From: Undibacterium piscinae
GTDB lineage: Bacteria > Pseudomonadota > Gammaproteobacteria > Burkholderiales > Burkholderiaceae_D
Direction of reading: 5' to 3'
Assembly: GCA_003970805.2 (NCBI GenBank)
Contig: CP051152.1
Span: 372,001 to 436,000, forward strand
DNA: 64,000 bases
Part shown: in pieces, positions 1 to 64,000 of the stretch
Layout of the letters: each line of letters opens with the position of its first letter
How positions within the stretch are numbered: the first letter of the stretch is position 1
Made by a program: the position numbers and the translations under genes
Notes under the pieces: generated by a model
What the model was told of the DNA's origin: nothing
Databases searched by the model: none
The model's input: the letters and a program-made list of their open reading frames with translations, nothing else

Positions 1-847
1 TTGCGCTTGTTGTGCTGTACTTAAAATCGATATTGCCTCATTGATTTCGGCGCTTCTGGGTGACAATGCCTTGACGATGGGCTTAATCTGATTCGGATGT
101 ATGCTCCACATTCTAGTGTAGGCACACTCCATTATCGCACGTGTAGCATCGCTTGAAACTATAGCTGAATCTTTGAATTCGGTTGTAACATTGTGTGACG
201 GTGTTTTGCCGTAGCGGTGGCACGCGGCCGCGATTTCCAGCTTTGCGCGCATGACCAGCGGATGGCTAAACTGTCCGGGTGAGCGCATTGCATTTGCCGG
301 AATTGCGCCAAAATGGGATGAGATAAAATCCATGATGCCAAATGACAGGCATTCCACTTGTGGTAGTGCCGCGATCTGATTGACGTCTGCCAGCGCGCTG
401 TGAGTCTCAATCAGTACATGAATGGGAATTTGTCGATGACCGTGATCGCGTGAGATGCTGTTGATTTGATCGATCGCCGCGCTTACTTGCGCCGCATCTA
501 TTACTTTTGGAAGTACTAAATACGCAAGTTTGTCGCCTGCTGCAGCAATGATAGTGTGAATGTCTTGTTCAAAAAAAACGGCTTTGAATATCGTGTGCGC
601 GGACGCCGATACGCTGAAATTTATTTTCTGATGACGCCAAAAGGGTTGCGACAAGTTGTGCGTGACTGGCTTCATTGCCGGCGGCAGCGCCGTCTTCGCA
701 GTCAAAAGTGATATCGAAAACCGGACCAAGCTCGCTTTGCAAGAGCATGGATTTTTGCATTAATTTTTCAGAGCCGGCGTAGTGATCGCAAGCCGGTAAA
801 AACACCGGTGCTAACTGTTCCTGAAATAAGACTTCGGAAGGATGCAT
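1..847 (-). pseudogene. HpcH/HpaI-type CoA-ester lyase (citE-like), frameshifted, runs off window
   Basis: This is a member of the HpcH/HpaI aldolase / citrate lyase beta-like family (CoA-ester lyases that cleave malyl-, citramalyl- or similar thioesters). The start at 847 opens MHPSEVLFQEQLAP and contains FDITFDCEDGAA, the acid-rich motif of the family. The frame stops after 92 residues inside a run of eight A (571-579). Removing one base restores an open frame to position 1, reading EQDIHTIIAAAGDKLAYLVL, then VLIETHSALADVNQI, then CLSFGIMDFISSHFG, then MWSIHPNQIKPIV, all typical of the family. The 3' end is outside the window. It lies downstream of mdh on the same strand, which suits a C4-acid role. 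The indel sits in a homopolymer, so sequencing error is as likely as mutation. Confidence 0.8.
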
Positions 848-881
848 CGGGATGGGCAGTAGGGGAGTTGAAAGTGGTGAT

Positions 882-917
882 CGGCAGGTTTGGTCGTTTT
901 ACGTGCCAAACCTGCCG
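882..917 (-). terminator. Stem-loop downstream of mdh
   Basis: Two perfect 12-base arms (882-893 and 906-917, CGGCAGGTTTGG and its complement) are separated by 12 bases, starting 10 bases past the mdh stop. No clear U-tract follows on the mdh strand, so it may be a 3'-end stabilising hairpin or a weak terminator rather than a strong intrinsic one. Confidence 0.6.
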
Positions 918-926
918 TTGATGCTA

Positions 927-1916
927 TTAGCCTACCAGGTGTTTCACGCCATCGCGCTCTTCTTGCAGCTCTGCAAGAGTAACGTTGATGCGTTCACGTG
1001 AAAATTCGTCGATTTCCAGACCTTGAATGATCGTGTATTCGCCGTTTTCTGTGGTTACAGGGAAGCCGAACATCGTGCCTTCAGGAATACCGTAGGAACC
1101 ATCGGAAGGGATGCCCATCGTTGTCCACTTGCCGTTAGTGCCCAGTACCCAGTCGCGTACGTGATCGATTGCAGCGTTTGCGGCAGAAGCAGCTGAAGAC
1201 AGGCCGCGTGCTTCAATAATTGCTGCACCGCGCTTACCTACTGTTGGCAAGAAAACGTCTTTGTTCCATACTTGGTCATTGATCAGGTCTTTGACGGATT
1301 GACCATCTGCTGTAGCGAAGCGGTAGTCAGCGTACATAGTTGGGGAGTGATTGCCCCAAACGCAGAGTTTTTCGATTGCTGCAACTGGCTTGCCAATTTT
1401 TGCGGCTACTTGTGACAATGCGCGGTTGTGATCCAGGCGCAGCATTGCAGTGAAGTTTTTCGCAGGCAGGTTAGGTGCGGATTTCATGGCGATGTAGGCA
1501 TTGGTGTTGGCAGGGTTGCCGACCACCAAGATTTTTACATTGCGTGAAGCGACTGCATCAAGTGCTTTACCTTGTACGGTGAAGATCTGTGCATTGGCTT
1601 CGAGTAAATCTTTGCGTTCCATTCCTGGGCCGCGCGGACGTGCACCAACTAACAGCGCTACATCGATATCTTTAAATGCTGTCATAGGGTCGCTATGAGC
1701 AGTCATGCCTGCCAGCAGCGGGAATGCGCAGTCATCGATTTCCATCATGACGCCTTTAAGCGCTTTTTGCGCTTTTTCGTCAGGAATTTCCAGTAATTGC
1801 AAAATCACTGGCTGGTCTTTACCCAGCATGTCGCCGTTGGCGATACGGAACAGAAGTGAGTAGCCAATTTGGCCGGCAGCGCCGGTAACAGCTACGCGCA
1901 TTGGGGATTTTGCCAT
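927..1916 (-). CDS. mdh: Malate dehydrogenase
   Basis: NAD-dependent malate dehydrogenase, interconverting malate and oxaloacetate in the cytoplasmic TCA cycle. The 329-residue protein is the usual length of the cytosolic-type bacterial MDH. The Rossmann glycine motif TGAAGQIG is at residues 11-18, the substrate loop with [13 protein letters not shown] at about 93-105, NPANTNAY near 134, and the catalytic histidine in WGNHSPT at 190. The start is supported by a purine-rich GGAG a few bases upstream. It is the only intact gene of the cluster on the minus strand and diverges from gntR and the sdh operon. A sigma-70-like promoter can be proposed at 2016-2045. Confidence 0.97.
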
Positions 1917-2015
1917 GGTGCATCTCCGAGGTGGTGAAAAAAGAAGTTAAAATCTGTGGTGTTTGCGGGTAATGCAACTTTTTTATTTATTGCAATGCCT
2001 TGCGAAACAGACCAG

Positions 2016-2045
2016 CCTATAATCATACCGTTGAAAGCGGGTCAA
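2016..2045 (-). promoter_or_regulatory. Candidate sigma-70 promoter of mdh
   Basis: On the minus strand a TTGACC hexamer (2040-2045) lies 17-18 bases from TATAGG/TTATAG (about 2016-2021). This is close to the TTGACA / TATAAT consensus and spacing. It would give a leader of about 90 bases for mdh. It is a pattern match only. Confidence 0.4.
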
Positions 2046-2280
2046 GTCAGCCAAATTAATCTCTCAGGCTTGATGCTTGTCGGTATTTTATCGCATTGCA
2101 ACAAATGAGCTGCTTGCGCCCGATCAAATGATATGCGCTCAGCCATGCTCGCCTTTGCCTTGGCAATGACTGCGTTGCAGGGCGCGTCGACATTTGGTCG
2201 CTATGCGCTGCTAAGCGTACTAAGCGATTGGGTGCTTGTGAGTTTAAGATGACTTTAGTGATGTGTCAACCTATATCTTA

Positions 2281-2296
2281 TGTCTTATATAAGACA
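2281..2296. promoter_or_regulatory. Perfect 16-bp palindrome, candidate GntR operator
   Basis: TGTCTTATATAAGACA is identical to its reverse complement. It lies 58 bases before the gntR start. The GT...AC outer bases with an AT-rich centre resemble operators of HutC/UTRA-type GntR proteins, so autoregulation by the adjacent gene is the natural reading; this is inference. Confidence 0.5.
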
Positions 2297-2354
2297 CATA
2301 ACCAATCAATTTCTGCTGGACTAAGTGTTGTGTTTTGTGTTGAAATTGCGGTCT

Positions 2355-3158
2355 ATGAATTCATCCCCTCCAATAGTTAATAATCAGAATGCCGGAGCGA
2401 CTCAATATGTTGCGGGTAGTGGCAATTCTGCGTCTGTGACTTCGCCCACGTTCAGTCCTTTGTATCAGCAGATTAAGGCCTTGATTACCCAGAGCTTGCA
2501 GTCGGGTGAGTGGAAGCCGGGTGAGTTGATTCCTAGTGAAAATGAGTTGGCGACCCGCTTTAAAGTCAGTCAGGGTACTGTACGTAAAGCGATTGATGAA
2601 TTATCTGCGGAGAATCTGGTGGTTCGGCGGCAGGGTAAGGGTACGTTTGTCGCGACGCACCATGAGGCTCGTTCTCAGTTTCGCTTTTTGCGGTTGTTGC
2701 CTGATGAAGGTGTGCCGCATTATCCGGAGAATCGCATCATTGAAGTCAAGCGCTTGCGCGCGCCGGCTGATGTTGCCCGTCTTCTCGATATTAAGTCCGG
2801 TGATTCCGTCGTGTTTCTGCGGCGGGTGCAGGCATTTTCCGGTGTTCCTACCATTCTCGATGAACTCTGGTTGCCTGGTGTGATTTTTAAGGGTTTAACT
2901 GCCGAGCGTTTGAATGAGTACAAGGGGCCTATGTATGGCTTGTTTGAGACCGAATTCGGCACGCATATGATTCGTGCGTCAGAGCAGATCCGAGCTGTAT
3001 GTGCTGAGCCTTTGGCAGCGCAATTACTTAATGTGAGTGTCGGGACGCCACTTTTGAATGTGGAGCGAGTCTCTTTTACTTATGGCGATAAGCCAGTGGA
3101 GTTGCGACGCGGATTGTATTTGACGAGCGCGCATCATTATCAGAATGAACTCAGTTAG
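2355..3158 (+). CDS. GntR-family regulator with UTRA domain (HutC subfamily)
   Basis: Transcription factor of the GntR family. A winged helix-turn-helix occupies about residues 35-100 (LYQQIKALITQSL, then IPSENELATRFKVSQGTVRK, then RRQGKGTFVA), followed by a UTRA/HutC-type ligand-binding domain to the end. An upstream GTG at 2325 would add ten residues; the ATG at 2355 is preferred because the extra residues match nothing in the domain and the ATG gives the usual length (267 aa). It precedes sdhC on the same strand, separated by 155 bases. Control of the sdh/TCA genes is plausible from position, but the effector cannot be named from sequence. Confidence 0.88.
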   Translation: MNSSPPIVNNQNAGATQYVAGSGNSASVTSPTFSPLYQQIKALITQSLQSGEWKPGELIPSENELATRFKVSQGTVRKAIDELSAENLVVRRQGKGTFVATHHEARSQFRFLRLLPDEGVPHYPENRIIEVKRLRAPADVARLLDIKSGDSVVFLRRVQAFSGVPTILDELWLPGVIFKGLTAERLNEYKGPMYGLFETEFGTHMIRASEQIRAVCAEPLAAQLLNVSVGTPLLNVERVSFTYGDKPVELRRGLYLTSAHHYQNELS

Positions 3159-3243
3159 TTCTGCAAGTCGTCAGATATGGGGGGATGTTTTTTTGAGAAT
3201 TGAGGGTAATTGGGCTATTTTTTTACGAAACATGCCTTTTTTG

Positions 3244-3260
3244 TTGGTGCAATGCACCAA
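3244..3260. promoter_or_regulatory. Inverted repeat upstream of sdhC
   Basis: TTGGTGCA and TGCACCAA form perfect 8-base arms around a single A, 53 bases before the sdhC start. It sits where an operator or promoter element for the sdh operon is expected. The arm order is opposite to the NtrC box, so I do not assign it to NtrC. It differs from the palindrome before gntR. Confidence 0.4.
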
Positions 3261-3313
3261 AATAGGCGAAAATTGTAAGGCTTTTATACAGGCTATTAAT
3301 GGGGAGATTATTT

Positions 3314-3727
3314 ATGTCTGAAGTTGTAAAAAATAGGCCGCGTTTTGGTGTTATGCGTCTGGCCGATGCTGTCGTTGGGGGGTATCGCTTGCCTTTGGCT
3401 GGCTTTGTTTCCATCTTGCATCGCATTAGTGGAATGCTGATGTTTTTGTTGTTGCCTTTTATTTTGTATTTGCTGGATAACAGTCTGACTTCGGAGATTT
3501 CGTTTGCTGTGTTTCAGCAAATTACCTCTGGTGTATTTGCAAAGTTGGTTATTTTGGCATTGGTGTGGGCATTTTTGCATCATTTCTGTGCTGGTATGCG
3601 TCACTTGTTGATGGATTTGCATGTTGGGCTGGATAAAGATTCCGCTCGCAAATCGGCAGTCGGAGTTCTTGCGGTAAGTCTGGCTTTGTCTGCAGCTGTA
3701 GCATTGAAATTGTTTGGAGTATTTTAA
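3314..3727 (+). CDS. sdhC: Succinate dehydrogenase cytochrome b556 subunit
   Basis: Membrane-anchor subunit of complex II, binding heme b and ubiquinone with SdhD. The protein has three hydrophobic segments and the family signature around SILHRISGMLMF, with the heme-ligand region LHHFCAGMRHLLMDLH in the second half. An upstream in-frame ATG at 3299 adds five residues, but GGGGAG lies just before 3314, so MSEVVKNRP is preferred as the start (137 aa). The stop overlaps the sdhD start by one base (TAATG), showing translational coupling. Confidence 0.95.
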   Translation: MSEVVKNRPRFGVMRLADAVVGGYRLPLAGFVSILHRISGMLMFLLLPFILYLLDNSLTSEISFAVFQQITSGVFAKLVILALVWAFLHHFCAGMRHLLMDLHVGLDKDSARKSAVGVLAVSLALSAAVALKLFGVF

Positions 3728-4095
3728 TGGCAAATAACAATATTGGACCTAAGCGCCTGGTGGTTGGTGCAAGTTACGGCTTGCGTGATTGGTTGGCTCA
3801 GCGTCTGACGGCCATCGTCATGGCGGTATACACCATTATCCTGTTGGGCTTGTTTTTGACTGGTAGCAACTTTAGCTATGAAGGTTGGGCTGGAATTTTC
3901 GCTCAGCAATGGTTCAAGCTTGCAACGTTTGCTGTCTTTATGGCTTTGTTTTATCACGCTTGGGTAGGTATGCGTGATGTCTGGATGGATTATGTGACGC
4001 ATTCGGTTGTTTTGCGTCTTGTGTTTCACGTCGCCACTATTTTGTGGCTGGTCGCTAGTGCCGGATATGCGGCACAGATTTTGTGGAGAGTTTAA
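3727..4095 (+). CDS. sdhD: Succinate dehydrogenase membrane anchor subunit
   Basis: The second hydrophobic subunit of complex II (122 aa) with three predicted membrane helices. [15 protein letters not shown] carries the conserved histidine and the arginine/aspartate pattern of SdhD at the quinone and heme site. It overlaps the sdhC stop by one base and is followed two bases later by the GTG start of sdhA, so the four sdh genes form one coupled operon. Confidence 0.94.
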
Positions 4096-4097
4096 CC

Positions 4098-5873
4098 GTG
4101 GCAGCAATTAAATCCGCCATTCCTTCCCGCCGTTTTGACGCGGTAATCATCGGAGCAGGTGGCTCCGGTATGCGTGCGTCCCTGCAATTGGCTGAAGCAG
4201 GCCTGAACGTCGCCGTTCTTTCAAAAGTTTTCCCTACCCGTTCGCACACTGTTGCTGCGCAAGGTGGCATTGGCGCCTCCCTTGGTAATATGTCTGAAGA
4301 CAATTGGTTCTGGCACATGTTCGACACCGTCAAAGGTGGCGATTATCTGGGTGATCAGGATGCTATCGAATTCATGTGTCGCGAAGCGCCAAAAGTGGTC
4401 TACGAACTTGAGCACTTTGGTATGCCTTTCGATCGTAACGCCGACGGCACTATTTATCAGCGTCCATTTGGCGGTCATACCGCGAATTTCGGCGAAAAGC
4501 CAGTTCAGCGCGCTTGCGCTGCGGCCGATCGTACTGGTCACGCTTTGTTGCACACGCTGTATCAGCGCAATGTCCGCGCCCGTACTCACTTCTATGTGGA
4601 ATGGATGGCGATTGATCTGATTCGTGATGCTGACGGTGACGTCTTGGGTGTGGTAGCGCTTGAAATGGAAACTGGCCAGGTAATGATGCTGGAAGCCAAG
4701 ACCACGATTTTTGCAACCGGTGGGGCTGGGCGTATTTTTGCCGCTTCTACCAATGCGTTTATCAATACCGGTGACGGTATGGGTATGGCAGCGCGTGCAG
4801 GTCTTCCTTTGCAGGATATGGAATTCTGGCAATTTCACCCTACCGGTGTTGCCGGTGCCGGTGTCTTGATTACCGAAGGCGTGCGCGGTGAGGGCGGTAT
4901 TTTGGTTAATAGCCAAGGTGAACGTTTCATGGAGCGCTATGCTCCTACCTTGAAAGATCTGGCGCCGCGTGATTTCGTTTCCCGTTCTATGGATCAGGAA
5001 ATTAAAGAAGGCCGTGGTTGTGGTCCGAATAAGGATCACGTGATGTTGGATTTGCGTCATATTGGTGCAGATACAATTCAGAAGCGCCTGCCGTCGATTC
5101 TGGAAATTGGTCATAAATTTGCCAACGTTGATGCGACCAAAGAGCCAATCCCTGTCGTTCCTACTATCCATTACCAGATGGGCGGTATTCCGACCAATAT
5201 CCATGGTCAGGTCGTTGCTCCAAAAAATGGTAGCAGCGAAGTGGTTAATGGTTTGTATGCGATCGGTGAATGTGCCTGTGTTTCCGTGCATGGCGCAAAC
5301 CGTCTCGGTACCAACTCCTTGCTTGATCTGTTGGTATTCGGTCGTGCGGCCGGTAATCACGTTGTCGCGAGTAAGCTGAAAGAGCGCAGCAATAAGGATC
5401 TTCCTGCTGATGCGGCTGATCTGGCAATGTCCCGTCTGTCCAAGTTGGAAAACAGCACTGGAACTGAGCGCGTCCAAGATGTGGCTAACGCAATTCGTAG
5501 CACTATGCAGAAATACTGCGGTGTGTTCCGTACTGATGATTTGCTGCAAACAGGTTACAAAGAAATTATGCTGCTCGATGAGCGCCGTAAGCATGTGTCA
5601 TTCAAAGATAAATCCAAAGTGTTTAATACCGCCCGTGTGGAAGCACTGGAATTGGATAATTTGATTGAAACAGCGAAAGCGACGATCACTTCTGCGAATG
5701 CACGTAAGGAATCTCGTGGTGCTCACGCACATCGTGATTATGAAAAGCGTGATGATGAAAATTGGATGAAGCACACATTGTGGTATTCCGAAGGCAATCG
5801 TCTAGACTATAAGCCAGTCGTTACCAAGCCGCTGACAGTCGAAACCTTCAAGCCTAAAGCTCGCACGTTCTAA
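4098..5873 (+). CDS. sdhA: Succinate dehydrogenase flavoprotein subunit
   Basis: Catalytic FAD subunit of complex II, oxidising succinate to fumarate. The dinucleotide-binding motif GAGGSGMRA is near residue 19, the covalent flavin histidine is in [10 protein letters not shown] (about residue 50), and [14 protein letters not shown] is near the FAD site. The length from GTG 4098 (591 aa) is typical. A GTG at 4083 would add five residues and overlap sdhD; the [14 protein letters not shown] start agrees better with the family. FAD attachment is probably assisted by SdhE encoded downstream. Confidence 0.96.
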
Positions 5874-5899
5874 AGCGCACTTTTTAAAGAGATACTACT

Positions 5900-6610
5900 A
5901 TGGCACGCACACTAAAATTTAAAATCTACCGCTACGATCCTGATAAGGATGCTAAGCCTTACATGCAAGATCTGACGGTGGAGTTGCAAGACACTGACAA
6001 GATGTTGCTTGATGCGCTGCAGCGTATCAAGGCTGACGTTGATGATTCCCTGGCTTTGCGCCGCTCATGCCGTGAAGGTGTTTGTGGTTCCGATGCAATG
6101 AACATCAATGGAAAGAATGGTTTGGCTTGTACTACCAATTTGAATGAATTGACTGAGCCTATCATTTTGCGTCCTTTGCCAGGTTTGCCGGTGATCCGTG
6201 ATTTGATCGTCGATATGACGCAGTTTTTCAAGCAATACAATTCCATCAAGCCTTATTTGATGAATGAAACGACTCCGCCTGAAAAGGAGCGTCTGCAGTC
6301 ACCGACTGAGCGTGAAGAGTTGGACGGTTTGTACGAGTGCATACTGTGCGCTTGCTGCTCGACGTCCTGCCCTTCGTTCTGGTGGAATCCGGATAAATTC
6401 GTAGGCCCGGCAGGTTTATTGCAGGCTTATCGTTTTATCGCTGATTCACGTGATGAGGCTACTGGCGCGCGTTTGGATAATCTGGAAGATCCATATCGCC
6501 TTTTCCGTTGCCATACGATCATGAATTGCGTGGATGTTTGTCCTAAGGGCTTAAACCCAACTCGTGCGATCGGTAAGATCAAGGAGTTGATGGTTAGACG
6601 CGCAGTGTAG
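5900..6610 (+). CDS. sdhB: Succinate dehydrogenase iron-sulfur subunit
   Basis: Electron-transfer subunit of complex II (236 aa). The N-terminal ferredoxin-like domain has the [2Fe-2S] ligands in [12 protein letters not shown] and the later LACTTN. The C-terminal part has [17 protein letters not shown] and [17 protein letters not shown], which bind the [4Fe-4S] and [3Fe-4S] clusters. It follows sdhA by 26 bases with an AAAGAG ribosome-binding site. It is complete, with all cluster cysteines present. Confidence 0.97.
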
Positions 6611-6644
6611 CGAAAAATAATTGCTTTACTGAGTCGTAGAAAGA

Positions 6645-6665
6645 GCGGTTCCCTTAGGGTGCCGC
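6645..6665 (+). terminator. Weak hairpin between sdhB and sdhE
   Basis: GCGG, CCC / GGG and CCGC form a short interrupted stem with a TTA loop, followed by CCTTATTT. It could attenuate rather than stop transcription into sdhE and gltA. The match is modest. Confidence 0.3.
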
Positions 6666-6760
6666 CCTTATTTCAAGCAGTTTTTAAGGCTGCATTAAAG
6701 TGTAGACCTCGTTTTGCATTGAGAGTTGCGTGAAATAAGTAGTATTGATTGAAAGTATTT

Positions 6761-7054
6761 ATGTCTGAACCTATGTCTGAATCTGTTGCTCAATCCCATC
6801 AAAGTGATCCCGCAAAACGCGCTCGGCTCAGATGGCGTGCGAGACGAGGCTTACTGGAAAACGATTTGATCTTGACTCGTTTTCTTGATGCCCATGAAGA
6901 AGTGATGACTGATGATGAGGTTGACGCTTTTAGTCGCCTGATGGAGTTATCGGACAATACCCTGATGGACTTGTTGATGGCAAAAAAACAGCCGGATATT
7001 GAGATTGATTTCCCTCACGTTCGCGCACTTTTAGTTCGCTTGCAACAAGCCTGA
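6761..7054 (+). CDS. sdhE: FAD assembly factor SdhE
   Basis: Small Sdh5/YgfY-type protein that promotes covalent flavinylation of SdhA. The region RARLRWRARRGLLENDLIL contains the RGxxE motif (here RRGLLEND) that defines the family, and the C-terminal part is acidic and helical. A TTG at 6749 is in frame; ATG 6761 is chosen (97 aa), slightly longer than the usual 80-90 because of a Ser/Glu-rich N terminus. Position between sdhB and gltA is the common arrangement. Confidence 0.92.
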   Translation: MSEPMSESVAQSHQSDPAKRARLRWRARRGLLENDLILTRFLDAHEEVMTDDEVDAFSRLMELSDNTLMDLLMAKKQPDIEIDFPHVRALLVRLQQA

Positions 7055-7118
7055 ATCATATAAATTTTTTTTTGTGTTTTTTTAATTAACGACTCACCGC
7101 TACATCGAAGGAAGAGCC

Positions 7119-8423
7119 ATGACTAACTCTGAAATAAAAGCAACACTATCTTTTTCCGATGGTTCCGCATCATTGGAAATGCCAATTTACAAAGGGACTG
7201 TTGGTCCTGATGTAATCGATATTCGCAAATTGTATGCGAGTACCGGGATGTTCACTTATGACCCAGGTTTTATGTCGACAGCGGCATGTAATTCTTCGAT
7301 CACTTATATCGATGGTGACAAAGGCGAATTGTTGTATCGTGGCTACCCGATTGAGCAGTTAGCGGTCAATGGCGGCGATTTTCTGGAAACCTGCTATTTA
7401 CTTTTGAATGGCGAATTGCCAAATGTGGCTGAAAAAGACAAATTTGTAGCGACTGTAACCAATCACACTATGGTTCACGAGCAAATGCAATTTTTCTTCC
7501 GTGGTTTCCGTCGTGACGCGCATCCTATGTCGGTTCTGGTGGGGACGGTTGGTGCGTTGGCTTCGTTCTATCATGATTCCCTGGATATCAATGATCCGCA
7601 TCACCGTGAAGTTTCGGCGATTCGTTTGATCGCGAAAATGCCTACTCTGGTGGCGATGGCTTATAAATATTCGATTGGCCAGCCTTTCGTTTATCCACGC
7701 AATGATTTGTCGTATAGCGCAAACTTCATGCACATGATGTTCTCGACACCATGCGCTCCATATAAGATAAATGAAGTGTTGGTGCGCGCTTTGGATCGTA
7801 TCCTGATTTTGCATGCGGATCACGAGCAAAATGCGTCGACATCGACAGTCCGTCTGGCTGGTTCCTCTGGTGCTAATCCATTCGCTTGTATCGCTGCAGG
7901 TATCGCTTGCCTGTGGGGTCCTGCGCATGGTGGTGCGAATGAAGCGGCCTTGAGCATGCTGGAAGAAATTGGTAATGTTGACAATATTCCTGAGTTCATT
8001 CGCCAGGTTAAAGACAAGAATTCCGGCGTGAAGTTGATGGGTTTTGGTCATCGCGTTTATAAGAACTACGATCCGCGCGCCAAGTTGATGCGTGAGACTT
8101 GCTACGAAGTATTGCAGGAACTCGGCTTGCAAGATGATCCGTTGTTTAAACTGGCCATGGCTCTGGAAAAAATTGCGTTGGAAGACGAATACTTCGTTTC
8201 TCGCAAACTTTATCCTAACGTCGATTTCTACTCCGGTATCGTACAGCGTGCTCTGGGAATTCCAACTTCCTTGTTTACGGGAATTTTTGCTCTGGCGCGT
8301 ACAGTTGGTTGGATTGCGCAATGGAAAGAAATGATTTCTGATCCTGAGCAAAAAATTGGCCGCCCACGTCAGTTGTTTGTCGGTTCGCCAACGCGTGATG
8401 TTCAGCCTATTGGAAAACGTTAA
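7119..8423 (+). CDS. gltA: Citrate synthase
   Basis: Type II (hexameric, NADH-sensitive type) citrate synthase, condensing acetyl-CoA and oxaloacetate. The 434-residue length fits. Catalytic residues are visible in [27 protein letters not shown] and [10 protein letters not shown], with the N-terminal beta-sheet domain (residues 1-60) found in the allosteric Gram-negative enzymes. A GAAGGAAG ribosome-binding site precedes the ATG. It ends the sdh-gltA transcription unit, as a strong terminator follows within 20 bases. Confidence 0.97.
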
Positions 8424-8442
8424 TTTTTTTTAAAATGCGTGC

Positions 8443-8477
8443 AAAAAAAAGCGAGTCTTGATGACTCGCTTTTTTTT
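8443..8477. terminator. Intrinsic terminator after gltA
   Basis: Perfect 15-base inverted repeat: an A8 tract plus GCGAGTC, a 5-base loop (8458-8462), then GACTCGC plus T8. With A-tract and T-tract on either side it can act in both directions. It separates the sdh-gltA unit from the odh unit. Confidence 0.9.
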
Positions 8478-8712
8478 ATTCCGTAAAGATGCTATGCTTC
8501 GGTTCGAAAGTGAAATTTTTGGACGTATTTTTTCATTTTTGCTTCAAAAAAGTGATTTTTTATTAAAAATAACCTGCGAAGCAAAAAATGCAATGATATT
8601 CAAATCAGCCCTTCCCCACAACTTGATGTGCAATCCGCTAACCGGTCAGGCCGTGTCGCGGAAGGTTAGATTAACCCGCTAATCTCGCAAAACGCGAAGA
8701 AAGGTGAGCAAG

Positions 8713-11568
8713 ATGATGCAACAATTTAACGCTAACTCGTATTTGTTCGGCGGCAATGCGCCGTATGTAGAAGAGCTGTATGAGGCGTATCTAAACAATC
8801 CTGGGTCTGTGCCTGATAATTGGCGCGCCTATTTCGATGCAATGCAACATGTGCCGGCTGTTGATGGTTCCGCCCGCCCAGACGTTGCTCACGCTCCTGT
8901 GATAGCTTCATTTGCCGAACGCGCCAAGCAAGGTCCTATGCGGACTGTGCTCGCTACGGCTGATGCTGATATGGGACGCAAACGCGTCGCTGCTCAGCAA
9001 CTGATAGCAGCATATCGATTTTTGGGTAGCCAATGGGCGAACCTTGATCCTTTGCAGCGCCAGGAACGTCCTAGTATCCCGGAATTGGAGCCAAGTTTTT
9101 ACGGCTTCACCGATGCGGATATGGACATTCAGTTCAACATCAGTAATACCTATTTTGGTTCTGAAGTCTGCTCCTTGCGTGATTTGCTCAATATGTTGCG
9201 TGATACGTATTGCCGTTCTATCGGTGCGGAATTTATGTACATCAGCGACCCGGCTGAAAAACGCTGGTTGCAGGAAAAGCTTGAGTCGATTCGTTCCACG
9301 CCTAGTTTCACTGCTGACAAGAAAAAGCATATTCTTGACCGCCTGACTGCTGCCGAAGGTCTGGAACGTTATCTGCATACACGTTATGTCGGACAGAAGC
9401 GTTTCTCGCTTGAAGGTAGTGAAAGCTTTATCGCGTCTATGGACGAAACGATACAGCGCGCAGGTGAGCGCGGTGTCGAAGAAATCGTTATCGGTATGGC
9501 CCATCGCGGACGTCTGAATGTATTGGTAAATACTCTCGGTAAGATGCCGCAAGACCTGTTTGCCGAATTTGAAGGTAAGCACGGCGATGATTTGCCTTCC
9601 GGTGACGTTAAATACCACCAAGGTTTCTCTTCGGATGTCTCTACTCCTGGCGGTCCGGTTCATTTGTCGCTGGCGTTTAACCCATCCCATCTGGAAATCG
9701 TTAATCCGGTAGTTGAGGGTTCGGTCAAGGCGCGTATGGAGCGTCGCGGTGATAAAGATGGTTCGCAAGTGTTGCCAATCCTGGTGCACGGTGATGCAGC
9801 GTTCGCAGGTCAGGGCGTGGTTATGGAAACCCTGAATCTGGCGCAGACGCGCGGTTACGGTACCGGCGGTACGATGCATATCGTGATCAATAACCAGATC
9901 GGTTTTACTACTTCTGATCCGCGCGACTCACGTTCCACATTGTATTGCTCTGACGTCGTCAAGATGATTGAAGCGCCTGTATTGCATGTCAATGGCGATG
10001 ATCCTGAGGCAGTGGTTCTGGCGACGCAAATCGCTTTGGATTACCGCATGGAATTCAAAAAAGACGTGGTTGTCGATATTATCTGTTATCGCAAATTGGG
10101 ACATAACGAGCAAGATACGCCCGCATTGACCCAGCCTTTGATGTACAAGAAAATCGGACAACATCCTGGCACGCGCAAATTGTATGCTGACAGATTATCT
10201 GCTCAGGGAACGATTGCCGCGGAAACCGGCGATGTGATGGTAAAAGCTTTCCGTGATGCGATGGACGCAGGTAAGCATACCCGTGATCCTGTCATCTCGA
10301 ATTTCAAGAATAAATACGCAGTTGACTGGATTCCTTTCCTGAACCGCAAATGGACTGATGCAGCTGATACGGGGGTGCCTATGACGGAGTTGAAGCGTCT
10401 GGCGCAGCGTATCACCGTTGTCCCAGAGGGATTTAAGCCTCATAGTCTGGTCGAAAAAGTATTGGGCGACCGTGCAACTATGGGTCGCGGCGAGATGAAT
10501 CTGGACTGGGGTATGGGCGAACATTTGGCCTATGCGTCTCTGGTTTCCTCTGGTTATGCCATCCGTTTGACCGGGCAAGATGCTGGTCGCGGTACTTTCG
10601 TGCACCGTCATGCAGTATTGCATGATCAAAAACGTGAGCGCTGGGATGCCGGTACTTATATTCCTCTGCAAAACATTTCAGAGAAGCAAGCTCCATTTAC
10701 GGTCATCGATTCAGTTCTGTCCGAAGAAGCGGTTTTGGCTTTTGAATATGGTTATTCAACAGCTGAGCCAAATACTTTGACGATCTGGGAAGCGCAGTTC
10801 GGTGATTTCGCCAACGGCGCGCAGGTCGTCATCGATCAGTTCATCAGCTCTGGTGAAGTGAAGTGGGGGCGCGCGTCTGGTCTGGTAATGATGTTGCCGC
10901 ATGGCTATGAAGGTCAGGGTCCGGAGCATTCTTCAGCACGTCCTGAGCGCTTCCTGCAATTGTGCGCTGACAATAATATGCAAGTTGTTCAGCCTACTAC
11001 TGCGGCACAGATTTTCCATCTGTTGCGTCGTCAGATGATACGGATGTTCCGTAAGCCATTGGTGATCATGACACCGAAGTCTCTGCTCAGGAATAAGGAT
11101 GCCGGTTCTTCGTTGTCAGAATTGGCCAAGGGTAGCTTCCAAACCGTGATTGGTGAAGTCGACGAGAAAATTGATGCGAAGAAAGTTAAGCGCGTCATCG
11201 CCTGTTCCGGCAAAGTTTACTTTGATCTGGTCAATGCTCGTAAAGAACGTGGTTTGACAGACGTGGCAATTATTCGTGTGGAACAGTTGTATCCTTTCCC
11301 GCATAAGAGCTTCGCTGCAGAACTGAAGAAATTCCCGGCGTTGTCAGAATTGGTTTGGACTCAGGATGAGCCGCAGAATCAGGGACCATGGTTCCAGATT
11401 CAGCACAACATTTTTGAGAGTCTGGAAGATGGGCAGAAGCTTGCCTATGCTGGTCGTCCGGCTAGTGCATCTCCTGCTGTCGGTTACTACGATAAGCATT
11501 ACGCACAACAAAAAGCATTGCTGGATACGGCATTTTCCAAGCTCAAGGGTTATATCCTGACCAAATAA
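8713..11568 (+). CDS. odhA: 2-oxoglutarate dehydrogenase E1 component
   Basis: Thiamine-diphosphate-dependent decarboxylase of the 2-oxoglutarate dehydrogenase complex (also called sucA). The N terminus MMQQFNANSYLFGGNAPYVE is the E1 lead segment used for binding E2. AHRGRLNVL, GDAAFAGQGVVMETL and INNQIGFTTS mark the cofactor site, and QDAGRGTFVHRHAVLHDQ lies in the transketolase-like pyrimidine domain. A GTG at 8704 is in frame, but AAAGG is better placed for the ATG at 8713 (951 aa). It is followed by odhB after 58 bases. Confidence 0.96.
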   Translation: MMQQFNANSYLFGGNAPYVEELYEAYLNNPGSVPDNWRAYFDAMQHVPAVDGSARPDVAHAPVIASFAERAKQGPMRTVLATADADMGRKRVAAQQLIAAYRFLGSQWANLDPLQRQERPSIPELEPSFYGFTDADMDIQFNISNTYFGSEVCSLRDLLNMLRDTYCRSIGAEFMYISDPAEKRWLQEKLESIRSTPSFTADKKKHILDRLTAAEGLERYLHTRYVGQKRFSLEGSESFIASMDETIQRAGERGVEEIVIGMAHRGRLNVLVNTLGKMPQDLFAEFEGKHGDDLPSGDVKYHQGFSSDVSTPGGPVHLSLAFNPSHLEIVNPVVEGSVKARMERRGDKDGSQVLPILVHGDAAFAGQGVVMETLNLAQTRGYGTGGTMHIVINNQIGFTTSDPRDSRSTLYCSDVVKMIEAPVLHVNGDDPEAVVLATQIALDYRMEFKKDVVVDIICYRKLGHNEQDTPALTQPLMYKKIGQHPGTRKLYADRLSAQGTIAAETGDVMVKAFRDAMDAGKHTRDPVISNFKNKYAVDWIPFLNRKWTDAADTGVPMTELKRLAQRITVVPEGFKPHSLVEKVLGDRATMGRGEMNLDWGMGEHLAYASLVSSGYAIRLTGQDAGRGTFVHRHAVLHDQKRERWDAGTYIPLQNISEKQAPFTVIDSVLSEEAVLAFEYGYSTAEPNTLTIWEAQFGDFANGAQVVIDQFISSGEVKWGRASGLVMMLPHGYEGQGPEHSSARPERFLQLCADNNMQVVQPTTAAQIFHLLRRQMIRMFRKPLVIMTPKSLLRNKDAGSSLSELAKGSFQTVIGEVDEKIDAKKVKRVIACSGKVYFDLVNARKERGLTDVAIIRVEQLYPFPHKSFAAELKKFPALSELVWTQDEPQNQGPWFQIQHNIFESLEDGQKLAYAGRPASASPAVGYYDKHYAQQKALLDTAFSKLKGYILTK

Positions 11569-11626
11569 TGATATGTAGCGCGGTAGAAGCTGCCGCGCCC
11601 GATAGAATCCGAAACGGAGAAAAAAC

Positions 11627-12880
11627 ATGGCAATTATCGAAGTAAAAGTACCTCAGTTATCTGAATCAGTCGCTGAAGCGACTTTGCTGACCTGGCATAA
11701 AAAAATCGGTGAAGCAGTCACCCGTGATGAAAATCTGGTTGATGTGGAGACTGATAAAGTCGTAATGGAATTGCCTGCGCCGACTGATGGCGTGATTACT
11801 CAAATTATCAAGGGCGACGGTAGCATGGTTGTCGCTGGTGAAGTTATCGCAATGTTGGATACCGATGGCTCTGCGAAGGTTAGCCCGATTCAGGTGACAG
11901 CGGTACCTGCGGCGACTGCAACTGTAGCTGCGTCCGTCGAATCCGGTGCCAAATCATCGGCTGGCGTTGCAATGCCAGCGGCTGCCAAGATTTTGGCTGA
12001 AAATAATCTGTCGGCTAGCGCTGTCGATGGTTCCGGAAAAGATGGTCGCGTAACTAAGGGTGATGCTCTTGCGGCAGTTTCCGCTAAAGCAGCGGTACCA
12101 GCGGTTGCGCCAGTGGCAGCGCCGGTTGCTAAGGCAGCACTGCAGCAGGTCGCTGCACCTGCGGCACCTAAGCTGGGCGATCGTCCTGAAGAACGTGTTC
12201 CTATGAGCCGTTTGCGCGCACGTATTGCGGAGCGTTTGGTGCAATCTCAATCGACTAATGCTATCTTGACGACATTTAATGAAGTCAACATGCAGCCCGT
12301 AATTGACTTGCGTAACAAATATAAAGACAAGTTTGAGAAAGAGCACGGCGTTAAGTTGGGCTTTATGTCCTTCTTCGTCAAGGCGGCTGTTGCGGCACTG
12401 AAAAAATATCCGGTGATCAACGCTTCTGTCGATGGCAATGACATCGTCTATCACGGTTATTTTGATATCGGTATCGCAGTCGGTTCCCCGCGCGGTTTGG
12501 TGGTGCCTATTCTGCGTAATGCAGATCAAATGTCTATCGCTGATATCGAGAAAAAAATCGGTGAATTCGGTGCCAAGGCTAAAGACGGTAAATTGACACT
12601 CGATGACCTGACCGGTGGTACTTTCTCTATCTCCAACGGTGGTACTTTTGGTTCTATGTTGTCGACACCGATTATCAATCCGCCACAGTCGGCTATCTTG
12701 GGTGTGCATGCAACCAAAGACCGTGCTGTTGTTGAAAATGGCCAAGTCGTGGTTCGTCCGATGAACTATCTGGCAATGTCTTACGATCACCGTATCATCG
12801 ATGGCCGTGAAGCCGTCTTGGGTCTGGTTGCGATGAAAGAAGCGCTGGAAGATCCTGCGCGTCTTTTGTTGGATTTGTAA
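11627..12880 (+). CDS. odhB: Dihydrolipoyllysine-residue succinyltransferase (E2)
   Basis: Core acyltransferase of the 2-oxoglutarate dehydrogenase complex (also sucB). One lipoyl domain at residues 1-80 carries the lipoylated lysine in [13 protein letters not shown]. An Ala/Pro/Val-rich linker leads to the E1/E3-binding domain ([20 protein letters not shown]), a second flexible linker, and the catalytic domain with the active-site [10 protein letters not shown] near the end. At 417 aa it is of usual length. GGAG precedes the ATG. Confidence 0.97.
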
Positions 12881-12893
12881 TCAATTCATAAAT

Positions 12894-13232
12894 ATGAATC
12901 TCGCTGACGAAATCCAACGTCTGCATGAATTGCATCAGTCAGGAGCACTGACTGATGCAGAGTTCGTGCAAGCCAAAACCAAGCTTCTCAAGGAAGCTCC
13001 ATTGACTGATGCTCCGCAACAGGCCGGTGCAGGAAATACACTGAATCAATTGAATCGTTTTCGACGTTCGAAAAATGACCAGTGGTTGGCAGGGATTTGT
13101 GGAGGTTTGGGAAAACTGACCGGGCTGGAGTCTTGGGTCTGGCGTTTGTTATTCGTCACGTTTAGTTTTTATTTCGGCTTTGGCCTGGTCGCTTATATCG
13201 TTGCATGGATATTCGTACCGGAAGAAGACTAA
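12894..13232 (+). CDS. SHOCT / PspC domain small membrane protein
   Basis: A 112-residue protein with two parts. Residues 1-40 (EIQRLHELHQSGALTDAEFVQAKTKL, read in two pieces) match a SHOCT-like short helical domain. Residues about 58-112 form a PspC domain: RRSKNDQWLAGICGGLGK followed by a hydrophobic segment LLFVTFSFYFGFGLVAYIVAW. PspC domains are linked to envelope stress in the phage-shock response. The gene lies 13 bases after odhB and 53 before lpdA, so it is co-transcribed with enzyme genes it has no known functional link to. The exact role is unknown. Confidence 0.85.
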   Translation: MNLADEIQRLHELHQSGALTDAEFVQAKTKLLKEAPLTDAPQQAGAGNTLNQLNRFRRSKNDQWLAGICGGLGKLTGLESWVWRLLFVTFSFYFGFGLVAYIVAWIFVPEED

Positions 13233-13285
13233 GTAGATGCTATCGACAAGAGATGTATTAAAACCAGAATAAGCAGGGTATATCC

Positions 13286-14713
13286 ATGAGTAAACAATTT
13301 GATGTCGTCGTTATCGGCGGCGGTCCCGGCGGCTATATTGCTGCCATTCGTGCAGCCCAGTTGGGTTTTTCCGTCGCTTGCATCGACGCCTGGAGCAATG
13401 ATAAGGGCGGTCCTGCACTTGGTGGTACCTGCACCAATGTCGGTTGCATTCCTTCTAAGGCATTGCTGCAGTCATCGGAACACTTTGAGCACGCTGGTCA
13501 TGCTTTTGCTGATCACGGTATCAAGGTAAAAGGCTTGGAGCTGGATGTCGCTCAGATGCTGGCACGTAAGAATACTATCGTTAAACAAAATAATGACGGA
13601 ATCGTCTACTTGTTTAAAAAGAACAAAGTGACGTTTTTCCACGGTCATGGTTCTTTTGCAGCAGCTGCAGACGGTGTCTACACCATTAAAGTTGTTGGTA
13701 AAACTGAAGAGAGTATTTCCGCTAAGCACATCGTGATTGCTACCGGTTCCAATGCGCGTGCCTTGCCAGGCACTGCATTTGATGAGGAAATGATCCTGTC
13801 AAATGATGGCGCGCTGACTATCGGTGCCGTTCCAAAAAAATTAGGCGTGATTGGTGCGGGTGTCATCGGTCTTGAAATGGGTAGTGTCTGGCGCCGTTGC
13901 GGTGCACAGGTAACCGTTCTGGAAGGGTTGCCGACTTTCCTTGGTGCAGTGGATGAGCAAATCGCTAAAGAGGCGCACAAGCTCTTCGTTAAGCAGGGTT
14001 TGTCTATCAATTTGGGCGTGAAAATTGGTGAAATCGTTAAAGGTAAAAAAGACGTTACCGTCAACTATACCGACGACAAGGGCGTGGAGCAAAAAGCAGT
14101 ATTTGATAAGCTGATTATTTCCATCGGCCGTACGCCAAATACTAATGGGCTTAACGCTGAAGGCGTAGGCTTGCAGCTTGACGAACGCGGTTTCATCGCG
14201 GTTGACGGCGATTGCAAAACCAACTTGCCAAATGTGTGGGCGGTTGGTGACGTGGTGCGCGGCCCTATGTTGGCGCATAAGGCAGAAGAAGAGGGTGTTG
14301 CCGTTGCCGAGCGTATCGCCGGTCAGCATGGTCATGTCAACTTTAATACTATTCCTTGGGTTATCTACACTTCACCGGAAATCGCCTGGGTTGGTCGCAC
14401 CGAGCAGCAGTTAAAGGCCGATGGCGTGGCTTATAAAGCGGGTACTTTCCCATTTATGGCCAATGGCCGTGCCCGTGCATTGGGCGATACATCAGGCATG
14501 GTGAAGTTTTTGGCCGATGCCACTACCGATGAGATTTTAGGTGTACATATCGTTGGGCCTATGGCTTCCGAATTGATCTCTGAGGCTGTCGTTGCTATGG
14601 AATTCCGCGCTTCTGCGGAAGATATCGCCCGTATCTGTCATGCGCATCCTTCTTTGTCGGAAGCGACTAAGGAAGCGGCTCTTGCAGTAGATAAGCGTTC
14701 CTTGAATTTCTAA
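13286..14713 (+). CDS. lpdA: Dihydrolipoyl dehydrogenase (E3)
   Basis: FAD/NAD-dependent flavoprotein that reoxidises dihydrolipoamide for the 2-oxoglutarate dehydrogenase complex. [17 protein letters not shown] is the FAD motif, [17 protein letters not shown] holds the redox-active disulfide, [15 protein letters not shown] is the NAD motif, and [16 protein letters not shown] contains the C-terminal catalytic His-Glu pair. It is 475 aa, without an N-terminal lipoyl domain. It ends the odhA-odhB-pspC-lpdA unit at a stem-loop. Confidence 0.97.
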
Positions 14714-14737
14714 AAATCTAGAAATTTGTAGTCATTG

Positions 14738-14765
14738 TGCCGCTGTTGATTCGTCATCAGCGGCA
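14738..14765 (+). terminator. Intrinsic terminator after lpdA
   Basis: TGCCGCTG and CAGCGGCA form a perfect 8-base stem (extendable with one mismatch), followed by TTTGTTT. It lies 24 bases past the lpdA stop and before zapE. Confidence 0.75.
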
Positions 14766-14800
14766 TTTGTTTAATGTTGTTCCATTTTCTTTCGGTTAGT

Positions 14801-15898
14801 ATGAATGTCACAGAGTTCTATCAAGACGCATTGAGTAAGCGCGGTTTTCAGGCGGATGCAGCACAAAAGGCTGCCGTTGATCGCCTGCAGGTGGCATTTG
14901 ATGAATGGGTGCAGTACAAATCGAAACGCTCGAATAAATTGACGCGCTTGATCACGCGTCCCGATGTTCCCAAAGGGGTTTACATGTGGGGCGGGGTGGG
15001 GCGTGGCAAATCCTTTCTGATGGATAGCTTTTATTCGGTAGTGCCGGTGGTTCGTAAAGTCCGCTTGCATTTTCATGAATTTATGCGCGGCGTGCACAGG
15101 CAGTTAGATGAGCTCAAAGGCGTCGCTGATCCTCTCGATGAAGTGGCGCGCAGGATAGCAAAAAAGTATCGCCTGATTTGCTTCGATGAGTTTCATGTCT
15201 CGGACGTGGCCGATGCCATGCTCTTGTATAACCTGCTAAACGCCTTATTCGCTAATGGCGTGTCGTTTGTGATGACCTCCAATTACCAGCCTGATACCTT
15301 GTATCCTGATGGTTTGCATCGTGACAGAATGCTGCCTACGATCGCCTTATTGAAGCAAAAGCTCGATGTATTAAACGTCGATTCTGGTAATGATTACCGC
15401 AAGCGTGCGCTGGAGCAGGTACAGGCTTATCTGACGCCCTTATGCGCAGCAACCGACCAAAGTCTAAGGGATGCATTCGCAGGCATTGCGGAAGCCAAGG
15501 ACGAAGAGGCCCGCGTGAATATTGAGGGACGCGATTTACGTCCTTTACGCCGCGCAGGTAGCGTTATCTGGTTTGATTTTGCCACTTTATGCGGCGGCCC
15601 TCGTTCGCAAAATGACTATCTGGAACTAGCGAGTCGCTTCCATACCGTGATATTGTCGTCGATACCAGAGATGTCGGCAGCGATGTCTTCTGAGGCGCGA
15701 CGATTTACCTGGTTGATTGATGTGTTTTATGATAATAAAGTAAAGTTGATTATGTCTGCTGAAGTGTCACCTGAGCAACTATATACTCAAGGAACCTTAT
15801 CGAATGAGTTTCATCGTACCGTGTCGCGTATCATAGAAATGCAATCACAAGAGTATATGAATGCTGATCAGCGTCACGTTACCGATACATTAGTTTGA
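14801..15898 (+). CDS. zapE: Cell division AFG1-like ATPase ZapE
   Basis: AFG1-family P-loop ATPase associated with the FtsZ ring in Gram-negative bacteria. The Walker A motif GGVGRGKSFLMDSFY is near residue 65 and Walker B is in LICFDEFHVSDVADAMLL. The C-terminal half contains LIDVFYDNKVKLIMSAE and RTVSRIIEMQSQEY, typical of the family. MNVTEFYQDALSKRGF at 14801 is preferred over an in-frame ATG 27 bases upstream, which would begin inside the terminator region. Confidence 0.93.
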   Translation: MNVTEFYQDALSKRGFQADAAQKAAVDRLQVAFDEWVQYKSKRSNKLTRLITRPDVPKGVYMWGGVGRGKSFLMDSFYSVVPVVRKVRLHFHEFMRGVHRQLDELKGVADPLDEVARRIAKKYRLICFDEFHVSDVADAMLLYNLLNALFANGVSFVMTSNYQPDTLYPDGLHRDRMLPTIALLKQKLDVLNVDSGNDYRKRALEQVQAYLTPLCAATDQSLRDAFAGIAEAKDEEARVNIEGRDLRPLRRAGSVIWFDFATLCGGPRSQNDYLELASRFHTVILSSIPEMSAAMSSEARRFTWLIDVFYDNKVKLIMSAEVSPEQLYTQGTLSNEFHRTVSRIIEMQSQEYMNADQRHVTDTLV

Positions 15899-15926
15899 GT
15901 ATTATTAGGATATTAAGGGATGTCGA

Positions 15927-16541
15927 ATGAAAATTGCTGTTTATGATAGGCTTAAACATGGTGTTGCACTGTTCGTATTGTTTGGTGCTATGTTTTTTAG
16001 TCAAAATTTGTTGGCACAGCAGGCAAAGATCGATCAGGTCGTATTGAATAAAACTATCATGGAACTCGATGCAAGTTATGCCAGTGGCACAATATTGTCT
16101 TCGGTGGTGGCGGACAAGGCCCTGACTGAAGCTGAAATTGCCCAGGAGGAATTGCAAATCTGGTTTTTGCAGGAAGAAGCTAATTGTTACGAACGCTTTT
16201 TTGTAACGTTGTGCTTAAATAAGAATAAATTAAGGAAACGTAATTACCAGTCCATCCTTCAACGTATCACGGTAGAAGCCAAGGCTTTTCAGCGTAAAGA
16301 GCATATCGAGCAAATTGATGCTGGTAAAGTTCGCGGTTCAATTGCAACACTTCGTTTCTATGCTCTGTACGTAAAAATTTATTTGGTACCAAATAGACGG
16401 TCGCCCGCATCGCCCAGGCCTGGGACATATAGCCATGCTCGTTCAGGCTGGTTTATTGGTCTATCGATGCGCATTAGCCAGGATAGAGACATCGGGATGA
16501 GCCGCTTGCATGACCTTGATACCTTCGGGCGCGGCCAGTAG
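15927..16541 (+). CDS. Small secreted protein of unknown function; C-terminal part probably spurious
   Basis: The first about 36 residues form a cleavable signal peptide (hydrophobic [12 protein letters not shown], then LLAQQA). The middle part [19 protein letters not shown] followed by Lys/Arg/Gln-rich helices resembles small periplasmic proteins common in Burkholderiales, so export is likely; the function is unknown. From about residue 152 the frame runs antisense through the decayed upp gene (stop of upp at 16379), and this tail is Pro/Arg/Ser-rich. The natural stop may have been lost by an indel, so only residues 1-150 are well supported. Confidence 0.55.
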
Positions 16542-17020
16542 ACAAACAAATTTTATGCTGACCGCACCGCGTAATTTGAGGCGAGATATTGCAGCAGCAG
16601 CAGAGTTGCCGGTAGCGAGCATAGGGTCGACCACGATGACCAGGCGATCAGCGATATCTTCCGGTACTTTAAAATAATACTCAACTGGTTCTAAAGTTTC
16701 GGGATCACGGTATAGCCCGATTGTCCAACGCGCGCGTTTGGCAGCAGATCGAGCATGCCATCGAGTATCCCATTGCCGGCCCGTAAAATAGAAATCACGC
16801 AGAGTTTTTTCCCGCTAATCGCCGGCGCGTCAATAGTCGCTACCGGCGTTTCTATCTGTATGTTTTCTAAAGGTAAATCGCGTGTCACTTCATACGCCAG
16901 CATCTGGCTGATTTCCCGCAACAGGCGGCGGAAATTGTCGGTAGTCGTCTCTTTGCTACGCATTAGCGTGAGCTTGTGCTGCATGAGGGGATGTCTGATT
17001 TCGATAACAGGCTCTGACAA
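16379..17020 (-). pseudogene. upp: Uracil phosphoribosyltransferase, multiply frameshifted
   Basis: The start at 17020 reads [20 protein letters not shown], and the first 95 residues are intact UPRTase ([20 protein letters not shown]). A one-base deletion near 16715 shifts the frame; the next frame reads [20 protein letters not shown], then the PRPP loop [14 protein letters not shown]. At least two further shifts near 16470 and 16430 precede [15 protein letters not shown] and a stop at 16379-16381. All pieces are present in order, so the gene is broken by small indels, not by large deletion. If real, uracil salvage by this route is lost; sequencing error is an alternative. Confidence 0.85.
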
Positions 17021-17344
17021 GATAATTCTCCAAAAAACGTGATTAAATGCAAATTAAATACAAATGAAAGATGCGTGCCGTATTTTACGTTGCCCACTGT
17101 GAAAATGGTGCAAAGCCCTTGCGTTGCTGGGCACTTTATGTGCTGGGCAGGCGCTTTGTTAGCACGAAATCTTGCGATTGTCTTGCTGTACGCGGCTTTT
17201 TACACTTCATAGCAAAGATATAAGGCCGTTTTCCTCTTCTTATCCAAAGATGCTTTGTTTGCCTATCATCGATAATTTAGTTTATGAGAGTCTAGCCAGA
17301 TATTTGTACTGTTCGCTAGAGTCGCCATCAATCGGGGGTAGGAA
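17021..17344. other. Intergenic region upp / coiled-coil gene
   Basis: This 324-base region lies between the diverging upp remnant and the coiled-coil gene. I see no supported gene. It must carry promoters for both directions, but no hexamer pair stands out. A clear ribosome-binding site (GGGGGTAGGAA) ends it at the start of the downstream gene. Confidence 0.5.
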
Positions 17345-20300
17345 ATGGATGCAAACCAAACATTGTTAAATAGATTGTCTATGGGAGCCTATTCCATGGA
17401 TGGTCGTCTCGATGCGGACGACGATGCTTCATTCTCGGACCCGCATTTAGAAACACATTCCCGGATTGATGTGAAAGGAATCCGCGAGGCCATCGCGCGA
17501 GTCGAGGCTGAGGCGCGAGCCACCGTGGCCTCAGAAAACCGACTGCAAGCGGAAGCGCGTGCCAGAAGCCTGGCGCAGGAACGTGCTCAAACAGAAGTTG
17601 ATGCGGCTAATCTGGCGCAAAAAAATCTGGAGTTGGAGCAAGCAGCGATACTCAGTAGTCGTACTCGTCTTGAAGCGGAACGTCAGTCTGGCGCGGTGAG
17701 CGAGGCGCGGATAGCGGCGGAAACTAGAGAAACTTCAGAATTTAATGAACGCATAAGACTGGAAAGCAAAGCGACAGAGCAGGCGGATCAACGCTTGTTG
17801 TTTGAACAAAAAAACAAAAATCTGGTGCTTGAGAAGTTGCGTGTTGAGAGTGAGGGTGCCGGTAAGGCGAAAGCGGCGGCAGTAAGTCTGGTGCAGGAGA
17901 CGCAAGTTGCTCAGCAGTGGGCGGCAGAGCGCGCTGCGGCATCGCTGTCGGCCAGACACGAGGCACGTGAACGGGCGCGGGTTGATGCGCGCATCGCAGA
18001 ATTGGCGCGCAATAGTGAGCGCAGAGACAAGGACGCGCGTGAAACTTCCGAGATGCTGGCCAAAGCGCGTAGTGAGGCGCAGCAGCTTAATCGTGAAAGA
18101 GAGCAAGCCGAAGCCTTGGCACTAGAGTGTGAAATTAATCGCGCCCCAGTTGAGGTGAGAGCGCGCGAGGATGCCTTGGCGCGTGTTGCCGTAGAGCGAG
18201 AATATGAGGCGATTGCGCAAGCACGTGGTGACTCAGAGCGTAGAGCCCGTGAGGCGATACAGTTACGTATTCGTGCCGATGAGGATTTATTGTTGGCCGC
18301 CAGTAAGAGAGAGCAGGCTGAAACTGTCGCCGCCGCCGCTGCACAAGCGCGACGTGACGCGGAAGAAAAAATCCGCAGTGTCACCGAATCGCGCATACAG
18401 GCAGAACGAGAATTACATGCGAGCGCTTTAAAGCGCGTCGAATTTGAGCAATACGCGGACACGGATGCGAGGGCACGATTGCAGGCCGAGGCCAGCGCCA
18501 CTGAAGAGGCGAGGCTACGCCGTCAGGCTGACCAAGAGGCTAGCGAGATTGCAAGGCAACTGGCGTTAGAGCATCAACGCGCCACACAAGTGGCTAAAGA
18601 AAGAGCTAGATTTGAACGCGAGGCGCTGCAATTAGCCCGAGATCAAGCCAATGCGGAGCAGCAGGCATTAACTGCGATTGCCTTTCAAGCTGAATCGCTG
18701 AGAAATGCCAACGCCGCTACTGAGCTCAAAACCAAGAATGCGCTCGAGTTAGGCAAAGTCGAGAACTTGCGCGCGCAGGCTGAAAACAAAGCGGCGGTGG
18801 CGCTTGAGCTTAAGCTGGAAAAAGAAAAAGCCAAAGAGCTAGAAGCGCAGGAACGCCAGAAAACTGAACAAATTGAGGCCGAGTTACTTCAATTGCAGCA
18901 ACAGGCAGAGCAAGCAAGCCGCATTGTTAGCGAAACCGTTTGCGTCGCCGAAAAAATAAAATTAGAAACAGCACTTGAACAATTACAAGTTCAAGAGCAG
19001 CTTGCACAAGTCGCGGTACAGAAAAGCGAAGAAGGAAATGCGCTTTTACAGGTTCAGCAGCAAAGAGCAAGTGATGAAGTGAAGGCCCTGGCTTTAATTC
19101 AGGAGAAACTGGCGGCCGAGCGACGCCGTGCCGATGCGATCGCGCGCGTGCTTGGCGCGACCCAAGAAAAATTGGCCAGTGAGGAACGTGCAAAGGCCGA
19201 GGCTGAGTTAAGGCTCAAGCTTGAGCAAGAAGAGAAAGAAGTCTTGGATGCAAAGAGTGAAGCTGATAAACAGCATAGCTTGTCGCTAGAGACGACGCTC
19301 AATGCGCAAAAGTATTTTTTGCAGCAGACACAATTGCAAGCGGACATGCAAAAGAAGACAGCGACTTTGGCTTTATTGAAGGCGCGCCAGGTTGCGCAGA
19401 TCGCTAAAGCAGAAAAAATTCGCATGAATGCCGAACGCGACGCAGCCTTGGCAAATCAAGAGAAACTTGAGGCTGAAAGAGACGCAGCGCAGAATATATT
19501 AGAGAAAACCACGCATGAACGCGAACTAACGACGGTATTGCAAGCGCGGCAGCAGCAAGAAGCCGAAGCAAAAGAATTGCGTAATGCGCTCCTTGGTGCC
19601 GAGCATTTGCGGTTGGCGAAGATGACCGCCTTCACGCAGCTGCAACGTGAAACAGCCCTAGTTGCGCAGCAAAAAGCTGACGAAGCTACAGAGTTGATGC
19701 AAGTTCAGATTAAGCTGGCTGAGCAAGAACATAATGCAAGGGGCGTGATACAGACCAAGCTGGAAGCCGAAAAACAATTACTGAGTGAGGTAGCGGCGAA
19801 ACTCGAAGCAGAAACGCTACAAAAGAATATTTGTGCAGAGCGTCTTGCGGCTGAACGTGAAGTTCGCCAATTGCTAGAAGAAAAATCGCAGGCCGAGCAA
19901 AACTTATTGGCGCAATGCAGAGAGAAGGCGAATGCGACCCAGCTTGCAGTAAATGCCGCCCTAGCCCGCGTGACGATTGCCGAATCCCTGGCTAGCCTTG
20001 AGAAAAAAACAGCAGCCGTTCAACAGAGTGCCCTGACGGCACTTGAGCAAGCCAGAGCAATAGAGCAAGAAAAATATGAGGCGATTGCCTTAACAGAAAA
20101 GACGTATCAAGAGAAATTGTCGCTGGAGCAGCAGGCTGCGGCAGAAGCGCAATCGCGTTTGCAAAGTGAATTAGCTTTGACCGCGATGACAAGCGAGCGT
20201 GTCGTTCTGGAGCAAAAAGCCAAAATAGATACTGATGAAAAATTGCTTGCCGAGAAGTCATTATTTGAAAAAGTAAAGAATTATGCGGAAATGCAGCATA

Positions 20301-21775
20301 GGGCCCATCAGTTGCTGTTGCAAAAGCAAGAAAAAGTTGCAGAGTTAGAGCAGGCCGCTGATCGACGTATGAGTATCGATAGCGAAATTGTCCGTGCGAC
20401 CGAAGAGCAGCTAAAAATTGAGCAAGTCATTGAGCACGAGCTCAGTGCAAAATTACAGGCTGAACAAGTTGCTTTGCAATTCGCCCAAAAAAATAAGTCC
20501 ATTCTGCTTCAAGAGCATCAGCGTAGCCTTGCAATTTGTGTTGCGGAACAGGCGATGTATCAAGAGTTGGCCGCCAATGCCGACGCGCAAAAAATATTGC
20601 TCAGAGTGACCGCCGAACGTTTGCAGCAGGAAGAAAATTTAGGCGAATGGCAGAAACAAAGGCTGGAAGCGGAGCAGGCGGCTGCTTTATTGCTGGAGCA
20701 AAATCTGGCAACGGAACAACTGGCCTTGGCAGCGTCAGTTGCCTTGCACGAACAAGAGCAGGAAAAACTGCGCTTGGCACAAGCGCGCCATCAGCACGAT
20801 GAAGAGTTACTAAAGGACGTGGAAAAACTGACTCAGCTAGAAGCACTTGCTTTACAAGCTTCACAACAAGAGTCGTTGATAAAGCGTGAGGCCGCACAGG
20901 CATTAGAAGAGAAAACAAGATTCTTGCTGCAGTCTGCCCAAGTCGAAAGAGATCGTAGAGACTTAGAACGTCAACTGAGTTTGGAGCAGCAAAGGCGCAT
21001 CGCGCTTGAGCAAAACGAACAGGAAGTGATAGCGCAAAAATTGCTGCAAGAAACCGAATTGGCCGAAGTCACTTGCCTACGTGTCGAAGCCGAAAAATCG
21101 GCCCAAGCATTGGTTTTGCAGACGAAAAATGCTGAACAAGCCTTATTCGATGCGGCCGCAACACATGCAAAAGCGCAAGCGTTAGGACTGGAAGCGGTAA
21201 ACGCAAAATTGCTCGACGTAAAGCAACTGACGGATCTAGAGAATCAACGCGCCACTCTGGAATTTCAAGCGTTGAGCGTAGTTCAGGAAAAATTAGCATT
21301 TGAAACAAAAGCGATGGCTGACGCCGCATTGCGCTTAGAAGCTGAGCAAGAATATTTGCAGCAGTATGCCTTAAGAGCACAAGCCGAGCACGAGATGAAA
21401 ATGGCTTTGCAGCAGAAATTGAATGCTGAAGTCGCTGCCAGGGAGTTGGCGCAACAGGCAGCCGTTTTCGAACAAGAACTGGCACTTGCAGCCCAAGCGC
21501 ATTTGGATAATTTATTGCAGTTGCAGCACGCATCTTCAAACACCGCATCGCTAGAAAATGAAAAAAATCTGCAATTGCAGCTTCAGTATGAATTTCAGAA
21601 AAAAAATGAAGAATTAGAGCGATTAGCTTTGCAGGAAATCACAAATAAACTGGAACTAGAAAAACAGATCCAATTAGAAGCAGAAAAACGCTTGTCGCTG
21701 GAACGGGATGGCAGCGAGTACGGCACGGGATGCCAGTCTGCCAGCGCCATCTTGGAGCGTAGCAATTCTGATTAA
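17345..21775 (+). CDS. Giant coiled-coil protein (1476 aa), unknown function
   Basis: I do not recognise a named family. The first about 50 residues are acidic and not helical-repeat-like (MDADDDAS-type composition); almost all the rest, to about residue 1460, is built from Glu, Ala, Gln, Leu, Lys and Arg in heptad-like order (repeats of the type AEARARSLAQERAQTE). There is no signal peptide and no membrane segment. Repetition is at protein level only; the DNA is not tandemly repeated, which argues for an old gene. Start and ribosome-binding site are strong. The last 20 residues (GSEYGTGCQSASAILERSNS) break the pattern and lie next to the damaged end of envZ, so the true C terminus may be missing. 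A cytoskeletal, scaffold or TolA/SMC-like spacer role is possible but unproven. Confidence 0.75.
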   Translation: MDANQTLLNRLSMGAYSMDGRLDADDDASFSDPHLETHSRIDVKGIREAIARVEAEARATVASENRLQAEARARSLAQERAQTEVDAANLAQKNLELEQAAILSSRTRLEAERQSGAVSEARIAAETRETSEFNERIRLESKATEQADQRLLFEQKNKNLVLEKLRVESEGAGKAKAAAVSLVQETQVAQQWAAERAAASLSARHEARERARVDARIAELARNSERRDKDARETSEMLAKARSEAQQLNREREQAEALALECEINRAPVEVRAREDALARVAVEREYEAIAQARGDSERRAREAIQLRIRADEDLLLAASKREQAETVAAAAAQARRDAEEKIRSVTESRIQAERELHASALKRVEFEQYADTDARARLQAEASATEEARLRRQADQEASEIARQLALEHQRATQVAKERARFEREALQLARDQANAEQQALTAIAFQAESLRNANAATELKTKNALELGKVENLRAQAENKAAVALELKLEKEKAKELEAQERQKTEQIEAELLQLQQQAEQASRIVSETVCVAEKIKLETALEQLQVQEQLAQVAVQKSEEGNALLQVQQQRASDEVKALALIQEKLAAERRRADAIARVLGATQEKLASEERAKAEAELRLKLEQEEKEVLDAKSEADKQHSLSLETTLNAQKYFLQQTQLQADMQKKTATLALLKARQVAQIAKAEKIRMNAERDAALANQEKLEAERDAAQNILEKTTHERELTTVLQARQQQEAEAKELRNALLGAEHLRLAKMTAFTQLQRETALVAQQKADEATELMQVQIKLAEQEHNARGVIQTKLEAEKQLLSEVAAKLEAETLQKNICAERLAAEREVRQLLEEKSQAEQNLLAQCREKANATQLAVNAALARVTIAESLASLEKKTAAVQQSALTALEQARAIEQEKYEAIALTEKTYQEKLSLEQQAAAEAQSRLQSELALTAMTSERVVLEQKAKIDTDEKLLAEKSLFEKVKNYAEMQHRAHQLLLQKQEKVAELEQAADRRMSIDSEIVRATEEQLKIEQVIEHELSAKLQAEQVALQFAQKNKSILLQEHQRSLAICVAEQAMYQELAANADAQKILLRVTAERLQQEENLGEWQKQRLEAEQAAALLLEQNLATEQLALAASVALHEQEQEKLRLAQARHQHDEELLKDVEKLTQLEALALQASQQESLIKREAAQALEEKTRFLLQSAQVERDRRDLERQLSLEQQRRIALEQNEQEVIAQKLLQETELAEVTCLRVEAEKSAQALVLQTKNAEQALFDAAATHAKAQALGLEAVNAKLLDVKQLTDLENQRATLEFQALSVVQEKLAFETKAMADAALRLEAEQEYLQQYALRAQAEHEMKMALQQKLNAEVAARELAQQAAVFEQELALAAQAHLDNLLQLQHASSNTASLENEKNLQLQLQYEFQKKNEELERLALQEITNKLELEKQIQLEAEKRLSLERDGSEYGTGCQSASAILERSNSD

Positions 21776-21814
21776 ACAAAAAGCATATTATCTTTGTCTT
21801 AATTGTCTTGCACT

Positions 21815-22018
21815 CATCAAGGCTTAAATTGGCCATTTCTACTTCCAACTGCATGCGTGCTAGTGGTGTGCGTAAATCATGGGAAATACCGGCGAGCGAT
21901 GACCGCCATCCTCGATCGATTGCATACCTAATCTTGCATCAAGGCTTAAATTGGCCATTTCTACTTCCAACTGCATGCGTGCTAGTGGTGTGCGTAAATC
22001 ATGGGAAATACCGGCGAG
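21815..22018. repeat. Imperfect direct duplication of part of envZ
   Basis: Bases 21815-21896 and 21937-22018 are identical over 82 bp (offset 122) and encode the kinase H-box region. Similarity continues past 21896 and 22018 with small insertions (one base, then a five-base GATGG-type insert). The junctions with indels look like a stitched assembly end or a short tandem duplication. Confidence 0.9.
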
Positions 22019-22732
22019 GATGACCGCTCGATCGGATTCGATTCGGATAAGATCTTCAACCATTTGATTGAAGCTCTCGTTGGTTTCTCGAATTTCACTT
22101 GGCCCCTTTTCTGGTAAAGGATCTGGGCGCTTACCTTTTGCCACCATCCTTGCTGCAGTACTTAGTCTTGAAAGCGGATCATTGATCAATCTGGAAATGA
22201 AAACAGCACCGATCAATGTGAGAATGAGGGTAATGGCTGCCCATCCCAGAAACTGAAGTCCGTTTGCCGGATCAATACGTTCCTGATCCAGTCGTAGCCA
22301 ATATTGATCGTCTTCTATGCTGAAACTGACCCAGAAGCCGGAAACGCCATTCATGGTCTTGGCAAAACGAGTGTTTTTCCCAAGTTTTTCTTGAATTTCT
22401 TTTTGCAACTCTTTTAATAGAGGAGTGGCATCAGGGGTTTCAACGACATCGCTGGCTTCAAGAAGATAGATGCGTATGCCCTCATTGCTAGCTAAGTCAA
22501 AGAGGAGGTCGCGCCGTCTGTCTGGTGCGGAATGGGTGAGTGCTGAGCCTGTAATGGTAACGATCGAAACAATTTGAGCCGCTAGTTGTTGCACTCTGGG
22601 TGTGCGCTCGACTATCTTAAAGCTGCCAAACCAACTCGCCATGCTTGCCATGACTAGCAACACTAAAAACAAGAAGGTGCGCCAAAAGAGACCACTTTTG
22701 AACCAGTCCGGACTATTGACGAAGGCCCTCAT
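21860..22732 (-). CDS. envZ: EnvZ-type sensor histidine kinase, truncated after the H-box
   Basis: Sensor kinase partner of the OmpR-type regulator encoded just upstream on the same strand. A first membrane helix is at about residues 15-35, a periplasmic sensor region follows, then a second helix (LGWAAITLILTLIGAVFIS) with a HAMP domain, and the phospho-acceptor motif ILAGISHDLRTPLARMQLEV. After ANLSLDARLGMQSIEDGG the frame enters a duplicated copy of the H-box DNA in another frame and stops (290 aa). The whole HATPase domain (N, G1, G2 boxes) is absent from the window. As written the protein could not autophosphorylate; rearrangement and mis-assembly are both possible. Confidence 0.85.
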   Translation of the reverse strand: MRAFVNSPDWFKSGLFWRTFLFLVLLVMASMASWFGSFKIVERTPRVQQLAAQIVSIVTITGSALTHSAPDRRRDLLFDLASNEGIRIYLLEASDVVETPDATPLLKELQKEIQEKLGKNTRFAKTMNGVSGFWVSFSIEDDQYWLRLDQERIDPANGLQFLGWAAITLILTLIGAVFISRLINDPLSRLSTAARMVAKGKRPDPLPEKGPSEIRETNESFNQMVEDLIRIESDRAVILAGISHDLRTPLARMQLEVEMANLSLDARLGMQSIEDGGHRSPVFPMIYAHH

Positions 22733-22746
22733 TGTTGAATAATTAT

Positions 22747-23508
22747 CTATCGCGATTTCCCGTCAGGAATAAAAACATAGCCTAGTCCCCAAACAGTTTG
22801 GATGTAGGTTGGACTTGAGGGGTCCACTTCAATTAATTTTCTTAAGCGCGAAATTTGCACGTCAAGACTGCGGTCGAACACTTCATATTCGCGACCGCGA
22901 GCCATCTCCATTAATTTTTCGCGCGACAGTGGTTGTCGTGCGTGACGCGCAAATACTTTCAGAACCGAGAATTCACCGGTGGTGAGATTGACGTTTTCTC
23001 CACATTTTTTTAAGGTGCGCGTGGATAGGTCCAGAATGAAATCCCCGAAAGCAAAAACTTGAGGGCCTTCAGATGGTGCTCCCGGGGACTCATTGGGGGA
23101 TTTGCGTCGCAATACCGCATTGATTCGCGCAACCAACTCTCGCGGGCTAAATGGTTTTGGAAGGTAGTCGTCGGCACCCATTTCGAGTCCGATAATACGA
23201 TCTACTTCTTCGCCTTTTGCGGTAAGCATGATGATGGGAGTCTGGTCGCCAGTACCTCTTAAGCGACGGCAAATCGCTAATCCGTCTTCGCCTGGCAGCA
23301 TCAGATCCAAGATCAGCATGTCATAGCGCTCACGTATCCATAGCTTATTCATGGTTTCGGAATTCTCTGCGCTAACGACATTGAATCCTTGTTCGCTTAA
23401 ATATCGCCTTAGTAAATCGCGCAAACGAACGTCATCATCAACCACTAAAATCTTTGCCTTGGATCCGCTATCGGGGTGAGTGTCATTAAATTGCTTGGGA
23501 GTATTCAT
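22747..23508 (-). CDS. ompR: OmpR-family response regulator
   Basis: Two-component response regulator (253 aa). The receiver domain has the acidic pair in ILVVDDDVRLRDLL, the phosphorylated aspartate in LILDLMLPGEDG, and the conserved lysine in DDYLPKPFSPREL. The C-terminal winged helix has GEFSVLKVFARH and LDVQISRLRKLIEVDP. It is 14 bases upstream of the kinase gene on the same strand, so the two are co-transcribed. The family usually controls porin and osmotic responses; targets here are unknown. Confidence 0.93.
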   Translation of the reverse strand: MNTPKQFNDTHPDSGSKAKILVVDDDVRLRDLLRRYLSEQGFNVVSAENSETMNKLWIRERYDMLILDLMLPGEDGLAICRRLRGTGDQTPIIMLTAKGEEVDRIIGLEMGADDYLPKPFSPRELVARINAVLRRKSPNESPGAPSEGPQVFAFGDFILDLSTRTLKKCGENVNLTTGEFSVLKVFARHARQPLSREKLMEMARGREYEVFDRSLDVQISRLRKLIEVDPSSPTYIQTVWGLGYVFIPDGKSR

Positions 23509-23762
23509 TCTGGTATGTTACTTGTAGAAATTGAAAAGGTGCGTATTTTGCTTATCTTCATTACAAACTGTTACACACTTTACCGGTTTTTATTCTCCAG
23601 GGTGCTCGCCAATATAAACTATCAAGTAAAGTAACATGGTTTTAAATGGAATTGAATATGCGGTGTTTGTATTTTGAAATTAGGCATAGGAATCATTTCC
23701 ATTTTTAATATGAACCTGGGGCGGTCGAATGCCAGATTCATCTCCGTAAAAAACGTTTGAAT

Positions 23763-24110
23763 ATGAATCGAAAATTAAATATGTTTTACTCAAGGTTTGC
23801 TGTGTTTTTGTGTTTATTGCCGGCAGTCGCCGGAGTTAGTGCCGAACACCTCAGTAGTCGCAACTTAGTTTTTGATTCCTCACACGGTGGCAATCAGACG
23901 CGCACTCTGGTTGGTGTTGAGGCGGAGCTTCCGGCGTCGTCCATTGGTGGTGTGCGGACGACGGATACGAAATCAAAAACAATGTTGAGTCGTACGACAG
24001 GAGTAAAGCAACATGCTGCAAAAAAACGTCGACTAAGCGTCGATGAGCGGCGAACGCTGCGCCGCCAGATTCAAGAGGCAGAGGGTGATCTCTACACTCA
24101 GCAAAAATAA
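23763..24110 (+). CDS. Small exported protein of unknown function
   Basis: A 115-residue protein with a signal peptide (MNRKLNMFYSRFAVFLCLLP, cleaved near GVSAEH). The mature part is polar, and the C terminus SVDERRTLRRQIQEAEGDLY is a basic helical motif that I have seen at the end of other small Oxalobacteraceae proteins. A TTG six bases upstream is an alternative start. It stands between ompR and smpB, divergent from the former and convergent with the latter. No function can be assigned. Confidence 0.6.
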   Translation: MNRKLNMFYSRFAVFLCLLPAVAGVSAEHLSSRNLVFDSSHGGNQTRTLVGVEAELPASSIGGVRTTDTKSKTMLSRTTGVKQHAAKKRRLSVDERRTLRRQIQEAEGDLYTQQK

Positions 24111-24144
24111 TCTGAAGTACCTTTACTGTTGGTGAAGTCGTAAA

Positions 24145-24594
24145 TTACCGACGATTTTGTTTCATGATATTTTGCTGTTCGCGACCCCAGTCGCGTTCTT
24201 TCTCCGCTTCACGTTTGTCGTGTTGCTTCTTTCCTTTTGCCAGGCCAATTTGGCATTTAATCCTGCCATTGGTGTAATGCAAGTTCAGCGGTACCATAGT
24301 GTAGCCGGAACGCTCTACTTTACTGATGAGTTTGCTGATTTCTGACGCATTTAGCAGTAGCTTTCTAGTCCGGACGGAATCGGGATGAATGTGTGTGGAG
24401 GCTGTTGGTAGGGCTCCTATGTGGGCGCCAAATAGAACAATTTCACCACTGCGCGCAAGGACGTAAGCCTCTTTTAATTGGGCGCGTCCGGCACGTATGG
24501 CTTTAACTTCCCAGCCTTGCAGCACTATTCCAGCTTCGTATTGTTCCTCGATGAAGTAGTCGTGGAAAGCTTTTCTGTTATCGGCAATGCTCAT
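24145..24594 (-). CDS. smpB: SsrA-binding protein
   Basis: tmRNA-binding protein for trans-translation and rescue of stalled ribosomes. The 149-residue sequence starts [20 protein letters not shown] and has [30 protein letters not shown] [15 protein letters not shown], and the basic C-terminal tail ([17 protein letters not shown]). All typical elements are present and the length is normal. It diverges from ratA, a common arrangement in proteobacteria. Confidence 0.97.
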
Positions 24595-24711
24595 ACTGTA
24601 TAAATATATTCAGTTTATCGTGTTTATAAAAACTTCAACGTTTTTTTTGCACGAGAAATGGGGTGAGTCGGTTAAAATTTGGAAAGTGATTTTACCAAAT
24701 GGTTTTTATTA

Positions 24712-25146
24712 ATGGCAGTCGTACATAAAACAGTTTTTGTAGCATACAGTGCGGAGCAAATGTTTGCACTTGTCGAAAGAGTCGAGGATTATCCTAAATT
24801 TTTGCCCTGGTGCGGGGCTGTCGATGTTGCTCAGAGAACGGAGCAGCATTTAACAGCTACATTATCCATCAATTATCACGGCATTAAGCAAAGATTTACC
24901 ACTCAAAATACTAACTCGCCACCGAAACTAATGGAAATGAGTCTGGTTGAGGGGCCGTTCAAGCAGTTATTGGGACGCTGGAAATTCACTGAGCTCAGAT
25001 CTGACGCCTGTAAAATTGAATTTGATCTGACCTATGAATTTTCCAGTAAGTTACTGGAGCACATGATTGGTCCGGTTTTCGGGAAAATTGCCAACAGCTT
25101 CGTTGATTCTTTCTGTTCTCAAGCTGACTTGGTTTATGCCCAGTAA
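24712..25146 (+). CDS. ratA: RatA-type START-domain protein (ubiquinone-binding / ribosome association toxin family)
   Basis: Polyketide cyclase/START-superfamily protein of the RatA/Coq10 family (144 aa). In E. coli RatA was reported to block 70S formation, while Coq10 homologues bind ubiquinone. Visible signatures are FALVERVEDYPKFLPWC near the N terminus and the final helix GPVFGKIANSFVDSFCSQA. The start MAVVHKTVFV at 24712 is preferred over an in-frame upstream codon at 24679 that adds residues unrelated to the fold. It is followed at once by rnfH, as in many proteobacteria. Confidence 0.92.
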   Translation: MAVVHKTVFVAYSAEQMFALVERVEDYPKFLPWCGAVDVAQRTEQHLTATLSINYHGIKQRFTTQNTNSPPKLMEMSLVEGPFKQLLGRWKFTELRSDACKIEFDLTYEFSSKLLEHMIGPVFGKIANSFVDSFCSQADLVYAQ

Positions 25147-25162
25147 CCAGTTAGCGTCTGCC

Positions 25163-25456
25163 ATGAAACCTCAATTGATGCAAATTCAGATTTGCTACGC
25201 GACACCGCAATCACCGATTATTTGCAATCTACTGGTGCCGGAAAATTCTACGCTACAAGAAGCTATCGCTAAAAGTCGTATCTTGATATTGCATCCGGAA
25301 ATTGATATTGCCAATTGTAGGGTTGGCGTGTTCGGTAAACTGAAGGATTTTGATGCGGTTTTGAGAGTGGGAGACCGGGTTGAAATTTATCGTCCGCTGG
25401 TTGCTGCGCCTATGGAGTCTCGTCGTCGCCGTGCCGAGAAGCAATCAGCCAGCTAG
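25163..25456 (+). CDS. rnfH: RnfH-family ubiquitin-like protein
   Basis: UPF0125/RnfH protein with a beta-grasp fold, 97 aa, often encoded with ratA as an antitoxin-like partner (RatB). Key segments are IQICYATPQSPIICNLLVPE, VGVFGKLKDFDAVLRVGDRV and EIYRPLVAAPMESRRRRAEK. An alternative ATG at 25136 would overlap ratA by 11 bases; MKPQLMQIQ at 25163 is chosen because the fold begins there. The stop lies inside a stem-loop. Confidence 0.9.
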   Translation: MKPQLMQIQICYATPQSPIICNLLVPENSTLQEAIAKSRILILHPEIDIANCRVGVFGKLKDFDAVLRVGDRVEIYRPLVAAPMESRRRRAEKQSAS

Positions 25457-25464
25457 GGCTGGCT
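25447..25464. terminator. Stem-loop at the convergent end of rnfH
   Basis: AGCCAGC and GCTGGCT form a perfect 7-base stem with the loop TAGG that includes the rnfH stop codon; TCTTACC follows. It lies between convergent genes and could serve both. The T-tract is weak. Confidence 0.45.
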
Positions 25465-25486
25465 TCTTACCTATTTCTACGTGCTT

Positions 25487-26021
25487 CTATTTGCAGTCCT
25501 TTAACACGCGCTGAACTTCGGCCAGTTCCTGTGCTCGCTGGGCGTCGCTTATGAAGGCGCGTTCTCCGTTCGGGCTGGTCGTGGTAATCTCTTTGGCCTG
25601 ATTCTATGGTTTTTTGATAGGCTCGTGCGCGCTCGCAATTTTGGGCTTTATCCGCGGATAGCTGATCCTCTGCAGCTTTTTTCTTGTCTTTTTCTTCCTG
25701 TTCAATTTTTCGTTTGTTGAATTCCTCATTTTTGCTGGCGGTTGTGGCCGGTTTTTTCAATTGTTCATTGATATTGCTGGCCTCGTTCTTGGTTTGCTCA
25801 GTTGAGGTCTTTGTCGCGGAAGTACTGGAACCATTGTTTTTTTGCGGAGCCTTTAATATTTTCTGTGCCGGAACACTTACCGGTGGCGGCATATCGGAAA
25901 ATTGCTTATTACCCTTTTCATCTAGCCAAACGTATTGCGCCTGGCATGTTGCTGTGATCAATAGTGCCGTGATCGCGATAATGAGTGCGCTTACTGGAGA
26001 TTTGGATCTAGTCATGGGCAT
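25487..26021 (-). CDS. DUF4124 domain protein, frameshifted near the C terminus
   Basis: Exported protein with a signal peptide (SALIIAITALLITATCQA) followed by the DUF4124 motif QYVWLDEKGNKQFSDMPPP, then a Lys/Thr/Glu-rich linker and a coiled-coil C terminus. The annotated frame changes near 25590 after ESGQR: one extra base puts the end into DYHDQPERRT, while the neighbouring frame reads ITTTSPNGERAFISDAQ then ELAEVQRVLKDCK and stops at 25487, the usual end of the family. So the intended product ends at 25487 with one indel. The family is periplasmic and of unknown function. Confidence 0.8.
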
Positions 26022-26110
26022 AAAAATCTTTCGGGAAATGGAGGTCTTGAATTTGGATATTTTGCAGAGTTTTACATGGATGAAGACGTGTCGGCAAGTT
26101 TTCTGTATAA

Positions 26111-27598
<1,488 letters not shown>

Positions 27599-27643
27599 TT
27601 TGCTCTGACTTTAGGCTGATATTCATCGGGGGAGGGGAGTGGT

Positions 27644-28693
27644 ATGACCGCACAGTTAGATCGTTCAAGTCCTGCCACCATACTTCCTTTGACTACCGGC
27701 TATGAAGCCGTTATGTCCGAGAAGTATGAGCTCAGGATAAAGCGTCTTGAACGTTTGGGCGTGAAACTCTTTGGCGTGGCAAATTGCCTGATCAGTTTTG
27801 GTAATTTGTCCGAGCGGGCTTATCACGGTGAACATTCCATGCTGGCCATGGAAACCATGTTTTGTGATGGGCTTCCTTTTCCTGTTGAGATCTCGGTTGT
27901 AACGGATACTAAGCTTGATGCGAAATTCGCCGCAAATCGGTTTGTCGCGGCGGCACCGTACATACGGTTTTATGCTGTGCACCCAATCTGCGATCCTTTA
28001 CATAATGTCGTTGGTTGCATCTCTTTGGTCGATTATCATCCGCATGATTTTGATGATGAAAACAGGCAGATTTTTGCTGATTTAGCGGTAATGGTCGAGC
28101 GTGAATTGCTTTTGCTGTCTATGCATAGGGTGCAGCAGGAATTGATCAAGCAAAATCGGAATCTGAAGCGAGATTCTTTGATTGATCCGATTTTAGGTAC
28201 CTGGAATAAAGCGGCGATTGTGCGTTCGTTGCGTATCGAGATGGAACGTTGCAGTAAGGCTGAAAAGCCTATGGCTTTAATGGTCGTGACGCTGGACCAG
28301 ATGACGAGCATACAAGATGCCCATGGAACTGCGGTAAGTGACATGGTGCTGGTAAAAATGGTCAGTCGTATTCGTTCCTGTATTCGGCCATTTGATGCAT
28401 TGGGACGATATGGCGGTGATATTTTCCTGATGGTCTTGCCTGGCGCCTCGCATTTAGTCGCAACTGCGGTTGCCGAGCGAATCAGGCTGACCATCATGTC
28501 TCATCCTGAAACCTTAGATGACACTTCGCTAGTGTTGACAATTAGTGCCGGGATCGTATCAACGGATACCTTTCCGGATGCTGAACCTGATGTACTCATA
28601 AGCTATGCTGAAAAAGCCCTGTTGTCTGCCAAGACTGCAGGAAATAACCGTGTTGTCCAGGCCATGCCCGAGCAACCAGACATTAATATTTAA
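27644..28693 (+). CDS. GAF-GGDEF protein with degenerate GGDIF motif
   Basis: A 349-residue cytoplasmic protein. Residues about 30-155 form a GAF domain (FGVANCLISF, VAAAPYIRFYAVHPI, GCISLVDYHPHDF); 178-340 form a GGDEF domain. The signature at 257-261 is GGDIF, and DxLTGLPNR is replaced by DPILGTWNKA, so catalytic residues are partly lost. It may be an inactive or c-di-GMP/GTP-sensing variant rather than a diguanylate cyclase. It lies 45 bases after guaB with a strong ribosome-binding site and ends 3 bases before guaA, embedding a GTP-using domain within the GMP-synthesis operon. Confidence 0.88.
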   Translation: MTAQLDRSSPATILPLTTGYEAVMSEKYELRIKRLERLGVKLFGVANCLISFGNLSERAYHGEHSMLAMETMFCDGLPFPVEISVVTDTKLDAKFAANRFVAAAPYIRFYAVHPICDPLHNVVGCISLVDYHPHDFDDENRQIFADLAVMVERELLLLSMHRVQQELIKQNRNLKRDSLIDPILGTWNKAAIVRSLRIEMERCSKAEKPMALMVVTLDQMTSIQDAHGTAVSDMVLVKMVSRIRSCIRPFDALGRYGGDIFLMVLPGASHLVATAVAERIRLTIMSHPETLDDTSLVLTISAGIVSTDTFPDAEPDVLISYAEKALLSAKTAGNNRVVQAMPEQPDINI

Positions 28694-28696
28694 ATT

Positions 28697-30289
28697 ATGC
28701 ACTCAAAAATTCTCATTCTTGACTTTGGTTCGCAAGTGACTCAATTGATCGCTAGGCGTGTTCGTGATTCTGGTGTGTTTTCTGAGGTTTTTCCTTACGA
28801 CGTAAGCGATGAATTCATCCGCAACTACGGCGCTTCCGGCATCATTTTATCGGGCGGTCCTAGTAGTGTGACGGAAGGCGATACGCCGCGTGCCCCGGTA
28901 GCAGTGTTTGATGCCGGCGTGCCTGTGTTGGGGATCTGCTACGGTATGCAAACCATGGCGGCGCAACTTGGTGGTAAGGTTGAGAATGGCAAAGTGCGTG
29001 AATTCGGTTACGCAGAAGTGCGCGCCCGTGGCCATACGGCGCTATTGAAAGGGATCAATGATTTCGTAACGCCAGAAGGCCACGGCATGCTGAAGGTGTG
29101 GATGAGTCACGGTGACAAGGTCAACGAGATGCCAGCCGGCTTTAAGTTGATGGCCTCTACCGATAATTGTCCTATCGCGGCGATGGCGGATGAAGAGCGC
29201 CGTTTTTATGCGGTGCAATTCCACCCGGAAGTTACCCATACGGTACAGGGCGAAGCGATCATCGGTCGTTTTGTCCACGAGATTTGCGGTTGTAAGTCAG
29301 ACTGGAATATGCCTGACTATATTGCTGAGGCGGTTGCTTCCATCCGTGCGCAAGTCGGTGATGATGAAGTGATCCTTGGCTTGTCAGGAGGTGTTGATAG
29401 TAGTGTTGCCGCCGCCCTGATACACCGCGCGATTGGCGATAAGTTAACTTGCGTTTTCGTTGATCATGGCCTGTTGCGCCTCGACGAAGGCAAGATGGTT
29501 ATGGACATGTTCAGCAAGAACCTGGGCGTCAAAGTCATTCAGATCAATGCGGAAGACCAGTTCATGGGCCATTTGGCGGGCGTGACTGATCCGGAAGCCA
29601 AGCGCAAGATTATCGGCCGCGAATTCGTCGAAGTGTTTCAGGTTGAATCGGCAAAACTCAGTAATGCCAAGTGGCTGGCGCAAGGCACGATTTACCCGGA
29701 TGTCATCGAAAGTGCCGGTAAGGGTAAAAAAGGGCATACCATCAAGAGCCATCACAATGTCGGTGGTTTGCCAGATACCCTGAACCTGAAATTATTAGAG
29801 CCTTTGCGCGAACTGTTCAAGGATGAAGTGCGCAAACTGGGCGTGGCATTAGGCTTGCCACATGGCATGGTGTATCGCCATCCGTTCCCGGGCCCTGGTC
29901 TTGGCGTGCGTATTCTGGGTGAAGTCAAGAAAGAATTCGCCGATTTGCTGCGTCGTGCCGATGCGATCTTCATCGAAGAATTGCGTAATACACTGGTGGA
30001 AACTGCTGCCGGTGATGGCAAACTTAATTGGTACGATGCGACTAGCCAGGCTTTCGCGGTGTTCCTGCCGGTAAAATCGGTAGGCGTGATGGGCGATGGC
30101 CGCACCTATGAATACGTGGTGGCCTTGCGTGCGGTGCAGACTCTCGATTTCATGACCGCACAATGGGCACATTTGCCACACGAATTGCTGGGCAAGGTTT
30201 CCAACCGCATCATCAATGAAGTACGTGGCATTAATCGCGTGGTCTATGATATCTCCGGTAAACCACCTGCAACGATAGAGTGGGAATAA
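28697..30289 (+). CDS. guaA: GMP synthase (glutamine-hydrolysing)
   Basis: Converts XMP to GMP using glutamine and ATP. The N-terminal class I amidotransferase has the nucleophile in [11 protein letters not shown] and the histidine/glutamate in [10 protein letters not shown]. The ATP pyrophosphatase has the P-loop [16 protein letters not shown], and the C-terminal dimerisation domain contains [13 protein letters not shown]. The length of 530 aa is usual. It completes the guaB...guaA pathway pair. Confidence 0.97.
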
Positions 30290-30310
30290 TCGTATGGAGA
30301 AAAGCGCGCC

Positions 30311-30946
30311 GTGACGTATAGCATTAAAGAAATTTTTTATACCTTGCAGGGGGAAGGCAATCATGCCGGCCGCCCTGCGGTATTTTGCCGCTTTTCCGGT
30401 TGTAATTTGTGGAGCGGCAGAGAAGAAGATCGATCAAGCGCGATTTGCCAGTTCTGCGACACGGATTTTGTCGGTATCGACGGCGAGGGCGGTGGTAAGT
30501 TCAAGACCGCTGCCGCACTGGCAGAACGCATCAATAGTTTGTGGCCGTTAAGCTACCCTGACTCCAAGTATGTGGTGTTTACCGGTGGCGAACCCTTGTT
30601 GCAGCTCGATACTGAGTTGATCCATGCAATGCATCAGGTCGGTTTTGAAATTGCCATAGAAACCAATGGCACTTTGCCTGTTCCGGAAGGCGTAGATTGG
30701 ATTTGCGTCAGCCCCAAGATGGGTTCTAAGCTAGTGGTGTTGAAAGGTAGCGAACTGAAGGTAGTCATTCCTCAATTGGGGCAATCCATGAGTGACTATG
30801 AGGCGCTAGACTTTGAACATTATTTTGTACAGGCGATGGATGGCCCCAAGCAAGACGAAAATTTACGTCTCGCCATCGCCTATTGCAAAGCGAACCCGAA
30901 GTGGAAGTTGAGTGTGCAAACCCACAAACTTCTTCAGATACCCTAA
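30311..30946 (+). CDS. queE: 7-carboxy-7-deazaguanine synthase
   Basis: Radical SAM enzyme of queuosine synthesis that contracts 6-carboxytetrahydropterin to CDG. The GTG start follows guaA by 21 bases. The N terminus KEIFYTLQGEGNHAGRPAVF is diagnostic; the cluster cysteines are in SGCNLW and, after a 14-residue insertion, CQFCDTDF, the extended CX14CX2C spacing of the QueE subclass found in many proteobacteria. VVFTGGEPLLQLD and IAIETNGT follow. 211 aa. Confidence 0.94.
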   Translation: MTYSIKEIFYTLQGEGNHAGRPAVFCRFSGCNLWSGREEDRSSAICQFCDTDFVGIDGEGGGKFKTAAALAERINSLWPLSYPDSKYVVFTGGEPLLQLDTELIHAMHQVGFEIAIETNGTLPVPEGVDWICVSPKMGSKLVVLKGSELKVVIPQLGQSMSDYEALDFEHYFVQAMDGPKQDENLRLAIAYCKANPKWKLSVQTHKLLQIP

Positions 30947-30967
30947 TTTAGCTGTACAGGCCCGACC

Positions 30968-31941
<974 letters not shown>

Positions 31942-31985
31942 ATCGCTATATCTGGAATAAAAGACTAGGAAAGACTAGGGCCTTC

Positions 31986-32867
31986 ATGAAGATATCTTTA
32001 GCCAACGGTTTGCCGGAAAAACCGGGAATCGCCATCGTTGCCCCCAGTGGCTGTGCCCTCGACGGACTGGCCGTTGAACGTGGTTTGCAGGTATTGCGCG
32101 CGCGTGGCGTGGTGGTGCATAACTATTATGATCACACCCAAACCTATCAAAGGTTTGGTGCAAGCGATGCCGCGCGCCTGGCGCAATTGCATGCCGCCAT
32201 CGATAACCCTGAAGTCCAGATCATCATGGCATTGCGTGGCAGCTATGGCCTGTCGCGTCTGTTGCCGCATATCGATTACCAAAAAATAGCCGACAGTAAT
32301 AAGTATCTGGTTGGTTACAGCGATTTTAATGCGTTGCAGATGGCGATGCTGGCAAAAACCGGTACCAGCAGTTTTTGCGGTCCGATGATCTGCGATGATT
32401 TTTCCCGTGAAGAACTAAGCATTTTTACACTGGACCATTTTTTCGAGTGCATTAGCCAGCGTAGTCATGTGATTCGTTTTCAAGGCCAGGGCAATCCGGA
32501 TCTTGATGTCTGCGGTACCTTATGGGGCGGTAATCTGGCGATGCTGACGCACTTGGTCGGTAGCGAATATTTTCCGGATATCCGTGACGGCATCTTATTT
32601 GTTGAAGACATCGCAGAACATCCGTACCGGGTAGAGCGCATGATGCTGCAATTGCATTTTGCCGGTGTCCTGAACCGCCAGAAAGCGATTGTTTTTGGTA
32701 ATTTCTCCGCCTACAAATTAGCCCCGCATGACAATGGCTACGACTTCGATCAGATGATCTCCTATCTGCGTGAAGTGCTTAGCGTACCTGTGCTTACCGG
32801 TTTGCCGTTTGGTCACATTAAGGACAAGGCTACGCTGGTAGTTGGCAGTGATGCCCACTTGTGTTGA
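31986..32867 (+). CDS. ldcA: Muramoyltetrapeptide (LD-) carboxypeptidase
   Basis: Serine peptidase of family S66 that trims the terminal D-Ala from cytoplasmic muropeptides during cell-wall recycling. The nucleophile is in MALRGSYGLSRLLPHID; the catalytic glutamate is in FVEDIAEHPYRVERM and the histidine in GLPFGHIKDKATLVVG. No signal peptide is present, as expected for LdcA. It follows tadA by 44 bases and ends the housekeeping block. Confidence 0.9.
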   Translation: MKISLANGLPEKPGIAIVAPSGCALDGLAVERGLQVLRARGVVVHNYYDHTQTYQRFGASDAARLAQLHAAIDNPEVQIIMALRGSYGLSRLLPHIDYQKIADSNKYLVGYSDFNALQMAMLAKTGTSSFCGPMICDDFSREELSIFTLDHFFECISQRSHVIRFQGQGNPDLDVCGTLWGGNLAMLTHLVGSEYFPDIRDGILFVEDIAEHPYRVERMMLQLHFAGVLNRQKAIVFGNFSAYKLAPHDNGYDFDQMISYLREVLSVPVLTGLPFGHIKDKATLVVGSDAHLC

Positions 32868-32967
32868 AGAAAATTGCAGCTCTTTACTTTTGAACCGAGA
32901 CCGGCAAAATTCAGCGCTTTAAACTGCGCCAAATAGGTCTGGCGAAAGCATCAATATTTTGAATAGC

Positions 32968-33165
32968 ATGAATATTTTATGTATAGGTGGCGGTCCCGCC
33001 GGGTTGTACTTCAGCCTGCTCACGGATGAAGCAGCAACCTTTTACCGGCAAATGGCGGTATTGGCTAAATCCTTCGATCTCAGCGTGTCTACCCGCGAAG
33101 CCTGGCAGCAAGCTACGGGCTTGGTCATGATCGACGGCATCAGAGCGGTGCCACCGGCAAGGTGA
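32968..33165 (+). pseudogene. 5' fragment of monooxygenase/OYE fusion gene
   Basis: The first residues MNILCIGGGPAGLYFSLL are the FAD-binding start of the salicylyl-CoA 5-hydroxylase / 2-aminobenzoyl-CoA monooxygenase family. At about 33020 the family sequence stops, about 219 bases of unrelated DNA follow, and the family resumes at 33239 with [19 protein letters not shown]. The frame from 32968 stops at 33165 within the extra DNA. Confidence 0.75.
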
Positions 33166-33239
33166 TCCCGGGCTATCAGGCCTGCGTCCTCGACACTCAA
33201 GCAAACTATGTCTGTAATGGCTGGAACCTGACCGGAGGT
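33020..33239. other. Unexplained insert of about 219 bp within the FAD-binding domain
   Basis: Bases between GLYFSLL and QNPAHQ codons of the monooxygenase gene match neither side. One frame reads EAATFYRQMAVLAKSFDL, another (after a shift) GKVIPGYQACVLDTQANY, so it looks like coding DNA from elsewhere with its own indel. No terminal repeats or target duplication are visible. Origin unknown. Confidence 0.6.
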
Positions 33240-35583
33240 GCAAAACCCAGCGCATCAGATCACGGTGGTGGAGCGTAATCGACCTTATGATACCTTTGGT
33301 TGGGGCGTGGTGTTTTCTGATCAGACCTTGGCAAATCTAGTCAATGCCGATGCGCCAACTGCACGTGCAATTTTGCAAGCCTTTAATCATTGGGATGATA
33401 TTGATGTCCATTTTAAAGGCCAGGTGGTGAGCTCGGGTGGTCATGGTTTTTGCGGCATAGGGCGCAAGCGCCTACTGAATATTTTGCAAGAGCGTTGTGA
33501 ACAACTCGGTGTGAACCTGGTATTTGAGACTGAAGTGGAAGATGATCAAGTTCTTGCACTTCAGTATGATGCCGATCTGGTGATCGCCAGTGATGGTTTA
33601 AATAGCCGCATACGCAGTCGCTATCAAAGCAGTTTTCAGCCAGACATAGATACCAGAAAATGTCGTTTCATTTGGCTAGGCACCAAAAAATTGTTTTCTG
33701 CATTTAGCTTTGCCTTTGAAGAAACGCCGCATGGCTGGTTTCAGGCGCATGCCTATCAATATGATGGTGACACTGCCACCTTTATCATAGAGACGCCCGA
33801 AGACGTGTGGTTAAGGGCGGGTTTGGATAAAATGAGTCAGTCTGAAACCCTGGCATTTTGTGAGAACTTATTCGCTAAATATCTCGATGGCCATGCCTTG
33901 ATGAGTAATGCAGCTCATCAACGCGGCTCTTTAAGTTGGATTAAATTTCCGCGCATTATCTGTAAAAATTGGGTGCATACGAATACGCTCAATGGCAAAG
34001 CTGTGCCGGTAGTATTGATGGGCGACGCTGCCCATACCGCACATTTCTCTATAGGCTCGGGCACTAAACTGGCGCTGGAAGATGCGATAGAATTGGCCGC
34101 CAGCTTTGCGCAGCATGGTAGCGCAGCTATAGCTGACGTCTTGCCTGCCGTATTAGCCGCGTATCAGGAGATACGCAGCATAGAAGTGCTGAAAATTCAA
34201 AGTGCGGCGCGCAACTCTATGGAGTGGTTTGAAAACGTAGGGCGTTACACCGCAATGCAAGCGCAGCAGTTTGCCTACTCTATGCTGACGCGCAGCCAAC
34301 GCCTCTCGCATGAAAATTTGCGGGTGCGCGATCCCGGGTATGTGCGCAGCTTTGAGCAGTGGATAGCCGAGCATGCTTATGCGCATGCTGGCCTGCCTTT
34401 GCCCGACACCAAGAGCACGATTCCGCCTATGCTGACGCCGTTTAAGTTGCGCGGCGTGCTGCTGAAAAACCGTATCGTGGTTTCGCCCATGGCGCAATAT
34501 TCGGCCGTAGACGGGCTAGTGGGCGACTACCATCTAGTGCATTTAGGAGCGCGCGCCATGGGCGGCGCTGCCTTGGTGTTTGCCGAGATGACTTGCGTCT
34601 CGGCCGAGGCGCGCATCACGTCGGCCTGTCCCGGCCTGTATCGCCCCGAGCATACGCAAGCCTGGCGCCGTATCGTGGATTTTGTGCATCAACATACCGA
34701 CGCCAAGATAGGGATGCAACTTGGGCATGCCGGTGCCAAGGGCTCGACCCGCCCAGCCCACGAAGGCATAGATCAGCCTCTGGCTGAGGGCAATTGGCCT
34801 TTGATTTCGGCCTCGCCGCAGCAATACTTGCCAGGCATATCGCAGACCGCACGCGCCGCTAGCCGTGCCGACCTGAATCAGGTGCTGAATGATTTTGTGT
34901 GCGCCACCAAAGCGGCTGCACTCGCCGGGTTTGACTGGTTAGAGCTACATTGCGCGCATGGTTATCTGCTATCAAGCTTTATCTCTCCCCTGACTAATCA
35001 ACGTGAGGATGAATATGGTGGTTCGCTAGACAATCGCTGCCGTTTTCCGCTGCAAGTGTTTAAGGCGATCCGCGCCGTCTGGTCGGCCGATAAACCGATC
35101 AGCGTCAGAATCTCGGCGCACGATTGGGTCGCGGGCGGTATCACGCCCGACCACGCGGTGCAGATCGCCAGGCTGTTTAAAGATGCGGGTGCCGACATGA
35201 TAGATTGCTCGTCTGGCCAGGTCAGTAAGCAAGAGCAACCGGTGTATGGCCGCATGTTCCAGACCCCGTTTGCCGATCGCATCCGCAACGAGGCGCAGAT
35301 AGCAACGATCGCGGTCGGTTCTATCTTTGAGGCGGATCACGCCAACAGCATTATCGCTGCTGGGCGTGCCGATCTGTGTGCGATTGCGCGGCCGCATCTG
35401 GCCGACCCGGCATGGACACTGCATGAGGCGGCGAAACTCGGATTTAGCGAAATTGCGTGGCCGCAGCAATACCTGGCGGGCAAACAGCAATTGGAAAGAA
35501 ATCTGCAACGTGAGCGGCAAATCAATGCTGCCAATAGTGCGCTGACACCGCAGCAAATCGCAGCTAAATTACTCGAAGGCTAA
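33238..35583 (+). CDS. Bifunctional flavin monooxygenase / OYE-type reductase for aromatic acyl-CoA
   Basis: Main part (781 aa) of a two-domain enzyme. Residues 1-380 are an FAD aromatic-ring hydroxylase ([51 protein letters not shown]); residues about 400-770 are an Old Yellow Enzyme NADH:flavin oxidoreductase ([45 protein letters not shown]). This fusion is known from salicylyl-CoA 5-hydroxylase and 2-aminobenzoyl-CoA monooxygenase/reductase. The GTG at 33238 lacks the Rossmann GxGxxG segment, which lies before the insert at 33020-33239, so as written it would not bind FAD. Downstream genes fit a ring-dearomatising CoA pathway. Confidence 0.85.
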
Positions 35584-35588
35584 AGCGC

Positions 35589-36407
35589 ATGCCAATCAAT
35601 TCTCTCCCTGTCACTGCGCTCTCGCACGGCGCTCTCGTTGGCAAGCATGCGCTGGTCACTGGTGGCGCGCAGGGCATAGGTCTTGCCATCGCCAAAAGCT
35701 TGTTGCTGCAAGCGGCTAGTGTGACCATCGCAGGCCGTACCGAGGCCAGTCTACAGGCTGCCGTGCTGGCCTTACAAGATGCGGTGCAGGCGGATGCCTG
35801 CTTGGGCTATGTGCAGCTCGATGTCAGTGATGCCGCCAGCGTCGCGTTAGCTGTGGCCGCCGCAACGCAGGCGCGTGGCAGTATCGATATTCTGATCAAT
35901 AATGCCGGCCAGGCTGCGGCTGCGCCTTTTCTTAAAACCGATGCCGAGCTTTGGCAGCGTATGTTAGCTGTCAATCTGACCGGCAGTTTTCATTGTACGC
36001 AGGCGGTCTTGCCGGCGATGTTGCAAGCAGGCTGGGGGCGCATCGTCAACCTGGTCAGTACCGCCGGATTAAAGGGCTACGCCTACGTCACGGCCTACTG
36101 CGCTGCCAAACATGGCGTGATCGGTTTGACGCGCGCCTTGGCGCTAGAAGTGGCGACTAAGGGAGTGACCGTGAACGCGGTTTGCCCCGGTTATACCGAG
36201 ACTGACTTGCTGCAACAGGCGCTGGAAAACATCGTCGCCAAGACTGGACGCAGTGAGCAAGAGGCGAAGGCTGAGTTGGGCGCGGCCAATCCACAGCAGC
36301 GCCTGGTGCAGCCCGATGAGGTGGCCAATGCCGTGCTGTGGTTGTGTCTACCGCAGTCGGCGGCGATGAATGGCCAGGCGATTGCGGTTGCCGGTGGCGA
36401 AATCTGA
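35589..36407 (+). CDS. SDR-family NAD(P)-dependent oxidoreductase
   Basis: Classical short-chain dehydrogenase (272 aa) likely acting as a 3-hydroxyacyl-CoA dehydrogenase in the aromatic-CoA pathway. The cofactor motif is VTGGAQGIGLAIAKSL, the structural NNAG is in ILINNAGQA, and the catalytic Ser/Tyr/Lys are in LVSTAGLKGYAYVTAYCAAK. VNAVCPGYTETDLLQ follows. It starts six bases after the monooxygenase gene, showing operon membership. Confidence 0.9.
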   Translation: MPINSLPVTALSHGALVGKHALVTGGAQGIGLAIAKSLLLQAASVTIAGRTEASLQAAVLALQDAVQADACLGYVQLDVSDAASVALAVAAATQARGSIDILINNAGQAAAAPFLKTDAELWQRMLAVNLTGSFHCTQAVLPAMLQAGWGRIVNLVSTAGLKGYAYVTAYCAAKHGVIGLTRALALEVATKGVTVNAVCPGYTETDLLQQALENIVAKTGRSEQEAKAELGAANPQQRLVQPDEVANAVLWLCLPQSAAMNGQAIAVAGGEI

Positions 36408-36487
36408 TGTCTAAGCTTAGCTATTGTCGATTTTAGGGGAGTATAGTGAAAAACATAGTCGATAGCGCACGTATTCATTGGGCGATG

Positions 36488-36513
36488 AAAATATACCCAC
36501 TGGAGTATGTTTT
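36488..36513. promoter_or_regulatory. Imperfect inverted repeat upstream of marR
   Basis: AAAATATAC and GTATGTTTT match as 9-base arms with one mismatch, separated by eight bases, about 60 bases before the marR start. MarR proteins bind such AT-rich dyads near their own promoters, so autoregulation is a reasonable guess; not proven. Confidence 0.35.
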
Positions 36514-36573
36514 GATGTATGTGCCGATGTTGGCGCCTCTGGTTGGTCGGATCAATCAGCGCTGGGAGCGGCC

Positions 36574-37059
36574 ATGAATAGCAAGGCCAGCAATTATGAT
36601 GTAGAGAGCAGAGTGACCGATCAGCACCATCAGTCACTTAAACTGTGGTTGCGTATGCTCTCTTGTAGCACCATGATAGAGACTGAGGTCAGAACCCGGC
36701 TGCGCAATGAGTTTGAGATTACCTTGCCGCGTTTTGATTTGATGGCGCAATTAGAGCGTCACCCACAAGGCTTGCGCATGGGCGAGTTGTCGCAGCGCTT
36801 GATGGTCACGGGCGGTAATATCACCGGCATCACCGATCAGTTAGAGCAAGAAAAACTGGTCGTGCGGGTGGCCGATAGCAAGGACAGACGAGCGTATAGC
36901 GTGAAACTCACGGCGCTAGGTCATGCCAGTTTCCAGCGTATGGCAGCAGTCCACGAAGCGTGGATCGCCGATATGTTCGGCGGCCTCAGTAGCGAGCAAA
37001 AGAGCAGTCTGTTTGAGATTTTGGCGCAGATGAAAGTACATTTAAATAAGCGGATTTAA
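36574..37059 (+). CDS. MarR-family transcriptional regulator
   Basis: Winged-helix regulator (161 aa). The DNA-binding part is FDLMAQLERHPQGLRMGELS, the recognition helix VTGGNITGITDQLEQEKLV, and the wing RVADSKDRRAYSVKLTALG, typical of MarR proteins that respond to aromatic compounds or their CoA esters. The start at 36574 is backed by GGGAG; a longer in-frame ORF from 36478 would cover the proposed operator. It sits in the middle of the catabolic genes and probably controls them. Confidence 0.9.
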   Translation: MNSKASNYDVESRVTDQHHQSLKLWLRMLSCSTMIETEVRTRLRNEFEITLPRFDLMAQLERHPQGLRMGELSQRLMVTGGNITGITDQLEQEKLVVRVADSKDRRAYSVKLTALGHASFQRMAAVHEAWIADMFGGLSSEQKSSLFEILAQMKVHLNKRI

Positions 37060-37148
37060 ATAAGTGGTTTTAAATAAATGAATTAAATACGCGCAGCAAA
37101 TAAACCCAATATTCCCCGTTAAGCTGATCACAGCCTAGGAGTCATCAC

Positions 37149-38003
37149 ATGAAATACTTATCCGGACAAGCGCAGAATCTGCCTGGAAATCGCCAAAGCT
37201 TGGGCGCCTATACTGCTAGTCATTTCTCGTATTCTGTAACTGAGGCGGTGGCAACGATAGTCTTGAATCGGCCTGAACGCAAGAACCCCTTGAGCTTCGA
37301 TTCCTACGCTGAATTGCGCGATCTGTTTCGTAGTCTGGCGTATGCCGACGATGTGAAAGCGATCGTGATTGCTGGTGCTGGCGATAATTTTTGCTCGGGC
37401 GGCGACGTGCATGAAATCATCGGGCCTCTGACTAAGCTCGATATGCCGGGTTTGCTTAGTTTTACCCGCATGACGGGCGACCTGGTGAAGGCGATGCGCG
37501 CTTGCCCGCAGCCTATCGTGGCGGCGGTCGATGGGATTTGTGCCGGTGCTGGCGCGATCTTGGCGCTGGCATCAGATATTCGCTTTGGCACCTTGCGCAG
37601 TAAAACCGCATTTTTGTTTACGCGGGTGGGCTTGGCCGGCTGCGACATGGGCGCCTGCGCCTTGCTGCCACGTGTGATAGGCCAGGGGAGGGCGGCCGAT
37701 CTGCTGTTTTCCGGACGCAGTATGTCGGGCGAAGAGGGCGAACGCTGGGGCTTTTTCAATCGTCTGAGTATCCCCGAAGCCGTACGTACTGACGCCCAGG
37801 TGTATGCCAAACATCTGGCCGACGGCCCCACCTTTGCGCATGGCATGACCAAAAAAATGCTGCAGCAAGAATGGAGCATGAGCGTCGATGAGGCGATCGA
37901 GGCCGAGGCACAAGCGCAAGCGATTTGCATGATGACCAATGATTTTCATCGTGCCTACCACGCCTTTGTGGCAAAACAAAATCCAGAATTTGAGGGGGAT
38001 TAA
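37149..38003 (+). CDS. Enoyl-CoA hydratase family protein
   Basis: Crotonase-fold protein (284 aa). The oxyanion-hole motifs are [15 protein letters not shown] and [19 protein letters not shown], and the C-terminal part [20 protein letters not shown] fits the family. An extra about 25 N-terminal residues precede the fold. In context it would hydrate the double bond formed by the acyl-CoA dehydrogenase two bases downstream. Substrate is inferred from neighbours only. Confidence 0.9.
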
Positions 38004-38005
38004 TT

Positions 38006-39235
38006 TTGCCCGCGCTAACACTAGATATCAGCTACCTTGAGTGGCCATTTTTTGAGCCTAAACACCGGGTCTTGCAAGCGAGTCTGGACGCTTGGGCCAG
38101 AGAGCATATAGCGCAAACGCATGGCGCGGATGTCGATCAGGCTTGCCGCGATCTGGTAGCGCAACTGGCCGCTGGCGGTTGGTTGCAACACGCGATCGCC
38201 GGTCGCGCCTACGGTGCGGCAGAACAGCAGATCGACACCCGTGCGATTTGCCTGATACGCGAAACCCTGGCACGGCACGCAGGCTTGGCTGATTTTGCCT
38301 TTGCCATGCAGGGCCTGGGCTCGGGCGCGATTAGTCTGTTTGGCAGCGAACTGCAAAAACAAAACTACTTAGCGAAAGTCATGCAAGGCGCGGCGATCGC
38401 TGCCTTTGCTTTGTCTGAGCCAGAGGCTGGCTCAGATGTGGCGGCAATGCAATGTAGTGCCAATCTAGTCGACAGTGCCGAGGGTGGACACTATGTTTTG
38501 AATGGCGAGAAAACCTGGATCTCAAATGGTGGTATCGCTGACTTTTACGTGCTGTTTGCGCGCACTGGCGAAGCAGCGGGCGCGCGCGGAATTTCGGCTT
38601 TTATCGTGGATGCGACTAGCCCCGGTCTGGAAATCGCAGAACGTATTCATTTGATGGCGCCACACCCTCTGGCACGTTTGCGTCTGACTAATTGCCGCAT
38701 CCCAGTCATTCAACGCATAGGCGAAGCCGGGCAGGGCTTTAAAGTGGCGATGGCGACGCTGGACGTGTTTCGCACCTCGGTCGCGGCAGCGGCGTTGGGT
38801 TTTGCCAGGCGCGCCTTGGCCGAGGCCATGCAGCGTGCCACTAGCCGCAAGATGTTTGGCCAGACCCTGGCTGATTTTCAGCTGACCCAAGCCAAATTGG
38901 CGCAGATGGCAACCGCCATCGATAGCGCTGCCTTGCTCACCTACCGCGCCGCCTGGCAGCGCGATCAAGGTAAAAAAGTTACCAAAGAAGCTGCCATGGC
39001 GAAACTGGTAGCGACCGAAAATGCGCAGCAAGTGATCGATGCCGCGCTGCAGATGTTTGGTGGCATGGGCGTGATGAGCGAGGTGCCAGTCGAGCGCCTG
39101 TACCGTGAGATCCGCGCTCTGCGCATTTATGAAGGCGCCAGCGAAGTGCAGCAATTAATCATCGCCAGAGAAATGCTGAAAGACCATGCGGCGCTGGCTG
39201 CAACAGTTACTGCAGCAGTTCAGGACACAATTTAA
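38006..39235 (+). CDS. Acyl-CoA dehydrogenase
   Basis: FAD-dependent acyl-CoA dehydrogenase (409 aa). Motifs include [33 protein letters not shown] and the C-terminal [18 protein letters not shown] with the catalytic-base region. The likely start is TTG at 38006, two bases after the enoyl-CoA hydratase stop, implying coupled translation. It probably oxidises a CoA-bound ring product or its aliphatic successor in the same pathway. Confidence 0.92.
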
Positions 39236-39257
39236 GCACAAGTTAAGGATGGATATC

Positions 39258-39653
39258 ATGGATTTTCTGCAACCACCAGACTGGGTTCGACCGCGTGGCT
39301 ATTCCAATGGCGTTGTCGCAAAGGGCCGCAGCGTGTATCTGAGCGGCATGATAGGCTGGGATGGCCAAGGCCAGTTTCATAGCGATGATTTCGCGGCGCA
39401 AGTGCGGCAAGCCTTACAGAATATTGTAGCAGTGCTTGCGCAAGCCGAGGCCAGACCCGAGCACATCGTACGCATGACCTGGTATGTCATAGACAAAAAA
39501 GAATATGTGGCAGCCTATCCGCAAATCGGTGTGGCTTACCGTGAACTCATAGGGCCTCATTACCCAAGTATGACGGCGGTGCAAGTGGCAGGCTTGATCG
39601 AAGATCGCGCCAGGGTCGAGATTGAAGTCACCGCCATGGTGCCAGACCAGTAA
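39258..39653 (+). CDS. RidA-family enamine/imine deaminase
   Basis: YjgF/YER057c/UK114 protein (131 aa) that hydrolyses reactive enamines or imines. MDFLQPPDWVRPRGYSNGV starts the fold; VYLSGMIGWDGQG and YPQIGVAYRELIGPHYPSMT follow, with the family arginine near ARVEIEVTAM. ATG 39258 has a properly spaced AAGG; ATG 39249 is also possible. An upstream reading overlaps the acyl-CoA dehydrogenase end and is rejected. RidA in this operon hints at a nitrogen-containing substrate. Confidence 0.9.
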   Translation: MDFLQPPDWVRPRGYSNGVVAKGRSVYLSGMIGWDGQGQFHSDDFAAQVRQALQNIVAVLAQAEARPEHIVRMTWYVIDKKEYVAAYPQIGVAYRELIGPHYPSMTAVQVAGLIEDRARVEIEVTAMVPDQ

Positions 39654-39700
39654 TTTCCAAAGCGGCAGCACGCCAAACTCGATTTCTAAATACACCTAGC

Positions 39701-39769
39701 CCAAGGCGCATATTCTATGCGCCTCGCCAGCCCTGCCGACCTGCAGAGCATATGGCGTATGCGCGTTGG
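39701..39769. repeat. REP-like imperfect palindrome
   Basis: CCAAGGCGCATATTCTATGC and its near-complement GCATATGGCGTATGCGCGTTGG form arms with several mismatches. The core GCGCATAT-CATGCGC resembles the element at 49348-49422, suggesting a dispersed intergenic palindrome family. Confidence 0.55.
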
Positions 39770-39879
39770 CGGACTGCGCTTTCAAACGCCATTCAGGCAA
39801 AAAACCCTTGTAGTTTAAATTCGTTATTGCATTGCAGTAAATGTTAAGGAATGTTATGTATTGTGAATGTCATAATTAG

Positions 39880-39893
39880 TTGATTTTAATCAT
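39880..39893. promoter_or_regulatory. FNR/ANR-like box
   Basis: TTGATTTTAATCAT matches the FNR/CRP-type consensus TTGAT-N4-ATCAA at nine of ten positions, 182 bases before the glycosyltransferase start. Oxygen-dependent control of the polysaccharide operon is possible; a chance match cannot be excluded in AT-rich DNA. Confidence 0.35.
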
Positions 39894-39909
39894 GTTACAA
39901 TTGGTAACA
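39893..39909. promoter_or_regulatory. Inverted repeat TGTTAC-N5-GTAACA
   Basis: Perfect 6-base arms with a 5-base spacer directly abut the FNR-like box. It may be an operator for an unidentified regulator of the downstream operon. Confidence 0.3.
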
Positions 39910-40074
39910 AGTTTTAGGCAGCCCTTTTGCTCACTCATCTAGTGTTCAATAGCGCACTACTATCCCCAACTACGATGAACTGACGATAAGTATTTTCAAT
40001 TATTGACTATGCGCTGTCTTTCGTCGGGGGTGAATTTACTTCTGGTTTGTTTCGTTCGCGAAATTTAACCTACT

Positions 40075-41688
40075 ATGATGATCAATTATATAAATACTAA
40101 TAGGCACTTTAGCCGTTTTTTTCTCGTCTGTACTTTTGCTTTGGTGACTTGTTTTTATTGCACTAGCACATGTTTTGCGCAAGCCGGTGATGGTAAGACT
40201 GCTGGCGTGGAAAATGACATTGTTGATAGCTTCCCTGACGTCGCGATTCTCGGTAAACCATTTGCGCTGCATGTCTGGTTGAATGATCACTTGGCCGAGC
40301 ATTTCGATCAATTTTCTTCGGGTTCCGCCTTACGAGAAAAACCGGCCAGCGCCGAGGCCTTGGTCTTGCTCGATATAGAAAATAATGCGCACTCGAACAC
40401 TGCCAGTATTTCTGATTACGCCATACGCACTATGTTGTATTTGTTGTGGGCCGTGGTGCTGTTGATACTGGTGTACACAGCGCGTCATTATTATTTCACT
40501 TTTAATCGCATGTTCGGCAAGCAACGTCATCCGTATATCGATATCGATACGGCGGATTGGCCTAGTGTGACCATTTTCATCGCTGCACACAATGAAGAGG
40601 CGGTGATTGCGCATTCTTTGCAGGCGCTCTTAGAAGTCGATTATCCGCCTGAAAAATTGCAGATCATGCCTATGAATGATCGCTCTAAAGATCGCACCAA
40701 AGAAATTATCGATGATTTTGTCCTGCGTTTTCCTGGTCGCATCACGCCGTTTCATCGGGTCGATGGAAAACCAGGAAAAGCCGCCGCTTTAAAAGACGCG
40801 ACCGCTTTGGTGAATAGCGAAATCCTGATTATTTTCGATGCCGATTATGTCCCTGGGCGTGGCTTGATCAAACAATTGGTAGCGCCATTTTTCGACCCTG
40901 AAAATGGTGCAGTGATGGGGCGCGTGGTGCCGCTCAATACCGGCAGTAATTTGTTGACCCGCTTACTCGACATGGAGCGTTCTGGCGGTTATCAAGTCGA
41001 TCAACAGGCGCGTATGAATTTGCATCTGGTGCCGCAATACGGTGGCACCGTGGGTGGAGTCAGACGCGCGGCCTTAGATGCGGTTGGTGGTTGGCGCGAT
41101 GAGGCTTTGGCCGAGGACACGGATCTGACCTATCGCCTCTTGCTGGACGGCTGGAAAACCGTGTATCAAAACCGTTCGGAATGTTATGAAGAAGTGCCAG
41201 AAGGCTGGGGCGTGCGGGTGCGCCAGATTATGCGATGGTCGAAAGGCCATAATCAGGCCGCGATACAATATTCAGTCAGATTGTTGGGAAGTAAAAAAGT
41301 CTCCTGGGGCGAAAAGCTAGACGGCTTTTTACTTTTAGGCGTGTATGCGATGTCGCCGATTTTATTGTTTGGCTGGATGCTGGCAATCACTCTGTTTTAT
41401 TTTAATCCAGATAATTGGCTCAATGGAATTTTGGCCCTGTTTGCCTTAATGTCGTATAGCGCGCTGGGTAATTTTGCGGCATTTTTTGAGATTGGTGCGG
41501 CTGTGTATTTAGATGGAAGTCGCGGCCGGATTAAACTCATGCCACTGAATTATTTTGGGTTTTTGATTAGCCTGTTAGCGATCTCACGCGCCACTTTCAA
41601 TCAAATAGTTTTCGACACGCTGTTAAAACGCACCCTGGTATGGGATAAAACCGTGCGCTACCGAAAACCTATCGTCGCCCATCCTTAA
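40075..41688 (+). CDS. Processive GT2 glycosyltransferase (polysaccharide synthase)
   Basis: Membrane-bound family 2 glycosyltransferase of 537 aa. An N-terminal hydrophobic segment (about 13-35) precedes an 80-residue presumably periplasmic stretch; a second helix (118-136) leads to the catalytic domain: IFIAAHNEEAV (168-178), DAD (255-257), EDTD (347-350) and the processivity motif QIMRW (384-388). Three or four helices follow. This layout resembles BcsA/PgaC/HasA-type synthases that polymerise and extrude a chain. It starts a seven-gene coupled operon; the sugar is unknown, but wecB within it suggests N-acetyl-mannosamine or -glucosamine. Confidence 0.88.
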   Translation: MMINYINTNRHFSRFFLVCTFALVTCFYCTSTCFAQAGDGKTAGVENDIVDSFPDVAILGKPFALHVWLNDHLAEHFDQFSSGSALREKPASAEALVLLDIENNAHSNTASISDYAIRTMLYLLWAVVLLILVYTARHYYFTFNRMFGKQRHPYIDIDTADWPSVTIFIAAHNEEAVIAHSLQALLEVDYPPEKLQIMPMNDRSKDRTKEIIDDFVLRFPGRITPFHRVDGKPGKAAALKDATALVNSEILIIFDADYVPGRGLIKQLVAPFFDPENGAVMGRVVPLNTGSNLLTRLLDMERSGGYQVDQQARMNLHLVPQYGGTVGGVRRAALDAVGGWRDEALAEDTDLTYRLLLDGWKTVYQNRSECYEEVPEGWGVRVRQIMRWSKGHNQAAIQYSVRLLGSKKVSWGEKLDGFLLLGVYAMSPILLFGWMLAITLFYFNPDNWLNGILALFALMSYSALGNFAAFFEIGAAVYLDGSRGRIKLMPLNYFGFLISLLAISRATFNQIVFDTLLKRTLVWDKTVRYRKPIVAHP

Positions 41689-41699
41689 GGCGATAAATA

Positions 41700-42827
41700 A
41701 TGAATTCGAACTCCCTATTTTTTCTTTGTGTGTTTCTCTTGTTTAGCCTGCCTTTATTGCCAGCCTTGCTGGAGTTATGGCTAAAAAAAGATGCAACGCC
41801 ACTCAAAGTGGTCAGAGAATATGACGGCAACATTAACTATTTTGCCCAGACTTTTCGGCACTTTGTAGAGCAGCAGTTCGCCCAGTTTTTGGATACTACG
41901 GTAGTCACCAATATGGCTTTGCAGTACAAGTTGCAAGATGGCAGTCCATTCCAAATTGTCGGGGCAGATGGGATCGCGCTATTTTCTGCTGCAGAATTAT
42001 CGAGTCGGCAAACTCAGCAAATTATCATTGCCAAAAGTGGGTTTAAAGTCCCCGACGGCATGTTCTTTGAAAAAGAAGTGTATAGCCGGCAAGACGTCAT
42101 CGGCACTAATAAACTTTCTTTTCGCGCCATCTTGGCCGATGGTGATATACGGCTTGGCGATCAATGCTCGCTGATACGCTGGGTGCATAGCCAGCAAAGT
42201 ATACAACTGGGACTAGGCGCAAAAATATACGGACGGATTTCAGCTGAAAAGAAAATTAATTTGGGCGCAGACACACGTTTTGGTCGTATGCACGCACCGG
42301 TCATCTATTTTGGTGACGGCTCAGCGAGTGAAGCTCAGGGTTTGGCCACTAGTGTTGCGCTAGAAATGGTACTAGAAAATAAGGCCGCCAAAAGTAAATT
42401 AAGCATGAGTAGCAAAATTCTCGATGATACGGCCAATCGCTGGCTGGCCAAGGGGGATTATACGGTCAGCAGAAATACTCAGCATCAAGGCAGTCTGGTG
42501 GCGCAAATGGATTTGCGGATAGAGGCACATTGCCATATTGTCGGTAGTCTTAAGAGTTCTGGTGATTTGCATCTGGATGATTGCTGTGTGATTGAGGGCG
42601 CTGTGGTGGCTGAGGGCACTATTTACATAGGTCAGTCTTGCCGCATTAAAGGCCCAGTCATCGGTGAGAAAACCGTGCATATAGGCACAGGCACGGTGAT
42701 CGGGGCGGCTGCGCAACTCACCACGATCACGGCTCCCATAATACGTATTGCGTATGGCGTGATCGCTCACGGTGCGGTGTGGGCGCGCGAAATGGGTTAT
42801 GTCGCTGCGCCCACCCTAAAAAAATAA
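41700..42827 (+). CDS. Membrane-anchored polymer-forming (bactofilin-like) protein
   Basis: A 375-residue protein with one N-terminal membrane helix (FFLCVFLLFSLPLLPALLEL). The C-terminal half has the hydrophobic beta-helix rhythm of bactofilin-type domains: IVGSLKSSGDLHLDDCCVIE, GAVVAEGTIYIGQSCRIKGP, VIGEKTVHIGTGTVIGAAAQ, about six residues per strand. Residues 40-200 resemble a second beta-rich part. It could form a scaffold positioning the synthase. It starts 11 bases after the glycosyltransferase gene. Confidence 0.75.
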   Translation: MNSNSLFFLCVFLLFSLPLLPALLELWLKKDATPLKVVREYDGNINYFAQTFRHFVEQQFAQFLDTTVVTNMALQYKLQDGSPFQIVGADGIALFSAAELSSRQTQQIIIAKSGFKVPDGMFFEKEVYSRQDVIGTNKLSFRAILADGDIRLGDQCSLIRWVHSQQSIQLGLGAKIYGRISAEKKINLGADTRFGRMHAPVIYFGDGSASEAQGLATSVALEMVLENKAAKSKLSMSSKILDDTANRWLAKGDYTVSRNTQHQGSLVAQMDLRIEAHCHIVGSLKSSGDLHLDDCCVIEGAVVAEGTIYIGQSCRIKGPVIGEKTVHIGTGTVIGAAAQLTTITAPIIRIAYGVIAHGAVWAREMGYVAAPTLKK

Positions 42828-42835
42828 ACAATACT

Positions 42836-43873
42836 ATGAAAATTATTCTCATGCTGCTTGCTAGCCTGCTCAGCGCCATCCCTGCGAGTGCACAGACGCG
42901 TTCGCTAGAGTTGAAAAACACTGGATACCAACTTGAAAACGGTGCAATAACTCTGGCTCATCAGGGCCAATTTATCGATCCATATTTTGCGATTCGTGCC
43001 TTATTGTCGGCCCATAGTGTAGGCATGGATATAGAACATGCTGCCCTCGCTTATATCGCTTGGCAATTGCCACGACAGGAGGCGAATGGCCTGTTTAAAC
43101 GTTATTGCCTTGAACAAGAGTTAGCGCCGCAAGCCTCAGCTCCGCAAGACTCCGCCCAGCATGCCTTGCCAGAGTTGGCAGTATGGCGCGCTTGTGCCGA
43201 TGCCGATGCGGATGATGCCCTGCTGGCGATGTGGATAGAGCTTTTGTATCTGATGGCGCCAAATCAAGGCTTGCCGCCAGAGTGGAAGAAAAGTGTGCTG
43301 TCGGCACGTAGTCAGTTGGCTTTGATTTACGATAAAAGCCGCGGTATCTATGTGATCTCTCGTAGCAATAGAGTCGGCTTGTTGATGGATAACATAGAAA
43401 TTTACGCCGCCTTGCGTAGCACAGCAGAGCAGCAAAAGCGCCTGGGCCTACATCAATTGGCGCAAAAATCTGCTTTGCAAGCCAAGCAGTTGGAGCTGGC
43501 AATACAAAAAGTATTTCGGCCTTCTCGGCAAGGTGATTTCCGCATTTCTACCCAAGCACCGGAAGCCAGTCGTTTTTACCCGGAGCAGGTAGGGCAAGTG
43601 TTCGCGCCCTTATTCGGTATGCGGGTAGGCCAGATGGATGCCAAAAAATCCGGACAGCACACGCTCAGTAAATGGTTGGGCGAGCATCAGGTGGCATGGT
43701 TGGCGCATGAAAAAGATCACTTTCCCTGGGGTTTGATCGCGCTCGCCGCAGAAAAAAATGAGGCGCAGGATACTGCCAGACTCTGGGTGGAACGGGCTTT
43801 GCCATTGCGCCATGGCGAACGCTGGAATGTCTTGGAAGAAGCTATTTTTCAAGCCTTAAGCGGGAATCAATGA
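42836..43873 (+). CDS. Exported protein of the polysaccharide operon, unknown function
   Basis: A 345-residue protein with a signal peptide (IILMLLASLLSAIPASAQT). The rest is alpha-helical with helices of the kind seen in (alpha/alpha) toroids (DNIEIYAALRSTAEQQKR, WGLIALAAEKNEAQDTARLW), so a glycan-binding or glycoside-hydrolase-like fold is possible, but no catalytic motif is recognisable. An in-frame start at 42779 would overlap the previous gene; ATG 42836, which opens a proper signal peptide, is preferred. Its stop overlaps the next start (ATGA). Confidence 0.7.
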   Translation: MKIILMLLASLLSAIPASAQTRSLELKNTGYQLENGAITLAHQGQFIDPYFAIRALLSAHSVGMDIEHAALAYIAWQLPRQEANGLFKRYCLEQELAPQASAPQDSAQHALPELAVWRACADADADDALLAMWIELLYLMAPNQGLPPEWKKSVLSARSQLALIYDKSRGIYVISRSNRVGLLMDNIEIYAALRSTAEQQKRLGLHQLAQKSALQAKQLELAIQKVFRPSRQGDFRISTQAPEASRFYPEQVGQVFAPLFGMRVGQMDAKKSGQHTLSKWLGEHQVAWLAHEKDHFPWGLIALAAEKNEAQDTARLWVERALPLRHGERWNVLEEAIFQALSGNQ

Positions 43874-45735
43874 TGGCAGCCGGATCTTTTTTGAATGCGC
43901 TCAAAGCCTTGGGCCTGATGTTGTTATTCGGCCTGAGCATCTGGCTGTATCAGGTCTGGCAGCGGCCCGCCACTGTGCCAGTCAAGGCGAGTATCGCCCT
44001 ATTATTACCTGACGAAGTAAAGGCATCGGATGACTTGGTTGCGATTTGGATAGACGCTGCGCGCGAGGAGGGTATCTTGCTCGACGTGATACATACCTCA
44101 GAGTTTTTGCGTCCTTCTACACCCTGGAAAAAATTCCCGTATCAAGGCCTGATTTTACCGGATAAGGTTGCGCCAAAAGCCAGCGCAGCACTGAGCCAAG
44201 GCCTGATTAATTTCACTGAAAATGGCGGGAAATTATTCTTGTCCTTTGATGCCGCCACCCAAAACCAACAGGGCGCTTACTATCCGAATCGAGCACCGCT
44301 GTCCAAGCTGGTAGGGGTGGAGTATGCACTTTACGATCAATTGCACGACCGCACTATCACTTTGGGCAATGTGCTAGGTCAGACTGAAGATCTGCTGCGC
44401 CTGGGCGTGCCACCGGGTAAATTTATTCCTTATCTCAAGGCAACTGCGGATACGTCTTTGCAGCAACCTAAAGTAATCGCCGGTTATGAATACGGACCGC
44501 TTAGTTATTCTAGTTTCGTCACGCGTGGTGCCTACGCCGGTAAACGTCTGCTATCGAGTACCTCTGGTGATTTGGTGGCCGGATACCGCGAGGCTGGCCA
44601 GGGTGGGGTTTTATTCGTAAATCTGCCCTTAGGCTATCTCAAGGGGCAAACGGATGGCTTACTATTGCATGGTTTTTTACAATATTTTGCTGCTGAAATT
44701 GTCGGTGTCCCTAGTCTGTCGGCAGTTCCGAATGGGCGTGGTGGCTTGATTTTTAACTGGCATGTCGATTCAAATGCAGCGGTCTTACCTATAGAAAAAA
44801 TTCAACAAATGGGGCTGTTGAAACAAGGCCCATTCTCTATACATTTTACAGCTGGGCCAGATACCCGCGAAGAAGGCGATGGTCTGGGTTTAAATCTGAG
44901 TCAAAACAAGACCATGCAAGAGTGGGTAAAGGTATTTAAACAACGCGGTGATGCCTTAGGAAATCATGGCGGTTGGATCCATGATTACTTTGGTTTAAAT
45001 ATCACTGACGAGAATGAGAGTAGCTTTTTACCGTTTTTAGAAAAGAACCATCAGTCTGTGAGTGCCGCCAATGGCTCACCGGTGCGCGAATACTCCGCGC
45101 CTTTGGGTGTGCAGCCGAAATGGGTGACTAATTGGTTAGAGTCGCAGGGTTTTGTTGCCTATTATTTCACAGGTAATAGTGGTATGTCAGCCACCCGCAG
45201 CTACCGTGAAGGGCGATTGTTAAATCAGCATATCTGGTCATTTCCGGTACTCACGTTTGGTGATGTCGCTTCCTTTGAAGAAGCCGCCAAGCACGATATT
45301 TCTGAAGCCGAGATGGCGGAGTGGTTGCTGGGATTTAGTGATTTCACGGCACGTAATGCGACTGTACGCATGTTTTACTCGCATCCTCCTGGTATTTTGC
45401 TCTACCCCAAAGCGGTCAAACAGTGGTTCGCCCGTACGCAAGCATTGCTCGATCAAGGTAGCTTCCAGTGGTACAGCATGACCCAAATCGCCGATTTTTT
45501 AAATCTGCGCGAGCGCACAATTTGGCATATACAACGCACCTCTGAGCGCGAGAGTTTAGTCGCCGATCATCCGGAAAATTTAAAGACCTTAACCTGGAAA
45601 TTCCCCAAGTTAAGATACGCCAAGCCGGTGTTAGAGCAGGGGCAAGGCAGTATCCTTGAGCATGCTGACGAATGGTATTTCGTGGCCGGTGAGGGGCGCC
45701 ATATTACGCTTTTATTAAAGAGGAAAACTTCATGA
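43870..45735 (+). CDS. Membrane-anchored polysaccharide deacetylase-like protein
   Basis: A 621-residue protein with one N-terminal membrane helix (about 10-27) and a large periplasmic part. Residues 40-290 resemble a flavodoxin/amidotransferase-like domain (LTFTENGGKLFLSFDAAT-type segment). Residues 295-530 resemble a NodB-related deacetylase: FNWHVDSN, ALGNHGGWIHDYFGLN and MFYSHPPGILLYPKAV, which supply Asp and His for a metal site. It would de-N-acetylate the nascent polymer, as PgaB does for PNAG. Start and stop overlap both neighbours by four bases. Confidence 0.75.
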   Translation: MMAAGSFLNALKALGLMLLFGLSIWLYQVWQRPATVPVKASIALLLPDEVKASDDLVAIWIDAAREEGILLDVIHTSEFLRPSTPWKKFPYQGLILPDKVAPKASAALSQGLINFTENGGKLFLSFDAATQNQQGAYYPNRAPLSKLVGVEYALYDQLHDRTITLGNVLGQTEDLLRLGVPPGKFIPYLKATADTSLQQPKVIAGYEYGPLSYSSFVTRGAYAGKRLLSSTSGDLVAGYREAGQGGVLFVNLPLGYLKGQTDGLLLHGFLQYFAAEIVGVPSLSAVPNGRGGLIFNWHVDSNAAVLPIEKIQQMGLLKQGPFSIHFTAGPDTREEGDGLGLNLSQNKTMQEWVKVFKQRGDALGNHGGWIHDYFGLNITDENESSFLPFLEKNHQSVSAANGSPVREYSAPLGVQPKWVTNWLESQGFVAYYFTGNSGMSATRSYREGRLLNQHIWSFPVLTFGDVASFEEAAKHDISEAEMAEWLLGFSDFTARNATVRMFYSHPPGILLYPKAVKQWFARTQALLDQGSFQWYSMTQIADFLNLRERTIWHIQRTSERESLVADHPENLKTLTWKFPKLRYAKPVLEQGQGSILEHADEWYFVAGEGRHITLLLKRKTS

Positions 45736-46892
45736 TTCATCAGAAAATTTTATTGTGCATGGGTACGCGTCCAGAGATTATTAAGATGGCGCCGATTTAT
45801 CATGAACTGAAAGCCTGCAATATAGAAACCCTGCTGCTGCATACCGGTCAGCATCAAGACATGGCCGATCCTATGTATGGATTTTTTAAAATCGTGCCCG
45901 ATTTTAGTCTGCACTTACCACGTACTTCGGATAAATTATTTCATTTGTCGGCTCTTTTGCTGGAACAAATTGGCCGTGCTTTGCTGGAAATACAACCCAC
46001 CGTCGTGCTGGTGCATGGTGATACTTCTAGCGCCGCGATGGCTGCTTTGGCAGCGTTTTATCAGCAAATTCCAGTCGGTCATGTTGAGGCTGGTCTGCGT
46101 TCACATCAAGATTACGATCCCTTCCCTGAAGAAAAAAATCGAGAAATGATAGGGCGTTTAGCGCGCTGGCATTTCGCGCCTACTGAGCAAGCTAAGCATA
46201 ATTTGATGCTAGAAAATATTCCTGAAAGTCGCATCCATAAAGTCGGCAACACCATCGTCGATGCGGTGCGTCTGAGTGATACGCAATTTAAGGAATCGGT
46301 AGAACAAGGCAGTGAATTAGAGCATGGCGCCTTGAAGACTCTGGCTGCGCAATCCCTGAATCGGCGTTTGATCCTGGTGACAGCGCATCGCCGTGAGAAT
46401 CTAGGCGCACCGCTACTATCGATTGCCGCTTCGGTACGTGAGCTACTACAGAGTGAGGAAGATATCGTGGTAGTGTGGCCAGTTCATAGCAATCCCAAAG
46501 TGCGTGACACTGTGCATGAAGTATTGAAAGATTTAGCACCGCAACACGCCAAACGCCTGTATTTGACTAAGCCGCTGAGCTATCCAAGTTTGGTGAAACT
46601 ACTCAAACAAGCCTGGCTAGTGCTGACCGACTCGGGTGGCATACAAGAAGAATCTGCCTGCATGCAGTTACCAGTGATGATCTTGCGCGAAACTACCGAA
46701 CGCCCTGAGTTAATCGAGTCAGGTGGCGGCATTTTGATAGGCACCGAACAAGAGGTGATCGTCAATCAAGTACGGCGACTGCTGCATGATAGCTCGGCGC
46801 ATAGCGCTATGTGTGGCGCTAAGAATCCATTTGGTGACGGTTTCGCTGCCGCCCGCATACGCGACATACTCGCGCTGAATAAACATGCATAA
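45732..46892 (+). CDS. wecB: UDP-N-acetylglucosamine 2-epimerase (non-hydrolysing)
   Basis: Converts UDP-GlcNAc to UDP-ManNAc in the cytoplasm. MGTRPEIIKMAPIYHEL, HTGQHQDMADPM, VGHVEAGLRSHQDYDPFPEE, TAHRRENLG and LTDSGGIQEESACMQLPV are all family motifs. 386 aa. Being inside the operon, it probably supplies the precursor for the GT2 synthase, pointing to a ManNAc-containing polymer (inference). The start overlaps the preceding stop (ATGA), and the stop overlaps the next start by eight bases. Confidence 0.95.
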   Translation: MIHQKILLCMGTRPEIIKMAPIYHELKACNIETLLLHTGQHQDMADPMYGFFKIVPDFSLHLPRTSDKLFHLSALLLEQIGRALLEIQPTVVLVHGDTSSAAMAALAAFYQQIPVGHVEAGLRSHQDYDPFPEEKNREMIGRLARWHFAPTEQAKHNLMLENIPESRIHKVGNTIVDAVRLSDTQFKESVEQGSELEHGALKTLAAQSLNRRLILVTAHRRENLGAPLLSIAASVRELLQSEEDIVVVWPVHSNPKVRDTVHEVLKDLAPQHAKRLYLTKPLSYPSLVKLLKQAWLVLTDSGGIQEESACMQLPVMILRETTERPELIESGGGILIGTEQEVIVNQVRRLLHDSSAHSAMCGAKNPFGDGFAAARIRDILALNKHA

Positions 46893-47820
46893 GTCTGTTT
46901 TTGCCAGCCTCGTACTGCTGTTGGCGCATGCCCCGATTCAGGCCGAAGAACGGCTTGCTTTGTCGCTAAAAATGAGTCCGCAAGTTGCGGCAGAGGTAGT
47001 CGCTAGTGAAGTCGTCGAAATAGCCGAGTCAGAGCAGCCAGAGCAGCCAGTAGCGGAGCCAGTTGCGCCGGAAGAGTTGGCAGCCGCAGTTGCGCCTCTA
47101 GCGGTATTTCGAATGAGTGGCTACCTGGAATTAGGGGTGATGCAACATCAGTTGACCCAAAATTATCCAAATTGGAATGGTCAATTTGTGCGTGGTTTTC
47201 TACGCTCTGCAGTCGATACTGCCTGGCAATTGGAGATACTCGCTTCTAGCCAATTTGGTGACAGTGGAACTTTGCTGGTCTTAGGAAATACCTACGATAT
47301 CAATGAAAATTGGTATACCACGAATAGCATCGCCAGCAGTCGTGGCGGATTTTTTTTGTCGCAGTTGAAACTCGATAGTGCGATCAACCGTATCTGGTTG
47401 GATGGCAAAAATCTAGTCACTAGCGTGGCGCTTGGTGTGGTTCAGGCAAAAGATGAACATCGCGATTTAAGCGTGATGCTCTCTGGGGCTTACCACTTCA
47501 GTGAGCCATGGGTGCTAGAGGGCGGCATACGCTTTAATCAAAGTAACCCCGGTGGGGTCGCGTCTACCGGTAAGTACGCCGCACTTACTTACGGACGAGA
47601 TCAGGAAAGCATAGTCTCCTTACGTTACGGTTTCGGCACCGAAGCCTATCAAACCCTGGGGACCAATGTGCAAATTTCTAATTTCGCGAGTGACGTGTAT
47701 ACCCTGACATGGCGCAAATGGTTGCGTCCAAAGCAAGGGGTGCAGTTGCGTCTGGAAGCCTATAAAAATCCCAACTACAGTCGCAATGGCGTAGAAGTAT
47801 CTGTGTTTCAGGAGTTTTAA
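46885..47820 (+). CDS. YaiO-family outer-membrane beta-barrel protein
   Basis: A 311-residue exported protein with a signal peptide (VFASLVLLLAHAPIQAEE), a Glu/Pro/Val-rich linker (EQPEQPVAEPVAPEELA), and a barrel domain of alternating strands ending in the C-terminal aromatic residue (VEVSVFQEF) needed for outer-membrane assembly. LTWRKWLRPKQGVQLRLEAY and NPNYSRNG are typical of YaiO. E. coli yaiO lies by the glycosyltransferase yaiP and deacetylase yaiS, an analogous set. It would be the export or surface component. Confidence 0.82.
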   Translation: MHKSVFASLVLLLAHAPIQAEERLALSLKMSPQVAAEVVASEVVEIAESEQPEQPVAEPVAPEELAAAVAPLAVFRMSGYLELGVMQHQLTQNYPNWNGQFVRGFLRSAVDTAWQLEILASSQFGDSGTLLVLGNTYDINENWYTTNSIASSRGGFFLSQLKLDSAINRIWLDGKNLVTSVALGVVQAKDEHRDLSVMLSGAYHFSEPWVLEGGIRFNQSNPGGVASTGKYAALTYGRDQESIVSLRYGFGTEAYQTLGTNVQISNFASDVYTLTWRKWLRPKQGVQLRLEAYKNPNYSRNGVEVSVFQEF

Positions 47821-48629
47821 TGGACGCCTATAAGTTACTCCAAAATAAAATTCAAGACCTGCGTTTCCGCGGTTTTGGTGGCACATCGATACAAATGCAT
47901 AGGGCGATATTTTCTATTCGCCTGCAAAAATCAAATCTTATTTTGGCCTTGCTGTTGCCATTGTTTTTTAATTTTTTGGTGTTTGCTTCCTTAGATCTTA
48001 TTCTCCAGAGTTGGCATGCGCTGTTTGATTTTTGGCTAAGGCAGATCGCGCCTCATCATCAGGTTCTGGAATATCCTATCGATTTGGGGCGCTATTTATT
48101 GGCAATGCCTTTCCCTGATTTCTCAGCCGGGGCACCGAGTAGTTTTAATTGGTGGCTTAGCCTGATCGTAAGTGCTTTGATTTTTTTGTTGACCTATTTT
48201 ATTCCGCCCGATCGATTTTTACCGCTCACTTATATACTGCGCGCTTGCCTGTTAATTCAATCCACGGCGCTCGCCTATTTCTATTTTTCCCCAAGTACTT
48301 TTCCTTATGATTTACCCAGTTATTTGGGCAATGGTCTGGTGATGGGGCTATTCTTTTTATTTTTGATACCCTGGATTTTAGGCTTCACTTACTATGTGTT
48401 TAATTTCCATATTTTGCAAAAAATTGCACTCACTTTAATCATTCTAGGATATTTTTTACTGGCCTTTCCTATGCAGTACCTGTTTCATGGCTATCTCTTA
48501 AGCGAACTCTCTTTGCTGTATTTGCCGCTGGCCTATCTGGTCTTGGGTGGATTTTTAGATGTCATGATGTTTGTTGCCTTTTATTCCTGGGGCATGAGCT
48601 GGCGCTGGGGTGAGCTGGACGGTAATTAG
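47820..48629 (+). CDS. Polytopic membrane protein of the polysaccharide operon
   Basis: A 269-residue integral membrane protein with about six hydrophobic segments (for example LALLLPLFFNFLVFASLDLI, LIVSALIFLLTYFIPP, LGNGLVMGLFFLFLIPW, LTLIILGYFLLAFPM). No family is recognisable. It overlaps the YaiO-like gene by one base (TAATG) and is the last gene of the operon, so it belongs to the same system, perhaps as an accessory to synthase or assembly. Confidence 0.7.
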   Translation: MDAYKLLQNKIQDLRFRGFGGTSIQMHRAIFSIRLQKSNLILALLLPLFFNFLVFASLDLILQSWHALFDFWLRQIAPHHQVLEYPIDLGRYLLAMPFPDFSAGAPSSFNWWLSLIVSALIFLLTYFIPPDRFLPLTYILRACLLIQSTALAYFYFSPSTFPYDLPSYLGNGLVMGLFFLFLIPWILGFTYYVFNFHILQKIALTLIILGYFLLAFPMQYLFHGYLLSELSLLYLPLAYLVLGGFLDVMMFVAFYSWGMSWRWGELDGN

Positions 48630-48767
48630 TGCTGTTGATACAGAAGTTGAATTGAACAGCAAGTCCGGGCATCGCGCTAAAGCATGTGCTTTCTTTAATG
48701 TGTATCAATTTTATCCGCAAGCTCATAAATTATAATTAACAAAACTTTCTCAAAGACGGGTGATCGC

Positions 48768-49301
48768 ATGCAAAAAAATTCTTATCACACAGTCTCAAAG
48801 TCTCTGCATTGGATCATGTTTGTCCTGATCGCCTTGGCCTTGGCGATGATAGAAGTGCGGGAGGATATACCTAAAGGTACGCCGCTGCGCGATAGCTTAA
48901 AAATCTGGCATATGCTGGTGGGCCAGCTGGTATTGTTGTTTGTCATCGTCCGGGTTGTGGCGCGATTGAGTTTTAGAGCACCGCCTGCTATTCCCGGGCC
49001 ACGCTGGCAAACGGCCAGCGCGCATGCGGTGCATGGCTTGCTGTATCTGTTGATGTTTGCCCTGCCGATGAGCGGCGTGGTGTTTTATCAGGCCGCCGGC
49101 AAGGAAGTAGAGTTTTTGGGCTGGATCTTGCCGCACCTGGTAGCACCCGATCCTGCGTTAAAAGGCAATATCAAAGAAATCCATGAAACCATGGGTAATG
49201 TGATTTACTTCCTGGTCGGTATTCATGTGCTGGGCGCTTTATACCATCACTTTATCGTCAAGGACGACACACTGAAACGGATGTTGCCCGGCAAGAATTA
49301 G
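48768..49301 (+). CDS. Cytochrome b561
   Basis: Di-heme cytochrome b561 of the bacterial (CybB) type, 177 aa, with four membrane helices. Heme-ligand histidines are visible in SKSLHWIMF, KIWHMLVGQL, HAVHGLLYL and GIHVLGALYHHF. It would pass electrons between quinone and superoxide or other acceptors in the inner membrane. It is a separate unit from the polysaccharide operon, with a GACGGG ribosome-binding region, and is followed by a stem-loop. Confidence 0.92.
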   Translation: MQKNSYHTVSKSLHWIMFVLIALALAMIEVREDIPKGTPLRDSLKIWHMLVGQLVLLFVIVRVVARLSFRAPPAIPGPRWQTASAHAVHGLLYLLMFALPMSGVVFYQAAGKEVEFLGWILPHLVAPDPALKGNIKEIHETMGNVIYFLVGIHVLGALYHHFIVKDDTLKRMLPGKN

Positions 49302-49319
49302 GCGAGTGGGCCTAATGGA

Positions 49320-49347
49320 GGGGGCTTTGAATAAATTGAGAGCCCCC
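49320..49347 (+). terminator. GC-rich stem-loop after cytochrome b561
   Basis: GGGGGCT and AGCCCCC form a perfect 7-base stem with a 14-base loop, 19 bases after the stop. No T-tract follows, so termination is uncertain. Confidence 0.4.
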
Positions 49348-49422
49348 CCGCCAGCGCGCATATTCCATGCGCTTCTTCAAGCATACCGGCCTGTAGCCCG
49401 CATGGGATATGCGCGCTGGCGG
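49348..49422. repeat. REP-like palindrome
   Basis: Arms of 24 bases (49348-49371 and 49399-49422, beginning CCGCCAGCGCGCATAT) are complementary with one mismatch around a 27-base loop. It lies between convergent genes and shares its core with the palindrome at 39701-39769. Mobile REP/BIME-type element or bidirectional terminator. Confidence 0.7.
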
Positions 49423-49477
49423 CATGCCAATTTGTATCTGCCTGCGGCGTAGGTTTTGCCGCGCATCCCACTCTCAA

Positions 49478-50182
49478 TTATGCTAACTGGCTGCCCTTGC
49501 TCCAGTTACTGACGTAGTCGGGTGCCGGGATGTTCATGGCTGGGTCGGGTAGCGCTGGCATCCGTGTTTCTACCAGCGGTAAGATGCCGGCCCAGATGGG
49601 GATATCCATGTCCTCTGCGTCGTCGACGACGTTGCCGCTGCGGGTTTTGGCGGCGGCCTCGTCTAGCGAGATGCGCATCACCGTGGTGGCGGCGAATTCC
49701 TTGTCGTTGCCGGGGCGGGCTTCCAGTTTGCGGCCGGGCATGATTCTGTCCATCAGGGCATCCATGGCGGCGCGCTTGTCGACGTCGGCCTCCACGCGCT
49801 CAAATTGCCCATAGATGACCGCCGAGCGGTAGTTCATGCTGTGATTAAAGGCCGAGCGCGCCAATACTAAGCCGTCTAGCAAAGTAATGCCTACGCAAGC
49901 CTGGGTGCCGCAGGCGAGTAATTTCAGCAGGCGGCCACCGTTGGAACCATGAATGTACAGGTATTCGCCGGTGCGCCAGCAAGCGGTCGGGATGCAATGG
50001 CTGCCGTTGTCGTCATGAAAGGCGATGTGGCACAGATAGGCGGCATCGATGATGGCATGCAAAGTGCTACGTTGGTAATCGGCCTGTGCCGGCAGACGGC
50101 GTACCCGGCTGCGTTCGCTGGGCGCGCTGGCGCTCTGCTTGGCCGTTGTGCTGTGGTCGATAGGCGTGCTGCTAGTAGTCAT
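49478..50182 (-). CDS. FMN-binding split-barrel (pyridoxamine-phosphate-oxidase-like) protein
   Basis: A 234-residue protein of the PNPOx-like flavin-binding family. LPAQADYQRSTLHAIIDAAYLCH is the standard start of this group; GEYLYIHGSNGGRLLKLLA and NHSMNYRSAVIYGQFERV make up the barrel and FMN contacts. ATG 50182 is preferred over a longer frame from 50278, which would reach into the divergent regulator. It diverges from a MocR regulator, as such proteins often do, and is probably its target. Biochemical activity unknown. Confidence 0.85.
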   Translation of the reverse strand: MTTSSTPIDHSTTAKQSASAPSERSRVRRLPAQADYQRSTLHAIIDAAYLCHIAFHDDNGSHCIPTACWRTGEYLYIHGSNGGRLLKLLACGTQACVGITLLDGLVLARSAFNHSMNYRSAVIYGQFERVEADVDKRAAMDALMDRIMPGRKLEARPGNDKEFAATTVMRISLDEAAAKTRSGNVVDDAEDMDIPIWAGILPLVETRMPALPDPAMNIPAPDYVSNWSKGSQLA

Positions 50183-50216
50183 GGGATATTTTTGTAAGTG
50201 GTGAATTAAACTGCAA

Positions 50217-50248
50217 TATAATCGATTGCTGGATCTTAAAAAAGATCC
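50217..50248 (+). promoter_or_regulatory. Promoter and inverted-repeat operator candidate for the MocR gene
   Basis: A perfect TATAAT hexamer (50217-50222) lies 19 bases after TTGTAA, and is followed at 50231-50248 by GGATCTT-N4-AAGATCC, a perfect dyad. This places a potential operator at the transcription start between the divergent genes, as expected for an autoregulated MocR protein. Confidence 0.5.
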
Positions 50249-50276
50249 AAGACCACATAAAAAAATAGAGCCACGC

Positions 50277-51884
50277 ATGGATTATCCGCTGTTATATCAA
50301 AATTTCCTCACACAATATCCGCAACTGACTGGCCCGCGCCAACGTCTTTTACACGAATGTCTGCGTTCTGCGATTCGCAAGGGGACGCTGCATGCAGGCT
50401 TGCGTTTGCTGGGAACGCGTCAATTGGCCAGCGAATTGGGTTTGGCGCGTAATACCGTGCTATACGCCTACGAACAATTGGCGACCGAGGGCTATGTGAG
50501 CTCGGATAGACAAGGCACGGTGGTGGTGGATTTGAAGTCGAACGTGCGGTTAAGCGTGCGGTTAAGCGTGCAGTTGAGCGGGCAGTTGAGCGTGAGGGCT
50601 GGCGAGTCAGATGCGGCTCAGGATGTATTGCCGTTAGCGCAGGCGCGCCTGTCACGCCGGGCGCAAAATCAGTCTCACACGCACAATCAGGCTCAGCTCC
50701 AGGTGCAGAGTCAAGAAGGCGCAGCTCTGGATTCTGGCGCATCAAAAAATACCGTAGATGCAGTGTTGCCAGACGCTGCTTTGACGAGCGCTTTTGCACC
50801 GGGGGTGCCTGCGCTGGCCGATTTTCCGCAGGCTAGCTGGCGCCGTTTGCTCGACCGGGCCTGGCGCAGTTGTTCGGTGGCCCAGCTAAATTACGGCGAG
50901 GCGGCCGGCGAGCTGCGTTTGCGGGTGGCAATTGCCGATCATCTTCGCGCTTCGCGCGGGGTCTTGTGCGAAGCCGATCAAGTGTTCATTACGGATGGCA
51001 CGCAAAGTAGTCTGGACCTGTGTGCGCGCCTGTTTGCCGATGTTGGCGACATCGTCTGGATGGAAAACCCCGGCTATAAAGGCGCGCTTACCGCGTTTCA
51101 TGCGGCGCAATTACAGGTGCATGCTGTGAGTCTCGATGAACAAGGGCTGGCTCCCGATGAGATCGATATTGTGCAGCACAGACCCAAGCTGATCTACGTC
51201 ACGCCTTCACACCAATATCCGCTCGGGAGTGTGCTTAGTCTGAGCCGGCGCATGCAATTGATTAACCATGCACTGGCCGCTGGCGCCTTGATTATCGAGG
51301 ATGATTACGATAGCGAGTTCCGTCATGATGGCCCGCCGCTGGCGGCCATGCAGGGCTTGGTGGCGGACGCCCCGGTGCTGTATCTGGGCACCTTTAGCAA
51401 GACCATGTTTCCGGCATTGCGGATCGGCTTTATGGTGGTGCCAAAACATCTGGTGGCCGCACTCACGCGCGCGCTGGCGCACGCCGTGCCGCGCGGACGC
51501 GCTTGCGATCAACTGGCCTTGGCCGAGTTTATCCAGAGTGGGCAGTTCGCTGCGCATTTGCGCAAGATGCGGCGCCTGTACCGGCACAGGCGCGATGTGT
51601 TGTCCGCTGCTTTGAGCCTGCATCTGGGCGATCTGGGCGTGGTTTGTGGCGGTTCGGCTGGCATGCATCTGGCATTAATACTCGATGCGCGCGCACCCGA
51701 TACGCTCGTTTGCGCGCAAGCCTTGCAGCAGGGCATTGTGGTGCATCCGCTGAGCCTGCATGCGCTGTCGCATGCAGCGCCTGTTTTTAATGGACTGGTA
51801 CTGGGTTACGCACAGATTGCGCCAGAGCAGATAGAGATCGCGGTAGAGAAATTGGCGCACATTGTGCGCCAGCTAGTCAGGTGA
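50277..51884 (+). CDS. MocR-family regulator (GntR HTH + aminotransferase-like domain)
   Basis: A PdxR/MocR protein of 535 aa. The N-terminal winged helix (LRSAIRKGTLHAGLRLLGTR, ASELGLARNTVLYAYEQL) is joined to a fold-type I PLP domain: GTQSSLDLCARLFADVGD, ENPGYKG, IIEDDYDSEFR and the PLP-lysine in LGTFSKTMFPALRIGF. The linker contains four tandem 12-bp units (VRLSVRLSVQLSGQLS). The start at 50277 is chosen because an in-frame start at 50226 would span the proposed operator. PLP as effector is inferred from the family. Confidence 0.92.
   Translation: MDYPLLYQNFLTQYPQLTGPRQRLLHECLRSAIRKGTLHAGLRLLGTRQLASELGLARNTVLYAYEQLATEGYVSSDRQGTVVVDLKSNVRLSVRLSVQLSGQLSVRAGESDAAQDVLPLAQARLSRRAQNQSHTHNQAQLQVQSQEGAALDSGASKNTVDAVLPDAALTSAFAPGVPALADFPQASWRRLLDRAWRSCSVAQLNYGEAAGELRLRVAIADHLRASRGVLCEADQVFITDGTQSSLDLCARLFADVGDIVWMENPGYKGALTAFHAAQLQVHAVSLDEQGLAPDEIDIVQHRPKLIYVTPSHQYPLGSVLSLSRRMQLINHALAAGALIIEDDYDSEFRHDGPPLAAMQGLVADAPVLYLGTFSKTMFPALRIGFMVVPKHLVAALTRALAHAVPRGRACDQLALAEFIQSGQFAAHLRKMRRLYRHRRDVLSAALSLHLGDLGVVCGGSAGMHLALILDARAPDTLVCAQALQQGIVVHPLSLHALSHAAPVFNGLVLGYAQIAPEQIEIAVEKLAHIVRQLVR
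50544..50591 (+). repeat. Four 12-bp tandem repeats in the MocR linker
   Basis: Units GTGCGGTTAAGC (twice), GTGCAGTTGAGC and GGGCAGTTGAGC run head to tail and in frame, encoding VRLS-VRLS-VQLS-GQLS within the interdomain linker. Copy number could vary without frame loss. Confidence 0.9.
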
Positions 51885-51925
51885 GTGCGGCGGTATTCCC
51901 AGCTCCAGTTTTGGCTGAGCTTGGC

Positions 51926-52681
51926 TTAGGCTGGCTGATCGACCACGCTACGCATGCTAGAACCCAGCAAGGCCAGTAGCACGATCAGTATCAGCAGCGC
52001 GCCACTGCCTATAAATAATTGCGAGGTGCTGATGCTACGCATGACCCAACCGGTGATCGCAGCCGAGACTGGCCCTATGCCCATGAAGATGAACATGAAA
52101 ATACTCATGGTTCTGCCTAGCATGGCCGCTGGCACCTGGCGCTGTATCCAGGTGTACACCGCGACATGCAAGTAGCCGCCCAGCGTGCCTATTGTGAGCA
52201 AGAGTGCGGCGCCTTGCCAGGTTGCCACTACCAGGCTCATGGGGACGAATAACAGCCCGACGATAAAATCGATCAACAAGATAGTGCGGCCTAAATTGCC
52301 GAAGCGCCGGTTCGGCAGCAGGCCCGACATCAGCATGCCCAGCAGCGTACCAGCGCCATGGCAGCCGATCAAAATACCGAAAGTGCCGGCGCTGTCACCG
52401 AGCTGATTGGCGAGCACCGGTAGTGCGATCTGGATCGGCCCCATGATGAAAAATGCCACTGCCGACCAGTACAGAAAGCAAGTGCGCAACATCACGTCGT
52501 TCCAGCAATAGCGTAAGCCTTCCAAGATAGAATGCCAAAGCCGGGCGGCAGGTTTGGGGTGTGCATTTTCCCCTTCGCCAGCAAGCTCAAGCTGAGGTAA
52601 GCTGACACTAGGGGTGTCTATGCCTTCAACGATGGTAGCGGCGACAAATAATTGGTGCAGCGAGTCGACCGCAGAAATCAA
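51926..52681 (-). CDS. MFS transporter, C-terminal half only
   Basis: Reads as the second half of a major facilitator transporter (enterobactin-exporter-like MFS): five or six helices such as FLYWSAVAFFIMGPIQIALP and TLGGYLHVAVYTWIQRQVPA, with the inner-loop motif LLPNRRFGNLGRTIL. A full MFS protein has about 400 residues and twelve helices; the first half is missing, and the frame begins right at the end of the acyl-CoA ligase gene. A deletion or assembly join there is likely, so 251 aa is probably a remnant. Confidence 0.7.
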   Translation of the reverse strand: MISAVDSLHQLFVAATIVEGIDTPSVSLPQLELAGEGENAHPKPAARLWHSILEGLRYCWNDVMLRTCFLYWSAVAFFIMGPIQIALPVLANQLGDSAGTFGILIGCHGAGTLLGMLMSGLLPNRRFGNLGRTILLIDFIVGLLFVPMSLVVATWQGAALLLTIGTLGGYLHVAVYTWIQRQVPAAMLGRTMSIFMFIFMGIGPVSAAITGWVMRSISTSQLFIGSGALLILIVLLALLGSSMRSVVDQPA

Positions 52682-54444
52682 AACCGTCCGCGACGGCAGT
52701 GATTTCCGGTTGCCAGCATCATGAGATATTGCCGACTTTTTCGCGTCGCACCGCGTCTTTGAATTTTTCCGGTTGCCGTCATTGGTAATGTGCCTATGAA
52801 TTCGATTTCTTTCGGGTATTCGTAAGGCGCCAGTTTGCCGCGCACGTGCTGCTGCAATTGCGTGATCAAGGCTGAGCTGGCCTGATAGCCGGCGGCCAGT
52901 ACCACATAAGCCTTGACCAGATTTCCGCGTTCCCGGTCTGGCTTGGGTACGACGGCGACATTCGCTACCGCCGGGTGTTTCAATAGGCAGTTCTCGATCT
53001 CGGACGGACCTATGCGGTAGCCGGCTGCCTTGAACATATCGTCGGCCCGCCCTTGATACCAGAGATAACCATCGGCATCACGCAAGGCCAGATCGCCCGT
53101 GCGGCACCAGTCGCCGCTAAATTTATCGTTGGTGGCGGCAGGATTTTTCCAGTAGTTGAGAAAAAAGATAGGGTCAGGCTGGCCGTGCATATCATAGCGA
53201 TTCACCGCCACTTCAGCGATCTGGTGATCGGCGACTTCTTCACCCTCATCGTCGATCAGGGCGACCCTGTGCCCCGGATAGGGGCGTCCCATGCTGCCGG
53301 GCTTGGCCGGCCAATGCAGGTGACTATTGCCGACGATGTAGTTCATCTCGGTTTGGCCGAACATCTCGTTGGGAGTGATCTTCAATGCCGATACGCACCA
53401 GTTGAAGACCGCGTCGCCGACCGCTTCACCGGCACACATCACGGCGCGCAAGTGCAGGCGATACTGCTGCAAGGGTGTGGCGCAGGCCTTCATCATCATC
53501 TTTAATGCGGTCGGAAACAGGAAGGTATTGGTGACGCGGTATTTTTCCATCAGATAATAGGCGGTTTCGGCCGAGAACCTGCCTTGAAAACCGACGATGG
53601 GTTTGCCGAAATACAGGGTAGGTAACAGCGCGTCCATCAGGCCACCGGTCCAGGCCCAGTCAGCCGGTGACCAGAAAACATCCTGATCCCGGGGAAACCA
53701 GTTTTGCGAGGCCACAAAACCAGGTAAGTTTCCGATCAGGGCGCTATGCGGCAGCAATGCCCCCTTGGGCGCACCGGTGGTGCCGCTGGTGTAGATCAGA
53801 ATCGCCGGGTCGCTGGCCAAAGTCGCTACAGCTTCAAACTGTTGCGGCATGTCCGCCAGCGAGCTATGCCAGTCCAGTGCCTGTTCCGCCTGGCAATCCA
53901 GGGTAATCAGTGTTTTGAGCGCAGGGCAGGCGGCACGTATCTGAAGGTAAGCGTCTATGCCGCTCTGGTCGACGATCAGCGCGCTCGCCTCACTATGCTG
54001 CAAGCGGTATTCGAGCGCCTCCGGTCCGAACAGAAATGACAGCGGCATGATGATCGCCCCCATTTGCAGGCAAGCCATCAGAGTAACGGTGGTCTGCGGG
54101 CGTTGTGGCAAGATGCAGGCGACTACATCGCCGCGCCGTATACCCCGGGTATGCAAGAGTTGCGAGAGTTGGTTAGCCTGCGCCTGCAAGTTAGCGTAAC
54201 TCAGGCTTTCGCAATGGCCCTCACTGTCTTCATAATGAATCGCAGTAGCTGCGCCATGCATCGGGTCTGCCGCCCAGCGCCGGCTGCAGACTTCGGCAAT
54301 ATTGAAGTACTCGGGCACTTCCCAGCGAAATTCGCGATACATCTGCCGATAGTGATCAGTATCCTGGCTTTGATCGTGGTGCTGATTTGTTGTGGTGCTT
54401 GTTGCGGTGCCTGTTGTGGTGCTTACTGCAGGGTTTTGCGTCAT
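52678..54444 (-). CDS. AMP-forming acyl-CoA synthetase, 3' end frameshifted
   Basis: ANL-superfamily ligase related to acetyl/medium-chain acyl-CoA synthetases. It opens with a Thr-rich tail, then YREFRWEVPEYFNIAEVC; the P-loop is ILIYTSGTTGAPKGALLPHS, the adenylate motif MFGQTEMNYIVG, and WCRTGDLALRDADGYLWYQG with KAAGYRIGPSEIEN complete it. GGAGACGAA precedes ATG 54444. After MTATGKI the frame goes to QRRGATRKS and ends at 52678, whereas another frame reads FKDAVRREKVGNIS and stops at 52719; this looks like a one-base indel. Substrate unknown; it might serve aromatic acids, but its sequence is not the benzoate-CoA-ligase type. Confidence 0.85.
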   Translation of the reverse strand: MTQNPAVSTTTGTATSTTTNQHHDQSQDTDHYRQMYREFRWEVPEYFNIAEVCSRRWAADPMHGAATAIHYEDSEGHCESLSYANLQAQANQLSQLLHTRGIRRGDVVACILPQRPQTTVTLMACLQMGAIIMPLSFLFGPEALEYRLQHSEASALIVDQSGIDAYLQIRAACPALKTLITLDCQAEQALDWHSSLADMPQQFEAVATLASDPAILIYTSGTTGAPKGALLPHSALIGNLPGFVASQNWFPRDQDVFWSPADWAWTGGLMDALLPTLYFGKPIVGFQGRFSAETAYYLMEKYRVTNTFLFPTALKMMMKACATPLQQYRLHLRAVMCAGEAVGDAVFNWCVSALKITPNEMFGQTEMNYIVGNSHLHWPAKPGSMGRPYPGHRVALIDDEGEEVADHQIAEVAVNRYDMHGQPDPIFFLNYWKNPAATNDKFSGDWCRTGDLALRDADGYLWYQGRADDMFKAAGYRIGPSEIENCLLKHPAVANVAVVPKPDRERGNLVKAYVVLAAGYQASSALITQLQQHVRGKLAPYEYPKEIEFIGTLPMTATGKIQRRGATRKSRQYLMMLATGNHCRRGRF

Positions 54445-54628
54445 TTCGTCTCCAAAAAACACTTATCGAACGATCGTGCTATTATTTGTCTTCTTGTAGT
54501 GCGGCAGGTTTCTGCTTGGCTCAGATGGTAAGCTAAAATGGTAAGCCAATCTCTGCTCGTCATAGATGAAATTTCTATGCGACCTCCGCCTGTTTTTTCT
54601 ATTTGCGACGAACAATATTAACGTAATC

Positions 54629-55534
54629 ATGAAAACTTTCCGTTCCGAATTTATATCACTGCGTGGTCTTAATTACCATGTGCGCCACTGGGGCGATGAA
54701 ACCGCTCCGCAATTATTCATGATGCACGGCTGGATGGATGTTTCGGCCTCGTTTCAATTTGTCGTCGATTGCCTGAAAAAAGAATGGCATGTGATTTCGG
54801 TCGACTGGCGCGGTTTTGGCCTGACCGAAGCGCCGCCTACCGATAGCTATTGGTTTCCCGATTATCTGGGTGATCTCGATGCGATACTTGAGCATTTTTC
54901 GCCTGATCAGGCGGTCAATTTGCTAGGGCATAGTATGGGCGCGAACGTGGTGCTGCTGTATGCGGGTGTCAGGCCGGAGCGGGTCAGGAAACTGATTAAT
55001 CTGGAAGGTTTTGGCTTGCCCACTACCCATCCCAAACAAGCTCCGGGCCGCTACCTCAAGTGGCTAAATGAACTGCGCGAGCAACCCGTTATGCGCAGTT
55101 ATGAGAGCCAGGCGGAAGTGGCGCGGCGCTTACAAAAGACGAATCCGCGTTTATCCGATGAACGTGCCGGATTTTTGTCTCAGCACTGGGCCAAAGAAAA
55201 TGCGCAGGGCCAGTGGGATATCCTCGGTGACCCGGCCCATAAACTCACTAGTCCCTTACTGTTTCAGGTCGATGAAATCATGGCGTGCTGGAGCAAGATC
55301 AGTGCGCCGGTCTTGTGGGTGGAAGCCAATGACACTGATGTCTGGAGCTGGCTGGGACCGAAAGAGCAAGCGCGGATAGAGATAGACCGCCGCATAGGCT
55401 TTATCCCGAAAGTGCGCACCGAGATGATCATGGACGCCGGCCACATGCTGCATCATGACCAACCTGCGCATGTTGATTGCGTATGGCACTTTGATGCCTT
55501 GCCACTCCCCCTCTTGGATTTGAAACGCAGCTGA
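54629..55534 (+). CDS. Alpha/beta-hydrolase
   Basis: A 301-residue alpha/beta-hydrolase fold protein. MMHGWMDVSASFQFVV is the oxyanion region, VISVDWRGFGLTEAP follows strand 4, the nucleophile elbow is LLGHSMGANVVLLYAG, and the catalytic histidine is in MDAGHMLHHDQPAHV, with an acid near WVEANDTDVW. ATG 54629 is preferred; an upstream in-frame ATG at 54566 adds a hydrophobic stretch within the intergenic region. It is divergent from the acyl-CoA ligase. Esterase, lipase or C-C hydrolase; substrate unknown. Confidence 0.88.
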   Translation: MKTFRSEFISLRGLNYHVRHWGDETAPQLFMMHGWMDVSASFQFVVDCLKKEWHVISVDWRGFGLTEAPPTDSYWFPDYLGDLDAILEHFSPDQAVNLLGHSMGANVVLLYAGVRPERVRKLINLEGFGLPTTHPKQAPGRYLKWLNELREQPVMRSYESQAEVARRLQKTNPRLSDERAGFLSQHWAKENAQGQWDILGDPAHKLTSPLLFQVDEIMACWSKISAPVLWVEANDTDVWSWLGPKEQARIEIDRRIGFIPKVRTEMIMDAGHMLHHDQPAHVDCVWHFDALPLPLLDLKRS

Positions 55535-55581
55535 AACACAAGTAAAAAACAAGTAAAAAACAACTAAGCGAAAAGAGACGC

Positions 55582-55728
55582 ATGTTACGACTAGCCCTGA
55601 AGATGAGCATGCGCGACTGGCGTGCCGGTGAATTACGGTTTTTACTGGTGGCCTTGATGATTGCGGTCGCCTCATCGTCGGTAGGTTTTTTTGTCGATCG
55701 CATGCGCAATGGCCTCATCGCGATGTAG
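55582..55728 (+). pseudogene. 5' fragment of the FtsX-type ABC permease gene
   Basis: The frame reads MLRLALKMSMRDWRAGELRF, a membrane helix LLVALMIAVASSSVGFFVDR and MRNGL, which begin predicted ABC permeases of the YbbP type, but stops after 48 residues at 55728. The interval 55729-55950 is scrambled by an imperfect duplication (see findings). Confidence 0.75.
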
Positions 55729-55892
55729 GCGCCGATCTCGGTCAGCGCCGATCAACCGATTACTCCGGCTTGGCGATGGCCGCCAAGCGGGAGTATGAGC
55801 GGCTGGCGATTGCCAAGATGGCTCCCCCTCGAGGATGGCCTCAATCGCGATGGGCATCAGCTATTAGGCGCCGATCTGCTGGTCAGCGCCGA
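55710..55892. repeat. Imperfect duplication inside the permease gene
   Basis: Bases 55710-55751 and 55835-55892 both carry ATGGCCTCA..CGCGATG, TAGGCGCCGATCT and GGTCAGCGCCGA in the same order; the first copy lacks several bases. The second copy encodes the expected NGLNRDGHQLLGADLLVSA. The pattern suggests a mis-joined or low-quality stretch. Confidence 0.75.
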
Positions 55893-55950
55893 GACGGTGG
55901 TATTGGGCTGAGCAAGCGGTGGTGGCGAGGGCGATAACGCGCAATCGCGC

Positions 55951-58152
55951 TTGGTCTCGCTCAAGGCGGTGAGCCGTGACTACCCCTTGCGCGGCAATCT
56001 CAAGCTTAGTCAGGGCGATAAAGATGAGAGCGAAGTGATCACGCAAGAGATCCCCGGCTCCGGTACGGTCTGGGTAGACCCGGCCTTGATGATCAGCCTG
56101 AATCTGAAAATCGGTGATCAACTCAAACTCGGCGACCTGTCTCTGAATATCACTCAGGTGATTGCGAATGAGCCTGATCGCGGTGCCGCCTTCATGAATT
56201 TTGCGCCACGCGTGATGGTCGCTCTGACCGATTTGCCTGCCACCAATCTGGTGCAAAATGGCTCGCGCGTCACTTATAGACTGCTGCTGGCGGGCAAGGC
56301 TACCAGTGTCGCTAGTTTTCAAACTTACCTACAAAAAACCATTGATGCTGAAAAGCTCAAGGGTGTACGACTAGAATCACTGGAATCCGGGCGTCCGGAA
56401 ATGCGCGCTACCCTCGATAGGTCTGAGCAGTTTTTGTCGCTGGTCGGATTGCTTTCGGCGATGCTGGCGGCAGTGGCAGTGGCAATGGCGGCGCGCCGTT
56501 TTATGCTGCGTCATGTGGATGCCTGTGCCATGTTGCGCTGTCTGGGGCTGACGCAAAATCAGGTCACCGGGATGTATCTGATCGAATTTCTGATGCTAGG
56601 CTTAGCGGGTAGTCTGGCCGGTGTTTTACTGGGTTTTGGCGGGCATTATGTCTTGCTTGAATGGCTCGGTAAGCTGGTCGGCAATGATTTGCCACCAGCG
56701 AGTTGGCTGCCTGCGGTGCAAGGTGTCGCTACCGGACTGTTGTTGCTGGTCGGGTTTGCCTTGCCTCCGATACTGCAATTGCGCAATGTGCCGCACAACC
56801 GGGTGATACGGCGCGAGCAAGATGCGCCGCAAGCGCTGACCTTGGTGACTTACGGATTGGGCCTGGGGATGTTCATCGCTTTATTGTTGTGGCAGGCCGG
56901 TGACATTAAGTTAGGCATGTTGACCGCAGCCGGTTTTTTGGGGGGCTTGCTGCTGTTCGCCTTGATTGCCTGGCTGGCAGTGATCTCGCTGAAACGCTTG
57001 CGTGGCGCGATCAATCATTCAGCCTGGCGCTTTGCCATTACCGCCTTGCAGCGCAGGCCGGGTGCGACTGTGATACAGGTGGTGTCGCTGGCCTTGGGTT
57101 TGATGGCCTTGCTATTGCTGACCGTAGTGCGTGGTGACCTGATCACTGCCTGGAAAAAATCCACGCCGGCCGATGCGCCGAATCAATTCGTCATCAATAT
57201 CCAGCCGGATCAAAAAGAACAGATCGCGACGCGTCTGGGTGCCTTCACGCAGCCGGCTTTGTATCCTATGATACGCGGCCGCCTGATACAGGTGAACGAC
57301 AAAGTGCTGGGCCCTGACAGTTATCCTGAAGATAGGGCCAAGCGCCTGGTGGACCGCGAATTTAACCTCTCGACCATGAACGAGCTACCGGCCTTGAATA
57401 AAATCACCGCCGGACATTGGTATAGTGATGCCAATGCGACGCAGCCGGAAGCCTCGGTCGAAGAGGGTATCGCCAAGACCTTAAATTTAAAGCTCGGCGA
57501 TAAGCTGACCTTTGATGTGGCCGGCCAACCGGTGACGGCCGCCATTACCAGTTTGCGTAAGCTAGACTGGGGCTCAATGCGCGTCAATTTCTTTGTCGTG
57601 ATCAATCCCAAGGCGATGGCTGATTTGCCGCAAACCTGGATTACCGCGTTTCGTATGCCGCCTGGCGAGAAAAAATTCGTCAACCAATTGATGCAGGATT
57701 TCCCGAATCTGACCGTGGTCGATGTCGGTGCCATGATCAGGCAATTGCAGGATGTGCTCGATCAGGTGATCCGTGCGGTCGAGTTTTTATTTCTGTTCAC
57801 GCTGGCCTCCGGTGTGCTGGTGCTGTATGCGGCGCTCGCTGGTTCGCAAGACTTACGGATGCGTGAGGCCGCCTTGCTGCGCGCCTTGGGTGCCACCCGC
57901 AAGCAACTCTCGCAAGCGCAATGGATAGAGTTTCTGCTGATAGGCGGTTTGTCCGGCTTGTTGGCTGCCAGCGGTGCCTCGGCCGTGGGCTGGGCCCTGG
58001 CACGCTTCAGCTTTGAGTTTGAATGGAGCTTTTCGCCTTTGGTCTGGTTCGCTGGCATACTGGTTGGCGCCACCTGTGCATTGATAGGCGGTTGGCTGGG
58101 TTTGCGCAATGTCTTGAATCAGCCGCCTTTGCAAAGTCTGCGTGAAAGTTAA
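55951..58152 (+). CDS. FtsX/MacB-type ABC transporter permease (YbbP-like), 5' end damaged
   Basis: Main part (733 aa) of an ABC permease with two FtsX-like domains and about eight to ten membrane helices (FLSLVGLLSAMLAAVAVAMA, LIEFLMLGLAGSLAGVLLG, VEFLFLFTLASGVLVLYAAL, IEFLLIGGLSGLLAASGAS). Large extracytoplasmic domains lie between. The family is often encoded with a lipase and an ATPase and may export lipoprotein-like cargo. The true start is the fragment at 55582; the TTG at 55951 is only the first in-frame codon after the damaged stretch. No ATPase gene is adjacent in the window. Confidence 0.8.
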   Translation: MVSLKAVSRDYPLRGNLKLSQGDKDESEVITQEIPGSGTVWVDPALMISLNLKIGDQLKLGDLSLNITQVIANEPDRGAAFMNFAPRVMVALTDLPATNLVQNGSRVTYRLLLAGKATSVASFQTYLQKTIDAEKLKGVRLESLESGRPEMRATLDRSEQFLSLVGLLSAMLAAVAVAMAARRFMLRHVDACAMLRCLGLTQNQVTGMYLIEFLMLGLAGSLAGVLLGFGGHYVLLEWLGKLVGNDLPPASWLPAVQGVATGLLLLVGFALPPILQLRNVPHNRVIRREQDAPQALTLVTYGLGLGMFIALLLWQAGDIKLGMLTAAGFLGGLLLFALIAWLAVISLKRLRGAINHSAWRFAITALQRRPGATVIQVVSLALGLMALLLLTVVRGDLITAWKKSTPADAPNQFVINIQPDQKEQIATRLGAFTQPALYPMIRGRLIQVNDKVLGPDSYPEDRAKRLVDREFNLSTMNELPALNKITAGHWYSDANATQPEASVEEGIAKTLNLKLGDKLTFDVAGQPVTAAITSLRKLDWGSMRVNFFVVINPKAMADLPQTWITAFRMPPGEKKFVNQLMQDFPNLTVVDVGAMIRQLQDVLDQVIRAVEFLFLFTLASGVLVLYAALAGSQDLRMREAALLRALGATRKQLSQAQWIEFLLIGGLSGLLAASGASAVGWALARFSFEFEWSFSPLVWFAGILVGATCALIGGWLGLRNVLNQPPLQSLRES

Positions 58153-58212
58153 GTCAGGTCGCTGCATGGGCTGCAACAATAATTTTTTAAATGTTGGAAG
58201 AAGTAAATCGTA

Positions 58213-58656
58213 ATGAATAACGAATCAAGTAACCAAGCAAATAACCAAGCAAATAATCAAGAGCGGCAAGAAGAAAAATCGAATCTGTATGAGCTGATAG
58301 GCGGAGCCGAAAAGTTGCGCGAAATGGTCGACAGGTTTTACGATCTGATGGAGTTTGAGCCTGAATTTGCCGGCATACGCGTCATGCATCCTAGCCCTAA
58401 CGATAGTTCCAGAGATAAGCTGTTCTGGTTTTTGTCGGGTTGGATGGGTGGGCCGAATCTATACATCGAGCAGTTTGGTCATCCTCGTTTGCGCGGACGC
58501 CATCTGCCGTATGCGATCGGCGTCAGCGAACGTGATCAATGGCTGCGCTGCATGGCATGGGCGATGCAGGATGTCGGTATCGAGGAAGGCTTGCAACTGC
58601 ACCTGATGAACTCGTTTTACCAGACTGCCGACTGGATGCGCAATAAGGCCGAATAA
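58213..58656 (+). CDS. Group II truncated hemoglobin
   Basis: Oxygen-binding trHb2 (147 aa). After an Asn/Gln-rich lead, LYELIGGAEKLREMVDRFYD starts the 2-on-2 globin fold. FWFLSGWMGGPNLYIEQFGH holds the distal residues and the proximal histidine is in HPRLRGRHLPYAIG; WLRCMAWAMQDV supplies the tryptophan typical of group II. The N-terminal tail carries two 12-bp repeats coding NQANNQAN. It may act in O2/NO handling; it has its own ribosome-binding site (GGAAGAAG). Confidence 0.93.
   Translation: MNNESSNQANNQANNQERQEEKSNLYELIGGAEKLREMVDRFYDLMEFEPEFAGIRVMHPSPNDSSRDKLFWFLSGWMGGPNLYIEQFGHPRLRGRHLPYAIGVSERDQWLRCMAWAMQDVGIEEGLQLHLMNSFYQTADWMRNKAE
58231..58260 (+). repeat. 12-bp tandem repeats in the globin N terminus
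   Basis: Two identical AACCAAGCAAAT units plus a partial third encode NQANNQANNQ. They match in unit length the in-frame repeats of the MocR and DoxX genes in this window. Confidence 0.85.
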
Positions 58657-58705
58657 GAGTTGGTGCGCGCGTCGGCAAGCAGCTAAACCTGAAAAATAAA
58701 ACCCT

Positions 58706-60187
58706 ATGACTTTGACTGAAATTTTGATTTTTGCCGCCTTGTCGTTACTGCTGTTGCTCAATCTGCTCATCCTATGGCGTGGTCGCAGCGCTGGTAGAGC
58801 CGATAGCGATAGTGTGCAGCTCTTGCAAACGGTTTTGCAGCAAAGCCAGCAACTACAACAAGTGCAGCAGGCACAACAAACATTGCAAATGGCCCATGAG
58901 CGTAGCGAGCGCTCTTTACGCGAACAAATCCTGTCGGGTGCACAAGCGACACGGCAAGAGTTGGGTAGCAATTTTTCGCAATTACAGCAAGTCTTGTCGA
59001 CTCAGCTAACCAACGCGGCAGCGCTGCAAAACACCCAGATCGACGCGTTTTCTCAGCAACTGGTAAAACTCACCGAAGCCAATGCCCAGCAGTTGGAACA
59101 GATGCGTCTGTCGCTGATACAACAAGGCCAGACGGCGCGTGACGAGCAGGCTGGCAGTTTGCAGCGCTTTGCCGCTAGCCTCAATCAAGTGCTGGCCAAT
59201 CTGACCGAATCGAATGCGCTGCGCATGGGTGAGATTCGCGCCACCCTGGAACAAAAAATCCAGCAATTGCAAGCCGATAACGCCAGCAAGCTAGAAGAGA
59301 TGCGTAAGACCGTCGATGAAAAACTGCATGCCACGTTAGAGCAGCGTCTCGGTGAATCCTTCAAGCAAGTCTCGGAGCGGCTGGAAAAAGTCCATCAAGG
59401 CCTGGGCGAAATGCAGCAACTGGCGATCGGCGTCGGTGACCTTAAGCGCGTGCTGACCAATGTCAAAACCCGCGGCACCTGGGGCGAAGTGCAACTGGAG
59501 ATGGTACTGGAGCAGATGCTGACGCCCGAACAATATGGCAAGAACGTCGAGACCATACCGGGCACCGGCGAGCGGGTTGAGTTTGCAATCAAATTGCCGG
59601 GCAAGGAAGACGATAGGGCACCGGTCTGGATGCCTATCGATGCCAAGTTCCCGAAAGAGCAGTATGAGCGTTTGCTCGATGCTGCCGAACGTGCCGATGC
59701 CGATGGCGTCGCGCAAGCCGGTAAGGAGCTCGAGCGTGCGATCCGCAATGAAGCTAAAACCATCGCCGATAAATATCTGTCACCTCCTTTAACCACCGAT
59801 TTCGCCATCCTGTTCCTGCCGACTGAAGGACTGTATGCCGAAGTGATGCGCAGGCCGGGCTTAGCGGACGAGTTGCAGCGCACTTGTCGCGTCACCATTT
59901 CCGGCCCTTCGACTTTATCGGCTTTGCTGAACAGCCTGCAAATGGGTTTCCGTACCCTGGTACTGGAAAAACGCTCCTCCGAAGTCTGGCAAGTATTGGG
60001 TGCGGTGAAAACCGAGTTCGGTAAATTTGGCGAGGTATTGGCAGCCACCAAAACAGCGCTGGAACGCGCCGCTAAAAACATCGACCACGCCGAAGTACGC
60101 ACGCGTCAGATGACGAAAAAGCTCAAGCAGGTCGAGGCCTTGCCTGGTGAGGCTGCACAAAGTTTGCTGGGTATGGACGTGGCTTAG
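58706..60187 (+). CDS. rmuC: DNA recombination protein RmuC
   Basis: RmuC-family protein (493 aa), linked to limiting inversion recombination. An N-terminal membrane helix (LIFAALSLLLLLNLLILW) is followed by a Gln-rich coiled coil (QQSQQLQQVQQAQQTLQM) and the endonuclease-like core: TRGTWGEVQLEMVLEQML, VEFAIKLPGKEDDRAPVW, PIDAKFPKEQYERLLDA and FLPTEGLYAEVMRRPGL. All canonical motifs are present. It follows the globin gene by 49 bases on the same strand. Confidence 0.94.
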   Translation: MTLTEILIFAALSLLLLLNLLILWRGRSAGRADSDSVQLLQTVLQQSQQLQQVQQAQQTLQMAHERSERSLREQILSGAQATRQELGSNFSQLQQVLSTQLTNAAALQNTQIDAFSQQLVKLTEANAQQLEQMRLSLIQQGQTARDEQAGSLQRFAASLNQVLANLTESNALRMGEIRATLEQKIQQLQADNASKLEEMRKTVDEKLHATLEQRLGESFKQVSERLEKVHQGLGEMQQLAIGVGDLKRVLTNVKTRGTWGEVQLEMVLEQMLTPEQYGKNVETIPGTGERVEFAIKLPGKEDDRAPVWMPIDAKFPKEQYERLLDAAERADADGVAQAGKELERAIRNEAKTIADKYLSPPLTTDFAILFLPTEGLYAEVMRRPGLADELQRTCRVTISGPSTLSALLNSLQMGFRTLVLEKRSSEVWQVLGAVKTEFGKFGEVLAATKTALERAAKNIDHAEVRTRQMTKKLKQVEALPGEAAQSLLGMDVA

Positions 60188-60220
60188 CAGTATCTGAAGC
60201 TTTTGTTGGTGCGCGAAATT

Positions 60221-60799
60221 TAGCAAACTCTTAGTTACCGGCGGTAGCATGTTGGTATCGGTTGCCGTGTATGCCATGGTGTTTGGCTGGTGGTATGCCG
60301 TCGGTTTCGTGTTGTTGGTGCATGAGATGGGGCATTATCTGGCGGCACGCCGCGTGGCCTAATGTAGCTTGCCGACTTTCTCCCCTTCGTCGGCGCTTGG
60401 ATAGAGCTTAAAGACCGCCGCACAATGCCGACCGAAGATCGGTTTAGCTGGGCCGCTAGCGGGTACCGTGGGCGCAGTCTCTGTTATTTTTTTGCGCGTA
60501 ACTACAATAGCGATTTGTTGTTGGCGGTGCGTATTCAGGCTTTAGCGGCACTGTTTTATTACCGGCCCAGCCCCATCCTGGTCTTGATCACTATCATGGC
60601 TGGCCCGCAATTGTGGCGCGCCTGGAAGTACGACGCCACGGCACCAGAAAATCAGCAGTATTACGGCATCGCTACCGACGTCCGTCTGACTTACTCGGCC
60701 TATTACTTACTCTTGCTAGGCTTTTTGGCGGTGATGACCAACGATGTGCATGAGATGCTGCAGGCTGTACGAACGGTGCATGGCAGTAGCGGTGCTTAA
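60221..60799 (+). pseudogene. Site-2-protease-like (M50) membrane metallopeptidase remnant
   Basis: A first frame reads KLLVTGGSMLVSVAVYAMVF then the zinc motif VHEMGHYLAARRVA and stops at 60361. A second frame, via PTFSPSSALG and LKDRRT-like pieces, leads to 60425, where CYFFARNYNSDLLLAV is followed at once by FYYRPSPILVLITIMAG and ENQQYYGIATDVRLTYSAYY. The segment that should hold the second catalytic motif (N-x-x-P-x-x-x-D-G) is missing and the N terminus is absent. Frameshifts plus an internal loss make it non-functional as written. Confidence 0.75.
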
Positions 60800-60842
60800 G
60801 CCCGGCCGGCATCGCATTTATAAGTGCTCGCCGCTTGCCGCT

Positions 60843-61730
60843 TTAGTCCAGATGTAAATGCTCAGCGAGATAGCTAAACACGGTGCTGACACGCCTTAAG
60901 TGGCGTGCTTCGGTGTGCGTGAGTAACCAGAGATCGGTTTGGCATTCATCTAGAACTTCGCTCACTTGGATCAGGTCGGCGCGGCCTTGCGCCAGAAAAA
61001 TCGGCAGTATGCCCACGCCTAAGCCGCGTGCGACAAACTCTGTCACCGTGAGTATGCTATTCACGCGATATTTCGGAACGATTTTTGGGTAGTGTTTTTT
61101 TCTCCAGATTACCGAGGGATGCTCAGGCAGGGCCTCGTCGGGCGCTATCCAATCTTGTTCTTGATAAGCTATTTCGCGATTCGCTGCGGGAACTGATGCA
61201 GATTTTGCGCTGAATAGCGCTACCCGTATCGGACCTATGCGCTTGCCTATTAGATGTGGCGGCGGCCGCTTGGTGGCGCGCAATGCGATATCGGCATCCC
61301 TGCGCGTCAAACTCACCAACTCGTTACCTGCATGCAAATCAAATTCTAGCAAGGGATGCAGCACTCGCAGTTGCTGCAATGCTGGCGCCAGAACCCCATG
61401 CAATAGGGTGTCGGTACTGCTGATGCGTAGAAAGCCCGAGACTTGTTCTGGCCTCATTTGCAGCATAGTGCGCGCTGCTTCCAACTGGATCTCGATCTGC
61501 TCGGCAGCAGCGGTCAGCTGTTGTGCCAGCTCATTGGTCTGATATCCACTGCGCGATCGTTCGAACAAGCGCTGGCCTATCCCCTTTTCTATGCGTTGTA
61601 TGCTTCTGAAAACGGTGGAGGCATCTTGCTCCAGGCGTTCTCCCGCCAGCGCCAAGGTGCCAGTGCGGCTCAGTGCCAGTAGCACCGCCAGATCGGCCGA
61701 GCTTAACTTGAATTGCGTTTTCGCATTCAT
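60843..61730 (-). CDS. LysR-family transcriptional regulator
   Basis: LysR-type regulator of 295 aa. The N-terminal helix-turn-helix is SSADLAVLLALSRTGTLALA, ASTVFRSIQRIEKGIGQRLF and ERSRSGYQTNELAQQL. The effector domain follows (LLEFDLHAGNELVSLTRRDA and DIALRATKRPP). It is divergent from the doxX-gst pair with a 78-base gap, so it probably controls them. Effector unknown. Confidence 0.92.
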   Translation of the reverse strand: MNAKTQFKLSSADLAVLLALSRTGTLALAGERLEQDASTVFRSIQRIEKGIGQRLFERSRSGYQTNELAQQLTAAAEQIEIQLEAARTMLQMRPEQVSGFLRISSTDTLLHGVLAPALQQLRVLHPLLEFDLHAGNELVSLTRRDADIALRATKRPPPHLIGKRIGPIRVALFSAKSASVPAANREIAYQEQDWIAPDEALPEHPSVIWRKKHYPKIVPKYRVNSILTVTEFVARGLGVGILPIFLAQGRADLIQVSEVLDECQTDLWLLTHTEARHLRRVSTVFSYLAEHLHLD

Positions 61731-61768
61731 AGTTTTCTATTCTGCATATTTTCATTGTAAAACCGCAA

Positions 61769-61782
61769 TGCTACAGTGCATC
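61769..61782. promoter_or_regulatory. Candidate LysR box
   Basis: ATGC-N6-GCAT dyad in the divergent space between the LysR gene and doxX. It is of the general LysR-type dyad form, but short. Confidence 0.25.
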
Positions 61783-61808
61783 CATTCTTAATTCAATGGA
61801 CAACAAAA

Positions 61809-62348
61809 ATGACTACCGGACCAGCCAAGCTCGCAAGGAATTCAGAGGCGAATTCAGAAGCCAATTCTAAAACTAAGTTAGCAAATAAGTTAGCAAATAA
61901 GTTAGCAAATAAGTTGGTAAATAAGTTGGCAACTAAGCCCAGCTATACGTCTATCGATTATGGCGTGACGCTGTTGCGCCTGAGCCTGGGTGTGATGTGG
62001 ATAGCGCATGCCATGCTCAAACTTTTGGTATTTACTTTGCCAGGCACGGCTGAATTTTTTGTCAGTATCGGATACCCCGGTGTTCTGGCGTATCCAGTGT
62101 TTGCCGCTGAGCTTGGCGGCGGGCTTGCCTTGCTATTCGGTGTGTACGCCAGACAGGTAGCGCTGGCCTTGATGCCGGTGATGGCGGTCGCTGCTAGTGT
62201 ACATTTCGCAAACGGTTGGGTGCATACCAGCCCCAATGGCGGCTGGGAGTATCCGGTATTCTTGCTGATGGCCTCGCTGGCACTGTGGCTAATGGGGGAT
62301 GGTGCCTTTGCCCTGCGTCGCAGTCCTCGTTTTAGCCCCAACTTTTAA
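61809..62348 (+). CDS. DoxX-family membrane protein with tetrapeptide-repeat N terminus
   Basis: A 179-residue protein. Residues 11-42 are a repetitive polar tail (NSEA twice, NSKT, then KLAN three times, KLVN, KLAT) encoded by eight 12-bp units. The DoxX domain follows with four membrane helices: GVTLLRLSLGVMWIAHAMLK, FAAELGGGLALLFGVYARQV, ALALMPVMAVAASVHFANG and PVFLLMASLALWLMGDGAFA. Family members are linked to redox stress or quinone use. Divergent from LysR, ten bases before the GST gene. Confidence 0.88.
   Translation: MTTGPAKLARNSEANSEANSKTKLANKLANKLANKLVNKLATKPSYTSIDYGVTLLRLSLGVMWIAHAMLKLLVFTLPGTAEFFVSIGYPGVLAYPVFAAELGGGLALLFGVYARQVALALMPVMAVAASVHFANGWVHTSPNGGWEYPVFLLMASLALWLMGDGAFALRRSPRFSPNF
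61839..61934 (+). repeat. Eight 12-bp tandem units in doxX
   Basis: Three units of the type AATTCAGARGCN are followed by five of the type AAGTTAGCAAAT, all in frame with doxX. Three successive AAGTTAGCAAAT copies are identical, so copy number is likely to vary between strains. Confidence 0.9.
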
Positions 62349-62357
62349 GGCGACATC

Positions 62358-63032
62358 ATGACTTCGAAATTTGTTCTGGTTAGCCATGTCCTGTGTCCCT
62401 ATGTGCAAAGAGTGGCGATTGTGTTGGCAGAGAAGGGCATCGTCTACCAGCGTATCGATATCGATTTGAAAAATAAACCGGCCTGGTTTCTTGCGATTTC
62501 CCCGCTGGCCAAGACCCCGGTTCTGCTGGTGGGAGAGCAGGCCATCTTTGAGTCCAGCGTGATCTGCGAATATTTGGATGAGACGCGTCTGCCCAAACTG
62601 CATCCGGAGCATGCTTTGCTGCGGGCCAGGCAGCGCGCCTGGATGGAGTTCGGTAGCAGTATTCTCAGCACCATAGCGGGTTTCTATAATGCCGTCGATG
62701 GGCAAGCTTTAAGCGCCAAGAGCCAGGAGTTACATGAAAAATTGAAACAGCTAGAGCTACTGTTACAGGATGGCCCGTATTTTTCAGGCCTGCAATTTAA
62801 CCTGGTCGATGCAGTTTTTGCACCGGTGTTGCGTTACTTTGAAGTGTTCGAGACCGTATTCGGTATAGATTTTTTTGCCGATACCCCGAAAGTGCGCACC
62901 TGGTGGCGACACTTAGCGCAGCGCCCCAGCGTCAAGCATGCGGTAGGCGCCAACTATGCCGAATTATTGCTGGATTTTTTGAAAGCTAGACCGGTTATGC
63001 TTGTAGAAAACTACCGCCAGCGCTTAGCTTAA
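62358..63032 (+). CDS. Glutathione S-transferase
   Basis: A 224-residue GST. The thioredoxin-like domain reads KFVLVSHVLCPYVQRVAIVL (catalytic Cys/Ser region) with KTPVLLVGEQAIFESSVICE (cis-proline and glutathione-binding ES). The helical domain follows with FSGLQFNLVDAVFAPVLRYF. It is related to omega/beta-type bacterial GSTs with an N-terminal CPY motif, so thiol-transferase activity is likely. It follows doxX by nine bases and shares its control region. Confidence 0.92.
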   Translation: MTSKFVLVSHVLCPYVQRVAIVLAEKGIVYQRIDIDLKNKPAWFLAISPLAKTPVLLVGEQAIFESSVICEYLDETRLPKLHPEHALLRARQRAWMEFGSSILSTIAGFYNAVDGQALSAKSQELHEKLKQLELLLQDGPYFSGLQFNLVDAVFAPVLRYFEVFETVFGIDFFADTPKVRTWWRHLAQRPSVKHAVGANYAELLLDFLKARPVMLVENYRQRLA

Positions 63033-63037
63033 AACGT

Positions 63038-63532
63038 TTATTTGCACTTGTCAGCGGCGAGTAAATACAAGGCTACGGGTATCGCCAATAAACCTCCACC
63101 ACTGTCTTTACCCAGGCAATCAGGCTTAGCTGCTGCCGCTACCGCGGTTTCTAGTCGGTCGAATTTTGTCTTGGGTTTGTCGTTAAGCTGCTTGCCACTA
63201 CGTTCGGCCTGGAGTTCTATCTCCGTTTTGCTGTCCTGATAGGCTCTGCGTATTGCCTTGCTGTCTATCTGCAAAGGCGTGGAGAGCGTATCTGGCGGAA
63301 ATTCGCTAGGTGCGCTAGGCACCGCTGGCGTGGCAGTCAGCGTCGTAGGCGCGATTGGAGTAAATTTTTTCGGTAGCGCAGGCTGGCTAGGTGTTTTTTG
63401 AAGCTGAACCGCTGGTGGCGCTTCGGGCGCTGTGTTTAATTCTTTAGGCGGCGTTAATTCGATAAAACGCAGATTGATGAACTGCTTGAGGCTGTCCGCA
63501 CTTAGTCGTCTACTCTGCATGGCTGGCGACAT
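63038..63532 (-). CDS. Pro/Ala-rich protein of unknown function
   Basis: A 164-residue sequence without a signal peptide in this frame: LRFIELTPPKELNTAPEAPP begins a long proline-rich linker, then DSKAIRRAYQDSKTEIELQA and LGKDSGGGLLAIPVALYLLA. The region just upstream encodes a 48-residue frame with a membrane helix that overlaps it by 23 bases; joining them would give a TM-anchored periplasmic protein, so a frameshift is plausible. Convergent with the GST gene. No domain is recognised. Confidence 0.6.
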   Translation of the reverse strand: MSPAMQSRRLSADSLKQFINLRFIELTPPKELNTAPEAPPAVQLQKTPSQPALPKKFTPIAPTTLTATPAVPSAPSEFPPDTLSTPLQIDSKAIRRAYQDSKTEIELQAERSGKQLNDKPKTKFDRLETAVAAAAKPDCLGKDSGGGLLAIPVALYLLAADKCK

Positions 63533-63656
63533 AGGCCAATATTTTGATCAGTAACAGTGTCAGCAATAGCGACAGACTGGCGGCCAGGATGCGCTGACGC
63601 TGGCTGACTATGTGCCAATCCTGTGGTCTGTCTAGCTCAGTGCTTGATGTCTTCAT
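63510..63656 (-). CDS. Small membrane protein (48 aa) or 5' part of the next gene
   Basis: ATG at 63656 reads MKTSSTELDRPQDWHIVSQ, then the hydrophobic ILAASLSLLLTLLLIKILAY and stops at 63510. It overlaps the downstream frame by 23 bases. Either a genuine small membrane protein translationally coupled to it or the N-terminal anchor separated by an indel. Confidence 0.45.
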   Translation of the reverse strand: MKTSSTELDRPQDWHIVSQRQRILAASLSLLLTLLLIKILAYVASHAE

Positions 63657-63702
63657 GCCATCTGCTGTCGGCCTGTGTATGCTCAGTCTCCAGGATAATT
63701 AT

Positions 63703-64000
63703 CTACAGCTCAGAGAGAGAAATTGATGCCTGGCGCAATATTCGGTTCGCCTCAAACAGCAAGACTCGACCTTGTCGCCAGCGGCAACATTGCCCTGTTG
63801 ATCATGCAACACCACCATGCAGTTCGCTTCCGACATGGAGCGTAAGATTCCCGATCCCTGTGAAACCGTGACTGCCACTTGCAGCGTGCCGTCCGCTGCC
63901 AGAGAGACGATGCCGCGTTGATATTCGGTTCGCCCGGCGCGCTTGCGTATCGCCGCTACCGATGTTACCGGCACCAGCGTTAAGGCCGGACTGTCTGCTC
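63703..64000 (-). CDS. moeA: Molybdopterin molybdenumtransferase, C-terminal part, frameshifted
   Basis: The C-terminal end of MoeA, which inserts molybdate into molybdopterin. RKRAGRTEYQRGIVSLAADG and GSGILRSMSEANCMVVL are the conserved MoeA domain IV segments. After GDKVE the frame shifts: as written it gives SCCLRRTEYCARH, whereas one added base gives VLLFEANRILRQASISLSEL with a stop at 63703. The 5' part lies beyond the window. A single indel near 63770 is the cause. Confidence 0.85.

Follow-up and report, generated by a model that had tools for sequence, protein, structure and literature searches.

A conserved seven-gene operon of Undibacterium piscinae predicted to encode a synthase-dependent exopolysaccharide system with a YaiO-family barrel and a bactofilin-like protein

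The genome of Undibacterium piscinae is a single 4.19 Mb contig, of which a stretch of 64,000 nucleotides, hereafter the window, was analyzed. An ORF check of the window locates seven co-directional ORFs between positions 40075 and 48629 of the + strand (Table 1). The tight coupling of these genes had been described in an original prediction made from the DNA alone, and both the coordinates and the recomputed intergenic spacings (11, 8, -4, -4, -8 and -1 bases) agree with it to the base; all seven gene lengths are divisible by three. Gene H possesses an alternative longer ORF starting with GTG at 42779, the ATG at 42836 being the better start because a signal-peptide-like stretch directly follows it. 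A promoter scan reports 11 sites versus 12.4 in shuffled sequences, and terminator-like elements number 17 versus 10.7 +/- 3.9 in shuffles, neither scan yielding anything useful. Of the genes bordering the operon, one is RidA-like and the other cytochrome b561-like (both named by eye); a search of 30 genomes of the genus gives matches in 20 and 29 of them, respectively. A distance of ~9 kb separates the pair in the window's genome and in the same-genus genome G015, which carries gene H at 100%; in the remaining genomes the two are widely separated or fall on separate contigs, often short ones, and no empty site was found.

Table 1. Genes of the predicted exopolysaccharide operon, with positions in the window
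Gene	Predicted product	Position	Strand	Remark
G	Processive-type GT2 glycosyltransferase	40075..41688	+	N- and C-terminal hydrophobic segments, QIMRW motif
B	Bactofilin-like beta-helix preceded by an N-terminal membrane anchor	41700..42827	+	
H (gene 3)	Exported protein, (alpha/alpha)6 glycosidase fold	42836..43873	+	Fold from predicted model
D (gene 4)	Membrane-anchored CE4/NodB-fold deacetylase in a GH42-like frame	43870..45735	+	Fold from predicted model
W	WecB, non-hydrolysing UDP-GlcNAc 2-epimerase	45732..46892	+	
Y	YaiO-family outer-membrane beta-barrel, no TPR matches	46885..47820	+	
T (gene 7)	Polytopic membrane protein, family without a Pfam model	47820..48629	+	

The G protein matches PF13641 in Pfam (E 2.5e-26), whereas no PilZ domain is reported at E<=1. 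Its best NCBIfam match is PgaC/IcaA (TIGR03937), with 121 bits against an equivalog cut-off of 422.3, while the bacterial cellulose synthase model TIGR03030 returns 68.2 bits against a cut-off of 699.1; Alg- or Pel-named models are absent from the NCBIfam matches. With both curated cut-offs missed, G is distinct from PgaC and from cellulose synthase, in line with the difference from pga and bcs systems that had been claimed. The outer-membrane protein Y, predicted to be a YaiO-type barrel, is confirmed as such by TIGR04390 (134.2 bits, cut-off 32), a model matched at E<=0.001 by all 23 members of the Y alignment. At E<=1, Pfam reports only the YaiO barrel and one chance-level match in Y, and no TPR family, so that Y does not qualify as a Pga-type TPR-porin (PgaA). 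The Y profile returns no match among PDB sequences at E<=1. The last gene, T, had been assigned six transmembrane helices; it does encode a membrane protein, and six helices are plausible, a simple hydropathy scan giving ~5 hydrophobic stretches, one of them long. None of the 25 members of the T family contains a Pfam domain at E<=0.1, and the 97 T homologues listed are likewise devoid of Pfam domains, the named ones being hypothetical proteins.

The window copy of B matches the bactofilin family PF04519 with an E value of 7.6e-6 (26.5 bits, just under the curated cut-off of 27.9), and 27 of the 29 relatives in the B alignment match it at E<=0.01, which bears out the membrane-anchored, bactofilin-like beta-helix protein originally proposed. 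Lys and Arg residues are more numerous after the anchor than before it in 24 of these relatives, fewer in 3 and equal in 2, and the portion of B that is C-terminal to the anchor is probably cytoplasmic. Residues P21, E25, F194, K285, G318, G335 and G358 are invariant in this alignment (n=29). Since B also weakly matches hexapeptide/LbH proteins, it might, instead of a scaffold, be an acyltransferase with a left-handed beta-helix, comparable to GlmU or LpxD, whose substrate would be the precursor or the polymer. We consider this very unlikely, as bactofilin is the family matched by most members, no His or Cys is invariant among the 29 sequences, and the nearly invariant D31 adjoins the membrane anchor. 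A bactofilin-type scaffold role is what we infer for B, which nevertheless differs from bactofilins in being long, membrane-anchored and fixed within a polysaccharide operon.

Structure prediction was run for the H and D proteins. Gene H belongs to no Pfam or NCBIfam family worth naming, but its predicted model exhibits an (alpha/alpha)6 glycosidase fold, a fold test placing it with the (alpha/alpha)6 glycoside hydrolases, and its acidic residues D124, D126, D127, E188 and E335 are invariant. The initial description of H as an exported helical protein can thus be made more specific. Searched against PDB sequences, the H profile returns no glycosidase at E<=1, the Listeria protein PssZ (6R2M) included, and three chance-level matches (E 0.43-0.67); PssZ/GH126 is also absent among the 50 fold matches listed for H, a list that excludes nothing. 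With this (alpha/alpha)6 fold, H might also act on the polymer ends as an epimerase-like or phosphorylase-like enzyme, an assignment that we regard as unlikely compared with a hydrolase. The D protein of the window scores 12.1 bits with PF01522, below the cut-off of 23.1, and 16 of the 20 members of the D alignment match this family at E<=0.01. Its predicted model comprises a CE4/NodB domain (residues ~288-549) with GH42-like parts on its N- and C-terminal sides; the fold test recognizes the deacetylase fold, upholding the NodB-like, membrane-anchored deacetylase of the original prediction. Residues H298, D300, H366, H371 and H505 are invariant (D300, H366 and H371 in 20/20 sequences), and D300, H366 and H371 may represent the Asp-His-His metal ligands. 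The D profile does not return any match among PDB sequences at E<=1. The nearest protein record to D is from Undibacterium (97%), and a plasmid search with D finds one Cupriavidus megaplasmid, with no gene annotated in the stretch concerned.

A search seeded with D returned 141 stretches matching a pattern; confirmation succeeded for 131, and the 80 best loci were retained. Among the 60 of these best 80 that extend over at least 19 kb, profile matches are found for G, B, Y and T in 59 each, for W in 57 and for H in 50, D being present in all 60 by construction. The corresponding counts over all 80 loci, many of them on short contigs, are G 73, B 74, Y 75, T 73, W 71, H 58 and D 80. The only long locus without the set (L083) contains just an isolated additional copy of D, situated on the same contig as another locus (L008). 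Gene H is absent from nine further long loci, seven of them from Acidobacteria, and in Variovorax- and Sphaerotilus-type loci an H-like gene lies downstream of T, not between B and D. The gene order varies: WGBHDYT in 13 loci, WGBDYT in 11, GBHDWYT in 9 (the window counted), a divergent W with GBYTDH in 6, and others. When T was the seed, the order sample (300 genomes) and the class sample (369 genomes) each gave six genomes with a match, one of the six being the window's own. One of the class matches (G613) is weak: it lies in a frame of 52 residues, and the surrounding 19 kb contain none of the seven genes. The ten distinct strong T-seeded loci (the window, five from the order and four from the class) all contain G, B, Y and T together, while W is present in nine, H in seven and D within the cluster in five. 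Where the cluster lacks D, one genome (G039) carries this gene on another contig, none was found in the genome of a second (G127), and three class loci have neither D nor H beside the core. Among the 300 order genomes, five have a strong D match, and T is present in every one of these (hypergeometric p 3e-10, kinship ignored); the D matches of three others are weak (E 5e-4 to 6e-4). Altogether, the conserved co-occurrence expected from the original prediction holds for the four genes (59/60 long and 10/10 T-seeded loci), but a fixed order does not. This distribution suggests a four-gene core of G, B, Y and T, to which genes for the precursor, trimming and deacetylation would be frequent but optional additions. 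No extra conserved partner gene emerges, the widest cluster (response-regulator-like by eye) occurring in 16 of 81 stretches and the others being lineage-specific or shadow ORFs.

Within the genus the module is rare, gene H being found in 4 of 41 genomes, its own included, and scattered, as might be expected if the operon were a collection of passenger genes with separate roles in the cell wall, co-transcribed by chance in this strain. This is barely conceivable, given that the same genes recur, on one or two strands and in many orders, in bacteria as distant as Proteobacteria and Acidobacteria. Going by record titles, many environmental bacteria possess the set, the range extending from Acidobacteria to Burkholderiales, and Burkholderia species have it as well. 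No description of a Gram-negative seven-gene set of this kind was found in a collection of PMC papers that excludes preprints and most subscription journals. The set is real and conserved, and apparently represents an undescribed variant of the synthase-dependent exopolysaccharide systems.

The nature of the polymer is best approached through W. This protein scores 402.2 bits with TIGR00236 (cut-off 210.15) over model positions 2-363 out of 366, and the best PDB relative of the W alignment is 1vgv (E 2e-173), so that its assignment as WecB stands at full length. WecB-type epimerases produce UDP-ManNAc, and a dedicated wecB gene points to UDP-ManNAc as the precursor. The operon copy is not the sole source, as the window's genome contains three wecB genes; in 6 of 17 genomes the locus wecB is the only copy found, the completeness of five of these six being unknown. 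In a WecB tree that combines 17 copies from the loci with 13 from outside them, the locus copies require five changes, at least two of them forced by well-supported branches. A quick WecB tree includes 64 copies from the loci and 11 from elsewhere. Here a branch with SH-aLRT 94, which narrowly misses the starred level, separates the 21 copies located downstream of G from the rest; a further clade consists of 15 upstream copies from Acidobacteria, and the other locus copies, upstream or divergent, are intermixed with non-locus copies. In the corresponding GT2 tree, four changes, one of them forced, are needed to account for the downstream position of wecB. Both WecB trees return long-branch warnings, and they do not support a one-clade origin of the locus copies. 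Read in the simplest way, the trees indicate that the same machine probably acquired a wecB on more than one occasion, an argument for its requiring UDP-ManNAc.

The donor specificity of GT2 enzymes is not readable from sequence, and the polymer might instead be based on GlcNAc (PNAG- or chitin-like) or mix GlcNAc and ManNAc, WecB then adjusting the UDP-HexNAc pool or supplying a minor residue. PgaC/IcaA is indeed the best NCBIfam match of G, and wecB is lacking from one core locus (G550, within the 19 kb read) and from two long loci (L052 and L056) that keep the rest of the set, so that the donor might be supplied from another source, or different monomers might be used. Against this, the PgaC score lies far under the cut-off of 422, wecB is present in 57/60 long and 9/10 T-seeded loci, and its apparent repeated recruitment is easier to reconcile with a required precursor than with a side role, so that a GlcNAc-based chain appears rather unlikely, though it is the most substantial of the alternatives. 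No uronic-acid dehydrogenase gene is found in the operon. Of the ManNAc/GlcNAc polymer proposed originally, the polymer itself is still a prediction, its ManNAc part being better supported, by the wecB evidence, than its GlcNAc part. A poly-ManNAc/mannosamine chain is the likely product.

The part families, the predicted folds and the conserved set bear out an operon for synthesis, modification and export, for which the following pathway can be proposed. W would convert UDP-GlcNAc into UDP-ManNAc, which G would polymerize processively while passing the chain across the inner membrane. B, anchored in this membrane with its beta-helix probably on the cytoplasmic side, may cluster or position the synthase, and T may be the partner of the synthase in the inner membrane. 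In the periplasm, D would remove acetyl groups, resulting in a partly cationic polymer, and H would trim or clear chains, before the polymer exits across the outer membrane through the putative conduit Y. That the operon encodes such a synthase-dependent system, likely for poly-ManNAc/mannosamine and as a Gram-negative functional counterpart of the Listeria Pss system, is in our opinion fairly probable. More tentatively, and with the balance slightly against it, the G/B/Y/T core may define a new class of machine in which the synthases of a Gram-negative mannosamine polymer are arranged on a scaffold of the bacterial-cytoskeleton type. To our knowledge, the well-described synthase-dependent polymers are few, namely cellulose, PNAG, alginate and Pel. 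As the set is found in many environmental bacteria, its polymer may be an overlooked matrix component; the system would moreover place YaiO-family barrels in a defined setting, link a bactofilin-like protein with polysaccharide synthesis, and provide enzymes acting on ManNAc polymers.

The operon shares features with several known systems. The E. coli K-12 locus, with which a parallel had been drawn initially, has the order yaiO, yaiX, yaiP, yaiS, yaiX being annotated as a putative acyltransferase interrupted by IS2. E. coli YaiO belongs to the same barrel family as Y, an agreement at profile level only, without a meaningful BLASTP alignment, and YaiP aligns with G at 24% identity over 212 residues. 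In contrast, YaiS is a PIG-L deacetylase, not a CE4 enzyme, and bears no similarity to D, and neither wecB nor a bactofilin gene is annotated within the 10.5 kb read. The parallel is thus weak overall, comprising the barrel family and a GT2 of a general kind. The PNAG system PgaABCD resembles the operon in its GT2 synthase, CE4 deacetylase, hydrolase function and outer-membrane barrel. PgaA is described as combining TPRs and a porin, and PgaB as joining deacetylase and hydrolase domains (PMC5933820). Here, the barrel has no TPR match, and the putative hydrolase and deacetylase are separate proteins; the operon also adds the wecB, bactofilin-like and T genes, and G misses the PgaC cut-off. The Pel system (PelA-G, PelX) likewise possesses a deacetylase and a hydrolase (PelA). 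PelX is an epimerase gene for the Pel donor sugar, reminiscent of the wecB of the operon, while the arrangement of the Pel synthase differs.

In the Pss polymer of Listeria, alpha-1,6-Gal branches are attached to a backbone of beta-1,4-ManNAc; this polymer is deacetylated by PssB and degraded by PssZ, an (alpha/alpha)6-barrel protein (PMC6307706, PMC7479077, PMC11439720). Listeria being Gram-positive, its system has no outer-membrane barrel, and the alpha-Gal branches described for Pss are a further difference. We know of no bactofilin-like or wecB gene in the Pss operon. Compared by description, the ManNAc backbone, the deacetylase PssB and the (alpha/alpha)6 hydrolase PssZ all have possible functional counterparts in the operon, and by this analogy Pss would be its closest functional precedent.

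Downstream of the gene for the polytopic membrane protein (T), at least one additional paralogue of the CE4/NodB-fold deacetylase gene (D), mostly longer, is found in nine loci from other genomes (L017, L021, L039, L042, L046, L048, L051, L023, and L025). In the first seven of these, a gene resembling that of the (alpha/alpha)6-fold glycosidase-like protein (H) also lies downstream of T, and not between D and the bactofilin-like gene (B). Together, these genes suggest that the modification stage was rebuilt or duplicated in the loci with a further D paralogue downstream of T. Separately, contig JACQYB010000054.1 carries a complete cluster (L008) and a lone second D gene (L083), ~30 kb apart.

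Two loci, L149 (genome G599) and L150 (G544), contain the core (GT2 synthase, B, YaiO barrel, and T) without D and H. By-eye reading places repeat-rich, amyloid-subunit-like proteins near both cores, and a C39-peptidase-like ORF also near that of L150; each might be a joint matrix locus. The Lysobacter terrigena core (L035) is preceded by two more GT2-like genes, with wecB at the end on the opposite strand.

The genes 5' of the operon in the window, read by eye as encoding an SDR, a MarR-type regulator, an enoyl-CoA hydratase, an acyl-CoA dehydrogenase, and a RidA-like protein, form an apparently catabolic and unrelated set.

Coordinates of two of these features
Feature	Sequence	Position
Genes 5' of the operon	window	35589-39653
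yaiX	L113 (E. coli K-12)	4845-6873

Between yaiO and yaiP in E. coli K-12 lies yaiX, which the annotation describes as a putative acyltransferase gene with an IS2 insertion interrupting it.
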